IMG/VR virus record: IMGVR_UViG_3300022198_000832
Location: 1-46,768 of that record
DNA: 46,768 nt
Reading direction: 5' to 3' (one strand)
Source: a virus
Part shown: piece after piece, positions 1-46,768 of the stretch
How positions within the stretch are numbered: the stretch's first letter is position 1
How the letters are laid out: the number at the start of each line of letters is the position of its first letter
The notes under the pieces: generated by a model
Told to the model about the DNA's origin: nothing
Database searches by the model: none
The model's input: the letters and a program-made list of their open reading frames with translations, nothing else
Program-made: the position numbers and the translations under genes

Positions 1-277
1 TAGGATCTCTTGCAGCTTTTGGAAACATCTTCATTTGCCCTGCTGATCTAGCACAAAAAGATTTTCTTCTTTTAGCTGCTTTACTTCCTTTTTTAACTTT
101 GCCTGTTACAGCTGTTTTTAATTTTGACCCAGGGTTCATTCTTCTGTATGCACGGACCCCTGCTGCCGTCATACCTGCTCCAGATTTTGTAGATCTGAAA
201 TTTTTTTTATTACGCGCAGGCATTCCACCTTTTGCATAACCCTCGATCTCTATACCTAAGTCAGCATAGTAATCCAT
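1..277 (-). CDS. Small basic phage protein (DUF6321-like), C-terminus cut by window edge
   Basis: The frame starts at the ATG ending at 277 and runs open off the left edge, so about 92 N-terminal residues are visible and the C-terminus is missing. The protein is rich in Lys and Arg and contains PGSKLKTAVTGKV followed by GSKAAKRRKSFCARSAGQM, a signature I recognise from memory in small proteins of marine phages (DUF6321-like). Its function is unknown; the charge suggests nucleic acid binding or a virion role. Residues 13-21 read GYAKGGMPA, one of the Gly-Gly motifs recurring in this genome. It begins 6 nt after the preceding stop, so it is in the capsid operon. Confidence 0.75.
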   Translation of the reverse strand, partial: MDYYADLGIEIEGYAKGGMPARNKKNFRSTKSGAGMTAAGVRAYRRMNPGSKLKTAVTGKVKKGSKAAKRRKSFCARSAGQMKMFPKAARDP

Positions 278-283
278 AGACAC

Positions 284-604
284 CTACACTGTTAAACCAG
301 GACCTGAATATTTATCAGTTAACAATGTGTAAGCAGCGACATTTGTTTTTGTTTTAACAAAAATTCCTTTTGGAAAAAGTATTCCGTCTTCTGGAAAGGA
401 AAAGTTGATTACATCACCGTTAGGTACATCACCTATGAAAAGTGTGTCACCTGTATTTGAAGTTGTAGTTAATTCTAAAACTCCTGCTCCAACACCATCT
501 GAAGCAATAATAATTCCTCTTAATCTAATTGGTTGTTCAATAACCGCAGTACCTGTGTTACCTGCTTGTGATCTTGTAGCCTGAATATCGCTTTTAAAAC
601 TCAT
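284..604 (-). CDS. Small beta-rich protein downstream of the capsid gene
   Basis: A 106-residue protein, Gly/Thr/Val-rich with no charged clusters, predicted by eye to be mostly beta strand. No catalytic motif is visible. Its composition and size resemble the two small proteins at the right end of the window (46076-46414 and 46414-46768), and all are probably virion components such as decoration or fibre-base proteins. It follows the major capsid gene, separated by a perfect hairpin (629-657), and has GGAGATACT before its ATG. The virion role is inferred from position. Confidence 0.7.
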   Translation of the reverse strand: MSFKSDIQATRSQAGNTGTAVIEQPIRLRGIIIASDGVGAGVLELTTTSNTGDTLFIGDVPNGDVINFSFPEDGILFPKGIFVKTKTNVAAYTLLTDKYSGPGLTV

Positions 605-628
605 AGTATCTCCATTATAAGGGTAAAG

Positions 629-657
629 TATAGGGGCGTAAATACTACGCCCCTATA
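629..657. terminator. Perfect 12-bp hairpin between capsid gene and next gene
   Basis: TATAGGGGCGTA and TACGCCCCTATA form a perfect 12-bp stem around the 5-nt loop AATAC. It lies between the major capsid stop and the start of the next gene in the direction of transcription. There is no clear T-run on the minus strand (CTTTACCC follows), so it may be a partial terminator, an RNase-resistant 3' end for the capsid message, or a processing site, rather than a full intrinsic terminator. Confidence 0.55.
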
Positions 658-666
658 TTAAATTGA

Positions 667-1599
667 TTACGCTCCTGGCGAACCAAAGATTCCTCTAGGG
701 TCAGACCAACCGAAGCTGTATCTTTCTCTAGCTTTAAATCTTACGTTACCAGTGTCGAAGTCACCTTCAATCGCTGTTTTAATTGGCGATCTTACAAAGT
801 GTTTCAAACCGTTTGGCGCATCAGTCATAATGAAGAATGCATCAGTATCAGTCAAGAAATGGTTAACTCTGTAACCTTCTGGAATCATACCCATGTTCAT
901 CATTGCGTTGATGTCGTTTTTCGCAAACGCTGCAGAACCACCTGGTGTTGTAGATAAAGGTGATTTCATAATTCGCTCTGCAGTAAATTGTAATTCTTTT
1001 GGAATTATCAATTTTCTACCCATAGTAGCGATTTTTAATCCTCTTTCGTCTACGAACGCTGCGATGTCTATTAACGCTTGTTCTAACGAAGTTTCTGACA
1101 AATCAGAAGCAGTAGATAATTCATTTCTGAATGTTCCACCATTTGCTAATGGGTGGTCAGTAGTACAAAGTGCTTTACCGTCACCTCCATTATAGCTTCC
1201 GCCTGTATTAAACGCATTGTTTAATACATTTGCTGCTGTGATTTGTTTAGATTGCGCCATTGATCTAGCAAGAGCTCTTGTGTATCTGCCCGCTAATCTG
1301 TCGTATAAGTTATCTTCAATTGCCTCTTCTGTGATAGCAAATGCTAACGCCACAGTATTATGAGTGTATCTTGAAGTATATACTTCAGAAGCTTGGTCAA
1401 ATGTGACCATAGCACCTTCAGCTTTTGTTGCTGCTGTGCCAAAGCCAGATAACATAACTTCTTCTTCAAACGCTCTGTCTGAAGCTTCAGCCATGAAGAT
1501 CTCTGCATGCTCGTTGTCGTATCTGTTGTATTCCAGGCCGAATAGTGCATTCAATCCTGGCTCTAGTTCTTTAACTAGTTGTGATCGTGATATAGCCAT
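667..1599 (-). CDS. Major capsid protein (HK97-type fold expected)
   Basis: A 310-residue protein forming the capsid shell. It has the long acidic N-terminal segment of phage coat proteins of the Mu gpT-like and marine phage type (LVKELEPGLNALFGLEYNRY), a middle with CTTDHPLANGGTFRNE and a C-terminus with KARERYSFGWSDPRGIFGS, both of which I recognise from marine phage capsid proteins. Length fits a coat protein without a maturation-protease delta domain. AGGAG stands before the ATG. It sits between a probable decoration protein and the hairpin, with the scaffold gene upstream, the usual head-gene order. Capsid identity is an assignment from sequence memory and context. Confidence 0.85.
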   Translation of the reverse strand: MAISRSQLVKELEPGLNALFGLEYNRYDNEHAEIFMAEASDRAFEEEVMLSGFGTAATKAEGAMVTFDQASEVYTSRYTHNTVALAFAITEEAIEDNLYDRLAGRYTRALARSMAQSKQITAANVLNNAFNTGGSYNGGDGKALCTTDHPLANGGTFRNELSTASDLSETSLEQALIDIAAFVDERGLKIATMGRKLIIPKELQFTAERIMKSPLSTTPGGSAAFAKNDINAMMNMGMIPEGYRVNHFLTDTDAFFIMTDAPNGLKHFVRSPIKTAIEGDFDTGNVRFKARERYSFGWSDPRGIFGSPGA

Positions 1600-1616
1600 A
1601 ATTTATTCTCCTATTC

Positions 1617-2195
1617 CTATATACCTGTGCCTTGAGCATAGAAGTGGTTATTAATTCTAACCAATACATCTACGTTCACACTTCCAGCAGTGTCGCTTCT
1701 CGTGTCTTGAGAAATGTCAATTGCTTGAAGGACAGTACCACTTGTTGTTAATCCAGATACACTGTAGTCCAATTGAACTTGTGAAATTCCAGATAACGTG
1801 CTACCGCCAGCGTTTGTTATTGCGAAGTTTTTAAAGATGTCTGCTACTGCAAACGCTCCATCAGAGTCGATTGAGTAAACTACATCTGGATCATCGATAA
1901 TAGTAGCGACAATGTCACTAGCATTAACAGTTCCAGGATAATAGTTTTTCCAAGTCGGCTTCTGAGTAGTAGGGTCTGTGTAGAATACTCCGTTAAAAAC
2001 GCCCACTACAAGATCAGAAGTATTTGCGACTGCTCTTTGGATTCCACCACCTGTTACAGGTTTTACCAAGTCACCTTGATAAATTGGCGTACCATAGTTC
2101 GCTGCAATTCTATATCTGTTTTGTGCGTTAATAAATGGAGAGCCATCTAACTTTCTTACTGGTCTTAGACCATATTTTTCAGCCGTATTAGCCAT
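1617..2195 (-). CDS. Capsid-associated structural protein
   Basis: A 192-residue protein starting MANTAEKYGLRPVRKLDG, with Gly, Thr, Asp and Val repeats suggesting a beta-sandwich. I recognise the N-terminus (GLRPVRKLDGSPFINAQNRY) from proteins beside the capsid gene in marine phages, where it is a head protein of unassigned role, possibly decoration or cement. AGGAG precedes the ATG and the gene ends 17 nt before the major capsid start. No enzymatic motif is seen. A decoration role is inferred. Confidence 0.7.
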   Translation of the reverse strand: MANTAEKYGLRPVRKLDGSPFINAQNRYRIAANYGTPIYQGDLVKPVTGGGIQRAVANTSDLVVGVFNGVFYTDPTTQKPTWKNYYPGTVNASDIVATIIDDPDVVYSIDSDGAFAVADIFKNFAITNAGGSTLSGISQVQLDYSVSGLTTSGTVLQAIDISQDTRSDTAGSVNVDVLVRINNHFYAQGTGI

Positions 2196-2253
2196 ATTGT
2201 TTTTCTCCTATATATTTTTATTAACTTACTTCGGTGTGAATTTTACCAAATCA

Positions 2254-2724
2254 TTAGGATTTGTTTCCTCCACCAAAAGTTACGCGAGATTGTCTACTAA
2301 TATTAATAGGCATCTCCGGTCGTTGTTCCTTCATGACATCGTTGTCCACCGCGTCTACTCTATCTTGAGTAATTTTTCTAAAATACTCAGCACGGCTTTT
2401 AACAATTTCTTCAGGTATCCTTCCCAACACAAGGCCAGCAACCCCGATCAAACCTGCGTAAGTTCCCTGAGCTATGACTGGATAAGAGTGATCACCTAAT
2501 TGATTTTTAATCTCTTCGGCTCTCACAAATTCCCAACCTTCTCTCATTTTCTTAGATACGTTTGCCGTATCCTGAAAACCCATACTCTCGGTTCTTATCC
2601 ATCTATGGACATAACCGTCTGGCGCAGGTGGTGCATCCAGAGATGATGGTGGCGTCCAAGGTTTATTTCTAACCTCTTTTACTTCTTCTGACGCGCGTGA
2701 AGTTCTTTTTATATTATCGCTCAT
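2254..2724 (-). CDS. Conserved hypothetical protein between scaffold and capsid genes
   Basis: A 156-residue protein, not a family I can name functionally. The N-terminal half is basic and proline-rich (NKPWTPPSSLDAPPAPDGY), followed by RWIRTESMGFQDTANV and an amphipathic helical part around residues 60-75. A short hydrophobic stretch (TYAGLIGVAGLVLGRIPEE) lies near residues 88-106. The Shine-Dalgarno AAGGAGG is inside the last codons of the scaffold gene, so translation is probably coupled. Position implies a head assembly role, which is inference only. Confidence 0.65.
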   Translation of the reverse strand: MSDNIKRTSRASEEVKEVRNKPWTPPSSLDAPPAPDGYVHRWIRTESMGFQDTANVSKKMREGWEFVRAEEIKNQLGDHSYPVIAQGTYAGLIGVAGLVLGRIPEEIVKSRAEYFRKITQDRVDAVDNDVMKEQRPEMPINISRQSRVTFGGGNKS

Positions 2725-2726
2725 AC

Positions 2727-3725
2727 TTATTGTACCTCCTTCACGTATTTAGCGTATTCTTCTAGTGGCACCCCTAATTTTTTGGCAATAGCCACCTGTG
2801 ATTTGGTGAGTCTCACAGATCTACGTCCCTGCTGACTTCTGCCAGCACTAGCAACTTTTTGGACGGGTCTTCGTTGCTCAGATTGAAAACGGTGAGGGAA
2901 ATTTTCCTTCATACGTTTATCAATCTCATTATAATACTCTTCACTCTCTACATCAACTCCCATACCCACTAGATCTTCGTGTACAGTCATTGCTGCGTTT
3001 GTCATGATTTTATCATTACCAAACCAAGTGTTTTTAGACGCCCAATCCTGAGCTTTTCTACTAGGCTCGGCTGGTACTACGTCTTGTTGAGTATATTTTG
3101 GCTCTTCTTTAACGCTATTTTTCTGTTCTTCTAGCTGTTTAAGTCTAGCTTCTCTATCAGCCATCTTAATTCTAGCTTTTTCTTTTTCAACAGATAATCT
3201 AGTTAACTCATCGTTAGCTTCCATAATTTTTTCAGCATCATTATTTTCAATAGCTTCTTTGAGTTTTCTTTTTACCTGTTCTCTTTGAGAATCAACTCTA
3301 GCGTCAAATTCTTTCAGATATTTTTCATCTGCAGAATCATATTTAGTTACAGAATCGTCATACTTTTTCTGTAAACCTTTTGCAAAATCCAAAGCAGCTT
3401 TTTCTCTTCTTTCAGCTTCTCTGTATTTTCTTGTTAGTTTGTCTATTCTCTTCCTTACAGATTCAGATATCTTAGTTAAATCATCTGGATCTTCTGTAGG
3501 TTGTGTTTGTTGTTTAGGTTCTTCGATCTCTTCAACAACAACTTCTTCTTTTGGTTGCTCCTTGTCGTGATCTGTATAACCTAAGTCTACTTCACCAACA
3601 TTTAAGTTGGCTTCTTTAGATTCTTCCTTTTGTTGTTCCTCAATTTTAACTTCTGTTTCTTTAACATCGTCTAAATCAAGTTCAACTTCAGGTTCTATCT
3701 TAGCTTGTTCTTGTGCATCAGCCAT
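2727..3725 (-). CDS. Scaffolding protein
   Basis: A 332-residue, highly charged protein. Residues 1-90 are Glu/Asp/Lys-rich and disordered-looking, and 90-205 form a long coiled coil (RKRIDKLTRKYREAERREKA onward). The C-terminus is basic with a short helical end (KKLGVPLEEYAKYVKEVQ). This acidic-coiled-coil-basic plan immediately upstream of the capsid genes is that of phage scaffolds, where the C-terminal helix binds coat protein during procapsid assembly and the scaffold then leaves. AAGGAGG precedes the ATG. No protease domain is fused. The assignment rests on architecture and position. Confidence 0.8.
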   Translation of the reverse strand: MADAQEQAKIEPEVELDLDDVKETEVKIEEQQKEESKEANLNVGEVDLGYTDHDKEQPKEEVVVEEIEEPKQQTQPTEDPDDLTKISESVRKRIDKLTRKYREAERREKAALDFAKGLQKKYDDSVTKYDSADEKYLKEFDARVDSQREQVKRKLKEAIENNDAEKIMEANDELTRLSVEKEKARIKMADREARLKQLEEQKNSVKEEPKYTQQDVVPAEPSRKAQDWASKNTWFGNDKIMTNAAMTVHEDLVGMGVDVESEEYYNEIDKRMKENFPHRFQSEQRRPVQKVASAGRSQQGRRSVRLTKSQVAIAKKLGVPLEEYAKYVKEVQ

Positions 3726-3739
3726 TTGATGTTTCCTCC

Positions 3740-4192
3740 TTAATATAAATGCAGAATATCTTCTGGTTTATCTATTGTTGCGATGATTTCATCATCGTTC
3801 AAAATACGGTGTTCACCATATTTTGTTTTAAATCTAGAACCGGCATATCTACCGTAGATTACAAATTGACCTTTCTTACACCAAGGACCTTTTGGAAATT
3901 TTTCTTTATCTTGATAACAAAGATCACCCATCTCAACGACTAAACCTACAACGGTTGTCATTTGAATAGTTTCACTTGCATTATCAGTAAGATAAATTCC
4001 ACCTTTAGTTTTTTTAGGACCCGCATAAGGTCTAACTAAAAGTCTATAACCAACTGGTTTTGGTATTACTGAAAGATATTTTTCGATCCCTGCTGGATCA
4101 GTGGGTATCGGTGATTCTTTTGAATCAGGCGCGACACCATTATTTACTTTATTGACTCCAACTAAAGTGGAATCAGGTGTTATTATCGTCAT
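3740..4192 (-). CDS. GroES/Cpn10-like cochaperonin
   Basis: About 150 residues with a Cpn10 barrel: VGYRLLVRPYAG, then a mobile-loop equivalent (KKTKGGIYLTDNASETIQM), VVGLVVEMG, and a C-terminal strand pair ending GEHRILNDDEIIATI. GroES proteins cap GroEL; phage T4 gp31 and related proteins replace host GroES so that GroEL can fold the capsid protein. No GroEL gene is visible, so the host chaperonin would be the partner. GAGGAG lies 7 nt before the second ATG (4192), which I chose over the ATG at 4198. Its place directly above scaffold and capsid fits coat-protein folding. Confidence 0.85.
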   Translation of the reverse strand: MTIITPDSTLVGVNKVNNGVAPDSKESPIPTDPAGIEKYLSVIPKPVGYRLLVRPYAGPKKTKGGIYLTDNASETIQMTTVVGLVVEMGDLCYQDKEKFPKGPWCKKGQFVIYGRYAGSRFKTKYGEHRILNDDEIIATIDKPEDILHLY

Positions 4193-4382
4193 CGACATTC
4201 TCCTCGTTTCTCTGCAGGTCTTTAAGATCCTGAAGCAGCGTTTCTAAAGCGCTGAGTTTCCCTCTAGAATACGATAGTCTGTCGATTGTGTCTACATGGT
4301 ACACCAAATCCTCTTTGATTTGGGTAATTCTTTTATTAATGAAATGTTTGATACTTTGTAACGTATCTAAATCAAGATTCAT
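4173..4382 (-). CDS. Small coiled-coil protein
   Basis: 69 residues, mainly one charged helix with heptad-like hydrophobics (LQSIKHFINKRITQIKEDL) and an acidic C-terminus (NEENVDDDNNT). It overlaps the 3' end of the methyltransferase-like gene by 11 nt and the start of the GroES-like gene by 20 nt, so it is translated in a tightly coupled operon. No family recognised. Confidence 0.6.
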   Translation of the reverse strand: MNLDLDTLQSIKHFINKRITQIKEDLVYHVDTIDRLSYSRGKLSALETLLQDLKDLQRNEENVDDDNNT

Positions 4383-4932
4383 TTTTTTCTAATAAAATTT
4401 TATTTTTTCCTTGTTCAGCTAAGTTAAAACCATATTTTTTTAATATAGTTTCAATTAAAGGCATTTCATATTTAGTATAATCATCAAATACAAATCTTGT
4501 AATAGGTGCAGTTCTATTAGCAAACCAAACTGCTTCAGTTATAACATCTTTAGTCATATGAGGACCATCAAAATGAACAAATGCAAACTCTGAAAATCTA
4601 TGTTCAGAGTCATTCATAAATTTAGTATCTGTCATATTGCATAATACAAACTTACCAGCATTTCTATATTGATAGAAATCGTTTAACATTGTATCTCGCA
4701 TCTCATCAGTATAGTCACAGGTATACGCACCTGTAGTATCATAATGTTGGTATTTTAAATTACCATATGGATCAACGCCCACATGAATATAATTATTGAT
4801 AACATTATCCATGATAATCTTAGACCCAAGTCCCTCACGAACTCCAATCTCACAAGATTTATAACCTTGGCAATCAAATCCTTTAGTCCATTTATTAAGT
4901 AATTCATAATCTGAGCTGTCTCCTCTAATCAT
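4372..4932 (-). CDS. Class I SAM-dependent methyltransferase-like protein
   Basis: 186 residues. A motif-I-like SCEIGVREGLGSKIIM (residues 26-41) is followed by a strand ending in an acidic residue (YIHVGVDPYG), and later FAFVHFDGPHMTKDVI and FVFDDYTKYEM, the layout of Methyltransf_24-type proteins where Asp near the DGPH motif binds metal or substrate. The substrate is not evident; proteins of this type can act on sugars or small molecules. It sits in the head-gene operon between holin and GroES-like genes. Enzyme activity is inferred from fold-like motifs. Confidence 0.65.
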   Translation of the reverse strand: MIRGDSSDYELLNKWTKGFDCQGYKSCEIGVREGLGSKIIMDNVINNYIHVGVDPYGNLKYQHYDTTGAYTCDYTDEMRDTMLNDFYQYRNAGKFVLCNMTDTKFMNDSEHRFSEFAFVHFDGPHMTKDVITEAVWFANRTAPITRFVFDDYTKYEMPLIETILKKYGFNLAEQGKNKILLEKNES

Positions 4933-4965
4933 AGGTTCTTATAACACTTTGGATTTTAAATGCAA

Positions 4966-5346
4966 CTACTTACGTTTGATTAAATCAGTAGCTTTAAGTC
5001 CGTATACGCTCGCGATTACTCCTACGAAAATTGTCTGATACCAGAATGGTAGTTGAGAAAAGTATTCGAAGAAAAGTTTCATTTTGTCCATCGCAGTTGG
5101 ATCATCCGAAAAAACTGCCCAAGCCAACAAAACTATAGGAGCTGACAATAATAATAAAATAAATTCGTCCTTCCAGTCGGATTCTCTTGCTTCTAATAAT
5201 TTACCGTTGTATTCCAATTCTCCACGAGCCTGCATTTCTGCATTTCTTAATGCAGCATCAGACATTGCTTGTTTCGTCTTTTGTTTGTTCGAGTACAGGT
5301 GGGCTCCAGTTTTTAGGGCCATTCCCAATAGATTGAACCACGGCAT
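4966..5346 (-). CDS. Holin-like membrane protein
   Basis: 126 residues: a short amphipathic N-terminus, a charged region, then two transmembrane segments (FILLLLSAPIVLLAWAVF at about 62-79 and FWYQTIFVGVIASVYGL at about 101-117) and a basic C-terminal end (DLIKRK). This matches a class II holin plan and the putative holins of marine phages. It would permeabilise the inner membrane at lysis. No endolysin is recognisable next to it. The first 89 nt overlap the end of the LAGLIDADG-type gene. AAGGAG lies about 14 nt before the ATG, a long spacing, so a later start at residue 9 or 28 is possible. Confidence 0.7.
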   Translation of the reverse strand: MPWFNLLGMALKTGAHLYSNKQKTKQAMSDAALRNAEMQARGELEYNGKLLEARESDWKDEFILLLLSAPIVLLAWAVFSDDPTAMDKMKLFFEYFSQLPFWYQTIFVGVIASVYGLKATDLIKRK

Positions 5347-5662
5347 AATATTGTTCTTTTCTCCTTATACCTAAATATGGTAGCATTTCCTCCATAAGCT
5401 GTAAAGCACGGCTACCTGAAAGTGTAAAACGATATTGATCTTTGTAGTGTTCTTTTCTTTTTCGTTTAAAGTGAATTTTTTTATTTGTATTACAATATCT
5501 TTGAAATTTTTGTACAACGTCTTCATCTGACATTTGCACTTCTAGTACAGCTGTAGGAGTAAAAGTAGGATGGTTAGTTCTATTTAAGCCAAACCAACCT
5601 TCTCCTTCAAAAATACCTGCAAGTAATATTAATTGTTCTTTTTTAGAAAGTTGATCGAACAT
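5258..5662 (-). CDS. LAGLIDADG-type homing endonuclease-like protein (single motif)
   Basis: 134 residues. LLAGIFEGEGWFGLNR (residues 13-28) is a LAGLIDADG-family helix followed by the usual beta strand, and the acidic E in EGEGW sits at the catalytic position. ALQLMEEMLPYLGIRRKEQY near 91-110 matches the family's L..L.PYL..K..Q element. One motif means it would work as a homodimer. It is free-standing, with no intron or intein evident. Its 3' end overlaps the holin start by 89 nt. It could promote its own spread or act as a virion-gene-linked nuclease. Confidence 0.75.
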   Translation of the reverse strand: MFDQLSKKEQLILLAGIFEGEGWFGLNRTNHPTFTPTAVLEVQMSDEDVVQKFQRYCNTNKKIHFKRKRKEHYKDQYRFTLSGSRALQLMEEMLPYLGIRRKEQYYAVVQSIGNGPKNWSPPVLEQTKDETSNV

Positions 5663-5669
5663 TAAAGAT

Positions 5670-5900
5670 TTATAACAAATCTTTTATATAATCGCCACCT
5701 TTAATTATCTCACCACCAGTAGATTTTTTATCTATTTTACCTGACCTTAGTATTCTTAGTGCTTGTGATATTTGTGATTCATTAGACATAGTTACATCTA
5801 CATCCTCTTTCATAATTTTATCAAACTTTTTATGAAGATCTGGTCTATTCTTTAAAACTCTTTTAGCAATTTGACTACCAACGTATTTAATTACTGACAT
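5670..5900 (-). CDS. Small protein with C-terminal GGDYIKDLL tail
   Basis: 76 residues, basic N-terminal half (KYVGSQIAKRVLKNRPDLHK), helix-rich middle, and a C-terminus EIIKGGDYIKDLL. The last seven residues are identical to the ends of two other proteins here (12048-12386 and 12643-12987) that are otherwise unrelated. Overlaps the small cysteine/histidine gene upstream by 14 nt. No family recognised; the shared tail suggests a shared binding partner in the virion or assembly pathway. Confidence 0.65.
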   Translation of the reverse strand: MSVIKYVGSQIAKRVLKNRPDLHKKFDKIMKEDVDVTMSNESQISQALRILRSGKIDKKSTGGEIIKGGDYIKDLL

Positions 5901-6021
5901 TTAAACTTCTGCATTCCACACAGCCTTTTTTAAATTGTTCGTGATGATTACAATGCTTCTTTTCAAAGATTACAGGCTCGAATGGTTTAGGTTTAAACAA
6001 TCTTCTTAACCAAGCAAACAT
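5887..6021 (-). CDS. Tiny Cys/His protein (44 aa), possible zinc knuckle
   Basis: A 44-residue frame starting at the ATG ending at 6021, overlapping the preceding stop as TAATG and the next gene's start by 14 nt. The first half is basic and amphipathic (FAWLRRLFKPKPFEPV). The second carries HCNHHEQFKKGCVECR, with four or more potential metal ligands (C, H, H, C, C). The tight overlaps with both neighbours argue that it is translated. Function unknown. Confidence 0.6.
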   Translation of the reverse strand: MFAWLRRLFKPKPFEPVIFEKKHCNHHEQFKKGCVECRSLNVSN

Positions 6022-6221
6022 TATCTAACTCCTTGAAAGTTAAAACCTTTAACTTGAATACGTTTTGTTCCTCTTGCACCTTGGCTCATACAATCATCAC
6101 AGCCACAACCCATACCTCCGTTGTTTTTGTGCATACCACCACAACTTAATTTAACAGGTGGTACTTGTGAGTTAGGTCCTTTTTTAGGAGGAACTGTTGT
6201 TGTTAATTTTTTATTTATCAT
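6021..6221 (-). CDS. Small cysteine-rich protein
   Basis: 66 residues with a basic, proline-rich N-terminus (TTTVPPKKGPNSQVPPV), then LSCGGMHKNNGGMGCGCDDC, and a basic end RIQVKGFNFQGVR. The LSCGGM string recurs in the 86-residue protein at 12386-12646, whose end (RGGKFIGVK) is also similar. The CGC..C group could bind metal. Its start overlaps the upstream stop by 4 nt. Part of the portal-proximal cluster of small tailed proteins; function unknown. Confidence 0.65.
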   Translation of the reverse strand: MINKKLTTTVPPKKGPNSQVPPVKLSCGGMHKNNGGMGCGCDDCMSQGARGTKRIQVKGFNFQGVR

Positions 6222-6925
6222 AATAAACTTTTATCTACGTTAGATGATATCACAACTTCTCCACCATCATCATAAGCTTTAAAACCAGATAAAAATGGAT
6301 TAGGTGTTGATACAGGATTTTTAATTTGTGTTACTGGTGTTTTACAAGGAGGTGTTGTTCCATCTGGACAAAGAGAAGGGTTATTATCTCCACTATTGTT
6401 ATTAGCTCCTAAAGTATAGTTAGGTTTTTTATAAAAAGCTTCATCACCTGTATCTACAAATTTTTGTGACATTAAAGTTGGTTTATTTTTTAAATCAGTT
6501 GTGAGATTTTTAACTGTTTTAGCTCCTGCAGTTAATAATCCGATTGGTGCTTCAAATAACTTACTTGCACTCATAGTTAAAATAGTTCTACCTATGTTTA
6601 ATAGTCCAGGACCTCCACCTGAAGTTCCTGTTGAACCTGTAGTTTTTGCTCCTGTATTTACTTGTGGTGATCCACCACCGCCATCTCCTGCGCTTGAATT
6701 AACTGATGAAGTCTGTCTGTCAGAATATGTGCTTATTCCAGGTTCACTAGATAATGCAGCTTCATATCCAGAAACTTCACTAGGAGAACCTCCTCTTCTT
6801 AATTGTTTAATTCCTTTTAATTTTCCAGAATTTTCCATAGCATAGAAAACAGTTTTACCTTTTTTCTTACCGTATTGCTTCTCCATTGAAGCTAAAATTT
6901 TTTTACCTTTGTCGTTTAGCGGCAT
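6218..6925 (-). CDS. Conserved portal-adjacent protein with MPLNDKGKKIL start
   Basis: 235 residues. The N-terminus MPLNDKGKKILASMEKQYG, then KKGKTVFYAMENSGK, is a signature I know from many phage proteins of unknown function (the K.VFYAS.NKG-type motif). Residues 45-110 are low-complexity Ser/Gly/Thr, followed by hydrophobic and Asn/Pro-rich parts, and the C-terminus is FKAYDDGGEVVISSNV, resembling the FKAYQEGGLVV end of the 771-residue protein (9733-12048). It overlaps the portal 3' end by 23 nt. Probably a virion or assembly protein, inferred from context. Confidence 0.65.
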   Translation of the reverse strand: MPLNDKGKKILASMEKQYGKKKGKTVFYAMENSGKLKGIKQLRRGGSPSEVSGYEAALSSEPGISTYSDRQTSSVNSSAGDGGGGSPQVNTGAKTTGSTGTSGGGPGLLNIGRTILTMSASKLFEAPIGLLTAGAKTVKNLTTDLKNKPTLMSQKFVDTGDEAFYKKPNYTLGANNNSGDNNPSLCPDGTTPPCKTPVTQIKNPVSTPNPFLSGFKAYDDGGEVVISSNVDKSLL

Positions 6926-9248
6926 TAGATCTCTCTCTTTGTATTCTTTCGTTCATATCCATTTTCTCCTCCGCAATTCTAATTCGTTCTGCAGCTTGAT
7001 CTTCCGCAGATTCTAATTTCATTTTATCAAGGTCTATACGATCTTCAAACTCCATAGCTTTTCTTTCTATGTCTTGTTGAGTTTCCATAGCCTTTCTTTG
7101 CATATCCATAGCTTTTAAATCTAATTCTCTTTGTTTCAATGCAACTAGTGGATCTTCTTTTTGACCACCTGCTTCTTCTTGAGCAAGTTGAGCAGTGATC
7201 TCTGCAACTTTTCTAGCTACCAAAGAATTAAATAAAACTTGAAATCCTTGAGGATCTGCTTGTGCTTGTGCTTGTAATTCAGGTGAATTTTGTACCATAT
7301 CACCAATTTCACCGTGCGCTTTTAATGCAATGTGATCAGATATGTGTCCTTGTAGTAAAGCATAAACCATTGGATTAATTTGAACCATTCTTGTAGCCAT
7401 AAAAGCTCTGTGAGCCATAATATGTGCATCGTGATCTTGTTCAGGAAACGCTTTTAACATTTGCATCTGTAATGATTTAGCATTTTCAGTTGCAGGATCT
7501 TCAGGTTGAGGCATTATTTCTGGTTTTAGTAATGCATCGATATTTTTTGTTCCTAAAGCTTCATAAACTCGTCTGTAAGCTTCTCTTAAGTTGTGCATTT
7601 GCGGATTTGAGATAGCAATTTTTAAATTTTCGTTTGCTAAAGTTACTCTTTGTGACATTGAAAAGATATTTGGGTCTGCAACAGGAATTACATCAACTCT
7701 ATCATCAAAATCTTGTAATTTTACAAATCTATCTGCGTTTGTAACTGCATATGGATACACAGGAGGTAAATAATCAGCAAAAACTTTTGCTAAAAGTCTA
7801 AATTCTTGTCTCATTGCATAGTAACATCGCTTGTGAATAGCACTCATAACCCTCGAACCACGTTCCAAGAGAGCAATTGTTGTTCCAACAGCTCTATTTT
7901 GAGCATCTTCACCTAATTGCATGTCTGCAATCGCTGCAAATCTTTGTCCAGCTTGTACTACGAAGCCTAAAAGTTGGAATAAAGTAGCACTTGGCTCTTT
8001 AAAAGGTAAAATTTGAAACTGATCTCTGATATTTCCACCGGGAGCATCAACATCTCTGAACTCTCCAGGTTGAAAAGGTTGGTCATCATCTCTAATTCTG
8101 ATACCTCTAGACTTAAATCCAGCAGGTAAGTTTGCTAAAGTACCTGCATCAAGCAATTGTCTTAAGGCTTGAGTAGCAGATCGTGATAATCCACCTATCA
8201 TATGAATTAAACCAAAGCCATAAAAGCCTAAACCAGGTAAAAATTTGTAATGTACGAAGTATTCTTTTCTTTGATAAGTGTCATCATCTTGATTATAATT
8301 TCTATAAATAGATAAAACTTCTCCTGAACCTTCATCAATAGATACGATGTAAGGTAATTTAACTTCTTTTTCTGCATTTTCTACTTCAAACTCATTTAAG
8401 TTTAAATCAATATGCATTTCTAAAATATTATATTGATATTCTTTTTCTCCAGCAGGTTTAACACCTTCTAATTCGTTCAACTTATCTTGTATTGGACTTC
8501 TTTCAGGTTGTTTAGGTAATAATTCTACATCTCTATAGAATCCTGCTTTTTGTTGTTTAAGTACATCGTTCTCTGACATCTTAACAATGTGTGTAATTCT
8601 TTCGCAATCTTTTAAATCTGTTGCATAATATGGAACAACTAAATCTTCAGCAGGTACAAATTTAGCAACTGCTCTTTGTTTAATTTCATCATAATAAATT
8701 TTTTTAAATGCAGATCCTGCTAATGGTAAATAAAATAATAATTGATCTGTATCTGGTGTGTATTCTTCCATTTGTTCCATCAACATATAATTCATAAAAT
8801 CTTTAACTCTTTCTGCTTGTTGTGAAACTTCTTGTGTATCCGCACCTATAACTTGAGTTCTTACAGGTCCATCACTTGGTAATAATTCTTTGTATGCTTG
8901 TGCTTGAAATTGTGTAACAGCTTCTGACAAAAGAGGATGGGTAACACCGCTTGCACCTTGGAAAGGTCTAGTATTTTGTACATACTTGAATCCAAGTAAG
9001 TCTAAACCTTGAGTGTAAGCTTGTTCCCAATCCCCTCTTGAAACTTTATCTTTTTTGAAATCTGAAATAAGTTCTTGAGAAATTCGTCCGAGAGTTCTCT
9101 CGTCCATTTCATCTGCTAAGTTTCTGTAAAAGTCTTCTTCAGGTGATTCTTGTTCTTCAGGAACATCTTCACCTTCAAGTTCTACATCAACTTCTTCTTC
9201 CACTTCTTCAGTTTCAGGAAGTTCATTTTGTTTTTCTACTTCAGCCAT
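6903..9248 (-). CDS. Portal protein, large P22-like type
   Basis: 781 residues. The portal is a dodecameric ring at one capsid vertex through which terminase threads DNA. The acidic N-terminus (1-45) is followed by the family pattern YVQNTRPFQGASGVTHPLL (about 93-111), LLSEAVTQFQAQAYKELLP, then FLPLAGSAFKKIYYD and HYKFLPGLGFYGFGLIHMIG, and a late segment with NRAVGTTIALLERGSRVMSA. The C-terminal 110 residues are Gln/Glu/Lys-rich coiled coil, like the barrel extension of P22-type portals. The length is well above siphophage portals and suits a podovirus. Genome order (terminase, small proteins, portal, scaffold, capsid) supports it. Confidence 0.88.
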   Translation of the reverse strand: MAEVEKQNELPETEEVEEEVDVELEGEDVPEEQESPEEDFYRNLADEMDERTLGRISQELISDFKKDKVSRGDWEQAYTQGLDLLGFKYVQNTRPFQGASGVTHPLLSEAVTQFQAQAYKELLPSDGPVRTQVIGADTQEVSQQAERVKDFMNYMLMEQMEEYTPDTDQLLFYLPLAGSAFKKIYYDEIKQRAVAKFVPAEDLVVPYYATDLKDCERITHIVKMSENDVLKQQKAGFYRDVELLPKQPERSPIQDKLNELEGVKPAGEKEYQYNILEMHIDLNLNEFEVENAEKEVKLPYIVSIDEGSGEVLSIYRNYNQDDDTYQRKEYFVHYKFLPGLGFYGFGLIHMIGGLSRSATQALRQLLDAGTLANLPAGFKSRGIRIRDDDQPFQPGEFRDVDAPGGNIRDQFQILPFKEPSATLFQLLGFVVQAGQRFAAIADMQLGEDAQNRAVGTTIALLERGSRVMSAIHKRCYYAMRQEFRLLAKVFADYLPPVYPYAVTNADRFVKLQDFDDRVDVIPVADPNIFSMSQRVTLANENLKIAISNPQMHNLREAYRRVYEALGTKNIDALLKPEIMPQPEDPATENAKSLQMQMLKAFPEQDHDAHIMAHRAFMATRMVQINPMVYALLQGHISDHIALKAHGEIGDMVQNSPELQAQAQADPQGFQVLFNSLVARKVAEITAQLAQEEAGGQKEDPLVALKQRELDLKAMDMQRKAMETQQDIERKAMEFEDRIDLDKMKLESAEDQAAERIRIAEEKMDMNERIQRERSNAAKRQR

Positions 9249-9250
9249 TG

Positions 9251-9694
9251 TTATGTTATGATAGTTCTTTTATTTCTTCCTAACTTACAGCCTCTAGCTA
9301 AAACCATAGTTCCGTTATTAGCTTTAATCATTTTACCTGTTTTAGCACTATAAGGATCTAGACCAAAAGATTCAGAAGATCTAGGTCCCATTTTAGGTAA
9401 CATATCTCTAACTTTAGTTTTTGGATCGGTAGTAAAAATTTCATCTTTTAAAAAAGATTTAGTTTTTCCCCAAAATGAATTTGCGTCTCTAGCTTTTTTA
9501 GCCGCGATACCAGCTTCCATATTTTTTCTAGCACCCATTGCTAATGCAGTGTCGTTAGCCATTTCAGAACCAAGATCACCTGTATCAACTGCAGACGCAG
9601 CCATTTTAGCTTTATTCGCAGCACCTAGCATTTTAGCTCCTGCTACTCCTGCTAAACCTGCAATTAAAGCTTTTTTTAGTTTTTTGCTTGCCAT
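9251..9694 (-). CDS. Ala/Lys-rich virion-cluster protein with basic tail
   Basis: 147 residues with an alanine-rich, membrane-like N-terminus (KKLKKALIAGLAGVAGAK), a helical middle and a Gly/Lys-rich C-terminus ending MVLARGCKLGRNKRTIIT. The N-terminal plan and the tail type resemble the shorter protein 12386-12646 (KKAIPMGAALLA... RGGKFIGVK), so the two may be divergent relatives. AAGGAGA precedes the ATG, and the stop lies 2 nt before the portal start. Function unknown; an internal virion protein is plausible. Confidence 0.65.
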   Translation of the reverse strand: MASKKLKKALIAGLAGVAGAKMLGAANKAKMAASAVDTGDLGSEMANDTALAMGARKNMEAGIAAKKARDANSFWGKTKSFLKDEIFTTDPKTKVRDMLPKMGPRSSESFGLDPYSAKTGKMIKANNGTMVLARGCKLGRNKRTIIT

Positions 9695-9732
9695 GATATA
9701 TATCTCCTTTTTGTTATAACAGAATTATAATA

Positions 9733-12048
9733 TCATGCAAATATATTTACGACTAGACCGCCTTCTTGGTAAGCTTTGAAAGGTTTAGTTTTCATTTCAG
9801 GAGTGATTTTTATACCAAAAGCTTTATAATATAGTCTTGGATCTCCTTCAGGAATCATATCAATATAAAACTTACTACTTTGATTTAATTGATCTAAATA
9901 AAGCTCTGCATCTTTTCTACTAGCAAAAGCTGCTCTATGATCTGATACATCATCAGGTTTTAAACCAAAGTCTTTTGCTTTTTCTGTTCCTCTAGTATCA
10001 ATAACTTTAAAAGGTTTGTTAACATCTGATTTAGCAACTTCAATAGTTTTAACCTCTGAATTGTATTGTCTTGCTAATTTTTTCATCACATTAGGAATAG
10101 TAGCTTCTTTTTTAGGATCTGTTAAATCTTTAATTAGTTTTGTTGCTGATGTATCGGTTCTATCTTCTGGATCTCTCGTTACAACATTTTGTTTTCTTCC
10201 ATAGTTTTTAAAACCTGCTTTACCTGTGCTTGTTCCATAAAATTCTAAGTCACCTAAAAATCTGTTTCTTCCACCATATGTTTTTAAATGATGTATTTGT
10301 TCAACAGGATTTATTACAACCCAATCCGCATCTCCTCTTTGAGCTGCTTGTTTAATTGTATTTTTAATAGCGTGCACTCCCCAGTTTTCTTTTCCATACA
10401 AAGGTAAGAATGGAATTGCATCTTGTTTTAAAGAAACATCTCTTTCGGTAATACTTGCTAAGTTTAATGTATTCTTTTTTAATTCATTAAAATCATTTTC
10501 TAAAGAATAATATTTTCTTATATCTTCTTTAGTCATATTACGACCTTTGTCTGTAATTTGTTTCATCTCATCTAATAAACCCTCTAGTTTTCTGTTTGAT
10601 GAAAAAAACTCAACCTCTGCTCCAAATGGGTTTACAACTTTATCCCTTATTGGATTTTCTTTTTGTAATTTTTGATGGTAGTCTGATTGTATTTCATCAA
10701 TTGAAATAATTCTTTGATTAGGATTTGCTCCTTGACGATATTGATATCTTACATGATAAATTTGATTAGGTAGAGAACTATAGTGCTTTTGATATCCTTC
10801 AGGTAATTGCATACCAAAAGGTAATTTTTCTGGATAATAAACTACATCTTCGTGATAACTTAAACCACCGTGTTTTCTATAGTCTCCGTGACTACCATAT
10901 CTAGGTAGTTTATTTTCTTGTGAAAATAAACTTGCTCTTCTCATTAAATTTTGATTAGCGTTTTGTATAGTTACTAATTCTTCAGCAAAAGAAGCAGGTA
11001 CCTCAACACCTAGGTCTCTTAACTCTTTATCAATTTGACCTAATCGATTAAGCTGACTTTTAAATAAGCCTTCATTAAAAGAAGTATGTATACCTTGTCG
11101 TAAAGATTCTTCAGTGCCTCTTACAACATTCATTTGTTCTTTGTTATTTAAATTTCTAACAAAAGTAATTGCTTCTTTAATCTTTTCTTGTTTAGCTACA
11201 TCTCCAGCATAGTTAGCTTGTAGACTTAATAATTTAGATTCTAAATTGTAAGATGCATTTGTGATCTTACTACTCATATCTTGAACTTCATCAGCGAGTT
11301 TAGGATTAGTTGAGAAGCGTTTTGTAACAAGTTTATTAACAGGAGCTTTGTTTACAATATATAATAAATCCATTTTAGTTAATGGAAGATTCTTCTCATC
11401 AGCATATTTTAAAAAGCCACCTACGACTCGACCATCTTTGTCTAATTGCAATAAGTTAGAGTCCCATAACTCATCTCGTTTAATACCTTGATCAATCATT
11501 TTAAAATCAGGATTACCTGTTTTAAAATTACCTATTCCTTTTGATTGAAAATCTCTAATCCAATCTTTAGGTTTTCTTGCAGTATCGATAGGGTGTCGTG
11601 CAATAAAATCCCATAACGAAGAACCTATACCGTCTTTCTTAGTTCCACCAAACGATAGTGGATTATGATAAGCCATTTTTTTAAGTTCTTTAGATCTTTC
11701 CATAATAGCCATTGCTTCAGCTTGTTTTGCTGATTGCTTAACTAACTGTTGAGCTCGTTCTGTTCTGTTTGGAGCAATCGCTAAAATCCCTGAGACTTCA
11801 TCAACAACTTCTTTACTGGGCGTTGGTTCGGGGAGCTTGGGTGGTTTAAGTTTGATTGTTTTGTTAATGGCTCTAGCAATCGGGTTTCTAAGAGCCACGG
11901 CTCCGGCACCAGCTAAAGCGAGTCCTACGATTCCTTGCGTTGCAGAAGGTTCATATTTTTCTTTGTATTCAAAATCTGATGGAACAGAAGATGTTGGTTC
12001 TGTGTCACCTTTATTATTATATAATTTTTGTAAAGATGATTCAGCCAT
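9733..12048 (-). CDS. Large virion-module protein with EIQSDYHQ motif
   Basis: 771 residues, starting with a short hydrophobic segment (IVGLALAGAGAVALRNPIA, about 39-57). A long helical part follows. Near residues 447-458 is RIISIDEIQSDYHQ, and about 100 residues on comes PFLPLYGKENWGVHAIKNTI and ADWVVINPVEQIHHLK. I recognise this EIQSDWHQ...W...A...A...G.D.v...P.eQ combination from very large phage polyvalent proteins and phage head proteins, where the activity is uncharacterised. The C-terminus is FKAYQEGGLVVNIFA. Overlaps the upstream stop by 1 nt. It could be an injected enzyme carried in the head; that is speculation. Confidence 0.7.
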   Translation of the reverse strand: MAESSLQKLYNNKGDTEPTSSVPSDFEYKEKYEPSATQGIVGLALAGAGAVALRNPIARAINKTIKLKPPKLPEPTPSKEVVDEVSGILAIAPNRTERAQQLVKQSAKQAEAMAIMERSKELKKMAYHNPLSFGGTKKDGIGSSLWDFIARHPIDTARKPKDWIRDFQSKGIGNFKTGNPDFKMIDQGIKRDELWDSNLLQLDKDGRVVGGFLKYADEKNLPLTKMDLLYIVNKAPVNKLVTKRFSTNPKLADEVQDMSSKITNASYNLESKLLSLQANYAGDVAKQEKIKEAITFVRNLNNKEQMNVVRGTEESLRQGIHTSFNEGLFKSQLNRLGQIDKELRDLGVEVPASFAEELVTIQNANQNLMRRASLFSQENKLPRYGSHGDYRKHGGLSYHEDVVYYPEKLPFGMQLPEGYQKHYSSLPNQIYHVRYQYRQGANPNQRIISIDEIQSDYHQKLQKENPIRDKVVNPFGAEVEFFSSNRKLEGLLDEMKQITDKGRNMTKEDIRKYYSLENDFNELKKNTLNLASITERDVSLKQDAIPFLPLYGKENWGVHAIKNTIKQAAQRGDADWVVINPVEQIHHLKTYGGRNRFLGDLEFYGTSTGKAGFKNYGRKQNVVTRDPEDRTDTSATKLIKDLTDPKKEATIPNVMKKLARQYNSEVKTIEVAKSDVNKPFKVIDTRGTEKAKDFGLKPDDVSDHRAAFASRKDAELYLDQLNQSSKFYIDMIPEGDPRLYYKAFGIKITPEMKTKPFKAYQEGGLVVNIFA

Positions 12049-12386
12049 TATAATAAATCCTTTATGTAATCTTTAACTGAACCGCCTTTGGAAAACTTTT
12101 TTGTAAATTTAATTCCAAATTGTTTATCGAAAGATCCTTGTCCTTTAAAAGTATCTTTACCAAAAGGATGTTCAACATCAGCTCTACCTGAACCTTTGCC
12201 TACGCTTCCAGTAATTTTTAAATTAGTTGTATCAGTATCAATGATGTTATATTCACCTTTAACACCATAATATCTATTTTCTGTTTCGACTTTAACTTTA
12301 GGATCAGGATTAAAAGAACCTTTAGAAATATTTATATTAGGTCCTATTTTGAATTTAGGCTTTTTATCGGACATTTTATCGGACAT
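12048..12386 (-). CDS. Small beta-rich protein with DYIKDLL tail
   Basis: 112 residues. Lys/Gly-rich alternating pattern (VETENRYYGVKGEYNIIDTD, then GSVGKGSGRADVEHPFGK) suggests an antiparallel beta protein resembling an outer-membrane-type repeat. The C-terminus FSKGGSVKDYIKDLL shares its last seven residues with 5670-5900 and 12643-12987. Overlaps both neighbours by a single nucleotide. Function unknown; the tail is the notable feature. Confidence 0.65.
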   Translation of the reverse strand: MSDKMSDKKPKFKIGPNINISKGSFNPDPKVKVETENRYYGVKGEYNIIDTDTTNLKITGSVGKGSGRADVEHPFGKDTFKGQGSFDKQFGIKFTKKFSKGGSVKDYIKDLL

Positions 12387-12646
12387 TACTTAACTCCGAT
12401 AAATTTTCCGCCCCTTACTGCTTTGCCCATTCCGCCACAAGATAAATTCAACATTGATTTAACTCTGCTTTCAGGACTAATAGAAAATCCAAATGCAGGA
12501 GGTTTTTCAAATTCACCTATACCTGTGATTCTCTTCGCTGCGTTTAAAGTAGCATCCGCTTCACCTGCTCTTTTACCAACATAGTTAGATGCTAATAAAG
12601 CTGCTCCCATAGGAATAGCTTTTTTAATTTTATCTCTTTTACTCAT
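12386..12646 (-). CDS. Small Ala-rich protein with LSCGGM motif
   Basis: 86 residues: basic start (SKRDKIKKAIPMGAALLA), helical middle, and NLSCGGMGKAVRGGKFIGVK at the end. LSCGGM is shared with 6021-6221, and the overall plan with 9251-9694. Starts 4 nt inside the end of its upstream neighbour and stops at the first base of its downstream neighbour. Probably belongs to the same set of small virion-associated proteins. Confidence 0.6.
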   Translation of the reverse strand: MSKRDKIKKAIPMGAALLASNYVGKRAGEADATLNAAKRITGIGEFEKPPAFGFSISPESRVKSMLNLSCGGMGKAVRGGKFIGVK

Positions 12647-12987
12647 AGTAAATCCTTAATGTAGTCAGCCATTCCACCTGTAGCTTTTTTATCTACTTTG
12701 ACGTCTTCGCTTTTCTTGTCTTCGTTTTTTAATTTTGATTTAGCATACTCGTAACCTGCGCCTGCACCTGCACCTACTTTTACTGCTGTATCTACAATTC
12801 TACCAATAGGTGATTTTTTAAAAATACTGCTAGCAACTTTTGAAACAGTTGTTGGTGCTGGTCTTGGCATATCTTTTAATGCCGAGCTAAATTTTACAGG
12901 TGAATTTTTATTCACTGTTGTTGTAGGAAATGATCCTAATGATTTATATTTGTCACTTAAACCTTTTAATTTACTTTTGTCAGCCAT
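12643..12987 (-). CDS. Small protein with GGMADYIKDLL tail
   Basis: 114 residues from the ATG ending at 12987, preceded by AAAGGAG, so I prefer this over the longer frame starting at 13035. The gene overlaps the large terminase stop by 8 nt (ATGGCTGA). Basic and Ser/Thr-rich, with a short glycine/alanine hydrophobic part (DTAVKVGAGAGAGYEYAKSK, about 77-96) and the end KKATGGMADYIKDLL. The last seven residues match two other proteins in this module. Function unknown. Confidence 0.65.
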   Translation of the reverse strand: MADKSKLKGLSDKYKSLGSFPTTTVNKNSPVKFSSALKDMPRPAPTTVSKVASSIFKKSPIGRIVDTAVKVGAGAGAGYEYAKSKLKNEDKKSEDVKVDKKATGGMADYIKDLL

Positions 12988-14458
12988 AATATCTATACTC
13001 CTTTGGAACCTTATATAATTCTTCTTCATAGTCATCTATCAAATCTATGAAGTTTCCTTGTCGGTATCTTAGCACAGCTTGTGTGGTGCTGTCGACATAG
13101 TCATCGTGAGCACCGTGTGGAAAGGCTGCACATTCCTCAATAACTTCCTCTGCAAATTTCTCGTCTTTTGGATAGAAAATACCACCACTTTCGAAGACTG
13201 GTGCGCAGGCGTTGACCCTTGAATGTTTATCTTTTCCACGTGAAGGAACAAAAGGAATTACAGGTATTCCCATTCTTCTAAACTCTTGCATTAGTGGTTC
13301 TCCAGATGCTTTAGCCTCAATGATTACTGATTCAGGTTCCCAATATTTAAATTGTTCCATTGCAATAGCTTTTAGTTCTGGAAAATCATATTTACCTCTT
13401 AACGCATCTAATAATATTAATGCAGGCTTACCATCTTCTTTTGGAAAGAAGACACCCCAAGTTGTAATAGCAGAATAGTCTGCAGTCTCTTTTGCACTGA
13501 ACGCAGTATCATAAGATTGAATGACGTGTTTTAATTTTGGCATAGTTGGTTTCTCCCAAGGTATCCACCATTCTCTTTTTAAGATTGCACCTTCTTCTGA
13601 AGTTGGTTCTTGCATATATTGTGCAGACCAGTTTCTAATAGGTAACGATGCTTTTACTTTTTCTAATTCTTCTAGTTCCCAATACTCAGGCCATACAGGT
13701 TTACCTGATGGTAAGATTGCAGGAAATGAAATTAAATTCCATTTGTCAGCTTTGATTTCTTTTTGAGCCTTGATAAGTCTACCTGTTAGATCATCTTCTG
13801 CCCATCGTGTCATAACAATAACGATTGATCCTCCCGGTTGTAAACGCTGTCTCGGTCCTGACACATACCAATCATATGCACGTTCCATAGCTGATTCAGA
13901 TAAAGCATCTTGTTCAGTATGTGGATCATCAATAATAAGTAAGTCCGCCCCTCGTCCTGTGATAGAACCGCCAACCCCCGCTGCATAGTATTCCCCACCA
14001 TGATTGGTCTCCCATCGGCCTTTAGCCTTACTATCTTCTCTCAGTTTAACATCTCCAAAGATTTGTTTATACTCTTTCTGTTCCATTAGATTACGAACCT
14101 TAGAACCAAATCTAGATGATAGTTCTGCGTTGTGTGAAACTTGCATAATTTTTAAATGAGGAAACTTCCCTATCATCCAAGCAGGAAATAAATAAGAAGC
14201 AAATTCTGATTTAGTATGTCGTGGAGGCATATTGATAATGAGCCTCCCTTTTTTTAATTTAGAAATTTTTGTAAATTCTGATGCAATATGTTGATGGTGG
14301 CCCCACTTTTTAGGATCCCTATCTAAACGACAAATGAAGTCAGGCCATACATTTTTCACAAAATATATAAAATTATCCTGGCACAACTTTATGTGTTCAA
14401 TTAATTTTTTTTCTACAGCTAATCTTAACTGATCGGTTGTTAATAAATCTTTTTCCAT
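12980..14458 (-). CDS. terL: Terminase large subunit
   Basis: 492 residues. The ATPase-nuclease that pumps DNA into the head. Walker A variant GRLIINMPPRHTKSEFAS (residues 76-93), Walker B LLIIDDPHTEQDA, and motif III-like VIVMTRWAEDDLTGRL. The nuclease half has IQSYDTAFSAKETADYSA (first acidic residue), VIIEAKASGEPLMQEF and a late HDDYVDSTTQA, the three acidic clusters of the RNase H-like domain. The start has AAAAGGGGACCC before the ATG. Followed by a small protein and, further on, the portal. The small subunit lies about 4.2 kb upstream, an unusual separation. Confidence 0.93.
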   Translation of the reverse strand: MEKDLLTTDQLRLAVEKKLIEHIKLCQDNFIYFVKNVWPDFICRLDRDPKKWGHHQHIASEFTKISKLKKGRLIINMPPRHTKSEFASYLFPAWMIGKFPHLKIMQVSHNAELSSRFGSKVRNLMEQKEYKQIFGDVKLREDSKAKGRWETNHGGEYYAAGVGGSITGRGADLLIIDDPHTEQDALSESAMERAYDWYVSGPRQRLQPGGSIVIVMTRWAEDDLTGRLIKAQKEIKADKWNLISFPAILPSGKPVWPEYWELEELEKVKASLPIRNWSAQYMQEPTSEEGAILKREWWIPWEKPTMPKLKHVIQSYDTAFSAKETADYSAITTWGVFFPKEDGKPALILLDALRGKYDFPELKAIAMEQFKYWEPESVIIEAKASGEPLMQEFRRMGIPVIPFVPSRGKDKHSRVNACAPVFESGGIFYPKDEKFAEEVIEECAAFPHGAHDDYVDSTTQAVLRYRQGNFIDLIDDYEEELYKVPKEYRYYG

Positions 14459-14499
14459 TGGGTCCCCTTTTAATATAACCCATAATATTTTTCTAGCAA

Positions 14500-14595
14500 C
14501 TACACGTATTCGTCTTGCTTTAAAGCCCCGTCATTAAGATACATCAGTAAGTTGTACGCGAAACTACCAGTTGTGTTTAAGTTTATATGTCTATA
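14500..14595 (-). pseudogene. Short coding-like stretch without a start signal
   Basis: Between two stops, 31 sense codons read HINLNTTGSFAYNLLMYLND and then GALKQDEYV before TAG. Composition and the aromatic/acidic ending look like a real protein C-terminus, but the only ATG is internal (14 residues from the end) and lacks a ribosome binding site. It may be the remnant of a gene broken by rearrangement, or a chance open frame. It lies directly upstream of the large terminase gene. Confidence 0.3.
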
Positions 14596-14608
14596 CTAGA
14601 TTTGGTAC

Positions 14609-14700
14609 CTCTATGGATCGGCAGGGATCGAGATGGTAGCTGAGCAGGTAGCCCTGAAGGGTAGGTGATACCCTAGCCGACAGTGTCGGCTAGGGTTTAT
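14609..14700 (+). ncRNA. GC-rich structured patch, possible plus-strand RNA
   Basis: This patch is clearly richer in G+C than its surroundings and full of pairing segments: GGTAGC occurs twice, AGGGTA (14658-14663) pairs with TACCCT (14669-14674), and this pairing competes with the strong hairpin at 14670-14696, an arrangement seen in attenuators and riboswitches. No consensus promoter is obvious upstream on the plus strand. It could be a small RNA, a packaging-site element or a regulatory leader. No tRNA cloverleaf is formed. Confidence 0.35.
14670..14696 (+). terminator. Perfect 12-bp GC-rich hairpin followed by TTTATT
   Basis: ACCCTAGCCGAC and GTCGGCTAGGGT form a perfect 12-bp stem with loop AGT, followed on the plus strand by TTTATTAG. 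It is a plausible intrinsic terminator for plus-strand transcription. It also lies just past the stop of the minus-strand gene 14704-14973, but has no T-run in that direction. Confidence 0.5.
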
Positions 14701-14703
14701 TAG

Positions 14704-14973
14704 TTATTGATTGAAATTATTATTAGGGTCATTAACAATTATTTGTAGGATAGGTCTTAGATTGTTAATGACTTTGTCTTTCAGTTTATTAACAATAGGG
14801 TCATTAGGATATTCAATCATAATTTCCTCAATCGCACTTTCTAATTGTTTATACATAAACTGATAGTTTAACCCTGTTGAACTATCAACAGAGTTATTAG
14901 TTTGATTTGTTAGTTGTTGTTGTTGTTCTTGCCTAACTATATCAGTTATTCGAGTAATTAAGTCTCTAGGCAT
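14704..14973 (-). CDS. Small helical protein, Gln/Asn-rich
   Basis: 89 residues from ATG at 14973 (GGTGG about 6 nt upstream); a longer GTG-started form would add four residues. Contains a polyglutamine-like run (EQQQQLTNQTNN), then amphipathic helices (QLESAIEEIMIEYPNDP) and an Asn-rich end. Overlaps the upstream stop by 8 nt. No family recognised. Confidence 0.55.
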   Translation of the reverse strand: MPRDLITRITDIVRQEQQQQLTNQTNNSVDSSTGLNYQFMYKQLESAIEEIMIEYPNDPIVNKLKDKVINNLRPILQIIVNDPNNNFNQ

Positions 14974-15325
14974 TAGCACCACCAATCAAATTAAACTTAA
15001 CTTTAATCTCATTAGTTTCCATTGGAACTAAATACTCAGAATAAAGTTTAGGGTTTAACTCTTTAAACTTTGCAACATCAAACCTTTGTAGGTTTCGTCT
15101 GATGTATTGAGCAAAGCCCTCATATCCATTATCCATATTGTTTAAGATAATAAGATTTGTTTTAAGTCTTTTAAACAACTCAATGTGAGTAGGTTTAATT
15201 AACTTATTTTGTTTGTCATACTCTTTAATGGTTTCATTAAAGATACCATAATTGAGTAATGCTTTTTTTTCGTCTTTTGTTGCTCTCTTAAAATTAAGTT
15301 TAGCAACTTTGTTGTCTTTTGTCAT
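14966..15325 (-). CDS. Hypothetical basic protein
   Basis: 119 residues from the ATG at 15325, which has AAAGGA upstream; the ATG at 15343 has no such site. Lys/Asn-rich with helices (KLNFKRATKDEKKALLNYG) and a C-terminal beta part (EIKVKFNLIGGANA). Preceded by a candidate promoter and palindrome (15366-15397). I do not recognise the family. Confidence 0.6.
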   Translation of the reverse strand: MTKDNKVAKLNFKRATKDEKKALLNYGIFNETIKEYDKQNKLIKPTHIELFKRLKTNLIILNNMDNGYEGFAQYIRRNLQRFDVAKFKELNPKLYSEYLVPMETNEIKVKFNLIGGANA

Positions 15326-15368
15326 AACAGTTTTTCCTTTCATAAAGTTATTTGTTATTACATCTAAT

Positions 15369-15397
15369 CTTATATAGATAAGATTTTAAAATTGCAA
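15369..15397 (-). promoter_or_regulatory. Candidate sigma70-type promoter with operator-like palindrome
   Basis: On the minus strand TTGCAA and TATAAG are separated by 17 nt. The -10 box lies inside a perfect inverted repeat, AATCTTAT-ATAG-ATAAGATT (15366-15385), which could be an operator for a dimeric repressor. It would drive 14966-15325 and the genes beyond. Confidence 0.45.
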
Positions 15398-15416
15398 ACT
15401 CTTTTTTAAATTATTT

Positions 15417-15479
15417 TTATTCACTAATCATTAAAGTTATTCCAATCAGAACAACTACTATTAAAATTGCTATTAACAT
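15417..15479 (-). CDS. Tiny membrane peptide (20 aa)
   Basis: A 20-residue frame, MLIAILIVVVLIGITLMISE, almost entirely hydrophobic, preceded by GGAAAGGAAAAA as a good ribosome binding site. It would form one transmembrane helix. Too short for homology, but the strong Shine-Dalgarno and the presence of several similar peptides in this genome support it. Confidence 0.5.
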   Translation of the reverse strand: MLIAILIVVVLIGITLMISE

Positions 15480-15553
15480 TTTTTCCTTTCCGAACTGAAC
15501 TGGTGCTGGGAACTGGCAGCTGGTTCTAGTTTAATTAAATTAAAACCACGCGA

Positions 15554-15597
15554 GGCGTGGCGTGGCGTGGCGTGGCGTGGGCTACAATGCCCACGCC
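15554..15597. repeat. Five tandem GGCGT units ending in a hairpin
   Basis: GGCGT is repeated five times (15554-15578), then GGCGTGGGC-TACAAT-GCCCACGCC forms a perfect 9-bp hairpin (15574-15597) followed by TCA. The plus strand has six GG pairs spaced by CGT and so could form a two-layer G-quadruplex. The hairpin and its TCA end recur at 17464-17511. It lies just past the stop of gene 15606-16109. Confidence 0.7.
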
Positions 15598-15605
15598 TCA
15601 AGTAA

Positions 15606-16109
15606 CTAACTTATTCTGAAACCATTTGAATTTTCACAGAACTCAATGAACTCCTCAACATTTTCCATTGTGAAAGGATAAGAACTTGCATAATTGTATT
15701 TACTTTGTATCCAATCCCAAGTGTCGTGATCTTCTTTGGGATAGTCTCTCGGTGCTAGTCCTTTCTTGCCTGTTTCTTTAGCAACTTTTTCAGCTAACAT
15801 TTTATGACAGATATTAACGAACTTATTATTTTCTTCTGCCTCTTTGGTGTCTTGTTCAGTCTCGTGAATAGCTTTTGAAACAGTGCCGTCTTTGATTAAT
15901 GCTCTTAACTGTTTAGCTATTTGCATAGCAGTCTCGCCACTAACTTCGTGACCGTCATTAGATTGCCAATACTTCTTATCTTCTTCCTCAATTACTCCTG
16001 TTATGTCACAAACGAAGTCGGCTAATCTTCGCCAATGCCAAACATTGTTTCTAAAGTATTCGCCTTTTTTGTTCTTGTGGTTGCCTGTGCTATATAAGTC
16101 AAAGCCCAT
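15606..16109 (-). CDS. Conserved phage protein of the GEYFRNNVW family
   Basis: 167 residues. MGFDLYSTGNHKNKKGEYFR followed by NNVWHWRRLADFVCDI, a central NDGHEVSGETAMQIAKQLR and the ending YPFTMENVEEFIEFCENSNG form a pattern I recognise from many phages and prophages. The family has no assigned function to my knowledge. Length is normal for it, so the gene looks intact. ACAAGGAGAAAATAAA precedes the ATG. Adjacent to GC-rich repeat patches on both sides. Confidence 0.75.
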   Translation of the reverse strand: MGFDLYSTGNHKNKKGEYFRNNVWHWRRLADFVCDITGVIEEEDKKYWQSNDGHEVSGETAMQIAKQLRALIKDGTVSKAIHETEQDTKEAEENNKFVNICHKMLAEKVAKETGKKGLAPRDYPKEDHDTWDWIQSKYNYASSYPFTMENVEEFIEFCENSNGFRIS

Positions 16110-16393
16110 TTTATTTTCTCCTTGTTAGTTGTTAATGTCTTACTCTTATCATATCCCATTAGTTATTCAAGAACTTTTTTTATTTTTTTTTCAAGATCTG
16201 TTGTCCGAACTTTTGCCGCCGTCAGCAGCTGGCGTCCCAGCCAGAAGCTCAATTTAATATTACCACCGAGCTTCCTACGGGCGTGCGTGCGTGGGAGACC
16301 GAGCTTCTTGCTGCCAGCACGCCAGTCCCAGCTGGCCAGGCAGCATTGTTTCACATGTGTATCCAAGACGAAGACGTGCGTGAACGGCGGGGC
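16110..16393. other. GC-rich intergenic patch with hairpins and short repeats
   Basis: About 284 nt without a supported gene. From about 16205 it is strongly GC-rich. It contains ACCGAGCTTC twice (near 16264 and 16305), GAAGCTC/GAGCTTC inverted copies, GCGT tandem units, and a hairpin in which TGCTGCC pairs with GGCAGCA around 16312-16346 with an inner CCAG/CTGG. Words such as CAGCTGG and GGCCAG are shared with the other patches. The frame reading through it on the minus strand looks like a by-product of high GC. Confidence 0.6.
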
Positions 16394-16510
16394 TCATCCT
16401 GCAGTACAAGAGTTGATTGCCATCAGAATGAGAATAGCGTACCCTGGAAGAACTAATCGTGGAGCTAGCAGCGCTGGAGGCAGCAGGAAGAGCGTTAACC
16501 AATAAATCAT
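16394..16510 (-). CDS. Tiny membrane peptide (38 aa)
   Basis: A 38-residue frame that starts in the overlap ATGA with the stop of gene 16507-16710, so translation is likely coupled. The sequence is hydrophobic (IYWLTLFLLPPALLAPRL, then YAILILMAINSCTAG), giving two short membrane stretches split by prolines. A longer frame (16275-16517) also starts here but lacks protein-like composition. I prefer the 38-residue reading because of the exact stop-start overlap. Confidence 0.5.
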   Translation of the reverse strand: MIYWLTLFLLPPALLAPRLVLPGYAILILMAINSCTAG

Positions 16511-16710
16511 AAGTCATAGTTCTCCTCTAAAACGTGTTCCGCTTGACGGTGTACAACTTCTTCTTTGACAACATCTCCAGATCCTTCTACAGCCTTCGGG
16601 AGCTCCCACTCACCCATATCAGCTTTTTCCAAAGCTTCCTTAGCGGAGGTGGCGTTAACCACCACCTCACGAGAAACCTGATCAGAAACAAGAACTAAAT
16701 ACTTTGCCAC
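16507..16710 (-). CDS. Small acidic protein
   Basis: 67 residues, with a beta-alpha start (AKYLVLVSDQVSREVVVNAT) and then ATSAKEALEKADMGEWE, similar to small phage proteins that begin with a strand and an S/T-A-x-E-A helix. Acidic C-terminus. Overlaps the upstream gene by 16 nt. Function unknown. Confidence 0.6.
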   Translation of the reverse strand: MAKYLVLVSDQVSREVVVNATSAKEALEKADMGEWELPKAVEGSGDVVKEEVVHRQAEHVLEENYDL

Positions 16711-17057
16711 GTTATACCTTCCTTGTCTGTTTTGAACTTAATAGTTTGACCTAGCTCAAGATGCATTAGATGTTTCGGTACATTGTCCAAGCGACCTTCT
16801 CCTGCTTTTTGATTTCCCTTCAGGATCACAACCCACATCTTTTCCGCTACGTTTCCTTTCTTAAACCAAACGTAAACATAGTTCTTCATAGATCTTTTCC
16901 TCTCCATCTTCTTGATGCTGAAGTATGTGTCTTTACCGTGTTCCTTACAGCTGTAGACGATGTTCTTTGCTTCTTCTGACTCTAGTGGGTCACGTTTAAT
17001 GTACTCTTGACCATAGTAGTCATTCATTTGCTTTAGTAGTTTATTGCTTATTACCAT
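16695..17057 (-). CDS. Hypothetical protein (120 aa)
   Basis: 120 residues; starts at the ATG preceded by AGGAG at a 7-nt spacing, the site lying inside the tiny gene upstream. Mixed alpha/beta, basic, with NYVYVWFKKGNVAEKMWVVI in the middle, possibly a small beta-barrel, and a C-terminus VPKHLMHLELGQTIKF that looks like a substrate- or nucleic-acid-binding strand pair. No family recognised. Confidence 0.6.
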   Translation of the reverse strand: MVISNKLLKQMNDYYGQEYIKRDPLESEEAKNIVYSCKEHGKDTYFSIKKMERKRSMKNYVYVWFKKGNVAEKMWVVILKGNQKAGEGRLDNVPKHLMHLELGQTIKFKTDKEGITWQSI

Positions 17058-17131
17058 TGGATGACTCCTAGTAATGTAAGAGCGCCTAGCCCAATTGCTA
17101 CGACACTTAGTTCAAATAATATTGTATGCAT
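17051..17131 (-). CDS. Tiny membrane peptide (26 aa)
   Basis: A 26-residue frame, MHTILFELSVVAIGLGALTL then LGVIQW, with AAAGGAG seven to eight nt before the ATG. One transmembrane helix. It overlaps the next start by 7 nt and contains that gene's ribosome binding site, so it may act as a translational coupler as well as a peptide. Confidence 0.55.
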   Translation of the reverse strand: MHTILFELSVVAIGLGALTLLGVIQW

Positions 17132-17216
17132 TTTTTTCTCCTTTGTTAGTTGTTACGAGGTCACGGAGAGGGGTGGAAAACAACCCGTACCCATCTCCCC
17201 TAGACTAGTTTAGTCA

Positions 17217-17306
17217 CTAACCTCTGTCGACTGTGCTTGAGTCAGCGTTGGTTAATTCCCGTATGACTCCTTTATCTACCCATCTTGCAAAACAGATAGA
17301 ACGCAT
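17217..17306 (-). CDS. Short leader-proximal frame (29 aa)
   Basis: 29 codons beginning just downstream of a good promoter: MRSICFARWVDKGVIRELTN then ADSSTVDRG. The composition looks like protein. There is no Shine-Dalgarno; the predicted transcript start lies only a few nt upstream, so it would be nearly leaderless. A second ATG (17313) in another frame gives a 13-residue peptide. It may be a leader peptide or chance. Confidence 0.35.
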   Translation of the reverse strand: MRSICFARWVDKGVIRELTNADSSTVDRG

Positions 17307-17317
17307 TGCACATTTCT

Positions 17318-17346
17318 AATATGGGATAGAATGGGATAAATGTCAA
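17318..17346 (-). promoter_or_regulatory. Sigma70-type promoter
   Basis: Minus strand TTGACA, 17-nt spacer, CATATT, a near-consensus pair. The spacer contains a repeated TATCCCAT/TTCTATCCCAT element. It would start transcription near 17311 and drive the small-gene run down to the large terminase. Confidence 0.6.
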
Positions 17347-17682
17347 CCATTATTTTCAAAAATATTTTCGACAAGAATTTGGTAAGAAGCGAACATTTGC
17401 TGCTGGCTTCTGGTGCTGGGACCGATGTTCAATATCCACGATCCAAGAACTCCTGATATGCGGGGCGTGGGTCGAGAAAGGAAAATGAAATAAACCAACA
17501 CCCACGCCTCACGGAACTTTACCACATTTGCAGTATGACCTGCTACCAGCTGCTACCTGGCCAGAGCTCATTAGTTCTAGTTCTTCATATAACCCAAGCC
17601 TTTTCAAACGGGACGTGGCGTAGGAGAACAGCTCCTGAGCCGCGATCCCAGCTCCTTCGGCCAGAGTTTAAGTTCAAAAAAG
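17347..17682. other. GC-rich noncoding patch with hairpin shared with 15574-15600
   Basis: About 336 nt without a supported gene. GGCGTGGGT (17464-17472) and ACCCACGCC (17500-17508) pair across 27 nt and are followed by TCA, matching the hairpin at 15574-15600. CTGGTGCTGGGA (17410-17421) also occurs at 15500-15511. GGGACGTGG appears twice near 17610 and 17695, and CTGCTACCAGCTGCTACCTGG-like words repeat in inverted form. The base composition contrasts sharply with flanking genes. Confidence 0.6.
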
Positions 17683-18105
17683 CTAATCTTTACGGGACGT
17701 GGAACGGGGCACGGGATCCTGCTTCCCCGGGCCAGGAGGGATGGCCAGCTCTGCTGCCTCCTTCACTAGTTTTTCAAGGTTCATGGAGCGGGAAACGGGC
17801 ACCGGGGAACGGGATTCACGGCACACGCGCCAGATTTCGTAAGGGCTCTCCAAGAGGGGTCTATTCAAGATAAATACTTTACCACCTGCTCTCTGATACT
17901 TAATATGCCAATTGATTTGCCACTTTGACATATTTAAATTCTTGCTGGCGTTCGCTTTGAGTTCAAGCCAAAATACTTGCTTGTTTACGACACAATGCAC
18001 ATCAGGAATTCCATTTAAAGTACTAGATTCTACGCGAGTAAAATGCCAATTTTTATTTAAATTTTTTAGTTCATTCCACAGTTTAGATTCTTTGTTTTGA
18101 GCCAT
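17683..18105 (-). CDS. VRR-NUC-type nuclease with GC-rich C-terminal extension
   Basis: 140 residues. The first 85 are a VRR-NUC/PD-(D/E)XK fold: NGIPDVHCVVNKQVFWLELK gives the catalytic D and the E-x-K, followed by SKWQINWHIKYQRAGGKVFI. Such phage enzymes are thought to cut branched or flap DNA. From about residue 90 the coding DNA becomes GC-rich and the protein turns low-complexity (ESRSPVPVSRSMNLEKLV, then PPGPGKQDPVPRSTSRKD). That tail lies inside a GC-rich patch and is likely an acquired or replaced 3' end. Confidence 0.75.
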   Translation of the reverse strand: MAQNKESKLWNELKNLNKNWHFTRVESSTLNGIPDVHCVVNKQVFWLELKANASKNLNMSKWQINWHIKYQRAGGKVFILNRPLLESPYEIWRVCRESRSPVPVSRSMNLEKLVKEAAELAIPPGPGKQDPVPRSTSRKD

Positions 18106-18116
18106 AATTTAATCGG

Positions 18117-18380
18117 TCAAGAATTGCAAATATAACCTATCACAGGTTTATTTTCTATTAGATGAATGTAATGGTTTTGCATTGGTTTAGGATTAGGCAT
18201 TTCGACAATAACTAAGTTATTTCTCCACCAAGTTTCACAAGGAACATCTACCAAACGAGAAATGTAAGTATAGCTGCCAGAAGGCAAAATATATATAATT
18301 CCGATGTCATATTTTTGAGATGCCAATGATGACGGCATTAGGAATAATAGTAGTATTACCAATTTCTTCAATAGTTCCAT
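18117..18380 (-). CDS. Small secreted or envelope protein
   Basis: 87 residues from the ATG at 18380, which has GGAGAAAG upstream; a TTG-started form is eight residues longer. MELLKKLVILLLFLMPSSLA is a classical signal peptide with a likely cleavage after A-S at 20-21. The mature part is small, with two cysteines (VPCETWW and IGYICNS) that could form a disulfide. It starts inside the 3' end of its upstream neighbour. Possible envelope or superinfection role; not recognised. Confidence 0.6.
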   Translation of the reverse strand: MELLKKLVILLLFLMPSSLASQKYDIGIIYILPSGSYTYISRLVDVPCETWWRNNLVIVEMPNPKPMQNHYIHLIENKPVIGYICNS

Positions 18381-18600
18381 CTTCTTTCTCCGAGTAATCT
18401 CCAAAAATTCTAGTTATACCTTTTGCTTGACTTAACAAATGACCTTTAGTTACACAAGTTGGTAACTTAGCTTCCTGAAGTTGTTTTAAACTTTGCCAAC
18501 TTGAATCAGAACAAATATCCAACCATTTTACTTCTACCATTGGATATCGTGCTTTCCAATCTTTAGCTTTCTTATTAACTGTTATCTTTCGTTTTAACAT
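18307..18600 (-). CDS. Small conserved phage protein
   Basis: 97 residues. PMVEVKWLDICSDSSWQSLK, then LPTCVTKGHLL, RIFGDYSEKEDG and EEIGNTTIIPNAVI suggest a small beta protein; the pattern V.W.D..S...W, ....C...G.L, ....i.P resembles small phage proteins I have seen without a function. Its 3' end overlaps the signal-peptide gene in another frame. Confidence 0.6.
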   Translation of the reverse strand: MLKRKITVNKKAKDWKARYPMVEVKWLDICSDSSWQSLKQLQEAKLPTCVTKGHLLSQAKGITRIFGDYSEKEDGTIEEIGNTTIIPNAVIIGISKI

Positions 18601-18671
18601 AGACTGATCCCACCATAGTTGTCATTGTGCTGTTATGCACTTCGTTAAACACCTGCATAAAACTATGCCAA

Positions 18672-19187
18672 TTATTTGTTTTCAATAATCGCAGTTGGCG
18701 TGATGTCAATAATGTTTTTCGCCTCTCCGATTTTACTTTCAAGTTCCTCAAGTCGCTTCTCCAATTGTTCCCTGTTCATACCTTCTAAACCAATATAATT
18801 GATTTCTTTACGATCAATAAAATGACCTGCCATCTGATCTCTACGATATTGTGCAGTTATAGCTGCTGTCATTTGACCTTTCTTTTCAGAATTGTCACGC
18901 ATTCTCGCGTAATGTTTGTAAGACATAAGTTTATCTTTTTCTTCTCGTTCTAATTCCTGGGACATTCTTTTTTCAAAATATCTTACGACATGCGGATACT
19001 TATCAGGATTTAATAATCTGCTTGCTTGATCTGTGGGACCGTATTTATTTGTGGAAGTATAACCTGCTTGTTTAGCAGCTTCGACTTTCGAAATTTCGCC
19101 ATAATTAGAAACATAGATATCAACAAACTTTCTTTGCTGGGGTGTCAGCTCTGATGTAGTCTTAAGTGAATTAGGTTTCTTTGGCAT
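18672..19187 (-). CDS. terS: Terminase small subunit-like protein
   Basis: 171 residues. SELTPQQRKFVDIYVSNYGE (about 12-31) followed by KVEAAKQAGYTS is the helix-turn-helix of Terminase_2-type small subunits (L..kQ..FV..Y..........AA..AGY). A helical oligomerisation part follows, with MNREQLEKRLEELESKIGEA near the end. The protein recognises the phage packaging site and guides the large subunit. The large subunit is about 4.2 kb downstream. Directly upstream of its start is the TCTAGGAGTAAA array, a possible recognition or control region. Confidence 0.75.
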   Translation of the reverse strand: MPKKPNSLKTTSELTPQQRKFVDIYVSNYGEISKVEAAKQAGYTSTNKYGPTDQASRLLNPDKYPHVVRYFEKRMSQELEREEKDKLMSYKHYARMRDNSEKKGQMTAAITAQYRRDQMAGHFIDRKEINYIGLEGMNREQLEKRLEELESKIGEAKNIIDITPTAIIENK

Positions 19188-19264
19188 ACAAACACTATAT
19201 ACCCATCTCTTAGGAAAATAAATATTTATAAAAAAATTCTACCCCCCTCTCGTAAGGAAATAGG

Positions 19265-19492
19265 TTTACTCCTAGAATTTCTAGGAGTAAAAACAAATCT
19301 AGGAGTAAATCTAGGAGTAACTTTATCCTTATAAATCAGTAGTTTAGAGCAATTACTCCTAGCTCTCCTAGCTTTTTTGCTTATTTTCCAAAAAAAATAT
19401 TTTGATTTTTTTTTCTAAGTAACGGGTATATACAAAATTCTAGGAGAAACCACGTAAAACCTAACTTTTTTAACATCAGTTCTAGGAGTAAA
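19265..19492. repeat. Iteron-like array of TCTAGGAGTAAA in both orientations
   Basis: Full or near copies: 19265-19276 (inverted), 19280-19291, 19298-19309, 19310-19320, 19353-19362 (inverted core), 19364-19371 (inverted partial), 19439-19449 (TCTAGGAGAAA) and 19481-19492. The first two form a perfect 12-bp inverted repeat around ATT, and the third and fourth are head to tail at 12-nt spacing. The flanks are very AT-rich with long A and T runs. The array is typical of an initiator-binding origin or a multi-site operator. Confidence 0.8.
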
Positions 19493-19542
19493 GCATCTGG
19501 GTCCGTGTTCCGTGTGTCTTTTATACAACACCTATTTTTAAT

Positions 19543-19571
19543 TTGACATTACTGTCGCACCACTGTACTGT
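19543..19571 (+). promoter_or_regulatory. Plus-strand promoter with consensus -35
   Basis: TTGACA is perfect; the -10 at a 17-nt spacing is TACTGT, a weak match. Alternative -10 sequences (TGTAAT, TTATAT) lie slightly further. It is the only apparent signal for the plus-strand RNA ending at the terminator 19702-19738. Confidence 0.4.
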
Positions 19572-19577
19572 AATTTA

Positions 19578-19738
19578 TATGTTTTTCATATCAGTACCCT
19601 TATTTAACTTAGGAGGAACAAATGACTTGACTATGCAATCAAAATAAACTAACTAGGGCATCTTGATTATGTTTCATAATCATCCTTTCTAAGTTAGTTG
19701 GAAAAGGCCAGGTCGGGGAGACTTTACCTGGCCTTTTT
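19578..19738 (+). ncRNA. Candidate plus-strand small RNA with two-codon minigene
   Basis: A short transcript is implied by a promoter-like sequence and a strong terminator with no long gene between. It folds well: TAACTTAG (19605-19612) pairs with CTAAGTTA (19689-19696), enclosing a GATTATG-TTT-CATAATC hairpin (19665-19681). AGGAGG (19611-19616) stands 5 nt before ATG-ACT-TGA, so the reading frame is Met-Thr-stop; ATG-CAA-TCA-AAA-TAA follows. The long stem overlaps the ribosome binding site, so translation may be switchable. Existence of the RNA is inference. Confidence 0.45.
19702..19738. terminator. Bidirectional intrinsic terminator
   Basis: AAAAGGCCAGGT and ACCTGGCCTTTT pair perfectly (12 bp) around CGGGGAGACTTT, with TTTTTATT following on the plus strand and TTTTCC on the minus strand. 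It ends the minus-strand 2OG-oxygenase gene (stop at 19737) and the candidate plus-strand RNA. Confidence 0.85.
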
Positions 19739-20324
19739 ATTCTATAACAAATTTAAAATTACCTGACACAGTAATTCTAGGTTTATTAACCTTATAAAAA
19801 GGATATACAGTGTGATATAAAACAGCCGGAAATATAAAAGCTGATTGATTATAAGTTTTATCTATTGCAAAACAAGTTGTCTTATTATCCCCTAAATTAT
19901 TTGTAGTTAAAAATTCTAAATTTCCAGCTCTAAAACAACTTATATCTTTTGATTTACTATATTTAATTTGTTCTTCAATTGTGTAAGGAATATCAACAAA
20001 TATTATAAACGAAAAACAACCTGTATGATTGTGTAAAGGATTAAACTCATGTTTTTTCTGATAATTAACCCACATATCAATTAATTTTACTGGAACATTT
20101 TTTGAAAACACATCATATCGATGGTTCATATCATTTACTAAAGATTCATTATTAAAAATAAGGTTAAGTAAATATTTTTCAAATATAGGTATGGCCTCTA
20201 AAATTCTATATTGTTCATTTATGTTACCTGCTAATCTTTTGTTATTTTTTACAGTTTTATTTTTTATTATCTTTTTAAGTTTATTAAATAAGATATCAGG
20301 TATCTTATCTACCTTCAAAATCAT
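19737..20324 (-). CDS. Putative 2OG-Fe(II) oxygenase
   Basis: 195 residues, Lys/Asn-rich. The second half has the layout of phage 2OG-FeII_Oxy proteins: WVNYQKKHEFNPLHNHTGCF gives the first histidine, FSFIIFVDIP the core strand, LYHTVYPFYKVNKPRITVSG the distal His and the 2-oxoglutarate-binding Arg. Marine phages often carry such enzymes; known members hydroxylate proteins, nucleic acids or small molecules, and this substrate is unknown. The gene ends at a strong terminator. The N-terminal 80 residues are helical and unassigned. Confidence 0.7.
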   Translation of the reverse strand: MILKVDKIPDILFNKLKKIIKNKTVKNNKRLAGNINEQYRILEAIPIFEKYLLNLIFNNESLVNDMNHRYDVFSKNVPVKLIDMWVNYQKKHEFNPLHNHTGCFSFIIFVDIPYTIEEQIKYSKSKDISCFRAGNLEFLTTNNLGDNKTTCFAIDKTYNQSAFIFPAVLYHTVYPFYKVNKPRITVSGNFKFVIE

Positions 20325-20752
20325 ATACTTGTAACTAAATTCGATATAAACGCAGTGGTAGCTAAGATTACTGCATTTCTTAAATGTTCAAGATGTTTTC
20401 TATGATAAGCTTTAGATTCAGGTTCCTTGCAATTTCTATACTTCGTAAACTGTTCAGAATATTTTTTCCACGCAAAATTTTTAGGACTAAAACATATTAA
20501 TTTATTCATTATAGCCATTTTATATCTTTCTTTAACCACATCAGGTTCAAAGCCTGCATAATAACAAACCTGTTGAAAATCAGTTACATTACTCATAATC
20601 CAACTATGAGCTTCACATTTATAAATAGATGGTTTTCTTTCTTGAGAGTTCGTAGCTGCGTCTTCAAAGGCATTCACTAAAACGCCTCGCCATAGCTTTT
20701 CTTCTGGTTCAACGTCAGAAGATAAAAGCATCGTTGAGAAACTAGTGCCCAT
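20321..20752 (-). CDS. Conserved phage hypothetical protein
   Basis: 143 residues from the ATG at 20752; a GTG 30 nt upstream would extend it. EEKLWRGVLVNAFEDAATNS followed by CEAHSWIMSNVTDFQQVCYYAG resembles a small phage family (A...W....DF..VC..AG.dP..v) with no known function. The C-terminal part is basic with a hydrophobic end (NAVILATTAFISNLVTSI), possibly membrane-associated. Confidence 0.65.
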   Translation of the reverse strand: MGTSFSTMLLSSDVEPEEKLWRGVLVNAFEDAATNSQERKPSIYKCEAHSWIMSNVTDFQQVCYYAGFEPDVVKERYKMAIMNKLICFSPKNFAWKKYSEQFTKYRNCKEPESKAYHRKHLEHLRNAVILATTAFISNLVTSI

Positions 20753-20945
20753 AATTTTTAACAAGGAAACTGAGTAAGTCACGGTAATAAATAGTTAATT
20801 CAATGTCCTTTCTTTTAAGTCTTGCTTCTTCATAGTCTAGATGTACATTATTTATGACTTTGTGTATATCCTCACCAGTATGCTTCTCGTTTTTTAAGAA
20901 AGGTCCAAGTATGTCCATATCATTACTATAATTACTTATTTGCAT
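20742..20945 (-). CDS. Small charged protein
   Basis: 67 residues from ATG at 20945, with GGTGGAAAAG upstream inside the preceding gene. Mostly helical (YEEARLKRKDIELTIYYRDL). Overlaps neighbours at both ends (11 and 14 nt). No family recognised. Confidence 0.55.
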   Translation of the reverse strand: MQISNYSNDMDILGPFLKNEKHTGEDIHKVINNVHLDYEEARLKRKDIELTIYYRDLLSFLVKNYGH

Positions 20946-21198
20946 CTTTTCCACCCTGTACGACTTTTAATTTTAATACTTTGGCTTGTTTATTTATTTT
21001 TTTTTCTTTACCAAACTGCCACATAGCTTGAATATCTGCCATAACCTGCGGATCAAATACATCTCGATATCCTAACTTATCATTCATGTATAACCGAAAC
21101 ATAGTTCCAGTTACTTCCTTGTATTCTTTATGATTAAGTTTGTTAGCTAGTATTTTAAGTGATACTAGAAAAGGATTAATGGATGGTTCTTTTGCCAC
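20932..21198 (-). CDS. Small basic protein, GTG start
   Basis: 88 residues, starting at GTG with GAGGA about 9 nt upstream. Helical, with NHKEYKEVTGTMFRLYMNDK and MADIQAMWQFGKEKKINKQA, and a Lys-rich end. Overlaps the zinc-finger gene by 23 nt. Function unknown. Confidence 0.55.
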   Translation of the reverse strand: MAKEPSINPFLVSLKILANKLNHKEYKEVTGTMFRLYMNDKLGYRDVFDPQVMADIQAMWQFGKEKKINKQAKVLKLKVVQGGKDANK

Positions 21199-21418
21199 GA
21201 ATAAAATCCTCTAATAATTTTAACATAGATAGTACTTCCTTCGTGCTTAGTGTTCCTTTGTTAATTCTGTGCTTTTTGTTTCTTTCAAAGTGACCTGCTC
21301 CCCCACACTGTTTGCAAGTTTGAGTTTCAGAGTAAGGTACGATTCGAACGTAACCATTACCTTTGCAATTCTTACAAATTTTGTAGGGATCACCGTATTT
21401 TATATCCATTGTAGTCAT
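21176..21418 (-). CDS. DnaJ-type zinc-finger protein
   Basis: 80 residues with two CxxCxGxG-like knuckles: ICKNCKGNGYVRIV (about 14-27) and TCKQCGGAGHFER (about 34-46), together one zinc centre of the DnaJ central-domain type. The rest is a basic helix (TKEVLSMLKLLEDFIRGK). No J domain is present. It could bind unfolded protein or nucleic acid. Part of the small-gene operon with 3-25 nt overlaps. Confidence 0.65.
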   Translation of the reverse strand: MTTMDIKYGDPYKICKNCKGNGYVRIVPYSETQTCKQCGGAGHFERNKKHRINKGTLSTKEVLSMLKLLEDFIRGKRTIH

Positions 21419-21705
21419 TTATCTTTTTTCTCTCTAGAAGTAAAGGGTTTAGTTCTAGGATTTTTATTCTTTTTCCAAGTACAGTGAATAGTTAAAGTTT
21501 TAGTATCTTTCACATTGTTTTCATTACCATAGCAAATAACAATATCGTGACCATTCTTTTTATCGTGTATGTAGTATCTAATGTAATCATCTATGACAAT
21601 TTTTTCCTTAACTTTCATATTATTATTTCGCTTAGGTCTAAAGCTGGGGTCATCTTGCATATAAGCAATCTCCGCAGCCAAAGCCTCTGCATCCCTATGA
21701 TCCAT
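21415..21705 (-). CDS. Hypothetical small protein
   Basis: 96 residues. An acidic helix (DAEALAAEIAYMQDDPSF) is followed by a beta part (IVIDDYIRYYIHDKKNGHDI then TKTLTIHCTW) and a very basic end. Start 2 nt after the preceding stop. No family recognised. Confidence 0.55.
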   Translation of the reverse strand: MDHRDAEALAAEIAYMQDDPSFRPKRNNNMKVKEKIVIDDYIRYYIHDKKNGHDIVICYGNENNVKDTKTLTIHCTWKKNKNPRTKPFTSREKKDK

Positions 21706-21707
21706 TT

Positions 21708-21863
21708 TTAATTTGGCCCCCTAACGTGTTTAGTTAGATCATTAATTGTCTGTTCTAATAAATCAATTCTTTTATTAACGATTTCAACAGATTGTTGGCT
21801 CACCATCTGAGATTGTCTCAGCAACTTTAAACTTTCAACTATTTGTTTTATTATTTCTGTCAT
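21708..21863 (-). CDS. Small coiled-coil protein (51 aa)
   Basis: 51 residues with AAAGGAG upstream of the ATG. A single heptad-patterned helix (EIIKQIVESLKLLRQSQMV, then VNKRIDLLEQTINDLTKH). The frame is used in preference to an overlapping ATG 4 nt upstream. It overlaps the next upstream gene by 29 nt and ends 2 nt before 21415-21705 starts. Confidence 0.6.
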   Translation of the reverse strand: MTEIIKQIVESLKLLRQSQMVSQQSVEIVNKRIDLLEQTINDLTKHVRGPN

Positions 21864-21975
21864 ACATTTTCTCCTTTAGTTTATTTTGTAAAAAAACTTT
21901 TTGTTTTTTTAACATTTCATTTTCTTCTTTTAATTTTTCGAGTAATTCTTCTTTTAACTGAAGTTGCTCTGCCAT
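21835..21975 (-). CDS. Small coiled-coil protein (46 aa)
   Basis: 46 residues: AEQLQLKEELLEKLKEENEM, then LKKQKVFLQNKLKEK, a strong leucine/glutamate coiled coil. It overlaps both neighbours in different frames (59 nt and 29 nt). No good Shine-Dalgarno is seen, so it is probably coupled to 21917-22228. The two adjacent coiled-coil peptides may pair with each other. Confidence 0.5.
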   Translation of the reverse strand: MAEQLQLKEELLEKLKEENEMLKKQKVFLQNKLKEKMYDRNNKTNS

Positions 21976-22228
21976 TTTTTTTAACTCTATCTTCCACGGT
22001 TCGTACATTGTCTTCCTTGGTTACGATTAATTTAGGATCCATTTTTAGAATATGTTTTTTATAATTAACAATATCCATTTTATTTTTTAGTGCCTGGTAC
22101 TCTACATACTGATTTACAAGTTTTGATATCATCGAGGCAGGCGATCTAAACTTTTGATTACAAAGTCCTTGTAAGGTATCGTAATCAGCTTTTCTTACTG
22201 CTACAGATTTAAATTTATTTATATCCAT
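21917..22228 (-). CDS. Ribbon-helix-helix-like DNA-binding protein
   Basis: 103 residues. The strand and helix pattern KSVAVRKADYDTLQGLCNQ then RSPASMISKLVNQYV is that of ribbon-helix-helix repressors, though a full family match cannot be proved by eye. A very basic C-terminus (RRITRKIKRRK) supports DNA or RNA binding. It could regulate phage promoters such as those with palindromes seen here. Confidence 0.55.
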   Translation of the reverse strand: MDINKFKSVAVRKADYDTLQGLCNQKFRSPASMISKLVNQYVEYQALKNKMDIVNYKKHILKMDPKLIVTKEDNVRTVEDRVKKNGRATSVKRRITRKIKRRK

Positions 22229-22415
22229 ATTTTTTTAACTCCTCTTTCATTTGTTTTTTTGTTTTTATATTTTTGTTATGGATTACATTCCAAACTCTTT
22301 CGAAGTAAGGATTGTTATCGCCGAACGACCAACCTTTAGCTTTACTTAATCGATTGATTGCAGCAATTTGTTTATCTTGCCAAGATAGTTCACTAAATTT
22401 TAATTTAACGACCAT
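22215..22415 (-). CDS. Small hypothetical protein
   Basis: 66 residues. LSWQDKQIAAINRLSKAKGW and FERVWNVIHNKNIKTKKQM suggest a compact basic helical protein, perhaps nucleic acid binding. It starts within the last codons of the tiny membrane gene. No family recognised. Confidence 0.55.
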   Translation of the reverse strand: MVVKLKFSELSWQDKQIAAINRLSKAKGWSFGDNNPYFERVWNVIHNKNIKTKKQMKEELKKYGYK

Positions 22416-22504
22416 AACAAGGCTCCTATAGTTACTAAAAATAATTTAGGAAATAAAATTGCAAAACCAATTATAAATAATAATAAAACTATATATCCAT
22501 TCAT
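22400..22504 (-). CDS. Tiny membrane peptide (34 aa)
   Basis: A 34-residue hydrophobic frame (MNGYIVLLLFIIGFAILFP, then FLVTIGALLWSLN) starting in the ATGA overlap with the stop of 22501-22698 and ending 16 nt into the next gene. Two membrane stretches. The overlaps on both sides argue for real translation. Confidence 0.55.
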   Translation of the reverse strand: MNGYIVLLLFIIGFAILFPKLFLVTIGALLWSLN

Positions 22505-22698
22505 CTGTTTTCAAATTCATCCATTGCCATAGCATGACCTAAATCTGTATGCATAGGTTGAATGTATTCTCCTCTTACTTTTAGTGTTAATGATTTTAAC
22601 TTGTTAGAAGCTGTTTCAAAATTATCTGCTTCAGATAAAACTAAATCAATTTTTTCTATCCAAGTTTTAAATACTTTTGATTTACTTTTTAAGTTCAT
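22501..22698 (-). CDS. Small hypothetical protein, first gene of its operon
   Basis: 65 residues, helical and charged (FKTWIEKIDLVLSEADNFET). AAGGAG before the ATG, and a good promoter (22720-22747) just upstream, so it heads the minus-strand run from here to the terminator at 19702. No family recognised. Confidence 0.6.
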   Translation of the reverse strand: MNLKSKSKVFKTWIEKIDLVLSEADNFETASNKLKSLTLKVRGEYIQPMHTDLGHAMAMDEFENR

Positions 22699-22719
22699 TG
22701 TTTTTCTCCTTGTCCCATC

Positions 22720-22747
22720 AATATAGGAATAGGTATATGAGTGTCAA
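22720..22747 (-). promoter_or_regulatory. Sigma70-type promoter
   Basis: Minus strand TTGACA, 16-nt spacer, TATATT. Predicted start near 22713, with the AAGGAG of gene 22501-22698 just after. The intergenic space is divergent: TATGAT (22764-22769) is a candidate plus-strand -10 for gene 22774. Confidence 0.6.
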
Positions 22748-22773
22748 GCATAAATTTTGTGTTATGATGTTGT

Positions 22774-23004
22774 ATGGCTGAATTTGTATTAATTGGTTTT
22801 TTATGTGTTTTTAACCCCTTTTCTGGTGCAACTAATTGTTTTAGTTTCGCAGAAGATCCAATAATTTATTACACAAAAGAAGCTTGTGAAGACACACGTG
22901 TCAAAAAAACTAATGAAATAGCGGATAATTTGACCTTAAAAGGTGTACAAATTATAGAATTAAATCTGGCTTGTGTTGTTGACAAGGATTCTAAAAACAC
23001 TTGA
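22774..23004 (+). CDS. Small plus-strand protein with hydrophobic N-terminus
   Basis: 76 residues. MAEFVLIGFLCVFNPFSGA may be a signal or anchor segment; the mature part has cysteines (NCFSF, EACED, LACVV), so an oxidised envelope protein is possible. One of only four plus-strand genes. A TATGAT box lies immediately before it. No Shine-Dalgarno is evident. Function unknown. Confidence 0.5.
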   Translation: MAEFVLIGFLCVFNPFSGATNCFSFAEDPIIYYTKEACEDTRVKKTNEIADNLTLKGVQIIELNLACVVDKDSKNT

Positions 23005-23037
23005 TTTTACACTTATAAGTTGATAAGATTATCTTAT
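23001..23037 (+). promoter_or_regulatory. Promoter with palindrome at the start codon
   Basis: TTGATT (23001-23006), 17-nt spacer, TAAGAT (23024-23029). The expected transcript start coincides with the ATG at 23036, implying a leaderless message. ATAAGAT-T-ATCTTAT (23023-23037) is a perfect inverted repeat spanning -10 to start codon, a natural operator position. Confidence 0.5.
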
Positions 23038-23296
23038 GAAGCAATATTTGTTCTCGGCAAGAGCTGCAAGGTTATTAATTCGTAGTACCGTAAACGCAGC
23101 TAATGATGAAGAGGCACAAAACGGCTTCATTAAAAACCTAAACGAAGGTAAGTTTTCGGTGCAAGAAGAAAATTTATATACACCTAGACTTGTCTTCGTA
23201 ACTTATGAGGAGCTAGGAAATGGCACTACAAAAGTTGATATCGGAGAAACTTCAGTTGGAGTCCAAGTGGGCACAACAGGCGTTGGAACAAGGTAG
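23036..23296 (+). CDS. Small plus-strand protein, possibly leaderless
   Basis: 86 residues: basic start (KQYLFSARAARLLIRSTVN), charged helix (AANDEEAQNGFIKNLNEG) and a C-terminus of Gly/Thr/Val. No ribosome binding site. Its 3' end overlaps the next gene by 77 nt in another frame, and the last 20 residues look low-complexity, so the protein may functionally end earlier. Unknown family. Confidence 0.5.
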   Translation: MKQYLFSARAARLLIRSTVNAANDEEAQNGFIKNLNEGKFSVQEENLYTPRLVFVTYEELGNGTTKVDIGETSVGVQVGTTGVGTR

Positions 23297-23408
23297 AGTA
23301 ACAACTGATATGAAGTGGATTGATATTAAAATAAAAGATCTTAAAACTAAGATCAATGACCAAAGCGTTGAAGATGCAAAGCTTGGTTTATACGACATAG
23401 CTGGTTAG
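23220..23408 (+). CDS. Small plus-strand charged protein
   Basis: 62 residues, starting at ATG with GAGGAGCTAGGAA upstream. One charged helical protein (SEKLQLESKWAQQALEQG, then WIDIKIKDLKTKINDQ). Overlaps its upstream gene by 77 nt and converges with the minus-strand zinc protein. Function unknown. Confidence 0.55.
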   Translation: MALQKLISEKLQLESKWAQQALEQGRVTTDMKWIDIKIKDLKTKINDQSVEDAKLGLYDIAG

Positions 23409-23409
23409 T

Positions 23410-23565
23410 TTAACTAGCTTTATTTTTTTTCTTTTTATTTCGCGAAAGCGTTACAGGTATTCTGTCACGTTTTATAACACAGGGTGCGCAATAATAATCT
23501 AAATTATTCTCAACTACGTGTGCTATGGAGTTACATTTCTTGCATCTGTAAATAGGTGAAGACAT
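23410..23565 (-). CDS. Tiny zinc-ribbon protein (51 aa)
   Basis: 51 residues: YRCKKCNSIAHVV and DYYCAPCVIKR give a CxxC...CxxC zinc ribbon, followed by a basic tail rich in Lys. The ATG lies 43 nt inside the end of the ParB-like gene. The four-cysteine pattern supports real coding. Such small ribbons commonly bind nucleic acids or polymerases. Confidence 0.6.
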   Translation of the reverse strand: MSSPIYRCKKCNSIAHVVENNLDYYCAPCVIKRDRIPVTLSRNKKKKNKAS

Positions 23566-23966
23566 TTCTCAGTATACTTTTTCATTTTACCTTCAAAACA
23601 AAAACTTAAATCATTTACATTTGGATGCATTTCCCAAACTTTAACATTCATTCTTGAAAAAAAATTAACTTCAGCATCATCTTTAGCTACATAAAAAAGA
23701 CTAGCATCTCCGTGTTTTCTTAAAACTTTAAATCTATGATTACCATTTCTTAAAACATTATCTTTGTCTAAGACCATAGGACACAACAAACCATTTCTAC
23801 TCACATCATGTCTAACTGTTTGTTTAAATTCTGCGTGTGTGCCGTGTCTTAATACAACATCATCAAACTTAACCAATTTAAGTTTATTTTTAAATAACAT
23901 ATACAAAGGCCAGATTACTGTCCCGGTACCTTCTACAATATTTTTATGAAGCTTGTCCAAAGTCAT
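23523..23966 (-). CDS. ParB-like nuclease-domain protein
   Basis: 147 residues. RNGLLCPMVLDKDNVLRNGN followed by HRFKVLRKHG is the ParB/Srx core (G...P..v......l.dG.hR......G). Members bind or cut nucleotides or DNA; some are phage enzymes. The rest is not recognised. It overlaps the end of the DNA polymerase gene by 23 nt. A role in DNA processing is inferred from its place beside PolA. Confidence 0.65.
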   Translation of the reverse strand: MTLDKLHKNIVEGTGTVIWPLYMLFKNKLKLVKFDDVVLRHGTHAEFKQTVRHDVSRNGLLCPMVLDKDNVLRNGNHRFKVLRKHGDASLFYVAKDDAEVNFFSRMNVKVWEMHPNVNDLSFCFEGKMKKYTEKCLHLFTDARNVTP

Positions 23967-25815
23967 CTCCCAATGCTACGTCTACTTTACTTGGTACTTT
24001 AAAATCCATACAAGTTTCCATCGTTTCTTTTATTAATTTTACTTCATCGTCATTCTTAATGTCAAAACATAATTCATCGTGTATCTGTAATTTTGGTAAA
24101 TGTCCTGCTTCATAACAACTTACAATTGCCTGTTTTGTTTGATCTGCTGCGGATCCTTGTATTAATCTATTTAATGCTTTGTATGTAAATGCTCTTTTAA
24201 TGTTATTTCTACCATATTTAGAACAAGCATTTTCAAAGGTTTCTGGGCTATGAATACCAAAGTCTTTAGGTTCCCACATATCAAACCTACATTTTCTACC
24301 TTTTTTTGTTCTTATAACTCCTTCATCACTTGCTTTTTGCATACATCTATCTGATAATAGTTTTACAAATGGAACTTTTCTATTATATTTTGCAATTAAC
24401 GCTGATGCTTCTTCTGTTGATAGGCCAAGGCTGTTTGCTAATTTATTCTTTCCCATCCCGTACATTAATCCTAACCCAATTGTTTTTGCTTGCTTTCTCT
24501 CTATACCTGCTAGATCTGCTACTGTTTGATGGAAGTCTGTTTCTGAATTCGCATACGCTTCTACCAGCTCATTAGATCCTTCGTATCCTTCACCAATAGA
24601 AGCTGCGTAATGAACTACCATTCGTGGTTCTTGTTGACTGTAGTCAAATGACCCCCACCTACATCCTTGCTCAGGTAAAAAGAGTCCTCGGATTTTAGGG
24701 CCGAAGTCTTTGTTACGAGCAGGAAGCTGCTGTAAATTAGGATTAGCCATAGACAAACGACCAGAGACAGTTCCACCGCTATCAGAACGTAGTTGATTGA
24801 TCTCACCATGTATCCTCCCATTGTGTTCATATCTTAGTATTGAATCTAAAAATGTACCGTGAAACTTGTTGATCTCTCTAGCTTGTGCTATAAATTTAGA
24901 TATGTCGTGTTTAGAATTTGCCAACCAATTAGCTGTAAAAGATGGTTCTTGAGTTTTTTCGGTACGTGGATAGTCTAGACCGAGTCTATCGTAGGCTTCT
25001 CCGATTTGTCGTGCTGCCCATATGTCTATGTCTTTTCCTACTAGTTGTTTTATTTTTTGTAAATATTCTTTTTCTTGATTTTGGAATTCCAATTTTAATT
25101 GATTAGCTCTTTCTACATCTACTCTAACACCTTTCATTCTCATTTGTATTAGAATTGGTAACAACTTATTTTCTAATTCCCATACTGTAGTTAAACTTTG
25201 ATTCTGTAATTCAGGCTTGAATCTTTGCCATAAAAGGTACGTGAGCCGTGCATCTTGTTCCGCGTAAAAACCAACATGCTCTGCAGGTAAACGCCACATC
25301 TCTGCTTTAGGATCTATTCCGTGATCTTTAGCAGCTTCATTTAAATCGTTTTCTGATTTTAATTCTCCTAAGTAATCTTTAGCTAATGCATTTAAACTAT
25401 ATGACCATCTGTTTTCATTAATCACACCAGCTGCAATCATCGTATCAACTATTTCACCATTAACTTTGATACCCATATGCTGTAACCAACCAACATCGTA
25501 CTGAGCATTATGAAATATTTTTCTTGAAGGTAAGGCACATACATCTTTCATATATTTTAATACCTGGTCAGGTATCATATTACCTCCACCCTGATGTTTG
25601 AAAGGATAATAACCCTGCCAACCCTCTACAGCTACTGCAAAACCAATAACATAACCATTACCAGTTGCCCAACCTGCACCAAGTTTATTGTTAATACCTT
25701 CGTCTCTAGTTTCTAAATCTATAGCGATCTCATCATACTTACTTAAATCTTTGTATTCTGATGGACATGCCCAAATATGTTTTTTAAAGTTAAATGTAAA
25801 CTGTAATCCTGTCAT
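23944..25815 (-). CDS. polA: Family A DNA polymerase with 3'-5' exonuclease domain
   Basis: 623 residues. The N-terminal exonuclease has Exo I DEIAIDLETRDEG (about 27-39), Exo II IFHNAQYDVGWL and Exo III HVGFYAEQDARLTYLLW. The polymerase has motif A DYSQQEPRMVVHYA, motif B KQAKTIGLGLMYGMGKNKLA and motif C LQIHDELCFD. The motif B position equal to E. coli Phe762 is Leu (GLGLMYG). No 5' nuclease domain is present. It copies the phage genome. It overlaps the next gene upstream by 4 nt and the ParB-like gene downstream. Confidence 0.95.
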   Translation of the reverse strand: MTGLQFTFNFKKHIWACPSEYKDLSKYDEIAIDLETRDEGINNKLGAGWATGNGYVIGFAVAVEGWQGYYPFKHQGGGNMIPDQVLKYMKDVCALPSRKIFHNAQYDVGWLQHMGIKVNGEIVDTMIAAGVINENRWSYSLNALAKDYLGELKSENDLNEAAKDHGIDPKAEMWRLPAEHVGFYAEQDARLTYLLWQRFKPELQNQSLTTVWELENKLLPILIQMRMKGVRVDVERANQLKLEFQNQEKEYLQKIKQLVGKDIDIWAARQIGEAYDRLGLDYPRTEKTQEPSFTANWLANSKHDISKFIAQAREINKFHGTFLDSILRYEHNGRIHGEINQLRSDSGGTVSGRLSMANPNLQQLPARNKDFGPKIRGLFLPEQGCRWGSFDYSQQEPRMVVHYAASIGEGYEGSNELVEAYANSETDFHQTVADLAGIERKQAKTIGLGLMYGMGKNKLANSLGLSTEEASALIAKYNRKVPFVKLLSDRCMQKASDEGVIRTKKGRKCRFDMWEPKDFGIHSPETFENACSKYGRNNIKRAFTYKALNRLIQGSAADQTKQAIVSCYEAGHLPKLQIHDELCFDIKNDDEVKLIKETMETCMDFKVPSKVDVALGDDFGQAS

Positions 25816-25982
25816 GCTGATTGTTTATTATAGTAATGTACCATTGCTCGTGATCCTTCGTGTTTTTCTAATCTTTTCTTCATTCGTTGATTCTCTCTAT
25901 ATAACTTATCTATTTTCTCTTGCAAAGTTTTAATTTGTTTTCGGTACTTTAAATTCCAATTGATTCCAATAGCAGATTTCAT
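25812..25982 (-). CDS. Small coiled-coil protein (56 aa)
   Basis: 56 residues with RKQIKTLQEKIDKLYRENQR and MKKRLEKHEGSRAM, a short coiled coil. Overlaps the polymerase ATG by 4 nt (ATGA) and its own start sits in the ATGA at the end of the membrane gene upstream. Could be a polymerase partner; unproven. Confidence 0.6.
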   Translation of the reverse strand: MKSAIGINWNLKYRKQIKTLQEKIDKLYRENQRMKKRLEKHEGSRAMVHYYNKQSA

Positions 25983-26164
25983 TTAAGTGCCCACCAGGCT
26001 AGAAGTATAGGAATAACAAAGTGTTCAAAAATTTCGTATATAGCTAAAAACAATAATAAAAATGTAAACCATAAACTAGTTTTAGATTTATTAGCAACAT
26101 AAGTGAACATTTTATGATGCCAAGCCGTTATTTTATTTGTAAATTTTAATATTTTATTTCTCAT
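25979..26164 (-). CDS. Small membrane protein
   Basis: 61 residues: basic N-terminus (NKILKFTNKITAWHHKMF), then one long hydrophobic segment (SLWFTFLLLFLAIYEIFEHF, then VIPILLAWWALK). Inside-positive rule puts the N-terminus in the cytoplasm. Overlaps the DUF3310-like gene by 11 nt. Function unknown. Confidence 0.6.
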   Translation of the reverse strand: MRNKILKFTNKITAWHHKMFTYVANKSKTSLWFTFLLLFLAIYEIFEHFVIPILLAWWALK

Positions 26165-26393
26165 CTTTTAATTTTTTAATTTCTAATTGACAGTAATGAA
26201 TTATTTTTTGTAGATCTTCAACACCGTTTTTATTCAAGTACCTACAAACGTACTTCACAACATTCCCCTGAAAGAAGCTAAGATTATTTTTAGATATAAA
26301 TTCATACGGCTGTATGTAAAACGATTTATAATGATCTCCACCTACTTGTTTACTTTGTGGAAATGCTTCTTCAAACAATTTTTTATCTGTCAT
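26154..26393 (-). CDS. DUF3310 (SaV-like) protein
   Basis: 79 residues. QVGGDHYKSFYIQPYEFISK, then SFFQGNVVKYVCRYLNKNG and VEDLQKIIHYCQLEI, is the DUF3310 pattern (GGdHY...iqP.efI..n.l....gn.iKYv.R...K.g..DL.Ka..Y). This is common in phages and often lies near replication or nucleotide genes; its activity is not established. AGGAGATATC precedes the ATG. Confidence 0.85.
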   Translation of the reverse strand: MTDKKLFEEAFPQSKQVGGDHYKSFYIQPYEFISKNNLSFFQGNVVKYVCRYLNKNGVEDLQKIIHYCQLEIKKLKDEK

Positions 26394-26595
26394 GATATCT
26401 CCTAAAAAATAACCGCCATAACCAAGAACGAATCAAAGATATGCCAGTAAATATTATAGCTATGTGTATACTATCTAAAATAGTTGGATGCAAATCAAAA
26501 AAAGGAAATATAACTAATTGAATACCAATTGCTAATAAAAGTCCTGATCCAACATCACATATTGCTTCAATTAGAGGCCACACATGCCCTCGCAC
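26383..26595 (-). CDS. Small phage membrane protein (DUF7220-like)
   Basis: 70 residues with two transmembrane stretches: AICDVGSGLLLAIGIQLVIF and SIHIAIIFTGISLIRSWLW, then a basic end (RLFFRRYHDR). The second segment pattern IFT.iSliRSw.wRr.F is one I know from small phage proteins. Overlaps the PAPS-reductase-like gene by 25 nt. Function unknown. Confidence 0.7.
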   Translation of the reverse strand: MRGHVWPLIEAICDVGSGLLLAIGIQLVIFPFFDLHPTILDSIHIAIIFTGISLIRSWLWRLFFRRYHDR

Positions 26596-27380
26596 TCTTG
26601 ATTGAATAAATCAATTTTTTCTTTTTCTTTAAACTTAACTTGATCTAAGGGTACACATTGTCTGTGTACAAAGTTTTTAACTTTAGGATTATGTTTGCGC
26701 ATATCTTTATCAAATTGCACTGCTTCTTTAAATTCATCAGGTCTATTGTTTTTCATATCTAACCAAAAAGCATCATCGTGAAAAGGACAACCAATACAAG
26801 CTGATTTAACTGGTATTTTAAATCCTTTACCTTCATACCATTTTAAACAATCAGTTCGTGACATTTTCTTTTCTATTAAAGGCCATCTATTTTTTTGCCA
26901 CCAAAATCTAGAAGGCTTCATACGCATAATCTCATCCATAGATATACCTACCCATACTTCTACAAATTTATCTTTAGGGAATCTTTGTCTTGGTACTAAA
27001 CCCATAATCTCTCTAATTTTTTTAGCTATAGGAGTTATCTTATATTCTCTCGTACATTGTCTTCTTCCCATACCTTTCTTACCATTTTCATTTAGGGTAT
27101 AGAATGGAGCGCTCGCAAACTGATTACCACTGGGTCCGAGAGCCGTGAGTATATCATCTTTGATGTTACCTTTTTTAACAATGTGTACAGGATAACTTAG
27201 AATGGTTCTAAGGTAGTTTAAATGTTCTATTACAGGTTTAGGTTCCCAACCTGTGTCTGCAAATACAGCTGCATCAGGTTTATCTCCAAAGGCTCCCTGA
27301 TCTGCCATCAAGGCCATAGTAGAGCTTTGTACGCCTGCTCCTAATGATAATATTCTTAACGCTGGTTTAGTACTGTCCAT
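26571..27380 (-). CDS. PAPS reductase/adenine nucleotide hydrolase-superfamily protein
   Basis: 269 residues. LRILSLGAGVQSSTMALM (8-25) is the N-type ATP pyrophosphatase loop; PDAAVFADTGWEP follows as in PAPS reductases and DndC-like proteins. A C-terminal cluster SRTDCLKWY, then SACIGCPFHDDAF, carries cysteines that may bind a metal or FeS cluster. Such phage proteins are often next to DNA methyltransferases, and a DNA-modification role is possible. It overlaps the methyltransferase 3' end by 25 nt. The reaction is not known. Confidence 0.8.
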   Translation of the reverse strand: MDSTKPALRILSLGAGVQSSTMALMADQGAFGDKPDAAVFADTGWEPKPVIEHLNYLRTILSYPVHIVKKGNIKDDILTALGPSGNQFASAPFYTLNENGKKGMGRRQCTREYKITPIAKKIREIMGLVPRQRFPKDKFVEVWVGISMDEIMRMKPSRFWWQKNRWPLIEKKMSRTDCLKWYEGKGFKIPVKSACIGCPFHDDAFWLDMKNNRPDEFKEAVQFDKDMRKHNPKVKNFVHRQCVPLDQVKFKEKEKIDLFNQECEGMCGL

Positions 27381-28477
27381 ATAGCTCTTCCTATTTCTTC
27401 CGCGATTTTCGGGACGATAGCATTTCCCAATCCTTTAAGTCTGTGTGTCCTGCCGGGTACCCCATTAACCACTCTACCCACATCGGGTTCAGAGAGCCAA
27501 CTTGCTTCCCGCAATGTCCAGCTACGACTTCCTCTAGATTCGCTTTGTTCCTGTTCGCCAACTTCTCTCGATTCTTCTCCGTTATATTTGGTATAACTTT
27601 GTTCGCTCTTGGTGTTGGCCATAACTTCACTGCTGCTGGTAACATTATTTGATTGCCTCTCTTTTGTATTGTTCTCGCGTATCTCCCGTTGTCGTTGACG
27701 TCCTGTTTGTACATCCCTCGTGTTGGAGTTGGCCACATCATCTGTTCGTGAGCAACTTGATCGTTCAGACTTATCGGCATTTTCTTTTGCAATTTCATTT
27801 TCATTCTCTTTGCTGAACTCGGTCCCCTGTCGCAATGTGCGTCTGGTGTTCTCCATAATCTCATTGTCTGTTCGTCTACTTGTTCTCGCAAGTTCGAGGG
27901 TCGTGTTCGTCCCTTCCTTTGTCCCTGCATCAATTTTATTGTTCCTTCCTTTGATCTTGGAGGTAAGTGATCCATTGTGTTCGGAGTAGCCCACAATGTA
28001 GACTCGCTCTCTTTTGTGTGGAGCGTTGACGCCTGCAGCAGGAATAATAAACGGTTGGATTTCGAAGCCTTCACTTTCCAAGTCAGAGCACACTGTTTCG
28101 AAAACCATGCCGTCTTGGATGTTAATAATACCTCGGACATTTTCTGCAATAATGAAGGTGGGTTGGACTTCTTTAATGACTCTAAACATTTCTGGCCAGA
28201 GATATCTATCGTCATTGGTTCCTTTTTGTTTTCCTGCAACACTGTACGGCTGACAGGGAAACCCACCTGTGAGTATATCAATTTCTCCGAATGTTTCTTT
28301 AATTTCTTTCCCTTTACACTTTTTAATGTCATCGTATATCTTAACTCCTTTCCAATGCTTTTGCAGCAACAATTTACAATAAGGTTCCTTTTCGCAAAAA
28401 GCTACAGTTTTAAATCCTACTTTTTCTAATGCTAAACTAAACCCACCAATACCACTAAATAGATCTAAATGATTCAT
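27356..28477 (-). CDS. dcm: C5-cytosine DNA methyltransferase
   Basis: 373 residues. Motif I HLDLFSGIGGFSLAL (3-17), motif IV GGFPCQPYSVAG with the catalytic Cys near 74, motif VI FIIAENVRG, motif VIII PHKRERVYIVG and motif X HRLKGLGNAIVPKIAEEIG are all present, so the enzyme looks intact. It would methylate host or phage DNA and may block restriction. The target-recognition region (about 165-325) is odd: rich in Asn, Ser, Glu, Arg and Gln with almost no hydrophobic core. Another 313-codon frame lies inside it. AGGAG precedes the ATG. Confidence 0.93.
   Translation of the reverse strand: MNHLDLFSGIGGFSLALEKVGFKTVAFCEKEPYCKLLLQKHWKGVKIYDDIKKCKGKEIKETFGEIDILTGGFPCQPYSVAGKQKGTNDDRYLWPEMFRVIKEVQPTFIIAENVRGIINIQDGMVFETVCSDLESEGFEIQPFIIPAAGVNAPHKRERVYIVGYSEHNGSLTSKIKGRNNKIDAGTKEGTNTTLELARTSRRTDNEIMENTRRTLRQGTEFSKENENEIAKENADKSERSSCSRTDDVANSNTRDVQTGRQRQREIRENNTKERQSNNVTSSSEVMANTKSEQSYTKYNGEESREVGEQEQSESRGSRSWTLREASWLSEPDVGRVVNGVPGRTHRLKGLGNAIVPKIAEEIGRAIWTVLNQR
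27391..28332 (-). CDS. Long alternative-frame protein inside the methyltransferase gene
   Basis: A 313-residue frame on the same strand, shifted by one nucleotide, wholly inside the methyltransferase gene. It contains LWATPNTMDHLPPRS, LWRTPDAHCD, MWPTPTRGM and KLWPTPRANK, then SLNPMWVEWLMGYPAGHTDL, a set of motifs I recognise from phage and prophage proteins of unknown function. The frame spans 942 nt without a stop in an AT-rich genome. The codons for MW/LW-PTP overlap VANS/VGYS in the main frame. It may be a true second gene, or part of a frameshifted methyltransferase form. No strong Shine-Dalgarno is seen. Confidence 0.55.
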   Translation of the reverse strand: MTLKSVKGKKLKKHSEKLIYSQVGFPVSRTVLQENKKEPMTIDISGQKCLESLKKSNPPSLLQKMSEVLLTSKTAWFSKQCALTWKVKASKSNRLLFLLQASTLHTKESESTLWATPNTMDHLPPRSKEGTIKLMQGQRKGRTRPSNLREQVDEQTMRLWRTPDAHCDRGPSSAKRMKMKLQKKMPISLNDQVAHEQMMWPTPTRGMYKQDVNDNGRYARTIQKRGNQIMLPAAVKLWPTPRANKVIPNITEKNREKLANRNKANLEEVVAGHCGKQVGSLNPMWVEWLMGYPAGHTDLKDWEMLSSRKSRKK

Positions 28478-30108
28478 TTTTCTCCTCGTACATAAACTAA
28501 ATAATCTTCTCCTATTGGATAATGATACTTATAATCTGTGCTCAATAAATGTAAAGAGTCTCTTGCACGAGTTACTCCTGTATACCAAACTTTCTTTTCA
28601 TTTGATTTTTCTTCTTTATCTTTATGTCTAAAACTAGAAGGCCAATTTGCTTTTGAATATAATAATACGTGATTAGCTTCATCACCTTTTACAGAATGTA
28701 TGGTATCAATAATTACATTAGGTGCCTCATCTAATTTAGATTGTTTGTATCGTTTTAATAATCTTAAAAAATAAATGACTTGTCTTGGTTTAAAGTTACG
28801 TCTAAGAATCCACCACCATTGTTTCTTTTGTGCTTCATCAGGTAAATCTAAACCACACCATTCTTTTAATGTTTGAAAGTTATATCTTTTATAATCTGGT
28901 TCATTACTCCAAAACTTAGGAGTTCTATAATCAGGATCACTTACTTCTCTTATGTATTTGTACATAGACTCAGCTTCTTTTTTCATAATCTCTCTACCAT
29001 TAGATATGGCTGTCCAGGCTTTAATAGCTAACCATTGATCCTGATCAAATGATTTTCTTCCGTGATTATCAGAAAAATAAATACCTGCATCTTTGGCTAA
29101 AGCTTTTAATTCATTAACGGTTGTATGTATTCGTCCTAACATAAACCATTTACCATCATCTTTTTCAAAAGGTATTTCTTTAAAACTTAAATATCTTTTA
29201 ACAGTTCCATCTTTAACTAATGGTTCAAATTCTTTATCAACACTATCTATAATTCCTTTCCTAACCACTTGAGAAAACTGATGTATAGCTGTACCAAATC
29301 TTCTAGTCTTTCTTAAAACAACCTTACGTCCTGGAAAGTATTTAGTAAAATATCTAGTATCTGCACCGTTCCATTGATAGATAGCTTGGTCATCATCTCC
29401 AGCTAAATATATTCTTTTAACCTTATCAGCCATTTTATAAATTAAAGACCATTGCAAAGGTGTAAAGTCTTGAGCTTCATCAAGTATTAATAAATCTAAT
29501 GATGGAAAGTCTACCTCGTGTAGCGCTCGTTCAACCATATCTGTAAAATCTAAAAAGGATCTTTCACCACCTGCAGTTTTATAATGTTCATAAGTACTTA
29601 TCTTTCTAGTAAATACATCTAAACTATCTTTCTTTTGTGATTCTCTTTTATAAACTAATATAGGATCCTCTAATAAATTTCTTGCTTTATCATAGATACC
29701 AATAGACCAATCACTGTAAGTAAAGTTATCTTGAGATAATCTGTTGTCAGATCGTTTAACAAAATTGTTTTGTAATGCATAATCAATCATACAATCTTTA
29801 GGATCAAATATTTCTTCTTCAAAATATCTACGACAATAGGAATGTAATGTTCTAAATCTACTAAAAGACTTTGAATCTAAATGTGGAAAAGCATCTAAAG
29901 CTCTTGTCTTTGCTGTATCTACTGCTTTATTTGTAAATGATATAAATGCAATCTTATCAGGATCAGTTCCATTTTTAAGATATCTTTTTACTACTCTCTC
30001 AATTAATGTCCAAGTTTTTCCAGTTCCAGGTGGTCCAAATATCTTAATCGTTTTGAGATGTATTTGTTTCTGTTTCTGGAGTCCTAAATTTTTTGTGGTA
30101 GTCATCAT
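28474..30108 (-). CDS. UvrD/Rep-like superfamily 1 helicase
   Basis: 544 residues. Walker A FGPPGTGKTWTLIER (about 25-39), motif Ia AFISFTNKAVDTAKTRA, motif II LLILDEAQDFTPLQWSL, motif III IYLAGDDDQAIYQWNG, motif V IDTIHSVKGDEANHVLL and motif VI VWYTGVTRARDSLHLL. It translocates 3'-5' along ssDNA and could unwind DNA for replication or repair. Starts 65 nt inside the primase gene end (ATG at 30108). The stop shares ATGA with the methyltransferase start, so all three are translated as one operon. Confidence 0.93.
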   Translation of the reverse strand: MMTTTKNLGLQKQKQIHLKTIKIFGPPGTGKTWTLIERVVKRYLKNGTDPDKIAFISFTNKAVDTAKTRALDAFPHLDSKSFSRFRTLHSYCRRYFEEEIFDPKDCMIDYALQNNFVKRSDNRLSQDNFTYSDWSIGIYDKARNLLEDPILVYKRESQKKDSLDVFTRKISTYEHYKTAGGERSFLDFTDMVERALHEVDFPSLDLLILDEAQDFTPLQWSLIYKMADKVKRIYLAGDDDQAIYQWNGADTRYFTKYFPGRKVVLRKTRRFGTAIHQFSQVVRKGIIDSVDKEFEPLVKDGTVKRYLSFKEIPFEKDDGKWFMLGRIHTTVNELKALAKDAGIYFSDNHGRKSFDQDQWLAIKAWTAISNGREIMKKEAESMYKYIREVSDPDYRTPKFWSNEPDYKRYNFQTLKEWCGLDLPDEAQKKQWWWILRRNFKPRQVIYFLRLLKRYKQSKLDEAPNVIIDTIHSVKGDEANHVLLYSKANWPSSFRHKDKEEKSNEKKVWYTGVTRARDSLHLLSTDYKYHYPIGEDYLVYVRGEK

Positions 30109-31639
30109 CCATTTCGCTTAGTTGTTCCTGTGTATTGTTCTTAGGTTTTATTTTTTGGTGATTAACAAACTCAGGCATTTCAACGTACCATATGTTTCTT
30201 TCACCTTCAAAGAAATCGTGTTTTTTACAACCTAGTAATCTTATAGCCTGATTAACAGTTTTAAATGGAGTCTTTCTTTTATCTAAGAAGTCAGCCAATG
30301 TATTACGTTTAAAATAACAAATATTAGTTTTACTATCTAATACTGTATAACCATCTTTAAGTTTTGTATAGTCATCTTGTTCAATTGTACTTTCAAAAAA
30401 TCTTTTAAGTGTATTATATTTTTCCTCTTCAACTGTATCTTCGTATTTAAGAGATTTATTTTCTTCTGCTGTTTCTAATAAATGTTTCATTAGCAGCTCA
30501 AATGGACTTGGCCCCTTTTTAGGTCTAGGTAATGTTAACCAAAAAATTCTATATTTAGCTAAACATACACGCCAAGACTTCTCATCTTTAGTATCTTCAG
30601 GTTTAAAAGTAATATGTCTATCTCTAAACATACATTCATAAATAATACCTTTAGAATCTTCAGTATAAGTTAATTCTGTAAATTCATTTTTAATATCTGG
30701 TGCTTGCACACCAATGCCAAGTTTTCTAAGTTTACAAGTTTCTTTATCACATATAGATGCAACAAATCCGTGTTTAGGAGGACAGAAGTATTCATATCCT
30801 TTGTTGTGTACTGATTGAGCAGTAGCATCGCTTTCAGATCTTCTTAAAGGACCTTTAGGGTGATTAGCATAAATAACCTTTTGTCTTTCCCAAGCTATAT
30901 CTTTTAATTGTTTAACTGAAAGATTACCTTCTGCCTTTTTCATTTCAGTAACACAAATATTAAATAACATATTGTTTCTTTCACCTGTCCAACCTTCTTG
31001 AATTACTTTTTGCACACAAGGTGGATACTCTCTCCAATCTGTTTCTGCATTATATTCAGTTACTTTGTATTTATAAAAATATTCAGGATTAATTGCTTTT
31101 GCTTTAGCTAATTCAATAAAACCACCTAACATTAAAGGTGTATTGTTATCATCGAATGCATATTCAACTGCTGCATCTGCTTTATGATATGGCATACCTA
31201 CAGCTTTGTTCATTGGAAATACTTCTTTTGATAAAAAGTATTCTTTATTAATTTCTAATAATTTATTTTTAACTTTGTCTTTATCAGCCCAATCAGTAAA
31301 AAATATAAATAAATGTAAACCACCTGATTTAGATTTTACAGGTATTAATGGTAATTCAAAATCTCTAATAATATCTACGTATTTTTTTTGTGAATAATCT
31401 TTATAGTTAGCTGGATCAATATCTATAACAGACCATTTTAATTTATCACCGTTCTCAGGTCTAACACCAATTAAAGTTTCACCTTTAATGTGTTTCTCCC
31501 ACAGTTCTTCTGTAACTGGTTCGTGGATCGTGAGGTATGAAGCTTTACGCTTACCCCTTTCATCGGTCTCTCCCGTAAGAGAGACTTCGATGAACTGGGA
31601 AGAGTCACCCTCAAATAATTGAAGTAACTCTTTTTGCAT
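30044..31639 (-). CDS. Archaeo-eukaryotic primase (AEP)-type protein
   Basis: 531 residues. LKWSVIDIDPANYKDY carries the hDhD catalytic pair (about 68-83) and IPVKSKSGGLHLFIFF the sxH motif, the core of AEP/PrimPol primases. A cysteine cluster lies at about 284-302 (CPPKHG, then CDKETC), likely zinc binding. The C-terminal 200 residues have winged-helix-like segments of PriCT type. It would lay RNA/DNA primers for the phage. Its start overlaps the preceding stop by 1 nt (TAATG). Confidence 0.8.
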   Translation of the reverse strand: MQKELLQLFEGDSSQFIEVSLTGETDERGKRKASYLTIHEPVTEELWEKHIKGETLIGVRPENGDKLKWSVIDIDPANYKDYSQKKYVDIIRDFELPLIPVKSKSGGLHLFIFFTDWADKDKVKNKLLEINKEYFLSKEVFPMNKAVGMPYHKADAAVEYAFDDNNTPLMLGGFIELAKAKAINPEYFYKYKVTEYNAETDWREYPPCVQKVIQEGWTGERNNMLFNICVTEMKKAEGNLSVKQLKDIAWERQKVIYANHPKGPLRRSESDATAQSVHNKGYEYFCPPKHGFVASICDKETCKLRKLGIGVQAPDIKNEFTELTYTEDSKGIIYECMFRDRHITFKPEDTKDEKSWRVCLAKYRIFWLTLPRPKKGPSPFELLMKHLLETAEENKSLKYEDTVEEEKYNTLKRFFESTIEQDDYTKLKDGYTVLDSKTNICYFKRNTLADFLDKRKTPFKTVNQAIRLLGCKKHDFFEGERNIWYVEMPEFVNHQKIKPKNNTQEQLSEMDDDYHKKFRTPETETNTSQND

Positions 31640-32466
31640 TAGAATGGAGTACTATCATTTTTAATCTGCTTCGCATTTAAAGCAGACTCCTCTTTACCAA
31701 AATCAACCTTACCAAAGATGTCGCTTTTCTTTGCGGTCTCATAAAACGCTCTTGTCGATTCTAATGTACTCGACAATTTTGGATCATCTAGATATCTATC
31801 GAATTCGACAACCCAACCGTACCAAGAGTTTTGTGAGTTTGATTCTTTAGTCGTCTTTAATCTGTAGGCAGTTGCCCAAGACGGCGGAGTAAAGAAACCT
31901 TTTTTACCTTGTAGTCTTCTACTTGCAATCATTGAATTCCAAGTTTTAGACTTTTTCTTCTGAGTAGATTTCATAGAGATCAACGCAGTTTCTACAGGAT
32001 TATAATCTTTATCCAAAACATATACAAAATGATTTCCTGTATCTTCTACATAGTTACCATTTTCTAATCTGTCTTTACCATCATCGCCTCTACTTGTTTG
32101 AGACATAATGGATGGATCAGTGTGTATTCCTACAGGTCTCCCTGGGCTGTCACCTCTGTCTTTCCACTCATTGAAAGTGTTTATATATAAACATGGTACA
32201 ACAATTAATCCGTCTTTACCTTTGTAAAGGTTTCCAGATGTTTCATTGTAAATGTCACCTTGTTTAGCAGACTCAATATACTTGCCATCTGATTCGTCAA
32301 GTACTGGTGAATTTGCGTAAAGGATTTTTAAGATAGGGAGTTTTGTATCCCTTGCAGTTACGAACTCTTGTCCTTGTCCTGCCATTTCTTCCAAATTAAA
32401 ATTAGTTGGAAGGGATGCTTCTTTTTTTACTGCTACATCCTTTGCAGCTTCTTTTGCTTGTTGCAT
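31639..32466 (-). CDS. Probable ssDNA-binding protein
   Basis: 275 residues from ATG at 32466 with AAGGAG 5 nt upstream. Middle part is beta-rich (KLPILKILYANSPVLDESDG, then YKGKDGLIVVPCLYINTFNE, and SWYGWVVEFDRYL). The C-terminal end is KNDSTPF, resembling the DDDIPF tip by which SSB proteins bind partners. The gene's place between a small coiled-coil protein and the primase fits an SSB or recombination role. Fold assignment is inference. Confidence 0.6.
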   Translation of the reverse strand: MQQAKEAAKDVAVKKEASLPTNFNLEEMAGQGQEFVTARDTKLPILKILYANSPVLDESDGKYIESAKQGDIYNETSGNLYKGKDGLIVVPCLYINTFNEWKDRGDSPGRPVGIHTDPSIMSQTSRGDDGKDRLENGNYVEDTGNHFVYVLDKDYNPVETALISMKSTQKKKSKTWNSMIASRRLQGKKGFFTPPSWATAYRLKTTKESNSQNSWYGWVVEFDRYLDDPKLSSTLESTRAFYETAKKSDIFGKVDFGKEESALNAKQIKNDSTPF

Positions 32467-32468
32467 TG

Positions 32469-33014
32469 TCACTCCTTCGTTGTGATCTTTGTTCGTGTTG
32501 CTACGTAAACACCGAATAAATCGGCAGGAACATTTTTCCCTTTTTCAATTTGTTCTCTTACGAACGCCTTGAGGGTCATTGGTTCTACCTTTTCGGCTTG
32601 TTTAACATTATGCCCTTTTTGTCTTAATTCGTCAACTAATGTTTTTGCAACATTGTCTTCATTACGACCAAAGGTTAATGTGACGTTATTTTTAATTAGA
32701 TCTCCGTAATTATTTTCTCGGAGCCAATCAAAAGCTTCGTCAGTTCTGGATGTAGGAATTCTCGCACCGTAATATGGTTTTATCTCTACAGATGAACCAT
32801 CAGTAAGTTTGAGTGCTGCTACACCAGCTTTCTGCATTAAGTTTGGAATGTCCTGTTCAGAAAGTTTTAGCTCTTCTTCTTTTTTCTTTTTTAGTTTATC
32901 TTCAAGCGTTGTTACTTCTTTCTGGACGTCCAATAACTTATTACAGAGTTCAGCGATATCCTGAGATACGCTTGTGTCGATAGTTATTTCTTTCGACAGT
33001 TGTTCTAAGTCCAT
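32469..33014 (-). CDS. Replication-module coiled-coil protein
   Basis: 181 residues from ATG at 33014, which has AAGGAGG at 7 nt; a longer start at 33035 has none. A coiled coil (LLDVQKEVTTLEDKLKKK) is followed by LTDGSSVEIKPYYGARIPTS and a mixed domain. I know similar proteins near phage replication genes, with no function assigned. First gene downstream of the minus-strand promoter near 33037. Confidence 0.6.
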   Translation of the reverse strand: MDLEQLSKEITIDTSVSQDIAELCNKLLDVQKEVTTLEDKLKKKKEEELKLSEQDIPNLMQKAGVAALKLTDGSSVEIKPYYGARIPTSRTDEAFDWLRENNYGDLIKNNVTLTFGRNEDNVAKTLVDELRQKGHNVKQAEKVEPMTLKAFVREQIEKGKNVPADLFGVYVATRTKITTKE

Positions 33015-33036
33015 AACGACCTCCTTAAATCCCATC

Positions 33037-33078
33037 TAATTTTATTAATTGACAATGTCAAGAAAAAATTTATATTAT
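33037..33078. promoter_or_regulatory. Divergent promoters sharing one palindromic -35
   Basis: TTGACA-A-TGTCAA (33049-33061) supplies a consensus -35 on both strands. Plus: TTGACA, 18 nt, TATTAT (33073-33078), for the SNF2 gene. Minus: TTGACA, 16 nt, TTAGAT, for the replication operon. Because the -35 boxes overlap, one polymerase occludes the other, giving mutually exclusive firing. Confidence 0.6.
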
Positions 33079-33115
33079 CTATAAAAAAACATTAAATTGT
33101 TTTGAATGACGAAGC

Positions 33116-34519
33116 ATGAAAAAATTTGAATATAAAACAAAACCTTTTGAACATCAGCGCACAGCATTAACAAAAGGAGCACAATATGGTGCCTATGCCT
33201 ATTTTATGGAAATGGGTACAGGTAAAACTAAAGTTGCTATTGATAATGCTAATTATTTATTTTCAACAAAAGCAATAACACACGCATTGGTTGTAGCACC
33301 TAACTCTGTATATCGTAATTGGATTAAAGAAATAGAAACACATTCTACAAACGAATCAACTATTGTAGTTCATAAAGATAAAACTATTTATGGTAAAGGT
33401 AAACTTAACTGGTTTTTAATTAATGTTGAAGCATTGAGTCATAAAAGTGGAGTAGATGTAATATCTAAATATATTAATAAGTATGGTCGTCAGATGATTT
33501 GGATTCTAGATGAATCCACCACAATAAAAAACAAATCAGCAAAAAGAACACGAAACATCTGTAAACTAGGTAAACTAGTAGCGTACAAAAGAATCCTAAC
33601 AGGCTCCCCAATAACAAAATCTCCATTGGATCTATATACACAATGTGAATTTTTAAGTCCAGACCTTTTAGGTTTTGATTCGTATTATACTTTTAGAGCT
33701 AGATATGCAGTGATGCAACAAGTTGAAATGGGTGGCAGACAAGTTTTATTTCCTAAATACTATACAAATTTAGATGAGCTTACTGAAAAATTAAAATTAT
33801 TTTCTTATCGGGTTAAAAAACAAGATTGTTTAGACTTACCTGAAAAACTTTATACAACTAGAAAAATTATTTTAAGTTCAAAACAAATAGAAATTTATGA
33901 ACGCTTAAAAAAACAAGCTTATGCTATTGTAAATAGTCAGGAAGTAAGCTTTGCAAATAAACTTACAGAAATTTTAAGATTACACCAGGTCGCAAATGGA
34001 TTTGTTAAGTCAGATGAAGGTGAAATAAATGTATTTGAAGATTGTCCTAAGTTAAAAGAATTACTAAGTATATTGGAAGAGGCTGATGGTAAGTTTATAA
34101 TATGGGCTAATTATGTACAAAACATAAAAACGATAATCAATAAACTTAAGGAGGTCTACGGTGCTAACTCTGTGGTTTCTATTTTTGGAGAAGTTTCAAC
34201 AGAAGATAGGCAGGAAGCTGTCCGAAGGTTCCAGGATGATAGTAGCTGTCGTTTTTTTGTTGGTAATCCTTCCACTGGTGGTTATGGTCTTACTCTTACA
34301 GCTGCCTCTTATGTGGTTTATTTCAGTAACTCGTACAACCTTGAAGTTAGAGAACAATCAGAAGATAGAGCACATCGAATCGGACAAAAGAAAAATGTAA
34401 CTTACATTGATTTGATTGCAGAAGGTACGATTGATGAATTTATAGTCTCTGCGCTAAGTAAAAAAATGAAACTCAGCGCAGAAACTCTTGGTGAGCAAAC
34501 CAAAAAGTGGCTTACTTAA
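33116..34519 (+). CDS. SNF2-family DEAD/H-type helicase
   Basis: 467 residues. Walker A AYFMEMGTGKTKVAIDNA (about 29-46), motif Ia ALVVAPNSVYRNWIKE, motif II MIWILDESTTIKNKSAKR (DEST instead of DEAH), motif III ILTGSPITKSPLDLY, and helicase-C motifs FVGNPSTGGYGLTLTAA and REQSEDRAHRIGQKKNVTYI. It is a dsDNA translocase expected to remodel DNA-protein complexes, for example at forks or in recombination. It is the only large plus-strand gene and has its own divergent promoter. It converges with the Hsp20 gene (8-nt overlap). Confidence 0.93.
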   Translation: MKKFEYKTKPFEHQRTALTKGAQYGAYAYFMEMGTGKTKVAIDNANYLFSTKAITHALVVAPNSVYRNWIKEIETHSTNESTIVVHKDKTIYGKGKLNWFLINVEALSHKSGVDVISKYINKYGRQMIWILDESTTIKNKSAKRTRNICKLGKLVAYKRILTGSPITKSPLDLYTQCEFLSPDLLGFDSYYTFRARYAVMQQVEMGGRQVLFPKYYTNLDELTEKLKLFSYRVKKQDCLDLPEKLYTTRKIILSSKQIEIYERLKKQAYAIVNSQEVSFANKLTEILRLHQVANGFVKSDEGEINVFEDCPKLKELLSILEEADGKFIIWANYVQNIKTIINKLKEVYGANSVVSIFGEVSTEDRQEAVRRFQDDSSCRFFVGNPSTGGYGLTLTAASYVVYFSNSYNLEVREQSEDRAHRIGQKKNVTYIDLIAEGTIDEFIVSALSKKMKLSAETLGEQTKKWLT

Positions 34520-34934
34520 TTTTTATATCTAAAGGTTTTATTTCTTCAGGTTCATTAACGCCTAACTTCACAGTTAAAACGCCATCTTCCATTTCAGCTT
34601 CATTAACAACTACATCTTGATGTAAAGAAAATTGTTTAAAGAATTTTCTAGTTGCTAAACCTTTTTCAATATAGTCTTTTTCTTTGTCTTCTATTTGACC
34701 AGAAATAGTTAATACACCTTCTTTGTATTGAACTTTAACATTCTTTTTATTGAATCCTGCTAAACCCAACTCAAGACCGTATTCACCTTTTCCGTATTTT
34801 ACTACATTGTAGAATGGAAACGATTGTACTTTTGACCAACTATCAAAGATAGAATCAAATGCATCACCAAACATTTTGTCTGAATGATTCCAAACGTCTT
34901 TATTGAACTTATTAATTAAATCTAATGCTGTCAT
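34512..34934 (-). CDS. Small heat-shock protein (Hsp20/alpha-crystallin)
   Basis: 140 residues. The alpha-crystallin domain spans about 40-130: GLELGLAGFNKKNVKVQYKE, LTISGQIEDKEKDYIEKGLA, TRKFFKQFSLHQDVVV, and EDGVLTVKLGVNEP. Such ATP-independent holdases prevent aggregation and are frequent in marine phages. AAGGAGG precedes the ATG. It lies with SpeD and the nuclease rather than the capsid genes, so it may act early as a general holdase. Paired with the GroES-like gene elsewhere in the genome. Confidence 0.9.
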   Translation of the reverse strand: MTALDLINKFNKDVWNHSDKMFGDAFDSIFDSWSKVQSFPFYNVVKYGKGEYGLELGLAGFNKKNVKVQYKEGVLTISGQIEDKEKDYIEKGLATRKFFKQFSLHQDVVVNEAEMEDGVLTVKLGVNEPEEIKPLDIKIK

Positions 34935-35002
34935 ATTATCCTCCTTATGTTAAGCAAGTTTAATAGGCCACATTATTGTGCGCCGTGACTATTATATATT
35001 AT

Positions 35003-35407
35003 TTATTTATGGTATTTCAAGAGACCACCTGAAATATCTACTAGACCTGTTTCTCTATTTAAAAACTTATATTCTATTTTAGTTATATCGTAATCGTCTT
35101 TTATTTTTTTACAAATCTTTTCAGGATCAAATTCACCACAAGAATAAACATCAAATTGCATTAAAGCAGGGTGTGGTTCATCCCAAACATGCATTACTAT
35201 ATGAGAAGTTTCTATGATAGCTGCACCTGTGATTCCGCGGTTACCCGGTACATTATGATATTTAACATAAGGACCCATCAATACTTTCATATCAATGGTA
35301 TCAATAAAGTCTCTTAACCAACTAGACAAAATTTCTTCATCCATTGGAGGCCTTATTGCTTCGGCTCTTATAATTAAATGTTTGTGGACTAATAATCCTT
35401 CTTTCAT
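35003..35407 (-). CDS. speD: SpeD-like pyruvoyl decarboxylase
   Basis: 134 residues. The signature IIETSHIVMHVWDEP holds the maturation serine and catalytic His (S-H-x3-H), and FDVYSCGEFDP the conserved Cys. In bacterial SpeD the residue before the serine is Glu (ESH); here it is Thr (TSH), with Glu one further back. Serinolysis would give a pyruvoyl cofactor. The family's usual product is decarboxylated SAM for spermidine; some members instead decarboxylate ornithine or arginine. Overlaps the nuclease stop region by 4 nt. Polyamines could aid DNA packaging. Confidence 0.85.
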   Translation of the reverse strand: MKEGLLVHKHLIIRAEAIRPPMDEEILSSWLRDFIDTIDMKVLMGPYVKYHNVPGNRGITGAAIIETSHIVMHVWDEPHPALMQFDVYSCGEFDPEKICKKIKDDYDITKIEYKFLNRETGLVDISGGLLKYHK

Positions 35408-36120
35408 TTCAGAAGTTTATAATAGTTTTCTACTCTTGAAAACCACTTAGCTTCATATTCTGAAAGTTTGGCTTCATCCATTTTGAAACCTTGAAATTTA
35501 CAATCCTTAGTACAGATAGCTATGAACCCTTGTTTTATCTCACCGTGTTGTTTTTTGTGAGCTAAACTATAAGCTGCTATCTGGTAATAATAGTCTTCTA
35601 TCCATTCTTCTCTTTTAAGTTTATTAGATTGTTTAAAGTCTATAATTGTAGGTTTATCATCATAGATACCTACTAAATCTGTTGATCCAGCCCACTGATC
35701 TTCATATGCTAGGTTAACTTCACTGCCAAACACCGTTGTTAAGGGGCCTAATCCGTCTTCTATTACACGATGTGCCATCAGCCTAGCCTGAGCACCCTCT
35801 TGAGATAAATTAAGGTATCCTTGGCCATTTATGTATTGTTCTAATACATAATGCATCTCAGTTCCTCTTGTGGCTGCCTGGGTAGTTATTCTTTGAGCTT
35901 CTTGATACCCAACCCTAGCTCTCCAAGCATCTAGGCTTTTTCTTTTTTCTTCTGATTGTGTGGCTGATAATATGGTTGTAACTGATGGAACTTTCTTTTC
36001 TCCGACCCCGTAGGTTCGTGGTCCGTGGTCATCGTCCCGTTTATAGTTAGCATAAGTATAACGGTTATCCCATTTAAAGTCTGTAATAGTGAAAGAAGTA
36101 TCTGATCGGACTATTTTCAT
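35404..36120 (-). CDS. PD-(D/E)XK nuclease, RecB/Cas4-like
   Basis: 238 residues. AGSTDLVGIYDDKPTIIDFK gives the D...(D/E)xK active site (GxxDLVG, then DFK), and DYYYQIAAYSLAHKKQH is the Q-x-x-x-Y motif of RecB-type nucleases. HYVLEQYINGQG further upstream matches the first helix with a Glu. It probably acts as an exonuclease in phage recombination and host DNA breakdown. It overlaps SpeD-like by 4 nt. No Cys cluster of Cas4 is evident. Confidence 0.85.
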   Translation of the reverse strand: MKIVRSDTSFTITDFKWDNRYTYANYKRDDDHGPRTYGVGEKKVPSVTTILSATQSEEKRKSLDAWRARVGYQEAQRITTQAATRGTEMHYVLEQYINGQGYLNLSQEGAQARLMAHRVIEDGLGPLTTVFGSEVNLAYEDQWAGSTDLVGIYDDKPTIIDFKQSNKLKREEWIEDYYYQIAAYSLAHKKQHGEIKQGFIAICTKDCKFQGFKMDEAKLSEYEAKWFSRVENYYKLLK

Positions 36121-36132
36121 CCGTAAGTAATA

Positions 36133-36309
36133 CTACAAATGTTGAGAAAGTACAGCTAAAAGTATAGTTGCTAAACCACCAATTATCCACTTTTCTATTC
36201 TTAAGATTCTTGCTTCTAGTTTATCTATTTTTTCAAATGTCTGTTTCTGCATTATTCTGCAGATCTTTTCATGATATTCAATTCTATCTAATGCAGTTTT
36301 TTTAGCCAT
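36133..36309 (-). CDS. Small coiled-coil membrane protein (58 aa)
   Basis: 58 residues with an N-terminal amphipathic coiled coil (LDRIEYHEKICRIMQKQTF, then EKIDKLEARILRIEKW) and one C-terminal transmembrane helix (IIGGLATILLAVLSQHL). The plan matches XhlA-type holin-associated proteins, though the match is to architecture only. Starts in TAATG overlap with the gene upstream. It may help lysis together with the holin-like gene at 4966. Confidence 0.6.
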   Translation of the reverse strand: MAKKTALDRIEYHEKICRIMQKQTFEKIDKLEARILRIEKWIIGGLATILLAVLSQHL

Positions 36310-36548
36310 TATAACATATCTTTATAATATTTAATCATTCCACCATTTTTATGTTTATGAGAATACTTATCTAACTTTTTTGAAATAGCTATAGCAGCGT
36401 TTTTAGCTTTTTCTAAATCATCATATTGTTTACCATATTCTTTAGGTAAACTTTCATCAGGTGTTTTATGTTTTGGATCTGGAGTGTTATAATAATAAGT
36501 TTTACCTTTGTATGTATAACTTTTAGTAATATTATTTTCGTGAGCCAT
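36309..36548 (-). CDS. Small protein with GGMIKYYKDML tail
   Basis: 79 residues, Lys/Tyr-rich (TKSYTYKGKTYYYNTPDPKH, then YGKQYDDLEKAKNAAIAISK), ending KNGGMIKYYKDML, a close variant of the GGxxxDYIKDLL tail found on three proteins of the head module. The start is 1 nt after the stop of the 1004-residue gene. Function unknown; the tail links it to the other module. Confidence 0.6.
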   Translation of the reverse strand: MAHENNITKSYTYKGKTYYYNTPDPKHKTPDESLPKEYGKQYDDLEKAKNAAIAISKKLDKYSHKHKNGGMIKYYKDML

Positions 36549-36549
36549 A

Positions 36550-39500
36550 TTATTGTCCTTGCATATCTTGTCTTTGTGCTATCGCTAATGAATAAGGATC
36601 ATTAGGGAATAATGATTGAACCATTGCACTTCTAGGTACATTCATTTGACCTGTGCTTTGAGGTTGTGGTGTAGGAATAGCTGCTTGTTGTGGCTGTGGT
36701 TGTTGTGGTTGAGTTTGTTGTGGTTGATAATTAACAACTTGTTCTGCTTGAAGTTGACCAAGTGCACTTCCATTTAAATAATTAACACCTTTAGTTGCAT
36801 CTATTGAATTACCTTTTTCAATTTGTTTTAATTCTGGATACATTCTATCTCTTATATCTCTTCTGATTACATTAAGATCAAAACCTAATTGTGGTATTAA
36901 GATATTTTTATTGTAGATGTAATTAGTTACTTCTTCAAAATTAATTTTTTTAGGATCAATTTTTGGAAAATCTTTATCTTCTTGTGAAGCATAATTTAAT
37001 AATCTAATTAATGATTTTGGCACTGTAGGAGACGCTTTAGTTTGTGCTCTTTGCATTCTTTCCATATCAGTATAAACATCTAACATATACTTCAAAGCTT
37101 TTGGATTAGATAAAGCAAAACCAGCTCCTCCTGCTAATAAACCAAAAGTAATAATTCCTGATATACCAGTAGCAATTCCTACACCTGCTAAACCCCCGAT
37201 AGCTCCAAGACCACCAAGTACAAATCTTCTACTCATAAATGTAGATACATCTGCAATTTCTGTACTAAATTCTTTATCTAATATATCTATTAATTTAAGT
37301 AGGTTATTAGCTGACTCTCTACCTTTTTTACCTCCACCATACATTTCAGTAAACTTATCTAATAAAGGTCCCCTGTCTGTAGGCGCATTATAACCAAGTG
37401 CTTTTTTAAACTCATTAACATCAAATGTACCTGCATCTTTTAGTGAAGCTTTTATATCTCTAAGAGGAACTGTTCCAATATTATTTCTAATAGCGGCTTC
37501 AGGATCAATTGATTTAAGTTCTTGTCTTAATTTTGTACCTGTCATTTCATATAAATCATCACTGTTTTTTAAATTAATGACACCCATATTTCTTGCTTCA
37601 TCCATCATTTGAAAAAAAGGTTTTGTAGGTATACCAGGGTTTTTCTTAAAACCTTTTAACATTGCTTCTGCTAAATAAAGTGTACGACCTCTATTAAACA
37701 TTTCTTGACCTAAACCTGGTTTATCTGCATTAACTAATAATCTAAAATCATTTAAAGTACCTGCATCTCCATATTGATAAAATTGTTTAATTGTTTTATC
37801 CCACATTTTAGTTAAAGGAATTCTTCCTTCTTTTTGAACATTTAATAAACCTTTTGTTGCAAAAATATTTGCATCTGTATTTTCAATTTGTTTTGCAACA
37901 TTTGAGTTAAATGTTTGAGTTCCTTCAGAAAAAAATTTATTAGCCATAGTTAATTCATCGTGAAAGTTAGCTAAACCTAAAGTAATCTTTTTAGCATAGT
38001 CATCTGCAGCTTGTTTACCAGATGTTTGTAAAATTTCATCATAACTTTGTTTGAAAGCTTGGCTTCCTAAATAAGCGTTTAAATTTTCTGGGTTTCCTAC
38101 TTTATAAAAATCCTCTTTTGCAGCTGTCATTAAACCAAAAAAAGTATCTTGGAAACCTTCAAGTTTAGAAGTGTTTGCACCTCTCCAAATTGATTTTATA
38201 ATTCCTTGATATTGTTTAGGTGTTATCGTGCTACCTAAGTTATCTAACACACTTACGATCGCAACTAAAGGATCACCAAATTCAGTAGTTCCTTGTTTAG
38301 CTAAAGTTTGTGCTTCTTGAAAAGCGTTAGGATATTGTTGTTTTATTATATCTAAAAAACCTTTTGCTCTTGCTCTCAATGCATCTGTTGGTACAATTTG
38401 AGGATTACCTAATGCATCCGCAATGTTAGCAACATGAGCATACTTTACTTTGTATTGATTATAAAAACTTTCAAAGTTTTGTTTAAAGGTTGGTAAAAAC
38501 TTCATAGATAAGAAGGCTTGATGTTCAATTGGAGCTTGTGCTGTAATTTCATCTAACCAAGCACTAATAGCTTTTTGCTCAATTATTTTTCTTTGTCTTT
38601 TTTTAAAGAATCCTATTGTAGGAAATACCCCTACTGTTTTCCAAAATGTATTTACAAATTTACCAAATAATCCTTTTTCACTAGCAACTGAACTTATGTC
38701 TAAAGCCATACCTTTAGCAGCAGCCATTTCAGTCATTTCTTTTGCTTCCTTTGATCCAATACCTAATGGTCCTTTTAAACCTCTCATTGTTGTTCCTAAA
38801 ACTGGCAAAAGAGCAGAACCAAAAGCATTAAAGAACAAAGCATTCTTAGCGGCTTCAGCACCATGAACAAGTACCTGTTCTGCATAAGGTAGTTTTTTAA
38901 TATCATTATTAGATACTTCTGATAAATCTAAAAAGGCAGCATTTTTAAAATCTGTTCCTAAATTAGCTACATCATATAAAACAGATCCTCCTGCAGCACC
39001 TACTGCACTTGCAGCTTGAGCTTTTAATTCTGTTTGCAATAATTGTGAAGGAGCCCCACTAACAAGTCTTAATCCATCAGCAACTCTTCCAATTGCTCTA
39101 GATGTGTTTCTAAGTAACTTAATATTTCTTATATAAGGAAGATTAGCCATAAAGTTAGTAGCTTTATTTAAATTCATTTGCATTGCTCTAGCTTTATCAA
39201 TACCACCTAACTTAGGATCTGATCTTAAAGCTGCGGCAATTTTAGGTGCGTCTTTTATATAAACAGAAAACCCACCTGCTACGTCACCAGTAAGTTCCAT
39301 ATCTCTTCTTTCAATACCTTTATCAGAGAATGGTAAAAGACCTTCTGTTGCTGTTGTGAATGGTTGTGCTCTTTTTGTTTTTTCTTCAGCTACTGCAATT
39401 GCTCCAAGTTCTCTTTCTTTTTTTACTTCAGCAACATTCTTATAACCTTGTAATTGACCTGTCTCGAACATGTAATCAACTGCTGCTTCTTGTTCAGGTG

Positions 39501-39564
39501 AAAGTTGAGAAGCATCAAAAGTTTTTTTATCTAATCTTTCTTGTAGTTCAGCGAGAGTAGCCAT
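36550..39564 (-). CDS. Large candidate ejection (internal virion) protein
   Basis: 1004 residues, largely helical. Hydrophobic, Gly-rich parts occur near 190-260 (KAQAASAVGAAGGSVLYD and LFFNAFGSALLPVLGTTMRG) and 780-830 (FVLGGLGAIGGLAGVGIATG, then ISGIITFGLLAGGAGFAL). Residues 940-975 are Gln/Pro repeats (QPQQTQPQQPQPQQ). Such large helical proteins with membrane-active segments next to other Gly/Ala-rich virion proteins resemble the injected proteins of short-tailed phages such as P22. No lytic transglycosylase motif is seen. The function is inferred from plan and position. Confidence 0.6.
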   Translation of the reverse strand: MATLAELQERLDKKTFDASQLSPEQEAAVDYMFETGQLQGYKNVAEVKKERELGAIAVAEEKTKRAQPFTTATEGLLPFSDKGIERRDMELTGDVAGGFSVYIKDAPKIAAALRSDPKLGGIDKARAMQMNLNKATNFMANLPYIRNIKLLRNTSRAIGRVADGLRLVSGAPSQLLQTELKAQAASAVGAAGGSVLYDVANLGTDFKNAAFLDLSEVSNNDIKKLPYAEQVLVHGAEAAKNALFFNAFGSALLPVLGTTMRGLKGPLGIGSKEAKEMTEMAAAKGMALDISSVASEKGLFGKFVNTFWKTVGVFPTIGFFKKRQRKIIEQKAISAWLDEITAQAPIEHQAFLSMKFLPTFKQNFESFYNQYKVKYAHVANIADALGNPQIVPTDALRARAKGFLDIIKQQYPNAFQEAQTLAKQGTTEFGDPLVAIVSVLDNLGSTITPKQYQGIIKSIWRGANTSKLEGFQDTFFGLMTAAKEDFYKVGNPENLNAYLGSQAFKQSYDEILQTSGKQAADDYAKKITLGLANFHDELTMANKFFSEGTQTFNSNVAKQIENTDANIFATKGLLNVQKEGRIPLTKMWDKTIKQFYQYGDAGTLNDFRLLVNADKPGLGQEMFNRGRTLYLAEAMLKGFKKNPGIPTKPFFQMMDEARNMGVINLKNSDDLYEMTGTKLRQELKSIDPEAAIRNNIGTVPLRDIKASLKDAGTFDVNEFKKALGYNAPTDRGPLLDKFTEMYGGGKKGRESANNLLKLIDILDKEFSTEIADVSTFMSRRFVLGGLGAIGGLAGVGIATGISGIITFGLLAGGAGFALSNPKALKYMLDVYTDMERMQRAQTKASPTVPKSLIRLLNYASQEDKDFPKIDPKKINFEEVTNYIYNKNILIPQLGFDLNVIRRDIRDRMYPELKQIEKGNSIDATKGVNYLNGSALGQLQAEQVVNYQPQQTQPQQPQPQQAAIPTPQPQSTGQMNVPRSAMVQSLFPNDPYSLAIAQRQDMQGQ

Positions 39565-41690
39565 TATTTAATAGTCCCAATAACATTAAGTTGTTGACCT
39601 TCAACTGCTTTTTGAGCTTCCACTTTATTTATTTTATTAGCCCAATCTGCAATAAAAGGCATATATGAAAAATTTTTGATTATGTATTCATTGGTTCCAC
39701 CTGCAGAAATATATCTTCTACCAATACCTTGAAACCCTTGGTTTAATTGACCTTGTAAATTTTGATAAGCTGCACGAACTGCTCTTGGTGATTTGAAACC
39801 AACAATTTTAGTAGTTGCTTCAGCATTCTCAATATCTTTTTGAGTTAATCTATCTTCAGCTTTGTTAGCGTTAGCAACAATATACTTTAATCTTGTTTGA
39901 ATTAGTTCTGCTTTAGTAATTAAATCTAATTCTTTTTCACCTGGTCTTATTTTTCCTAATATACCTTGTATCTCTTTATTATATTTTGCAGCAATTTCTC
40001 TTGCTTCTTCTGCTTCTTCTGCAGTATAGGATCGTTGTTGTCCAGAAGGATCGAATACAGGAGCGTTAATAATATCACTTAATATTTTTTGATCTGCTTC
40101 ACCTCCAGGTCCACCTAAATCATACCCAAACATAGAACCAACGGATTCTAAAGAACCGATCGCATCTTCTGTAAAACCTTTAATTTTAGGAGCAAGACCG
40201 TAAGCACTATTAGGCATAGCTAAAACTTGTTTTGTCATTTCATAAGCTAAAGCTGTATTATCCAATTGAGTTCTTAGTTTTGCTTCTTGAGCTGCAGAAC
40301 CTTGAATAGGTTTGGATTCAGAATAAGGCATTGGTATTGCTTGTTCAGCTATAATAGTTTTACCATCCTCAGCATATACAGGAGCAAACATTGCTGTTGT
40401 TCCATCATCTTTAAAATAATCAACTGTTCTAGAAGCAATACCAAAAGGACTTTGTGTTATTGGTACATCAACTGTAACTCTTTTTCTAGAACCTGTTACT
40501 GCTCTACCCAATGTTTTTTTTTCTTGTGATTTTAAAAATGCAACAGCTAAATCATTTCTTCTATCTTTCTCTTTAGTGTACAAAGCCATTGCTGTATCAA
40601 CTGTATCGTTACCCGCTTGTCCTAATACATCCAAGAATCCTCTAAAACCTGTTTGTCCTGTCTTACCTGTCATAAGTCCACTAGCAAGTTTCATAAGAAT
40701 TAAATTATTAGTCTGATCATTACCACCAGTTAAATTTTGAATTTTGTTATAAAATTTATTAAACATTTCAGCTTCTTCAGCATTTGCTTTTGTGTTTGCA
40801 TCATCTCTTATTTTAGCGCCTGCCTTAGCAGTGTTATCTTGTCTTTCAGCTACACTTTTAATTTCTCCAGCAGTCATAGTTTCTAAATTATCTTTTGGAT
40901 CACTAAATTTAGATTCATCTACAATTTTTGTGTTAGATCCAGGTGCTTGTGATTGAATCAAATAAGGTTGAGTTAATTGTTCTAAAGTTTGTTTTTGTTC
41001 AACGCCTTGTTTTGATTCATATTGATAAGCTTGTGTTAAAGCTTCTTTAGCCATTTGTTTATATTCATTTGAATTAACATTAATATTTGGATTAGTTTTA
41101 TCTTGTTCAATAGCTTTTACAACTTCATCAACAGATAAAGGTTCTCCTAAAACAGTTGGTTCTACACCTAAACCTAAATAATCTCCTGCTAAACCTGTAC
41201 CTAATCCACCAAAACCAACTGCTGTTGTTCCTTTTGGTAATCTTCTAGAAAACTCTGCACCTGTTTTCTGCATTGCTTCAGCAGTTTGTGGGAATTTTTT
41301 TCTTAAAGTTCTTTGTGAACCTGCTAATCTTAAACCTCTTGATGCTAAGGGTGTTCCTAATGCTAAAGCTCCAATTCCTGTAAGTACTTGTGGAATATCT
41401 CCTTCTTGATATCCTTCCATAATGTCCCCTACACCTTCACCACCAAGTAATAAACCTGTGCCTGCTTCGGTTGCACCTGTAGTTCCTGGAAATCTTTTAG
41501 CACCTCTTGCCATTAAGCCTATCAAGCCTGTGCCTGAAGATCCTTGTGATAAACCTGCTCCGGTTGTTCCTAATGTTCTTGCTCCGAATGCTTTTGTTCC
41601 TTGATATGCAGTTCTTGCTCCTTGAGCTAATCTTCCAGCTCTAAGAAGGTTCATTAAACCCATACCTGCTGCTGCGAATGGTAAAGGCAT
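39564..41690 (-). CDS. Candidate ejection or internal virion protein
   Basis: 708 residues. The first 150 are Gly/Ala/Leu-rich (FAAAGMGLMNLLRAGRLAQG, then IMEGYQEGDIPQVLTGIGAL), suggesting membrane insertion. The middle is charged and helical. A beta-like segment follows (GSRKRVTVDVPITQSPFGIA). The C-terminal 200 residues are helical. No enzymatic motif is visible. Overlaps both neighbours by one nucleotide, so the three large genes form one unit. Ejection role is inferred. Confidence 0.6.
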   Translation of the reverse strand: MPLPFAAAGMGLMNLLRAGRLAQGARTAYQGTKAFGARTLGTTGAGLSQGSSGTGLIGLMARGAKRFPGTTGATEAGTGLLLGGEGVGDIMEGYQEGDIPQVLTGIGALALGTPLASRGLRLAGSQRTLRKKFPQTAEAMQKTGAEFSRRLPKGTTAVGFGGLGTGLAGDYLGLGVEPTVLGEPLSVDEVVKAIEQDKTNPNINVNSNEYKQMAKEALTQAYQYESKQGVEQKQTLEQLTQPYLIQSQAPGSNTKIVDESKFSDPKDNLETMTAGEIKSVAERQDNTAKAGAKIRDDANTKANAEEAEMFNKFYNKIQNLTGGNDQTNNLILMKLASGLMTGKTGQTGFRGFLDVLGQAGNDTVDTAMALYTKEKDRRNDLAVAFLKSQEKKTLGRAVTGSRKRVTVDVPITQSPFGIASRTVDYFKDDGTTAMFAPVYAEDGKTIIAEQAIPMPYSESKPIQGSAAQEAKLRTQLDNTALAYEMTKQVLAMPNSAYGLAPKIKGFTEDAIGSLESVGSMFGYDLGGPGGEADQKILSDIINAPVFDPSGQQRSYTAEEAEEAREIAAKYNKEIQGILGKIRPGEKELDLITKAELIQTRLKYIVANANKAEDRLTQKDIENAEATTKIVGFKSPRAVRAAYQNLQGQLNQGFQGIGRRYISAGGTNEYIIKNFSYMPFIADWANKINKVEAQKAVEGQQLNVIGTIK

Positions 41691-42565
41691 TAAACCCTCC
41701 TTTGACCCAAGTTATAGGCCGCGTATGCTCCAATTCCTGTTCCAACAGCTTGTGCTAAAGGATTAGATCCTGGTGCCGTGGTCGCTGTTACTGCAGACTG
41801 TGATGTTGGTAAATTAGTCATAATACCTTTTAAGAACTCTAATCTTTGATAAGGTTCATATGCTCTAGCCATCTCTGTTGCTCTAGAAGCTTCTAAAGCT
41901 TGTTGACCTAACTGTTGTTGAATTCCTCCAGCTTGTAATAAGCTTGCTATGTCAGCTTGTTGCATTGCTTGTTGTTGTCCGCCTAACGCTCCAAGTAACT
42001 GACCTCCTTGCATTCCTGCTTGTGTTTGCATTGCTTGTTGTTGTTGAGCAGCACCTACTGCTTGACCAAATCCTGTAGCTAAAGACTGACCAATGTTAGC
42101 TTGAGTCGCTCTTTGTAATTCTGCTCTTTGTATTCCTTCTCTTGCACCACCAAATGCACCTGCTCCAATAGCTTGAGCACTTAATTGATTCTGTGCCATT
42201 TGACCTTGTCTTGCAATTTCATCAGTAACATATTGTTGATAAGGATTTAAAAATTGATTTATATTTGGACCTGCTTGTGCAGTTTGTAAAGATTGTAATA
42301 TTGATCCAATACCTGCAGTAGTAGTTGGTGCTCCTATGCCTGTTTGACCTGCTTGTGTAAAACCTGTTTGTTGTAAAGCACTTGGCGCTGCAACTTGGAA
42401 TGCAGGAATACCTACAGGTGTTTTTGCTAATGTAGCAGCTTGATCATATAAGGCGAGCTTACGGCTTTCGACTTCTGGTGCTTCTCTAGCTATCGATACT
42501 TGAGTACCTGATGATGAGCCGCCTCCGCCGCCGCCACCACCTCCGCCTCCGAAGATGAAACTCAT
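41690..42565 (-). CDS. Gly/Gln/Ala-rich virion protein with polyglycine start
   Basis: 291 residues. MSFIF is followed by eleven glycines in a row, then Ser. Later comes FLNPYQQYVTDEIARQGQMA and GAGAFGGAREGIQRAEL, a signature I have seen in proteins of marine podoviruses, followed by Gln/Ala repeats (AAQQQQAMQTQAGMQ). Probably a small ejection or pilot-type protein. GGAG lies before the ATG. The function is inferred from the neighbours. Confidence 0.65.
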   Translation of the reverse strand: MSFIFGGGGGGGGGGGSSSGTQVSIAREAPEVESRKLALYDQAATLAKTPVGIPAFQVAAPSALQQTGFTQAGQTGIGAPTTTAGIGSILQSLQTAQAGPNINQFLNPYQQYVTDEIARQGQMAQNQLSAQAIGAGAFGGAREGIQRAELQRATQANIGQSLATGFGQAVGAAQQQQAMQTQAGMQGGQLLGALGGQQQAMQQADIASLLQAGGIQQQLGQQALEASRATEMARAYEPYQRLEFLKGIMTNLPTSQSAVTATTAPGSNPLAQAVGTGIGAYAAYNLGQRRV

Positions 42566-42566
42566 A

Positions 42567-43028
42567 TTATTTTAACTCCTTTGTATATAAATATCTTTTT
42601 ACTTTCCATTCTTTACCTTCTAAAAACTTTTGCCAACCCGGTCTTGCATGCACAGCTACTCGTTTGCAATCGTTTTGAATAGCTAGATGTTCTATCATCT
42701 CTGCAGCTTCGTCTTGCCATAGTTCTCTTTTTTCTCCTTTTAACAATATGACTTCACATTGTTTAAAGTTAGGAAGTTCTACAATCCTTGTAACAAAAAC
42801 ACCAAAGACTTTAGACTTCAAACCATCATCAGAGCCAAACATTACAAATAACTGAAAGGCTCCTCTTTTAATTCCTTCTTTAAGATCTTCGATACTCATA
42901 GGATCCCCATCATATCTAAGACCTTCTCTGAGCATAAAGTCTACTAATACCCAATACTCATCAACCTTTTTAGGTTCAATGTATAATACACCAACCTCTT
43001 TTTTAATTTGTTTCTTTTCTGGCTGCAT
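42567..43028 (-). CDS. Possible GNAT-fold/gp13-like protein
   Basis: 153 residues. VLYIEPKKVDEYWVLVDFML, SKVFGVFVTRIVELPNFKQC, then MIEHLAIQNDCKRVAVHARP and GWQKFLEGKEWK resemble the acetyltransferase fold, a strand-helix layout with a final W..f. I note the plan of T7 gp13-like virion proteins in marine phages, but cannot confirm. It overlaps its upstream neighbour by 26 nt. No clear acetyl-CoA loop is evident. Confidence 0.5.
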   Translation of the reverse strand: MQPEKKQIKKEVGVLYIEPKKVDEYWVLVDFMLREGLRYDGDPMSIEDLKEGIKRGAFQLFVMFGSDDGLKSKVFGVFVTRIVELPNFKQCEVILLKGEKRELWQDEAAEMIEHLAIQNDCKRVAVHARPGWQKFLEGKEWKVKRYLYTKELK

Positions 43029-43971
43029 CTAATAAATCAAATATTCGTTTAAATTTAGCTTGTTGTCCATAGAAAAATGCTGCACCCTTTTTTCTCATAT
43101 CTTTCATACTAGCTGGGTTAGCTCCTTCTAGGATACCTGCTCCTAAGATTGCATCCGCTCTTGAAACAAATTCTCCATCAGCTAATTGAGCTAAGATTGT
43201 ATCTGTATCTTTATCTCCATTACCTGTGCCATCTTCTACGTATCCTTCTGCTCTTACGTAGTTATTGTAATCTTTTTCATCGTGGTCAAATTTTGATGGT
43301 AAATAATTAATACCACCTTGATTAAATTTTCTTATTTCTGCTATTCCACCTTTACTAAAGGCATACATTGAATTAGCTCTAGTAGTATAATTATAAATAT
43401 CATCAGGTGTATTTGTAGTTCCATAATCGTAACTTTCTAAAATTCCTTCTAATTGTTTATCTGCTTTTTCTTGTGCTGCTTTATAATCTTCAGGTCTTGT
43501 ACCTGGTGGCATTTCAGGTTTATCTTCATCTCCTGCTAATAAAGTTGTTGCTCCTAAACCAAAACCCAATTGTGCTCCAGGAGAAAGACCTAGGAATCCT
43601 GATCCACCAAATTTTTCAGCGGCAACTGTAGGGTCCATACCTTTTTCAATTGCAGCTTTCATTGCTGTTTCGTTACTTTTAGTTCCAATTAAATTTTTAA
43701 TACCACTCATTGTATTTTGTGGTGCCATTGCAACTTGTTGTCCAACTGAAGGTACAGGTCCCATAGCTCCTGCTGCAGGGCCTCCTACAAATGAACCTGT
43801 CATACCAGGTATTGATGTTGAACCAAATGCTTGAAAAGGACCAACACCTGCCATACCTGCAAATTGGCCTATTCCGCCTGCAAGTGCAGCGTCTCTTAAT
43901 GCTCTATTTGTTGATTTACCTCTTAACTTCTGTATACCAAAAGTTGCGAGTGCTATTGTAAATGGATCCAT
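43003..43971 (-). CDS. Virion protein with LADGEFV motif
   Basis: 322 residues. The N-terminus (DPFTIALATFGIQKLRG, then ALAGGIGQFAGMAGVG) is Gly/Ala-rich. The C-terminal 130 contain KGGIAEIRKFNQGGINYLP, GDKDTDTILAQLADGEFVSR and GAAFFYGQQAKFKRIFDLLD, a signature familiar from marine phage proteins of tail or ejection modules. The KGG/QGG motifs echo those in the small head-module proteins. Function unknown; it belongs to the ejection-type operon. Confidence 0.7.
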   Translation of the reverse strand: MDPFTIALATFGIQKLRGKSTNRALRDAALAGGIGQFAGMAGVGPFQAFGSTSIPGMTGSFVGGPAAGAMGPVPSVGQQVAMAPQNTMSGIKNLIGTKSNETAMKAAIEKGMDPTVAAEKFGGSGFLGLSPGAQLGFGLGATTLLAGDEDKPEMPPGTRPEDYKAAQEKADKQLEGILESYDYGTTNTPDDIYNYTTRANSMYAFSKGGIAEIRKFNQGGINYLPSKFDHDEKDYNNYVRAEGYVEDGTGNGDKDTDTILAQLADGEFVSRADAILGAGILEGANPASMKDMRKKGAAFFYGQQAKFKRIFDLLDAARKETN

Positions 43972-44028
43972 AATAATTTTTAACTAGTTATTATGGTATT
44001 TTAACTTATATAAGGCTATTCATCAATA

Positions 44029-44787
44029 TCAGCCAATTTTAATAAATTCATCCATCACTTTACCTTTATAGTGATGTTCTCCAATATGGCTTATTTCTTC
44101 ATCTACTAAGGCATATATTTTACCACCAATAGATGTCCATAACTTACAGAAGTAAAAATCTTCACCCATATAAGTTTTTTGACTTGGACTCCAATAAGTA
44201 TCAAAAAAGTTATAATAATGTGGTCGATCTACTAACTTACCATTCATCATAGTTTTTTGAACAATAGTTAGTTCTTTGTAATGTTCTATTAATTTTTCAA
44301 AAGCAGATCTTTTAATCATCATCATACCTGTAGGTCCTTTTTGTACTTCTATGAAACCATCTTTAGGACTTATATTATTAATATCAGGTAACTCTATTGG
44401 AAAAATATGACCCATAGTACCAACATCATCATCAGGTCTTTTTTCAAAATCTTTTCTAAATTTAGGATCAGATACACTTTTCATAGGATAAGGTATTAAA
44501 CTTATTTCGTGCGGTGATTTAAATAATCGATAAACTGATCTAGTAGTAAACTCAATATCAGAATCTATAAATAACATTTGATCTGCATCTGAATTTAAAA
44601 AAGCTGATGTTAATAAGTTTCTACCTTGTGTTACTAAACTGCTTTTCATCAAATGAAATGTAATTTTTGTTTTATTTAATATAGCTTCTTTTTGTAAATC
44701 TAAACAAGCTTTCATAAAATGAATTGAAACATCAGAATGCACAGGAGTGCAAACCATTAAATGTTTACCCTTGATTTCGTTTGACAT
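44029..44787 (-). CDS. Glycosyltransferase family 2-like protein
   Basis: 252 residues. MVCTPVHSDVSIHFMKACLD is the first strand and helix, MLFIDSDIEFTTRSVYRLF carries the DxD-type metal site (about 92-110), and GEDFYFCKLWTSIGGKIYAL has the E-D catalytic region of GT-A enzymes. Such genes in phages modify DNA, virion fibres or host surface sugars. AGGAG precedes the ATG and it overlaps the next glycosyltransferase by 23 nt. The substrate is unknown. Confidence 0.8.
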   Translation of the reverse strand: MSNEIKGKHLMVCTPVHSDVSIHFMKACLDLQKEAILNKTKITFHLMKSSLVTQGRNLLTSAFLNSDADQMLFIDSDIEFTTRSVYRLFKSPHEISLIPYPMKSVSDPKFRKDFEKRPDDDVGTMGHIFPIELPDINNISPKDGFIEVQKGPTGMMMIKRSAFEKLIEHYKELTIVQKTMMNGKLVDRPHYYNFFDTYWSPSQKTYMGEDFYFCKLWTSIGGKIYALVDEEISHIGEHHYKGKVMDEFIKIG

Positions 44788-45706
44788 TAATTACTCCTCT
44801 TAAAAAGTTTTCCCAATGTTGACCAATATATTTCCAATCATAAAATCTTTTATAGTATTCTTGTTGAAACTGTAAGCCATCTTTTAAATCATGCTTAAAC
44901 ATATTTTTAACTTGTAAAATACATTCAGCTAATTGAATAGCTAGTTTAGGTTTATTATTTGTATAAGGTATATAAACAGGAAACTCACAACAAGTTTCTG
45001 GCAGAGCGCCGAGATCCGTGGTTATTAAAATTTGACCCGCTGCTAGTGATTCCATAGCCGATATACAAAATGTTTCTTCCCAGATACTAGGGAAACAATT
45101 AACATCATAATCTTTTAATTTAGACATTAAGGTTGTGTGATCACAGTAACCCATATAGTTTACATTAGGTAATGATTTAGCTTTTTCATATAAAGGTAAA
45201 TACTTACTATCATTAGAATCTTTAAACTTTTTGCCATATATTTCTGTACTTGAATAAACATCTAATGTTACATTAGGGTCTTTAATACCTTCCATAGCTG
45301 CAAGAGCTATTTCTAATCCTCTCCAAGGAGTAGATATGTAACACATTTTTATTTTATCTTTAGGGGTGAAATCTGTTTTTAATTGTAGTTCTGTATAATC
45401 AATAGCATTTTTAATTACAGTACATTTATCTTCAGGTACATTAAATTGTTTTCTAAAGTTATGATAATTCCAATGACTATTAAATACATACCAGTCATAT
45501 TTAGAATGATTATCTTTATTCTTAAACCAAGGGTATAAATTAGGTTGATCCCAAGAATTTTTTTGCCAAAGTATATTTGCTTTTAAAGGATCTAAAGGAA
45601 TTTTTTCAGGAACAGATGTAGTTATTTGAACAGCATCAATCGCACCTTGATTGACGTATTTTTTTAAATAAGCTAATTGTATTTCTGTACCACCTGCGGG
45701 TTGCAT
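44765..45706 (-). CDS. Glycosyltransferase family 4-like (GT-B) protein
   Basis: 313 residues. PAGGTEIQLAYLKKYVNQ (3-20) is the glycine loop of the N-terminal Rossmann domain, unusually close to the start, so the N-terminus is abbreviated. KYDWYVFNSHWNYHNF follows. The C-terminal domain has YISTPWRGLEIALAAMEG and EETFCISAMESLAAGQILIT with the E-x7-E nucleotide-sugar motif. Likely works with the adjacent GT2-like enzyme. Starts at the last base of the gene upstream. Confidence 0.8.
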   Translation of the reverse strand: MQPAGGTEIQLAYLKKYVNQGAIDAVQITTSVPEKIPLDPLKANILWQKNSWDQPNLYPWFKNKDNHSKYDWYVFNSHWNYHNFRKQFNVPEDKCTVIKNAIDYTELQLKTDFTPKDKIKMCYISTPWRGLEIALAAMEGIKDPNVTLDVYSSTEIYGKKFKDSNDSKYLPLYEKAKSLPNVNYMGYCDHTTLMSKLKDYDVNCFPSIWEETFCISAMESLAAGQILITTDLGALPETCCEFPVYIPYTNNKPKLAIQLAECILQVKNMFKHDLKDGLQFQQEYYKRFYDWKYIGQHWENFLRGVINVKRNQG

Positions 45707-45930
45707 TATTTTTTGGTTTTACCAAAAACTGTCATAGATGCAACTGTTATTTTCTGGTTAATTTGTAAATCATCCACGCTAGTGTCAGTGTTGGGGTCAG
45801 CAACATCAGTATCAAAATCAACTTTGCTAGCATAGACTTTTCCAGTTCTTTTGTTCTTTACTTCTTCCTCTGCTTTTGCAGGGATTACAGGAACTTCTTC
45901 TCCATTAATTATTATAGTCTTTTGTGACAT
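45706..45930 (-). CDS. Small hypothetical virion-module protein
   Basis: 74 residues, charged: SQKTIIINGEEVPVIPAKAE then NKRTGKVYASKVDFDTDVAD and a short basic end (TVFGKTKK). The pattern looks like a small beta protein or capping fragment. It is between the GT pair and the beta-rich virion genes. No family recognised. Confidence 0.55.
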   Translation of the reverse strand: MSQKTIIINGEEVPVIPAKAEEEVKNKRTGKVYASKVDFDTDVADPNTDTSVDDLQINQKITVASMTVFGKTKK

Positions 45931-45948
45931 ATGTATTTATACCTTATT

Positions 45949-46083
45949 TTATCTTCCTTGTCCACGATACTTCTTAGGTCTTGTAGTTTTAGGGCCGTAC
46001 TTCTTTCTAAGTCTGCCTGGTCTTTTCTTTTTAGTTCTTTTAAAAAATTCTATTGAACCTATCTGTGATTTCTTCTTAGCCAT
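45949..46083 (-). CDS. Tiny very basic protein (44 aa)
   Basis: 44 residues, about half Lys or Arg: KKKSQIGSIEFFKRTKKKRP then GRLRKKYGPKTTRPKKYR. It overlaps the 3' end of the next upstream gene by 8 nt. The composition suggests nucleic-acid or capsid-interior binding. Too short to classify, but overlap and composition support coding. Confidence 0.6.
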   Translation of the reverse strand: MAKKKSQIGSIEFFKRTKKKRPGRLRKKYGPKTTRPKKYRGQGR

Positions 46084-46414
46084 TCTCGTCTGATCTATTT
46101 ATCTCTAATATAGAAATAACTGCTGATATTCCTGTTGTTGTATTACATTCCATTTTTAAAATATCACTCTCTTCTAATATAATAGGTCCTTTAGCAACAT
46201 TGCATATAGTCGGTCCTGATATAGAAGCGTAAGCAATTTGATAAGTAGCTGTAGCTGAATTATCAGTAATAGAAGTTTTATGTATTTTGGATCCTGATTC
46301 GTTTGTAACTTGTATGTTTTGAATAATAGCTCTTGAATCAGCAGGACAAGAATATACGGATACTACTGAAGTAGTTGTTGGATCATAGAATGCGTTTTTA
46401 TAAAAATTAGCCAT
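46076..46414 (-). CDS. Small beta-rich virion protein
   Basis: 112 residues, Thr/Ser/Ile-rich with alternating strands: NAFYDPTTTSVVSVYSCPAD, then AIIQNIQVTNESGSKIHK and GISAVISILEINR. Resembles fibre or decoration modules, as do its neighbours upstream and 284-604. Starts at the last base of the gene upstream. No catalytic motif. Confidence 0.6.
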   Translation of the reverse strand: MANFYKNAFYDPTTTSVVSVYSCPADSRAIIQNIQVTNESGSKIHKTSITDNSATATYQIAYASISGPTICNVAKGPIILEESDILKMECNTTTGISAVISILEINRSDENG

Positions 46415-46768
46415 TAATATCCATCCTGTACTAATAATAAATCAAATGAAGCAGAAGCAGAAGAGGTAGAACTTGCTAATGCTGAAATATAAATATCTGA
46501 CTTTTGAGGTATTACATTGATTGCATTAAAGATAACAGTTGTTTGACCACCTCTAACATCTAAAAATTGTTTTGTTTGAAACCCTGCGTTAGCAACACTA
46601 TTATCTCTTTGTATAAATTTAAATTCCATTTCTTGATCTTTACCAGATGATATATTCATTGATAGTAAATAACCAGTATAACCTGCAGGTATGGTATATA
46701 AGCACATTAAAGTTTGACCATTACCTGGAGATATAGTTGCAGCAACATCAACGCCACCTGTATAAGTA
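46414..46768 (-). CDS. Beta-rich virion protein, N-terminus cut by window edge
   Basis: The frame is open to the right edge, so the start lies outside. About 118 residues are visible; an internal Met at 46707 is not a convincing start because the frame continues upstream as YTGGVDVAATISPGNGQTL. The body (TIPAGYTGYLLSMNISSGKD, then FLDVRGGQTTVIFNAINVIP) is strongly beta with Gly turns, as in phage fibre or decoration proteins. It forms a pair with 46076-46414. Confidence 0.6.
   Translation of the reverse strand, partial: TYTGGVDVAATISPGNGQTLMCLYTIPAGYTGYLLSMNISSGKDQEMEFKFIQRDNSVANAGFQTKQFLDVRGGQTTVIFNAINVIPQKSDIYISALASSTSSASASFDLLLVQDGY

Follow-up and report, generated by a model that had tools for sequence, protein, structure and literature searches.

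Does the strong ribosome-binding site and Met-Thr-stop minigene found in an intergenic gap of this phage genome belong to a dedicated RNA, and what would the phage gain from translating two codons? The locus lies in a 46.8-kb virus record, IMG/VR IMGVR_UViG_3300022198_000832; "the window" denotes the whole stretch analyzed, 46,768 nucleotides. The closest matches of its DNA polymerase, TerL and TerS are those of Pelagibacter phage HTVC023P (72%, 77% and 60% identity, respectively), and by its PolA, TerL and TerS the window phage counts as a relative of the HTVC023P-type pelagiphages. A search of genome contigs for a host returned distant Bacteroidota MAG matches only. To our knowledge, no natural two-codon minigene has been traced across a family.

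Setting and anatomy of the predicted RNA locus

Nearly all genes of the window lie on the minus strand, and the RNA locus is on the opposite strand, within a 550-bp gap that has TerS on one flank and a 2OG-Fe(II) oxygenase gene, ending at the terminator, on the other (Table 1). Positions 19260–19490, upstream of TerS, hold an AT-rich array of direct and inverted TCTAGGAGTAA copies; relatives show a similar array, which is a candidate origin, packaging or TerS-binding site. GC skew gives no origin signal, and searches for tRNA and tmRNA found none. G+C content is 0.45 at positions 16001–18000 and about 0.33 elsewhere, and the window carries host-like genes for a GroES-type co-chaperonin (3740–4198), Hsp20 (34512–34934), S-adenosylmethionine decarboxylase (35003–35407) and PAPS reductase (26571–27380).

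The sequence-only reading had placed AGGAGG 5 nt before ATG-ACT-TGA, with no longer frame following and a 12-bp terminator with a T-run closing the unit. Coordinates read directly agree with each of these statements: the spacer in the window is AACAA, the plus strand holds no longer reading frame after the minigene, and a perfect inverted repeat runs into the T-run. The same anatomy supports the proposal of a discrete, terminated plus-strand RNA. The sigma-70-like promoter was assigned by eye; an automatic scan lists nothing at 19543–19571 under its consensus rule, and homologs carry a TTG... -35-like and TA...T -10-like pair at the same place. The plus-strand RNA is predicted to fold at -48.6 kcal/mol (z = -4.6 against dinucleotide shuffles). 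Intergenic position, a predicted promoter (by eye), an intrinsic terminator and no long ORF are the marks of a stand-alone small RNA, and the two-codon ORF with its strong Shine-Dalgarno (SD) sequence is of the bar type. The strict pattern AGGAGG-N3-9-ATG-NNN-stop has a single instance in the window, where shuffles give an expectation of 0.12, so that the motif by itself is weakly significant and could arise by chance; its significance comes from its conservation in 26 distinct homologs.

Table 1. Features of the RNA locus and the genes on either side of it, in window coordinates
Feature	Position	Strand	Remark
TerS	18672–19187	minus	one flank of the gap
Sigma-70-like promoter	TTGACA 19543–19548; TACTGT 19566–19571	+	17-nt spacer; by-eye assignment
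Predicted RNA transcript, ~165 nt	19578–19740	+	putative start; end taken as the T-run; covariance model match
TAACTTAG	19605–19612	+	read directly
Shine-Dalgarno AGGAGG	19611–19616	+	0–1 parsimony changes per column, 26 homologs
Minigene ATG-ACT-TGA (Met-Thr-stop)	19622–19630 (ATG 19622–19624, TGA 19628–19630)	+	all columns invariant
CT after stop (UGA-CU stop context)	19631–19632	+	0 changes; next column has 2
B element AACTAACT	19647–19654	+	local pairing partner of C-block; helix 1
Hairpin TGATTATG-TTT-CATAATCA	19664–19682	+	8 pairs, covarying
C-block CTTTCTAAGTTAGTTGG	19685–19701	+	complementary to SD region and to B; nearly invariant
CTAAGTTA	19689–19696	+	read directly
Intrinsic terminator	19702–19740	+	12-bp perfect inverted repeat 19702–19713 / 19726–19737; T-run to 19740
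Terminator loop GGGAGACT	19716–19723	+	GNRA-type GAGA tetraloop closed by G-C and G.U; invariant
2OG-Fe(II) oxygenase gene	19737–20324	minus	other flank of the gap

Distribution and conservation in relatives

Relatives were collected as 65 loci in IMG/VR found via TerS, each of which was scanned for the parts of the RNA. The RNA is present at the loci that cover the region and have a TerS identity of at least about 83%, and all but four of these RNA-carrying close relatives have AGGAGG-N4-6-ATGACTTGACT. Scans of the whole of IMG/VR for the minigene pattern, the C-block and the hairpin recovered the same family together with matches lacking the other RNA parts; L069, L082-83, L087, L090, L094, L096 and L100, as well as L109, L111, L115, L119, L120 and L126, were rejected as motif matches in whose context the rest of the RNA is absent. 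The isolate-phage collection contains no match to the RNA, and neither HTVC023P nor HTVC027P appears in the set of carriers recovered. The best Rfam matches are weak, far below gathering scores, and assign the RNA to no family. The best reading of these searches is that this is a new small-RNA family, adding an RNA without an Rfam match to the HTVC023P-type pelagiphage group; the papers on that group that were text-searched make no mention of a small RNA.

Two groups of more distant loci differ in content. In L039–L041 (66% TerS identity), the SD-ATG opens a 42-codon frame and no minigene is present. At the terminator position these loci (4496–4520 in L039) carry GGTTCGAGTCTCCCCTCCCCAG on the opposite strand, which resembles a tRNA T-arm and 3' end, Gln-like by eye, and may be an attachment site or a tRNA-antisense loop; no further contigs with it were found beyond these three. 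In L042, L043 and L050–L055, the same slot upstream of TerS contains a promoter-like sequence, then a hairpin with CCTTTCGTTA behind it, and a terminator, after which comes a small plus-strand membrane-protein gene, an attenuator-like leader arrangement.

Alignment, parsimony and pair counts were carried out on 26 distinct homologs, whose TerS tree spans 2.14 substitutions per site. Under Fitch parsimony on this tree, each of the 11 consecutive columns of ATGACTTGACT shows 0 changes, whereas fourfold TerS sites average 4.7 changes (n=36, four of them with no change) and the 15 columns that follow the block have 2–8 changes each. The terminator loop GGGAGACT likewise shows 0 changes in its 8 columns. 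A Poisson model at the fourfold rate, which ignores rate variation among sites, gives p ~3e-23 for 11 zeros. There is little doubt from these counts that the SD-minigene block is under selection, and conservation in 26 homologs rules out a chance motif. The homologs were initially picked by a pattern requiring the nine letters ATGACTTGA, and the invariance of these letters was checked separately in the TerS-selected set and in the C-block and hairpin scans. The codon comparison in related genomes that the sequence-only reading had proposed finds ATG-ACT-TGA invariant in the 26 homologs. The Thr codon is fixed down to its third base, as are the stop type and two bases past the stop, and neither another codon or stop nor a longer frame was seen in any family member in the TerS set or in the minigene-pattern, C-block and hairpin scans. 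The distance between SD and ATG varies by indels, while the SD is essentially invariant and the minigene invariant, which is the behavior that a ribosome site should show. In other viral contigs, 111 of the 115 non-family instances of AACTAAGGAGGAA-N-ATG among the matches listed, in which loci may repeat, start a long frame. From these patterns, we consider it quite likely that the minigene is translated.

Predicted folding of the RNA and the subclade without the minigene

Structure was assessed by RNAalifold and pair counting on the 26 homologs. The inner hairpin shows compensatory changes at 5 of its 8 pairs with 99.5% of cells paired, the terminator stem at 7 of 15 pairs, and the B:C helix (helix 1) has one compensatory pair with 98.5% of cells paired. 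In total, changes on both sides occur at 13 of 28 pairs versus 4.9 in shuffles, none of 500 shuffles reaches 13, and slid controls fall to 3–7. A conserved secondary structure with compensatory changes is a further mark of a stand-alone small RNA.

Two elements, the SD region and B, are complementary to the C-block, which can therefore cover the SD or pair with B. Its predicted duplex with the SD region averages -12.8 kcal/mol versus -5.4 with shuffled C-blocks across the 26 homologs, and the complementarity is individually supported at p ≤ 0.02 in 25 of them (p = 0.09 in L006); the duplex with B is weaker, at -9.9 kcal/mol. The earlier proposal that TAACTTAG/CTAAGTTA pairing covers the ribosome-binding site holds insofar as the SD can be covered by its own RNA, but the exact 8-bp helix is confined to the window and its nearest kin, with 78% of cells paired and no compensatory change; in essentially all homologs, SD/C-block complementarity persists via other registers. 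The SD is predicted to be mostly paired (mean unpaired 0.18 versus 0.28 in shuffles). A 5' CUCUUU arm was considered as a selected anti-SD and dropped; mean accessibility is lower than in shuffles, but not individually significant. The C-block also resembles the 3' end of 16S rRNA. In L117 (about 420–460) and L118, judged unrelated contigs, the gene ribosome-binding site CCAACTAACTTAGAAAGGATGAATATG is complementary to the C-block over its full 17 nt and beyond.

Loss of the minigene with retention of the terminator had been named in advance as a pattern that would refute the sequence-only reading. It occurs in L009, L011, L020 and L059, and not in the other close relatives. Among the minigene carriers, these four loci make up a nested clade whose sister is L004 (support 0.994). 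They have lost the SD, minigene and hairpin but retain TTTTCATA and TTCTTTGGTTAAGTTAG, along with a sequence resembling a promoter and a terminator that includes GGGAGACT. L058 (52% TerS identity) has only the terminator with GGGAGACT. The RNA must therefore have a role beyond the minigene, and since its 3' part is kept in the L009 subclade, and the loop in L058, this part is older or more basic. By this distribution, the minigene is an added module, strongly kept in most of the clade. A CsrA-sponge idea based on GGA motifs was considered and set aside, few such motifs being kept in the L009 subclade.

Possible functions and comparison with known systems

Minigene toxicity peaks at two-codon ORFs, is higher with a stronger SD and varies with the last codon; ACT is in the toxic last-codon class, and UGA is less toxic than UAA as a minigene stop (PMC8708949). 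Our preferred explanation, advanced tentatively, is a stand-alone small RNA of the phage on which ribosomes load at the Met-Thr minigene, so that ribosomes or peptidyl-tRNA are titrated. The sigma-70-like promoter would transcribe a ~165-nt RNA whose 5' half would serve as a ribosome landing site, where fMet-Thr would be made before the UGA-C stop, and whose 3' end is the terminator with the conserved GAGA loop. Pairing of the C-block with the SD region or with neighboring B would gate ribosome access. Each initiation would occupy a ribosome and release peptidyl-tRNA(Thr) or a slowly terminated product, as for lambda bar, and host translation may be lowered or retuned during infection. UGA-C is a weak stop context, used at the prfB frameshift site, and would lengthen ribosome residence whether the minigene acts by titration or in cis.

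Titration is the most likely use, with stabilization of the RNA by protecting ribosomes or an sRNA core acting in trans nearly as likely; it is slightly favored because a cis-acting minigene would have no gene downstream to regulate and because the identity of the codon is fixed. Against it stand the minigene-free L009 subclade, the lower toxicity reported for UGA than for UAA, the axe-txe minigene ATGactTAA, reported to be non-toxic and cis-acting (PMC8708949), the SD predicted to be mostly paired, and the conservation of two nucleotides beyond the stop, for which a pure sequence motif would equally account. A stronger version is possible at rather low probability: a gated ribosome trap, built from a self-paired SD, a drop-off minigene of two codons and the slow UGA-C stop, that would act as an RNA-encoded translation inhibitor by sequestering ribosomes, Thr-tRNA or RF2 in SAR11-like hosts. 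If true, it could contribute to host translation shut-off. Ribosome-deprived infected SAR11 cells have been reported for HTVC027P, with HTVC023P as the probe control (PMC11066056). A link of the RNA to such cells is only a suggestion, tentative because neither phage was found among the carriers. More broadly, the phage probably uses the minigene to interfere with, or borrow, host ribosomes. With a strictly selected minigene in relatives of very abundant marine phages (SAR11 phages), carried on a small, cloneable RNA, it becomes possible to test directly a long-standing question, namely whether phages really turn minigenes against the translation of their hosts.

Four other explanations were weighed. 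It is possible, at rather low confidence, that the minigene is translated for the RNA's own benefit in cis while the 3' part (C-block and GAGA terminator) is the effector in trans. A ribosome parked at the strong SD or at the slow UGA-C stop would block RNases or switch the fold, with C pairing with B while the ribosome sits on the SD, an idea that fits the A:C and B:C pairing alternatives. Minigenes are known to stabilize transcripts in cis: the axe-txe minigene ATGactTAA is translated, not toxic and cis-acting, possibly via mRNA stabilization, and a ribosome at the EHEC LEE4 mini-ORF stabilizes its transcript (PMC8708949). In the L009 subclade, the minigene is gone while the promoter, C-block core (TTCTTT..TAAGTTAG) and terminator loop are still present, and L058 retains the GGGAGACT loop. 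However, the fixed Thr third base and stop type exceed the needs of mere ribosome parking, and a trans-acting part has no known target: the complements AGTCTCCC and AGTCAAGTCAT of the minigene block and the loop occur nowhere else in the phage genome.

It is unlikely that the SD and ATGACTTGACT are untranslated, serving as single-stranded motifs that a protein recognizes or that pair with host RNA as antisense. Such motifs would account for an invariant block that runs 2 nt past the stop, for the predicted pairing of the SD and for equally invariant non-coding blocks in the same RNA, but not readily for a perfect SD, ATG and in-frame stop with ribosome-compatible, indel-tolerant spacing, in a context that ordinary genes also use (among the matches listed). 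A leader or attenuator remnant of a lost downstream gene is improbable. Although L042–L055 have a leader with a terminator before a small membrane-protein gene, and gp20 of HTVC023P is transcribed in the direction of the RNA, the next gene in the window is a minus-strand gene whose end lies at the terminator, and a remnant would not keep zero changes over 2.1 substitutions per site. A short minus-strand peptide (MKHNQxxPLV...) opposite the RNA, with an ATG after AGAAAG in 25 of 26 homologs, is very improbable and was rejected, since its length varies from 7 to >30 codons, the second base of codon 6 is variable, a compensatory change in the hairpin has removed the ATG in L007, and the T-tract, SD and ATG all point to the plus strand.

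The locus shares features with four known kinds of system. Like leader-peptide attenuators, it combines an SD, a tiny ORF, mutually exclusive pairings and an intrinsic terminator; unlike them, it has no plus-strand gene 3' of the terminator in the window. Phage-encoded trans-acting sRNAs such as the P1/P7 c4 antisense RNA (reviewed in PMC12197685) are similarly short and structured with conserved blocks, whereas the window RNA has a ribosome site and minigene, and two of its blocks have no target within the phage. The axe-txe minigene mg2 of plasmid pRUM (ATG-ACT-TAA) has the same sense codons, Met-Thr with ACT, but it lies just upstream of txe, on which it acts in cis, while the window RNA has no downstream gene and its stop is TGA. 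Phage lambda bar is likewise a phage two-codon ORF with an SD; barI is ATG-ATA-TAA, and the bar minigenes lie within longer transcripts. Studies of lambda bar (EMBO J 1991 and 1998) reportedly lead one to expect that such minigenes load ribosomes and release peptidyl-tRNA. In contrast to lambda bar, the window minigene sits in a putative stand-alone terminated RNA, uses the codon ACT and the stop UGA-C, is invariant across a phage clade, and has an SD that is predicted to be gateable by the C-block.

Follow-up and report, generated by a model that had tools for sequence, protein, structure and literature searches.

A modular second reading frame nested in a phage C5-cytosine methyltransferase gene, and its probable role as a target-recognition subunit

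When one reading frame of a gene is already occupied by a well-defined enzyme, it is natural to ask whether a second long frame, open across the same DNA, can also encode a functional protein and, if so, what that protein might do. This question is raised by a C5-cytosine methyltransferase (MTase) gene in a virus record of 46,768 bases, the whole of which is here called the window (Table 1). A first-pass annotation had pointed to two long frames in this gene, the second of 313 codons, and both were borne out: the second, here called beta, lies in the +1 frame relative to the MTase coding sequence (alpha) and is open for 336 codons from stop to stop. Where “three or more” W[AP]TP motifs had been noted in it, four WxTP motifs are present (WATP, WRTP, WPTP and WPTP), three of them of the W[AP]TP form, and the signature recognised at the end of the second frame corresponds to LNPMWVEWLMGYPAGHTDL, located near the end of beta. 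Of the explanations offered at that stage (true dual coding, a programmed frameshift, or mutual constraint from common ancestry), it is true dual coding that is supported by the evidence collected here.

Table 1 Positions, in window coordinates, of the two overlapping frames, their parts and the candidate start signals of beta.
Feature	Position	Strand	Remarks
C5-cytosine MTase, main frame (alpha)	27356..28477	(-)	373 aa; catalytic large domain, motifs I-VIII and X
Alpha residues 1-167	27977..28477	(-)	motifs I-VIII, folded in the model; aligned with M.HhaI 14-171
Alpha residues 176-335	27473..27952	(-)	modules read out of frame; probable disordered linker in the place of a recognition domain
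Alpha residues 343-372	27362..27451	(-)	motif X region (LGNAIVP)
Nested +1 ORF (beta), candidate target-recognition subunit	27391..28332	(-)	313 aa from first ATG
Beta residues 43-113, conserved front part, 71 aa	27994..28206	(-)	overlaps MTase catalytic motifs
Module 1, WATP..., 46 aa	27856..27993	(-)	falls in a cluster of 66 related modules
Module 2, WRTP..., 40 aa	27736..27855	(-)	
Module 3, WPTP..., 38 aa	27622..27735	(-)	
Module 4, WPTP..., 43 aa	27493..27621	(-)	
LNPMWVEWLMGYPAGHTDL, C5-MTase motif IX-like, +1 frame	27436..27492	(-)	near-invariant across relatives
AAAGGAG, Shine-Dalgarno-like	28345..28351	(-)	12 nt (long spacing) before ATG 28332
AAAGGA, Shine-Dalgarno-like	28220..28225	(-)	4 nt before alternative in-frame ATG 28213-28215

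In the main frame, alpha matches PF00145 over its full length (8.9e-57, Pfam) and phrog_363 at 1.1e-78, and as a member of PF00145 it has catalytic motifs I-VIII and X, an IX-like motif being absent from the main frame of this MTase. The key catalytic residues (PCQ, ENV and the GN of motif X) do not vary among 92 aligned sequences. For its part, beta matches phrog_1008 at 8e-28, and its front part has a consensus conserved among relatives. Two neighbouring features may be recorded in passing: a PAPS-reductase-like gene (window 26571-27380, minus strand; phrog_424, 2.7e-48) overlaps the 3′ end of the MTase gene by 25 nt, a PAPS reductase being annotated near the MTase in phage C72C1 too, and an antisense open reading frame (ORF) of 150 aa (window 27977-28429, plus strand) faces the MTase catalytic motifs.

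The length of the +1 opening can be judged against that obtained when synonymous codons are shuffled within the MTase gene, scoring the longest +1 open stretch in each of 5,000 shuffles. The shuffled genes gave a mean of 88 and a maximum of 255 codons, and none of the 5,000 reached 336, so that the original remark that such an overlap is unlikely by chance holds good; by the same test the +2 frame, with 44 codons open, is unremarkable.

Viral contigs were scanned twice, with one protein per frame, yielding 156 further loci, and in the loci listed, as in seven annotated phages, both frames are present in the same +1 relation. Across 111 distinct complete viral genes (the window and the annotated phages counted in), the module zone comprises 16,095 overlapped codons, in which there are no stops in the main frame, none in the +1 frame and 1,379 in the third. 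So as to avoid selection on the +1 frame, 107 loci were retrieved using the catalytic halves (motifs I-VIII) from two other clades as queries; among the 94 complete MTases that these contain, the strict form of the LNP-type motif that closes beta lies in an open +1 stretch in 72, a further 21 show either less strict forms or no more than an open end of a similar kind, and in one the motif lies in the main frame. GTDB genomes were scanned with a +1 profile, and nearly all of the best 80 loci, which were examined, have the nested arrangement; they come from Bacteroidota, Bacillota, Spirochaetota, Synergistota, Pseudomonadota, Acidobacteriota, Planctomycetota, Verrucomicrobiota, Actinomycetota and other phyla. 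In 77 of 80 loci retrieved with the +1 protein, that protein is nested in an MTase of this family, although, as relatives share ancestry, this and the preceding counts overstate the number of independent events.

Four loci (L215, L225, L409 and L432) were left out as evidence, their frame swaps resembling indels of the kind found in damaged genes or assembly errors. Inactivation of the MTase frame with the +1 frame intact was seen only in isolated cases (L167 and L006). A case of the converse kind, i.e. an MTase running through the module zone with stops in the +1 frame, was looked for as a counter-example, and only L229 came to light, which encodes an intact +1-type protein immediately downstream. 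Some individual loci have further peculiarities. In L006 (1778-2722, uncultured marine phage, KT997847) an apparent frameshift breaks the MTase frame, and the record lists two MTases, of which the second “methyltransferase” coding sequence is the +1 frame. Two Synergistaceae loci from GTDB (L179 and L185), in related genomes, have a stop in the same place near motif IV of the MTase frame, with the +1 frame intact, which could reflect a common nonsense mutation, recoding or decay; in a third relative (L183) the N-terminal part of the MTase is also broken. In a Roseovarius MAG (OX638333) the same MTase locus occurs five times on one chromosome record (L203-L207).

The frame on which selection acts was judged zone by zone, using mismatches taken from blastn alignments of the genes at same-codon-phase positions only. 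Before the overlap, the mismatch at main codon positions 1, 2 and 3 is.171,.119 and.379 respectively, which is the usual coding pattern. In the module zone the corresponding values are.354,.144 and.089, as would be expected of coding in the +1 frame, because main position 3 is +1 position 2; a neutral third-position pattern for the second frame had been proposed as evidence against dual coding, and what is found is the opposite of neutral. Divergence at four-fold sites of the MTase is about 50% near the start of the gene, mostly 0-3% in the modules and 0.00-0.01 over the opening 12 codons of the LNP segment; 24 codons past this low stretch it is back at about 46-49%. Between the window and L008 (a 92% relative), 15 changes separate the module and LNP zones, and every one of them is silent in +1 and alters the MTase residue, for which the probability by chance lies at about 1e-9 to 1e-11; in its front part, beta evolves rapidly, 29 of 34 changes there altering beta. 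In the module zone, then, the +1 frame is the amino-acid-constrained frame, and the MTase frame is held open, its sequence itself being unconserved. In the front of the overlap it is the MTase that predominates, with only a patchy drop in MTase-synonymous change, and part of the upstream +1 residues show constraint where they overlie the MTase motifs (codons -72 to -18).

As judged by this pattern of selection in the sequences, the overlap is established as real dual coding. The notion that the +1 frame is open through codon usage or shared ancestry alone, the MTase being the sole functional product, would fit the first part of the overlap, which mostly follows the MTase codon pattern, but it must contend with the synonymous shuffles, the inversion of the codon-position pattern across the modules and the 15 out of 15 +1-silent changes, while modules conserved outside the MTase and the frame-wise stop counts (see below) refute it, and its probability is practically nil. 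It might conversely be supposed that only the +1 frame matters, the MTase being a dead gene left open by chance, as its unconserved main frame in the module zone could suggest; given that PCQ, ENV and the GN of motif X are invariant across the 92 aligned sequences, and that the module zone is free of stops although the main frame is otherwise unconstrained there, we consider this very improbable.

Across relatives, the +1 product consists of the conserved front part, then 1-7 shuffled modules of ~42 residues starting with WxTP, and then LNPxWVEWLMGxPxGxT. Cutting the +1 proteins at WxTP gave 371 modules, of median length 42 aa, in 98 clusters, several of which change ordinal position from gene to gene (0 to 5 overall). 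The main-frame reading of the same zone is 77% polar across relatives, and the earlier suspicion that the polar, low-complexity “target-recognition region” of the MTase is shaped by the other frame proved correct, this region being the modules read out of frame and predicted to be disordered. The LNPxWVEWLMGxP segment is motif IX-like by resemblance and stands before motif X in six loci (see below), and it may, by resemblance and position only, be taken as motif IX; profile searches of the LNP segment against motif IX gave no significant match. Pfam searches with the +1 protein, including its M.AquI-like and un-nested homologues, returned no convincing family, and a PDB sequence search with the +1 alignments and the IX-like segment returned nothing significant, the LNP segment being covered by a weak, sub-threshold match (E 0.92) to 4onj, a DNA methyltransferase chain.

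In M.HhaI-like enzymes the large domain carries most of the conserved motifs, and the small domain carries the variable region and motif IX (PMC3404938). The AlphaFold model of alpha, which matches M.HaeIII and M.HhaI, has block pLDDT values mostly of 82-97 over residues 1-167 (64-71 only at residues 71-90) and folded helices in the motif X region (pLDDT 76-96). Residues 176-335 have block pLDDT values mostly of 32-54, with one short helix at 259-274; this stretch is predicted to be disordered, and with its main-frame sequence unconserved the alpha polypeptide appears to be without a recognition domain and motif IX. The model thus predicts that alpha is a complete catalytic domain lacking a folded recognition domain, and, since it is folded as the large domain only, comparison with the M.HhaI layout implies that the split between frames coincides with the domain boundary. 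The model of beta is poor (pLDDT 66, pTM 0.33), its front part being modelled as two helices plus a beta hairpin, where block pLDDT reaches 88, and a Foldseek search with it gave no PDB match.

Natural variants of the arrangement are informative as to what keeps each frame open. In 10 loci the +1 frame continues for 130-170 codons beyond the MTase stop, with a further module, and there the former main frame contains 236 stops in 1,439 codons, the +1 frame being open and conserved; in L050 and L052 a related module lies within the overlap, and the main frame is without a stop. In extensions such as that of L055 (3942-4455) the module past the MTase stop is ~130 aa, far longer than others, and it may hold a helix-turn-helix, the L050 version giving a weak match to PF13518 (E 0.099). 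In six other loci (L220, L254, L337, L338, L339 and L408) it is the +1 ORF that contains motif X (GNAVVP and similar), after the LNP motif; here the main frame stops soon after motif VIII or part-way into the modules, with 60 stops in 1,155 module codons, implying that a stop-free main frame is maintained across the modules only where motif X has still to be reached. Finally, in L229 the MTase is followed immediately, and with scarcely any overlap, by an ORF for a full +1-type protein that has its front part too, while the copy inside the MTase is decayed. Such cases refute one of the ideas of the first-pass annotation, mutual constraint due to ancestry alone, in that the +1 frame stays open and conserved past the end of the MTase frame and the MTase frame fills with stops where the +1 frame holds motif X.

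A Shine-Dalgarno-like site precedes the first +1 ATG or GTG in 49 of 109 genes, as against 21 ± 3.5 expected from synonymous resampling (a test that is inflated by kinship); in one clade AGGAGG stands 9 nt before the +1 ATG, and the +1 start sites vary between clades. These results bear on programmed ribosomal frameshifting, by which motifs I-VIII would be joined to the +1 modules, and perhaps back to X, in a single-chain MTase. The order so produced (I-VIII, modules, IX-like, X) would be the normal C5-MTase order, and modules, IX-like motif and X do share one frame in six relatives; however, two shifts in opposite directions would be required, and in most of the M.AquI-like loci (the six just described) alpha ends at a stop of its own shortly past motif VIII. 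Moreover, the enrichment of Shine-Dalgarno-like sites before +1 starts, the partial constraint on upstream +1 residues and the existence of the +1 protein as a separate ORF in L229 make the frameshift suggested at the outset unneeded, and we regard it as decidedly unlikely.

The best explanation, which we hold to be probable, is that the gene encodes a two-polypeptide C5-MTase with a multi-module recognition subunit nested in the catalytic gene. The main frame would yield alpha, i.e. the catalytic large domain in its entirety, with motifs I-VIII and X, in which the stretch between VIII and X, being the out-of-frame reading of the other gene, would be a flexible tether to motif X and nothing more. 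Translation of the +1 frame, which probably begins at an internal ribosome-binding site of its own, would yield beta, i.e. the small domain, comprising the conserved front part, a row of exchangeable target-recognition modules of ~40 residues (four here) and the motif-IX-like end. Alpha and beta would then associate to form the active enzyme, the modules deciding which sequences get methylated, and module exchange would allow the phage to evade different host restriction enzymes. We infer that beta is translated, recognises targets, contributes motif IX, assembles with alpha and confers multiple specificity. Against this explanation stand the want of any profile match between the +1 protein and MTase domains, the poor model of beta, the rapid divergence of its front part between the window and L008, and the variation of start sites between clades together with the long 12-nt spacing at the first ATG here.

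Target recognition is the most economical role for beta because it is nearly always nested in the same MTase family, because it is modular and exchangeable and supplies what alpha lacks, and because it is joined with motif X in the re-split loci. The +1 product could instead be a real DNA-binding protein acting outside the MTase, e.g. an anti-restriction or regulatory factor that arose by overprinting, a view with which the lack of detectable homology to MTase domains and the helix-turn-helix-like match in one module would agree. Its nesting in the same MTase family in 77 of 80 loci and the predicted lack of a recognition domain in alpha both speak for a subunit, and motif X in the +1 ORF of six loci makes sense only for part of an enzyme, so that a role outside the MTase seems unlikely. 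Taking the two-polypeptide enzyme as the preferred reading, we lean, with rather more reserve, towards a broader proposal: that there is a widespread class of C5-MTases in which specificity resides in a combinatorial module array written wholly in the second frame of the catalytic gene, any module order being tolerated as the array is read in the main frame only as a disordered linker, and selection filtering for modules that combine a functional +1 reading with a stop-free main reading.

If this is correct, the pair would be a long and very widely distributed case of overlapping genes in bacteria and phages, and its natural controls (un-nested, extended and re-split loci) would make the cost and origin of overlapping genes directly testable. 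It would also suggest that many “orphan” phage MTases may be inactive as annotated, the recognition subunit being missing from the annotation, and that their specificities may reside in the second frame; cloning the annotated frame only, in codon-optimised form, would destroy the other subunit. In Paenibacillus and other phage records either or both frames are annotated as “DNA cytosine methyltransferase”, the frames being confused, while phrog_1008, the family of beta, is labelled “DNA methyltransferase” in PHROG, a label that probably derives from the overlapping gene. Literature searches for MTases with a nested second frame found no account of such a class; as far as these reached, what is new is the multi-module nested subunit, its wide distribution and its natural controls, as well as the observation that, in this family, what had passed for the recognition stretch of the large polypeptide is an out-of-frame linker.

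Several known systems nevertheless invite comparison. The “g49 internal gene” of Paenibacillus phage Diva, annotated as a “hypothetical protein”, is nested as beta is. In the ShiLan type, a hidden HNH endonuclease lies out of frame in a phage methylase as a mobile HNH insertion (PMC11855218), so that both it and the window have an out-of-frame gene within a phage methylase gene, but the ShiLan HNH is a mobile insertion whereas beta is a near-constant part of its MTase family. In beta itself Pfam finds no HNH domain. The multispecific C5-MTases of the Bacillus phages SPR, phi3T, rho11s and H2 have tandem recognition modules, to which the tandem, exchangeable modules of beta, reused at different positions, may correspond. 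Trautner et al. reportedly described, in 1996, Bacillus-phage MTases with a conserved front part of ~71 aa followed by modules of 38-54 aa, beside which the sizes in beta are 71 aa and then 46, 40, 38 and 43 aa; those enzymes, however, are single chains in a single frame, whereas the modules of the window lie in the +1 frame.

Among natural two-polypeptide C5-MTases, of which M.EaeI is one, the closest precedent is M.EcoHK31I. Its small polypeptide is reported, by Lee, Kam and Shaw in 1995, to be nested within the large one in another frame, an arrangement that it would have in common with the gene described here. M.AquI is a split C5-MTase with the catalytic motifs and the recognition region with IX on two polypeptides (PMC3404938), and the six re-split loci (L220, L254, L337-L339 and L408) are similar, one ORF having the catalytic motifs and a second combining modules, IX-like motif and X; the window differs from this type in keeping motif X on the catalytic polypeptide and in that its two genes share nearly all of their DNA. 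In M.EcoHK31I the large polypeptide comprises I-VIII, X and a predicted recognition domain, and the small one motif IX (PMC3404938). The window thus shares with it, by description, I-VIII and X on the large polypeptide, but has an out-of-frame linker where M.EcoHK31I has its predicted recognition domain, and in this family it is the small polypeptide that carries the 1-7 interchangeable modules.
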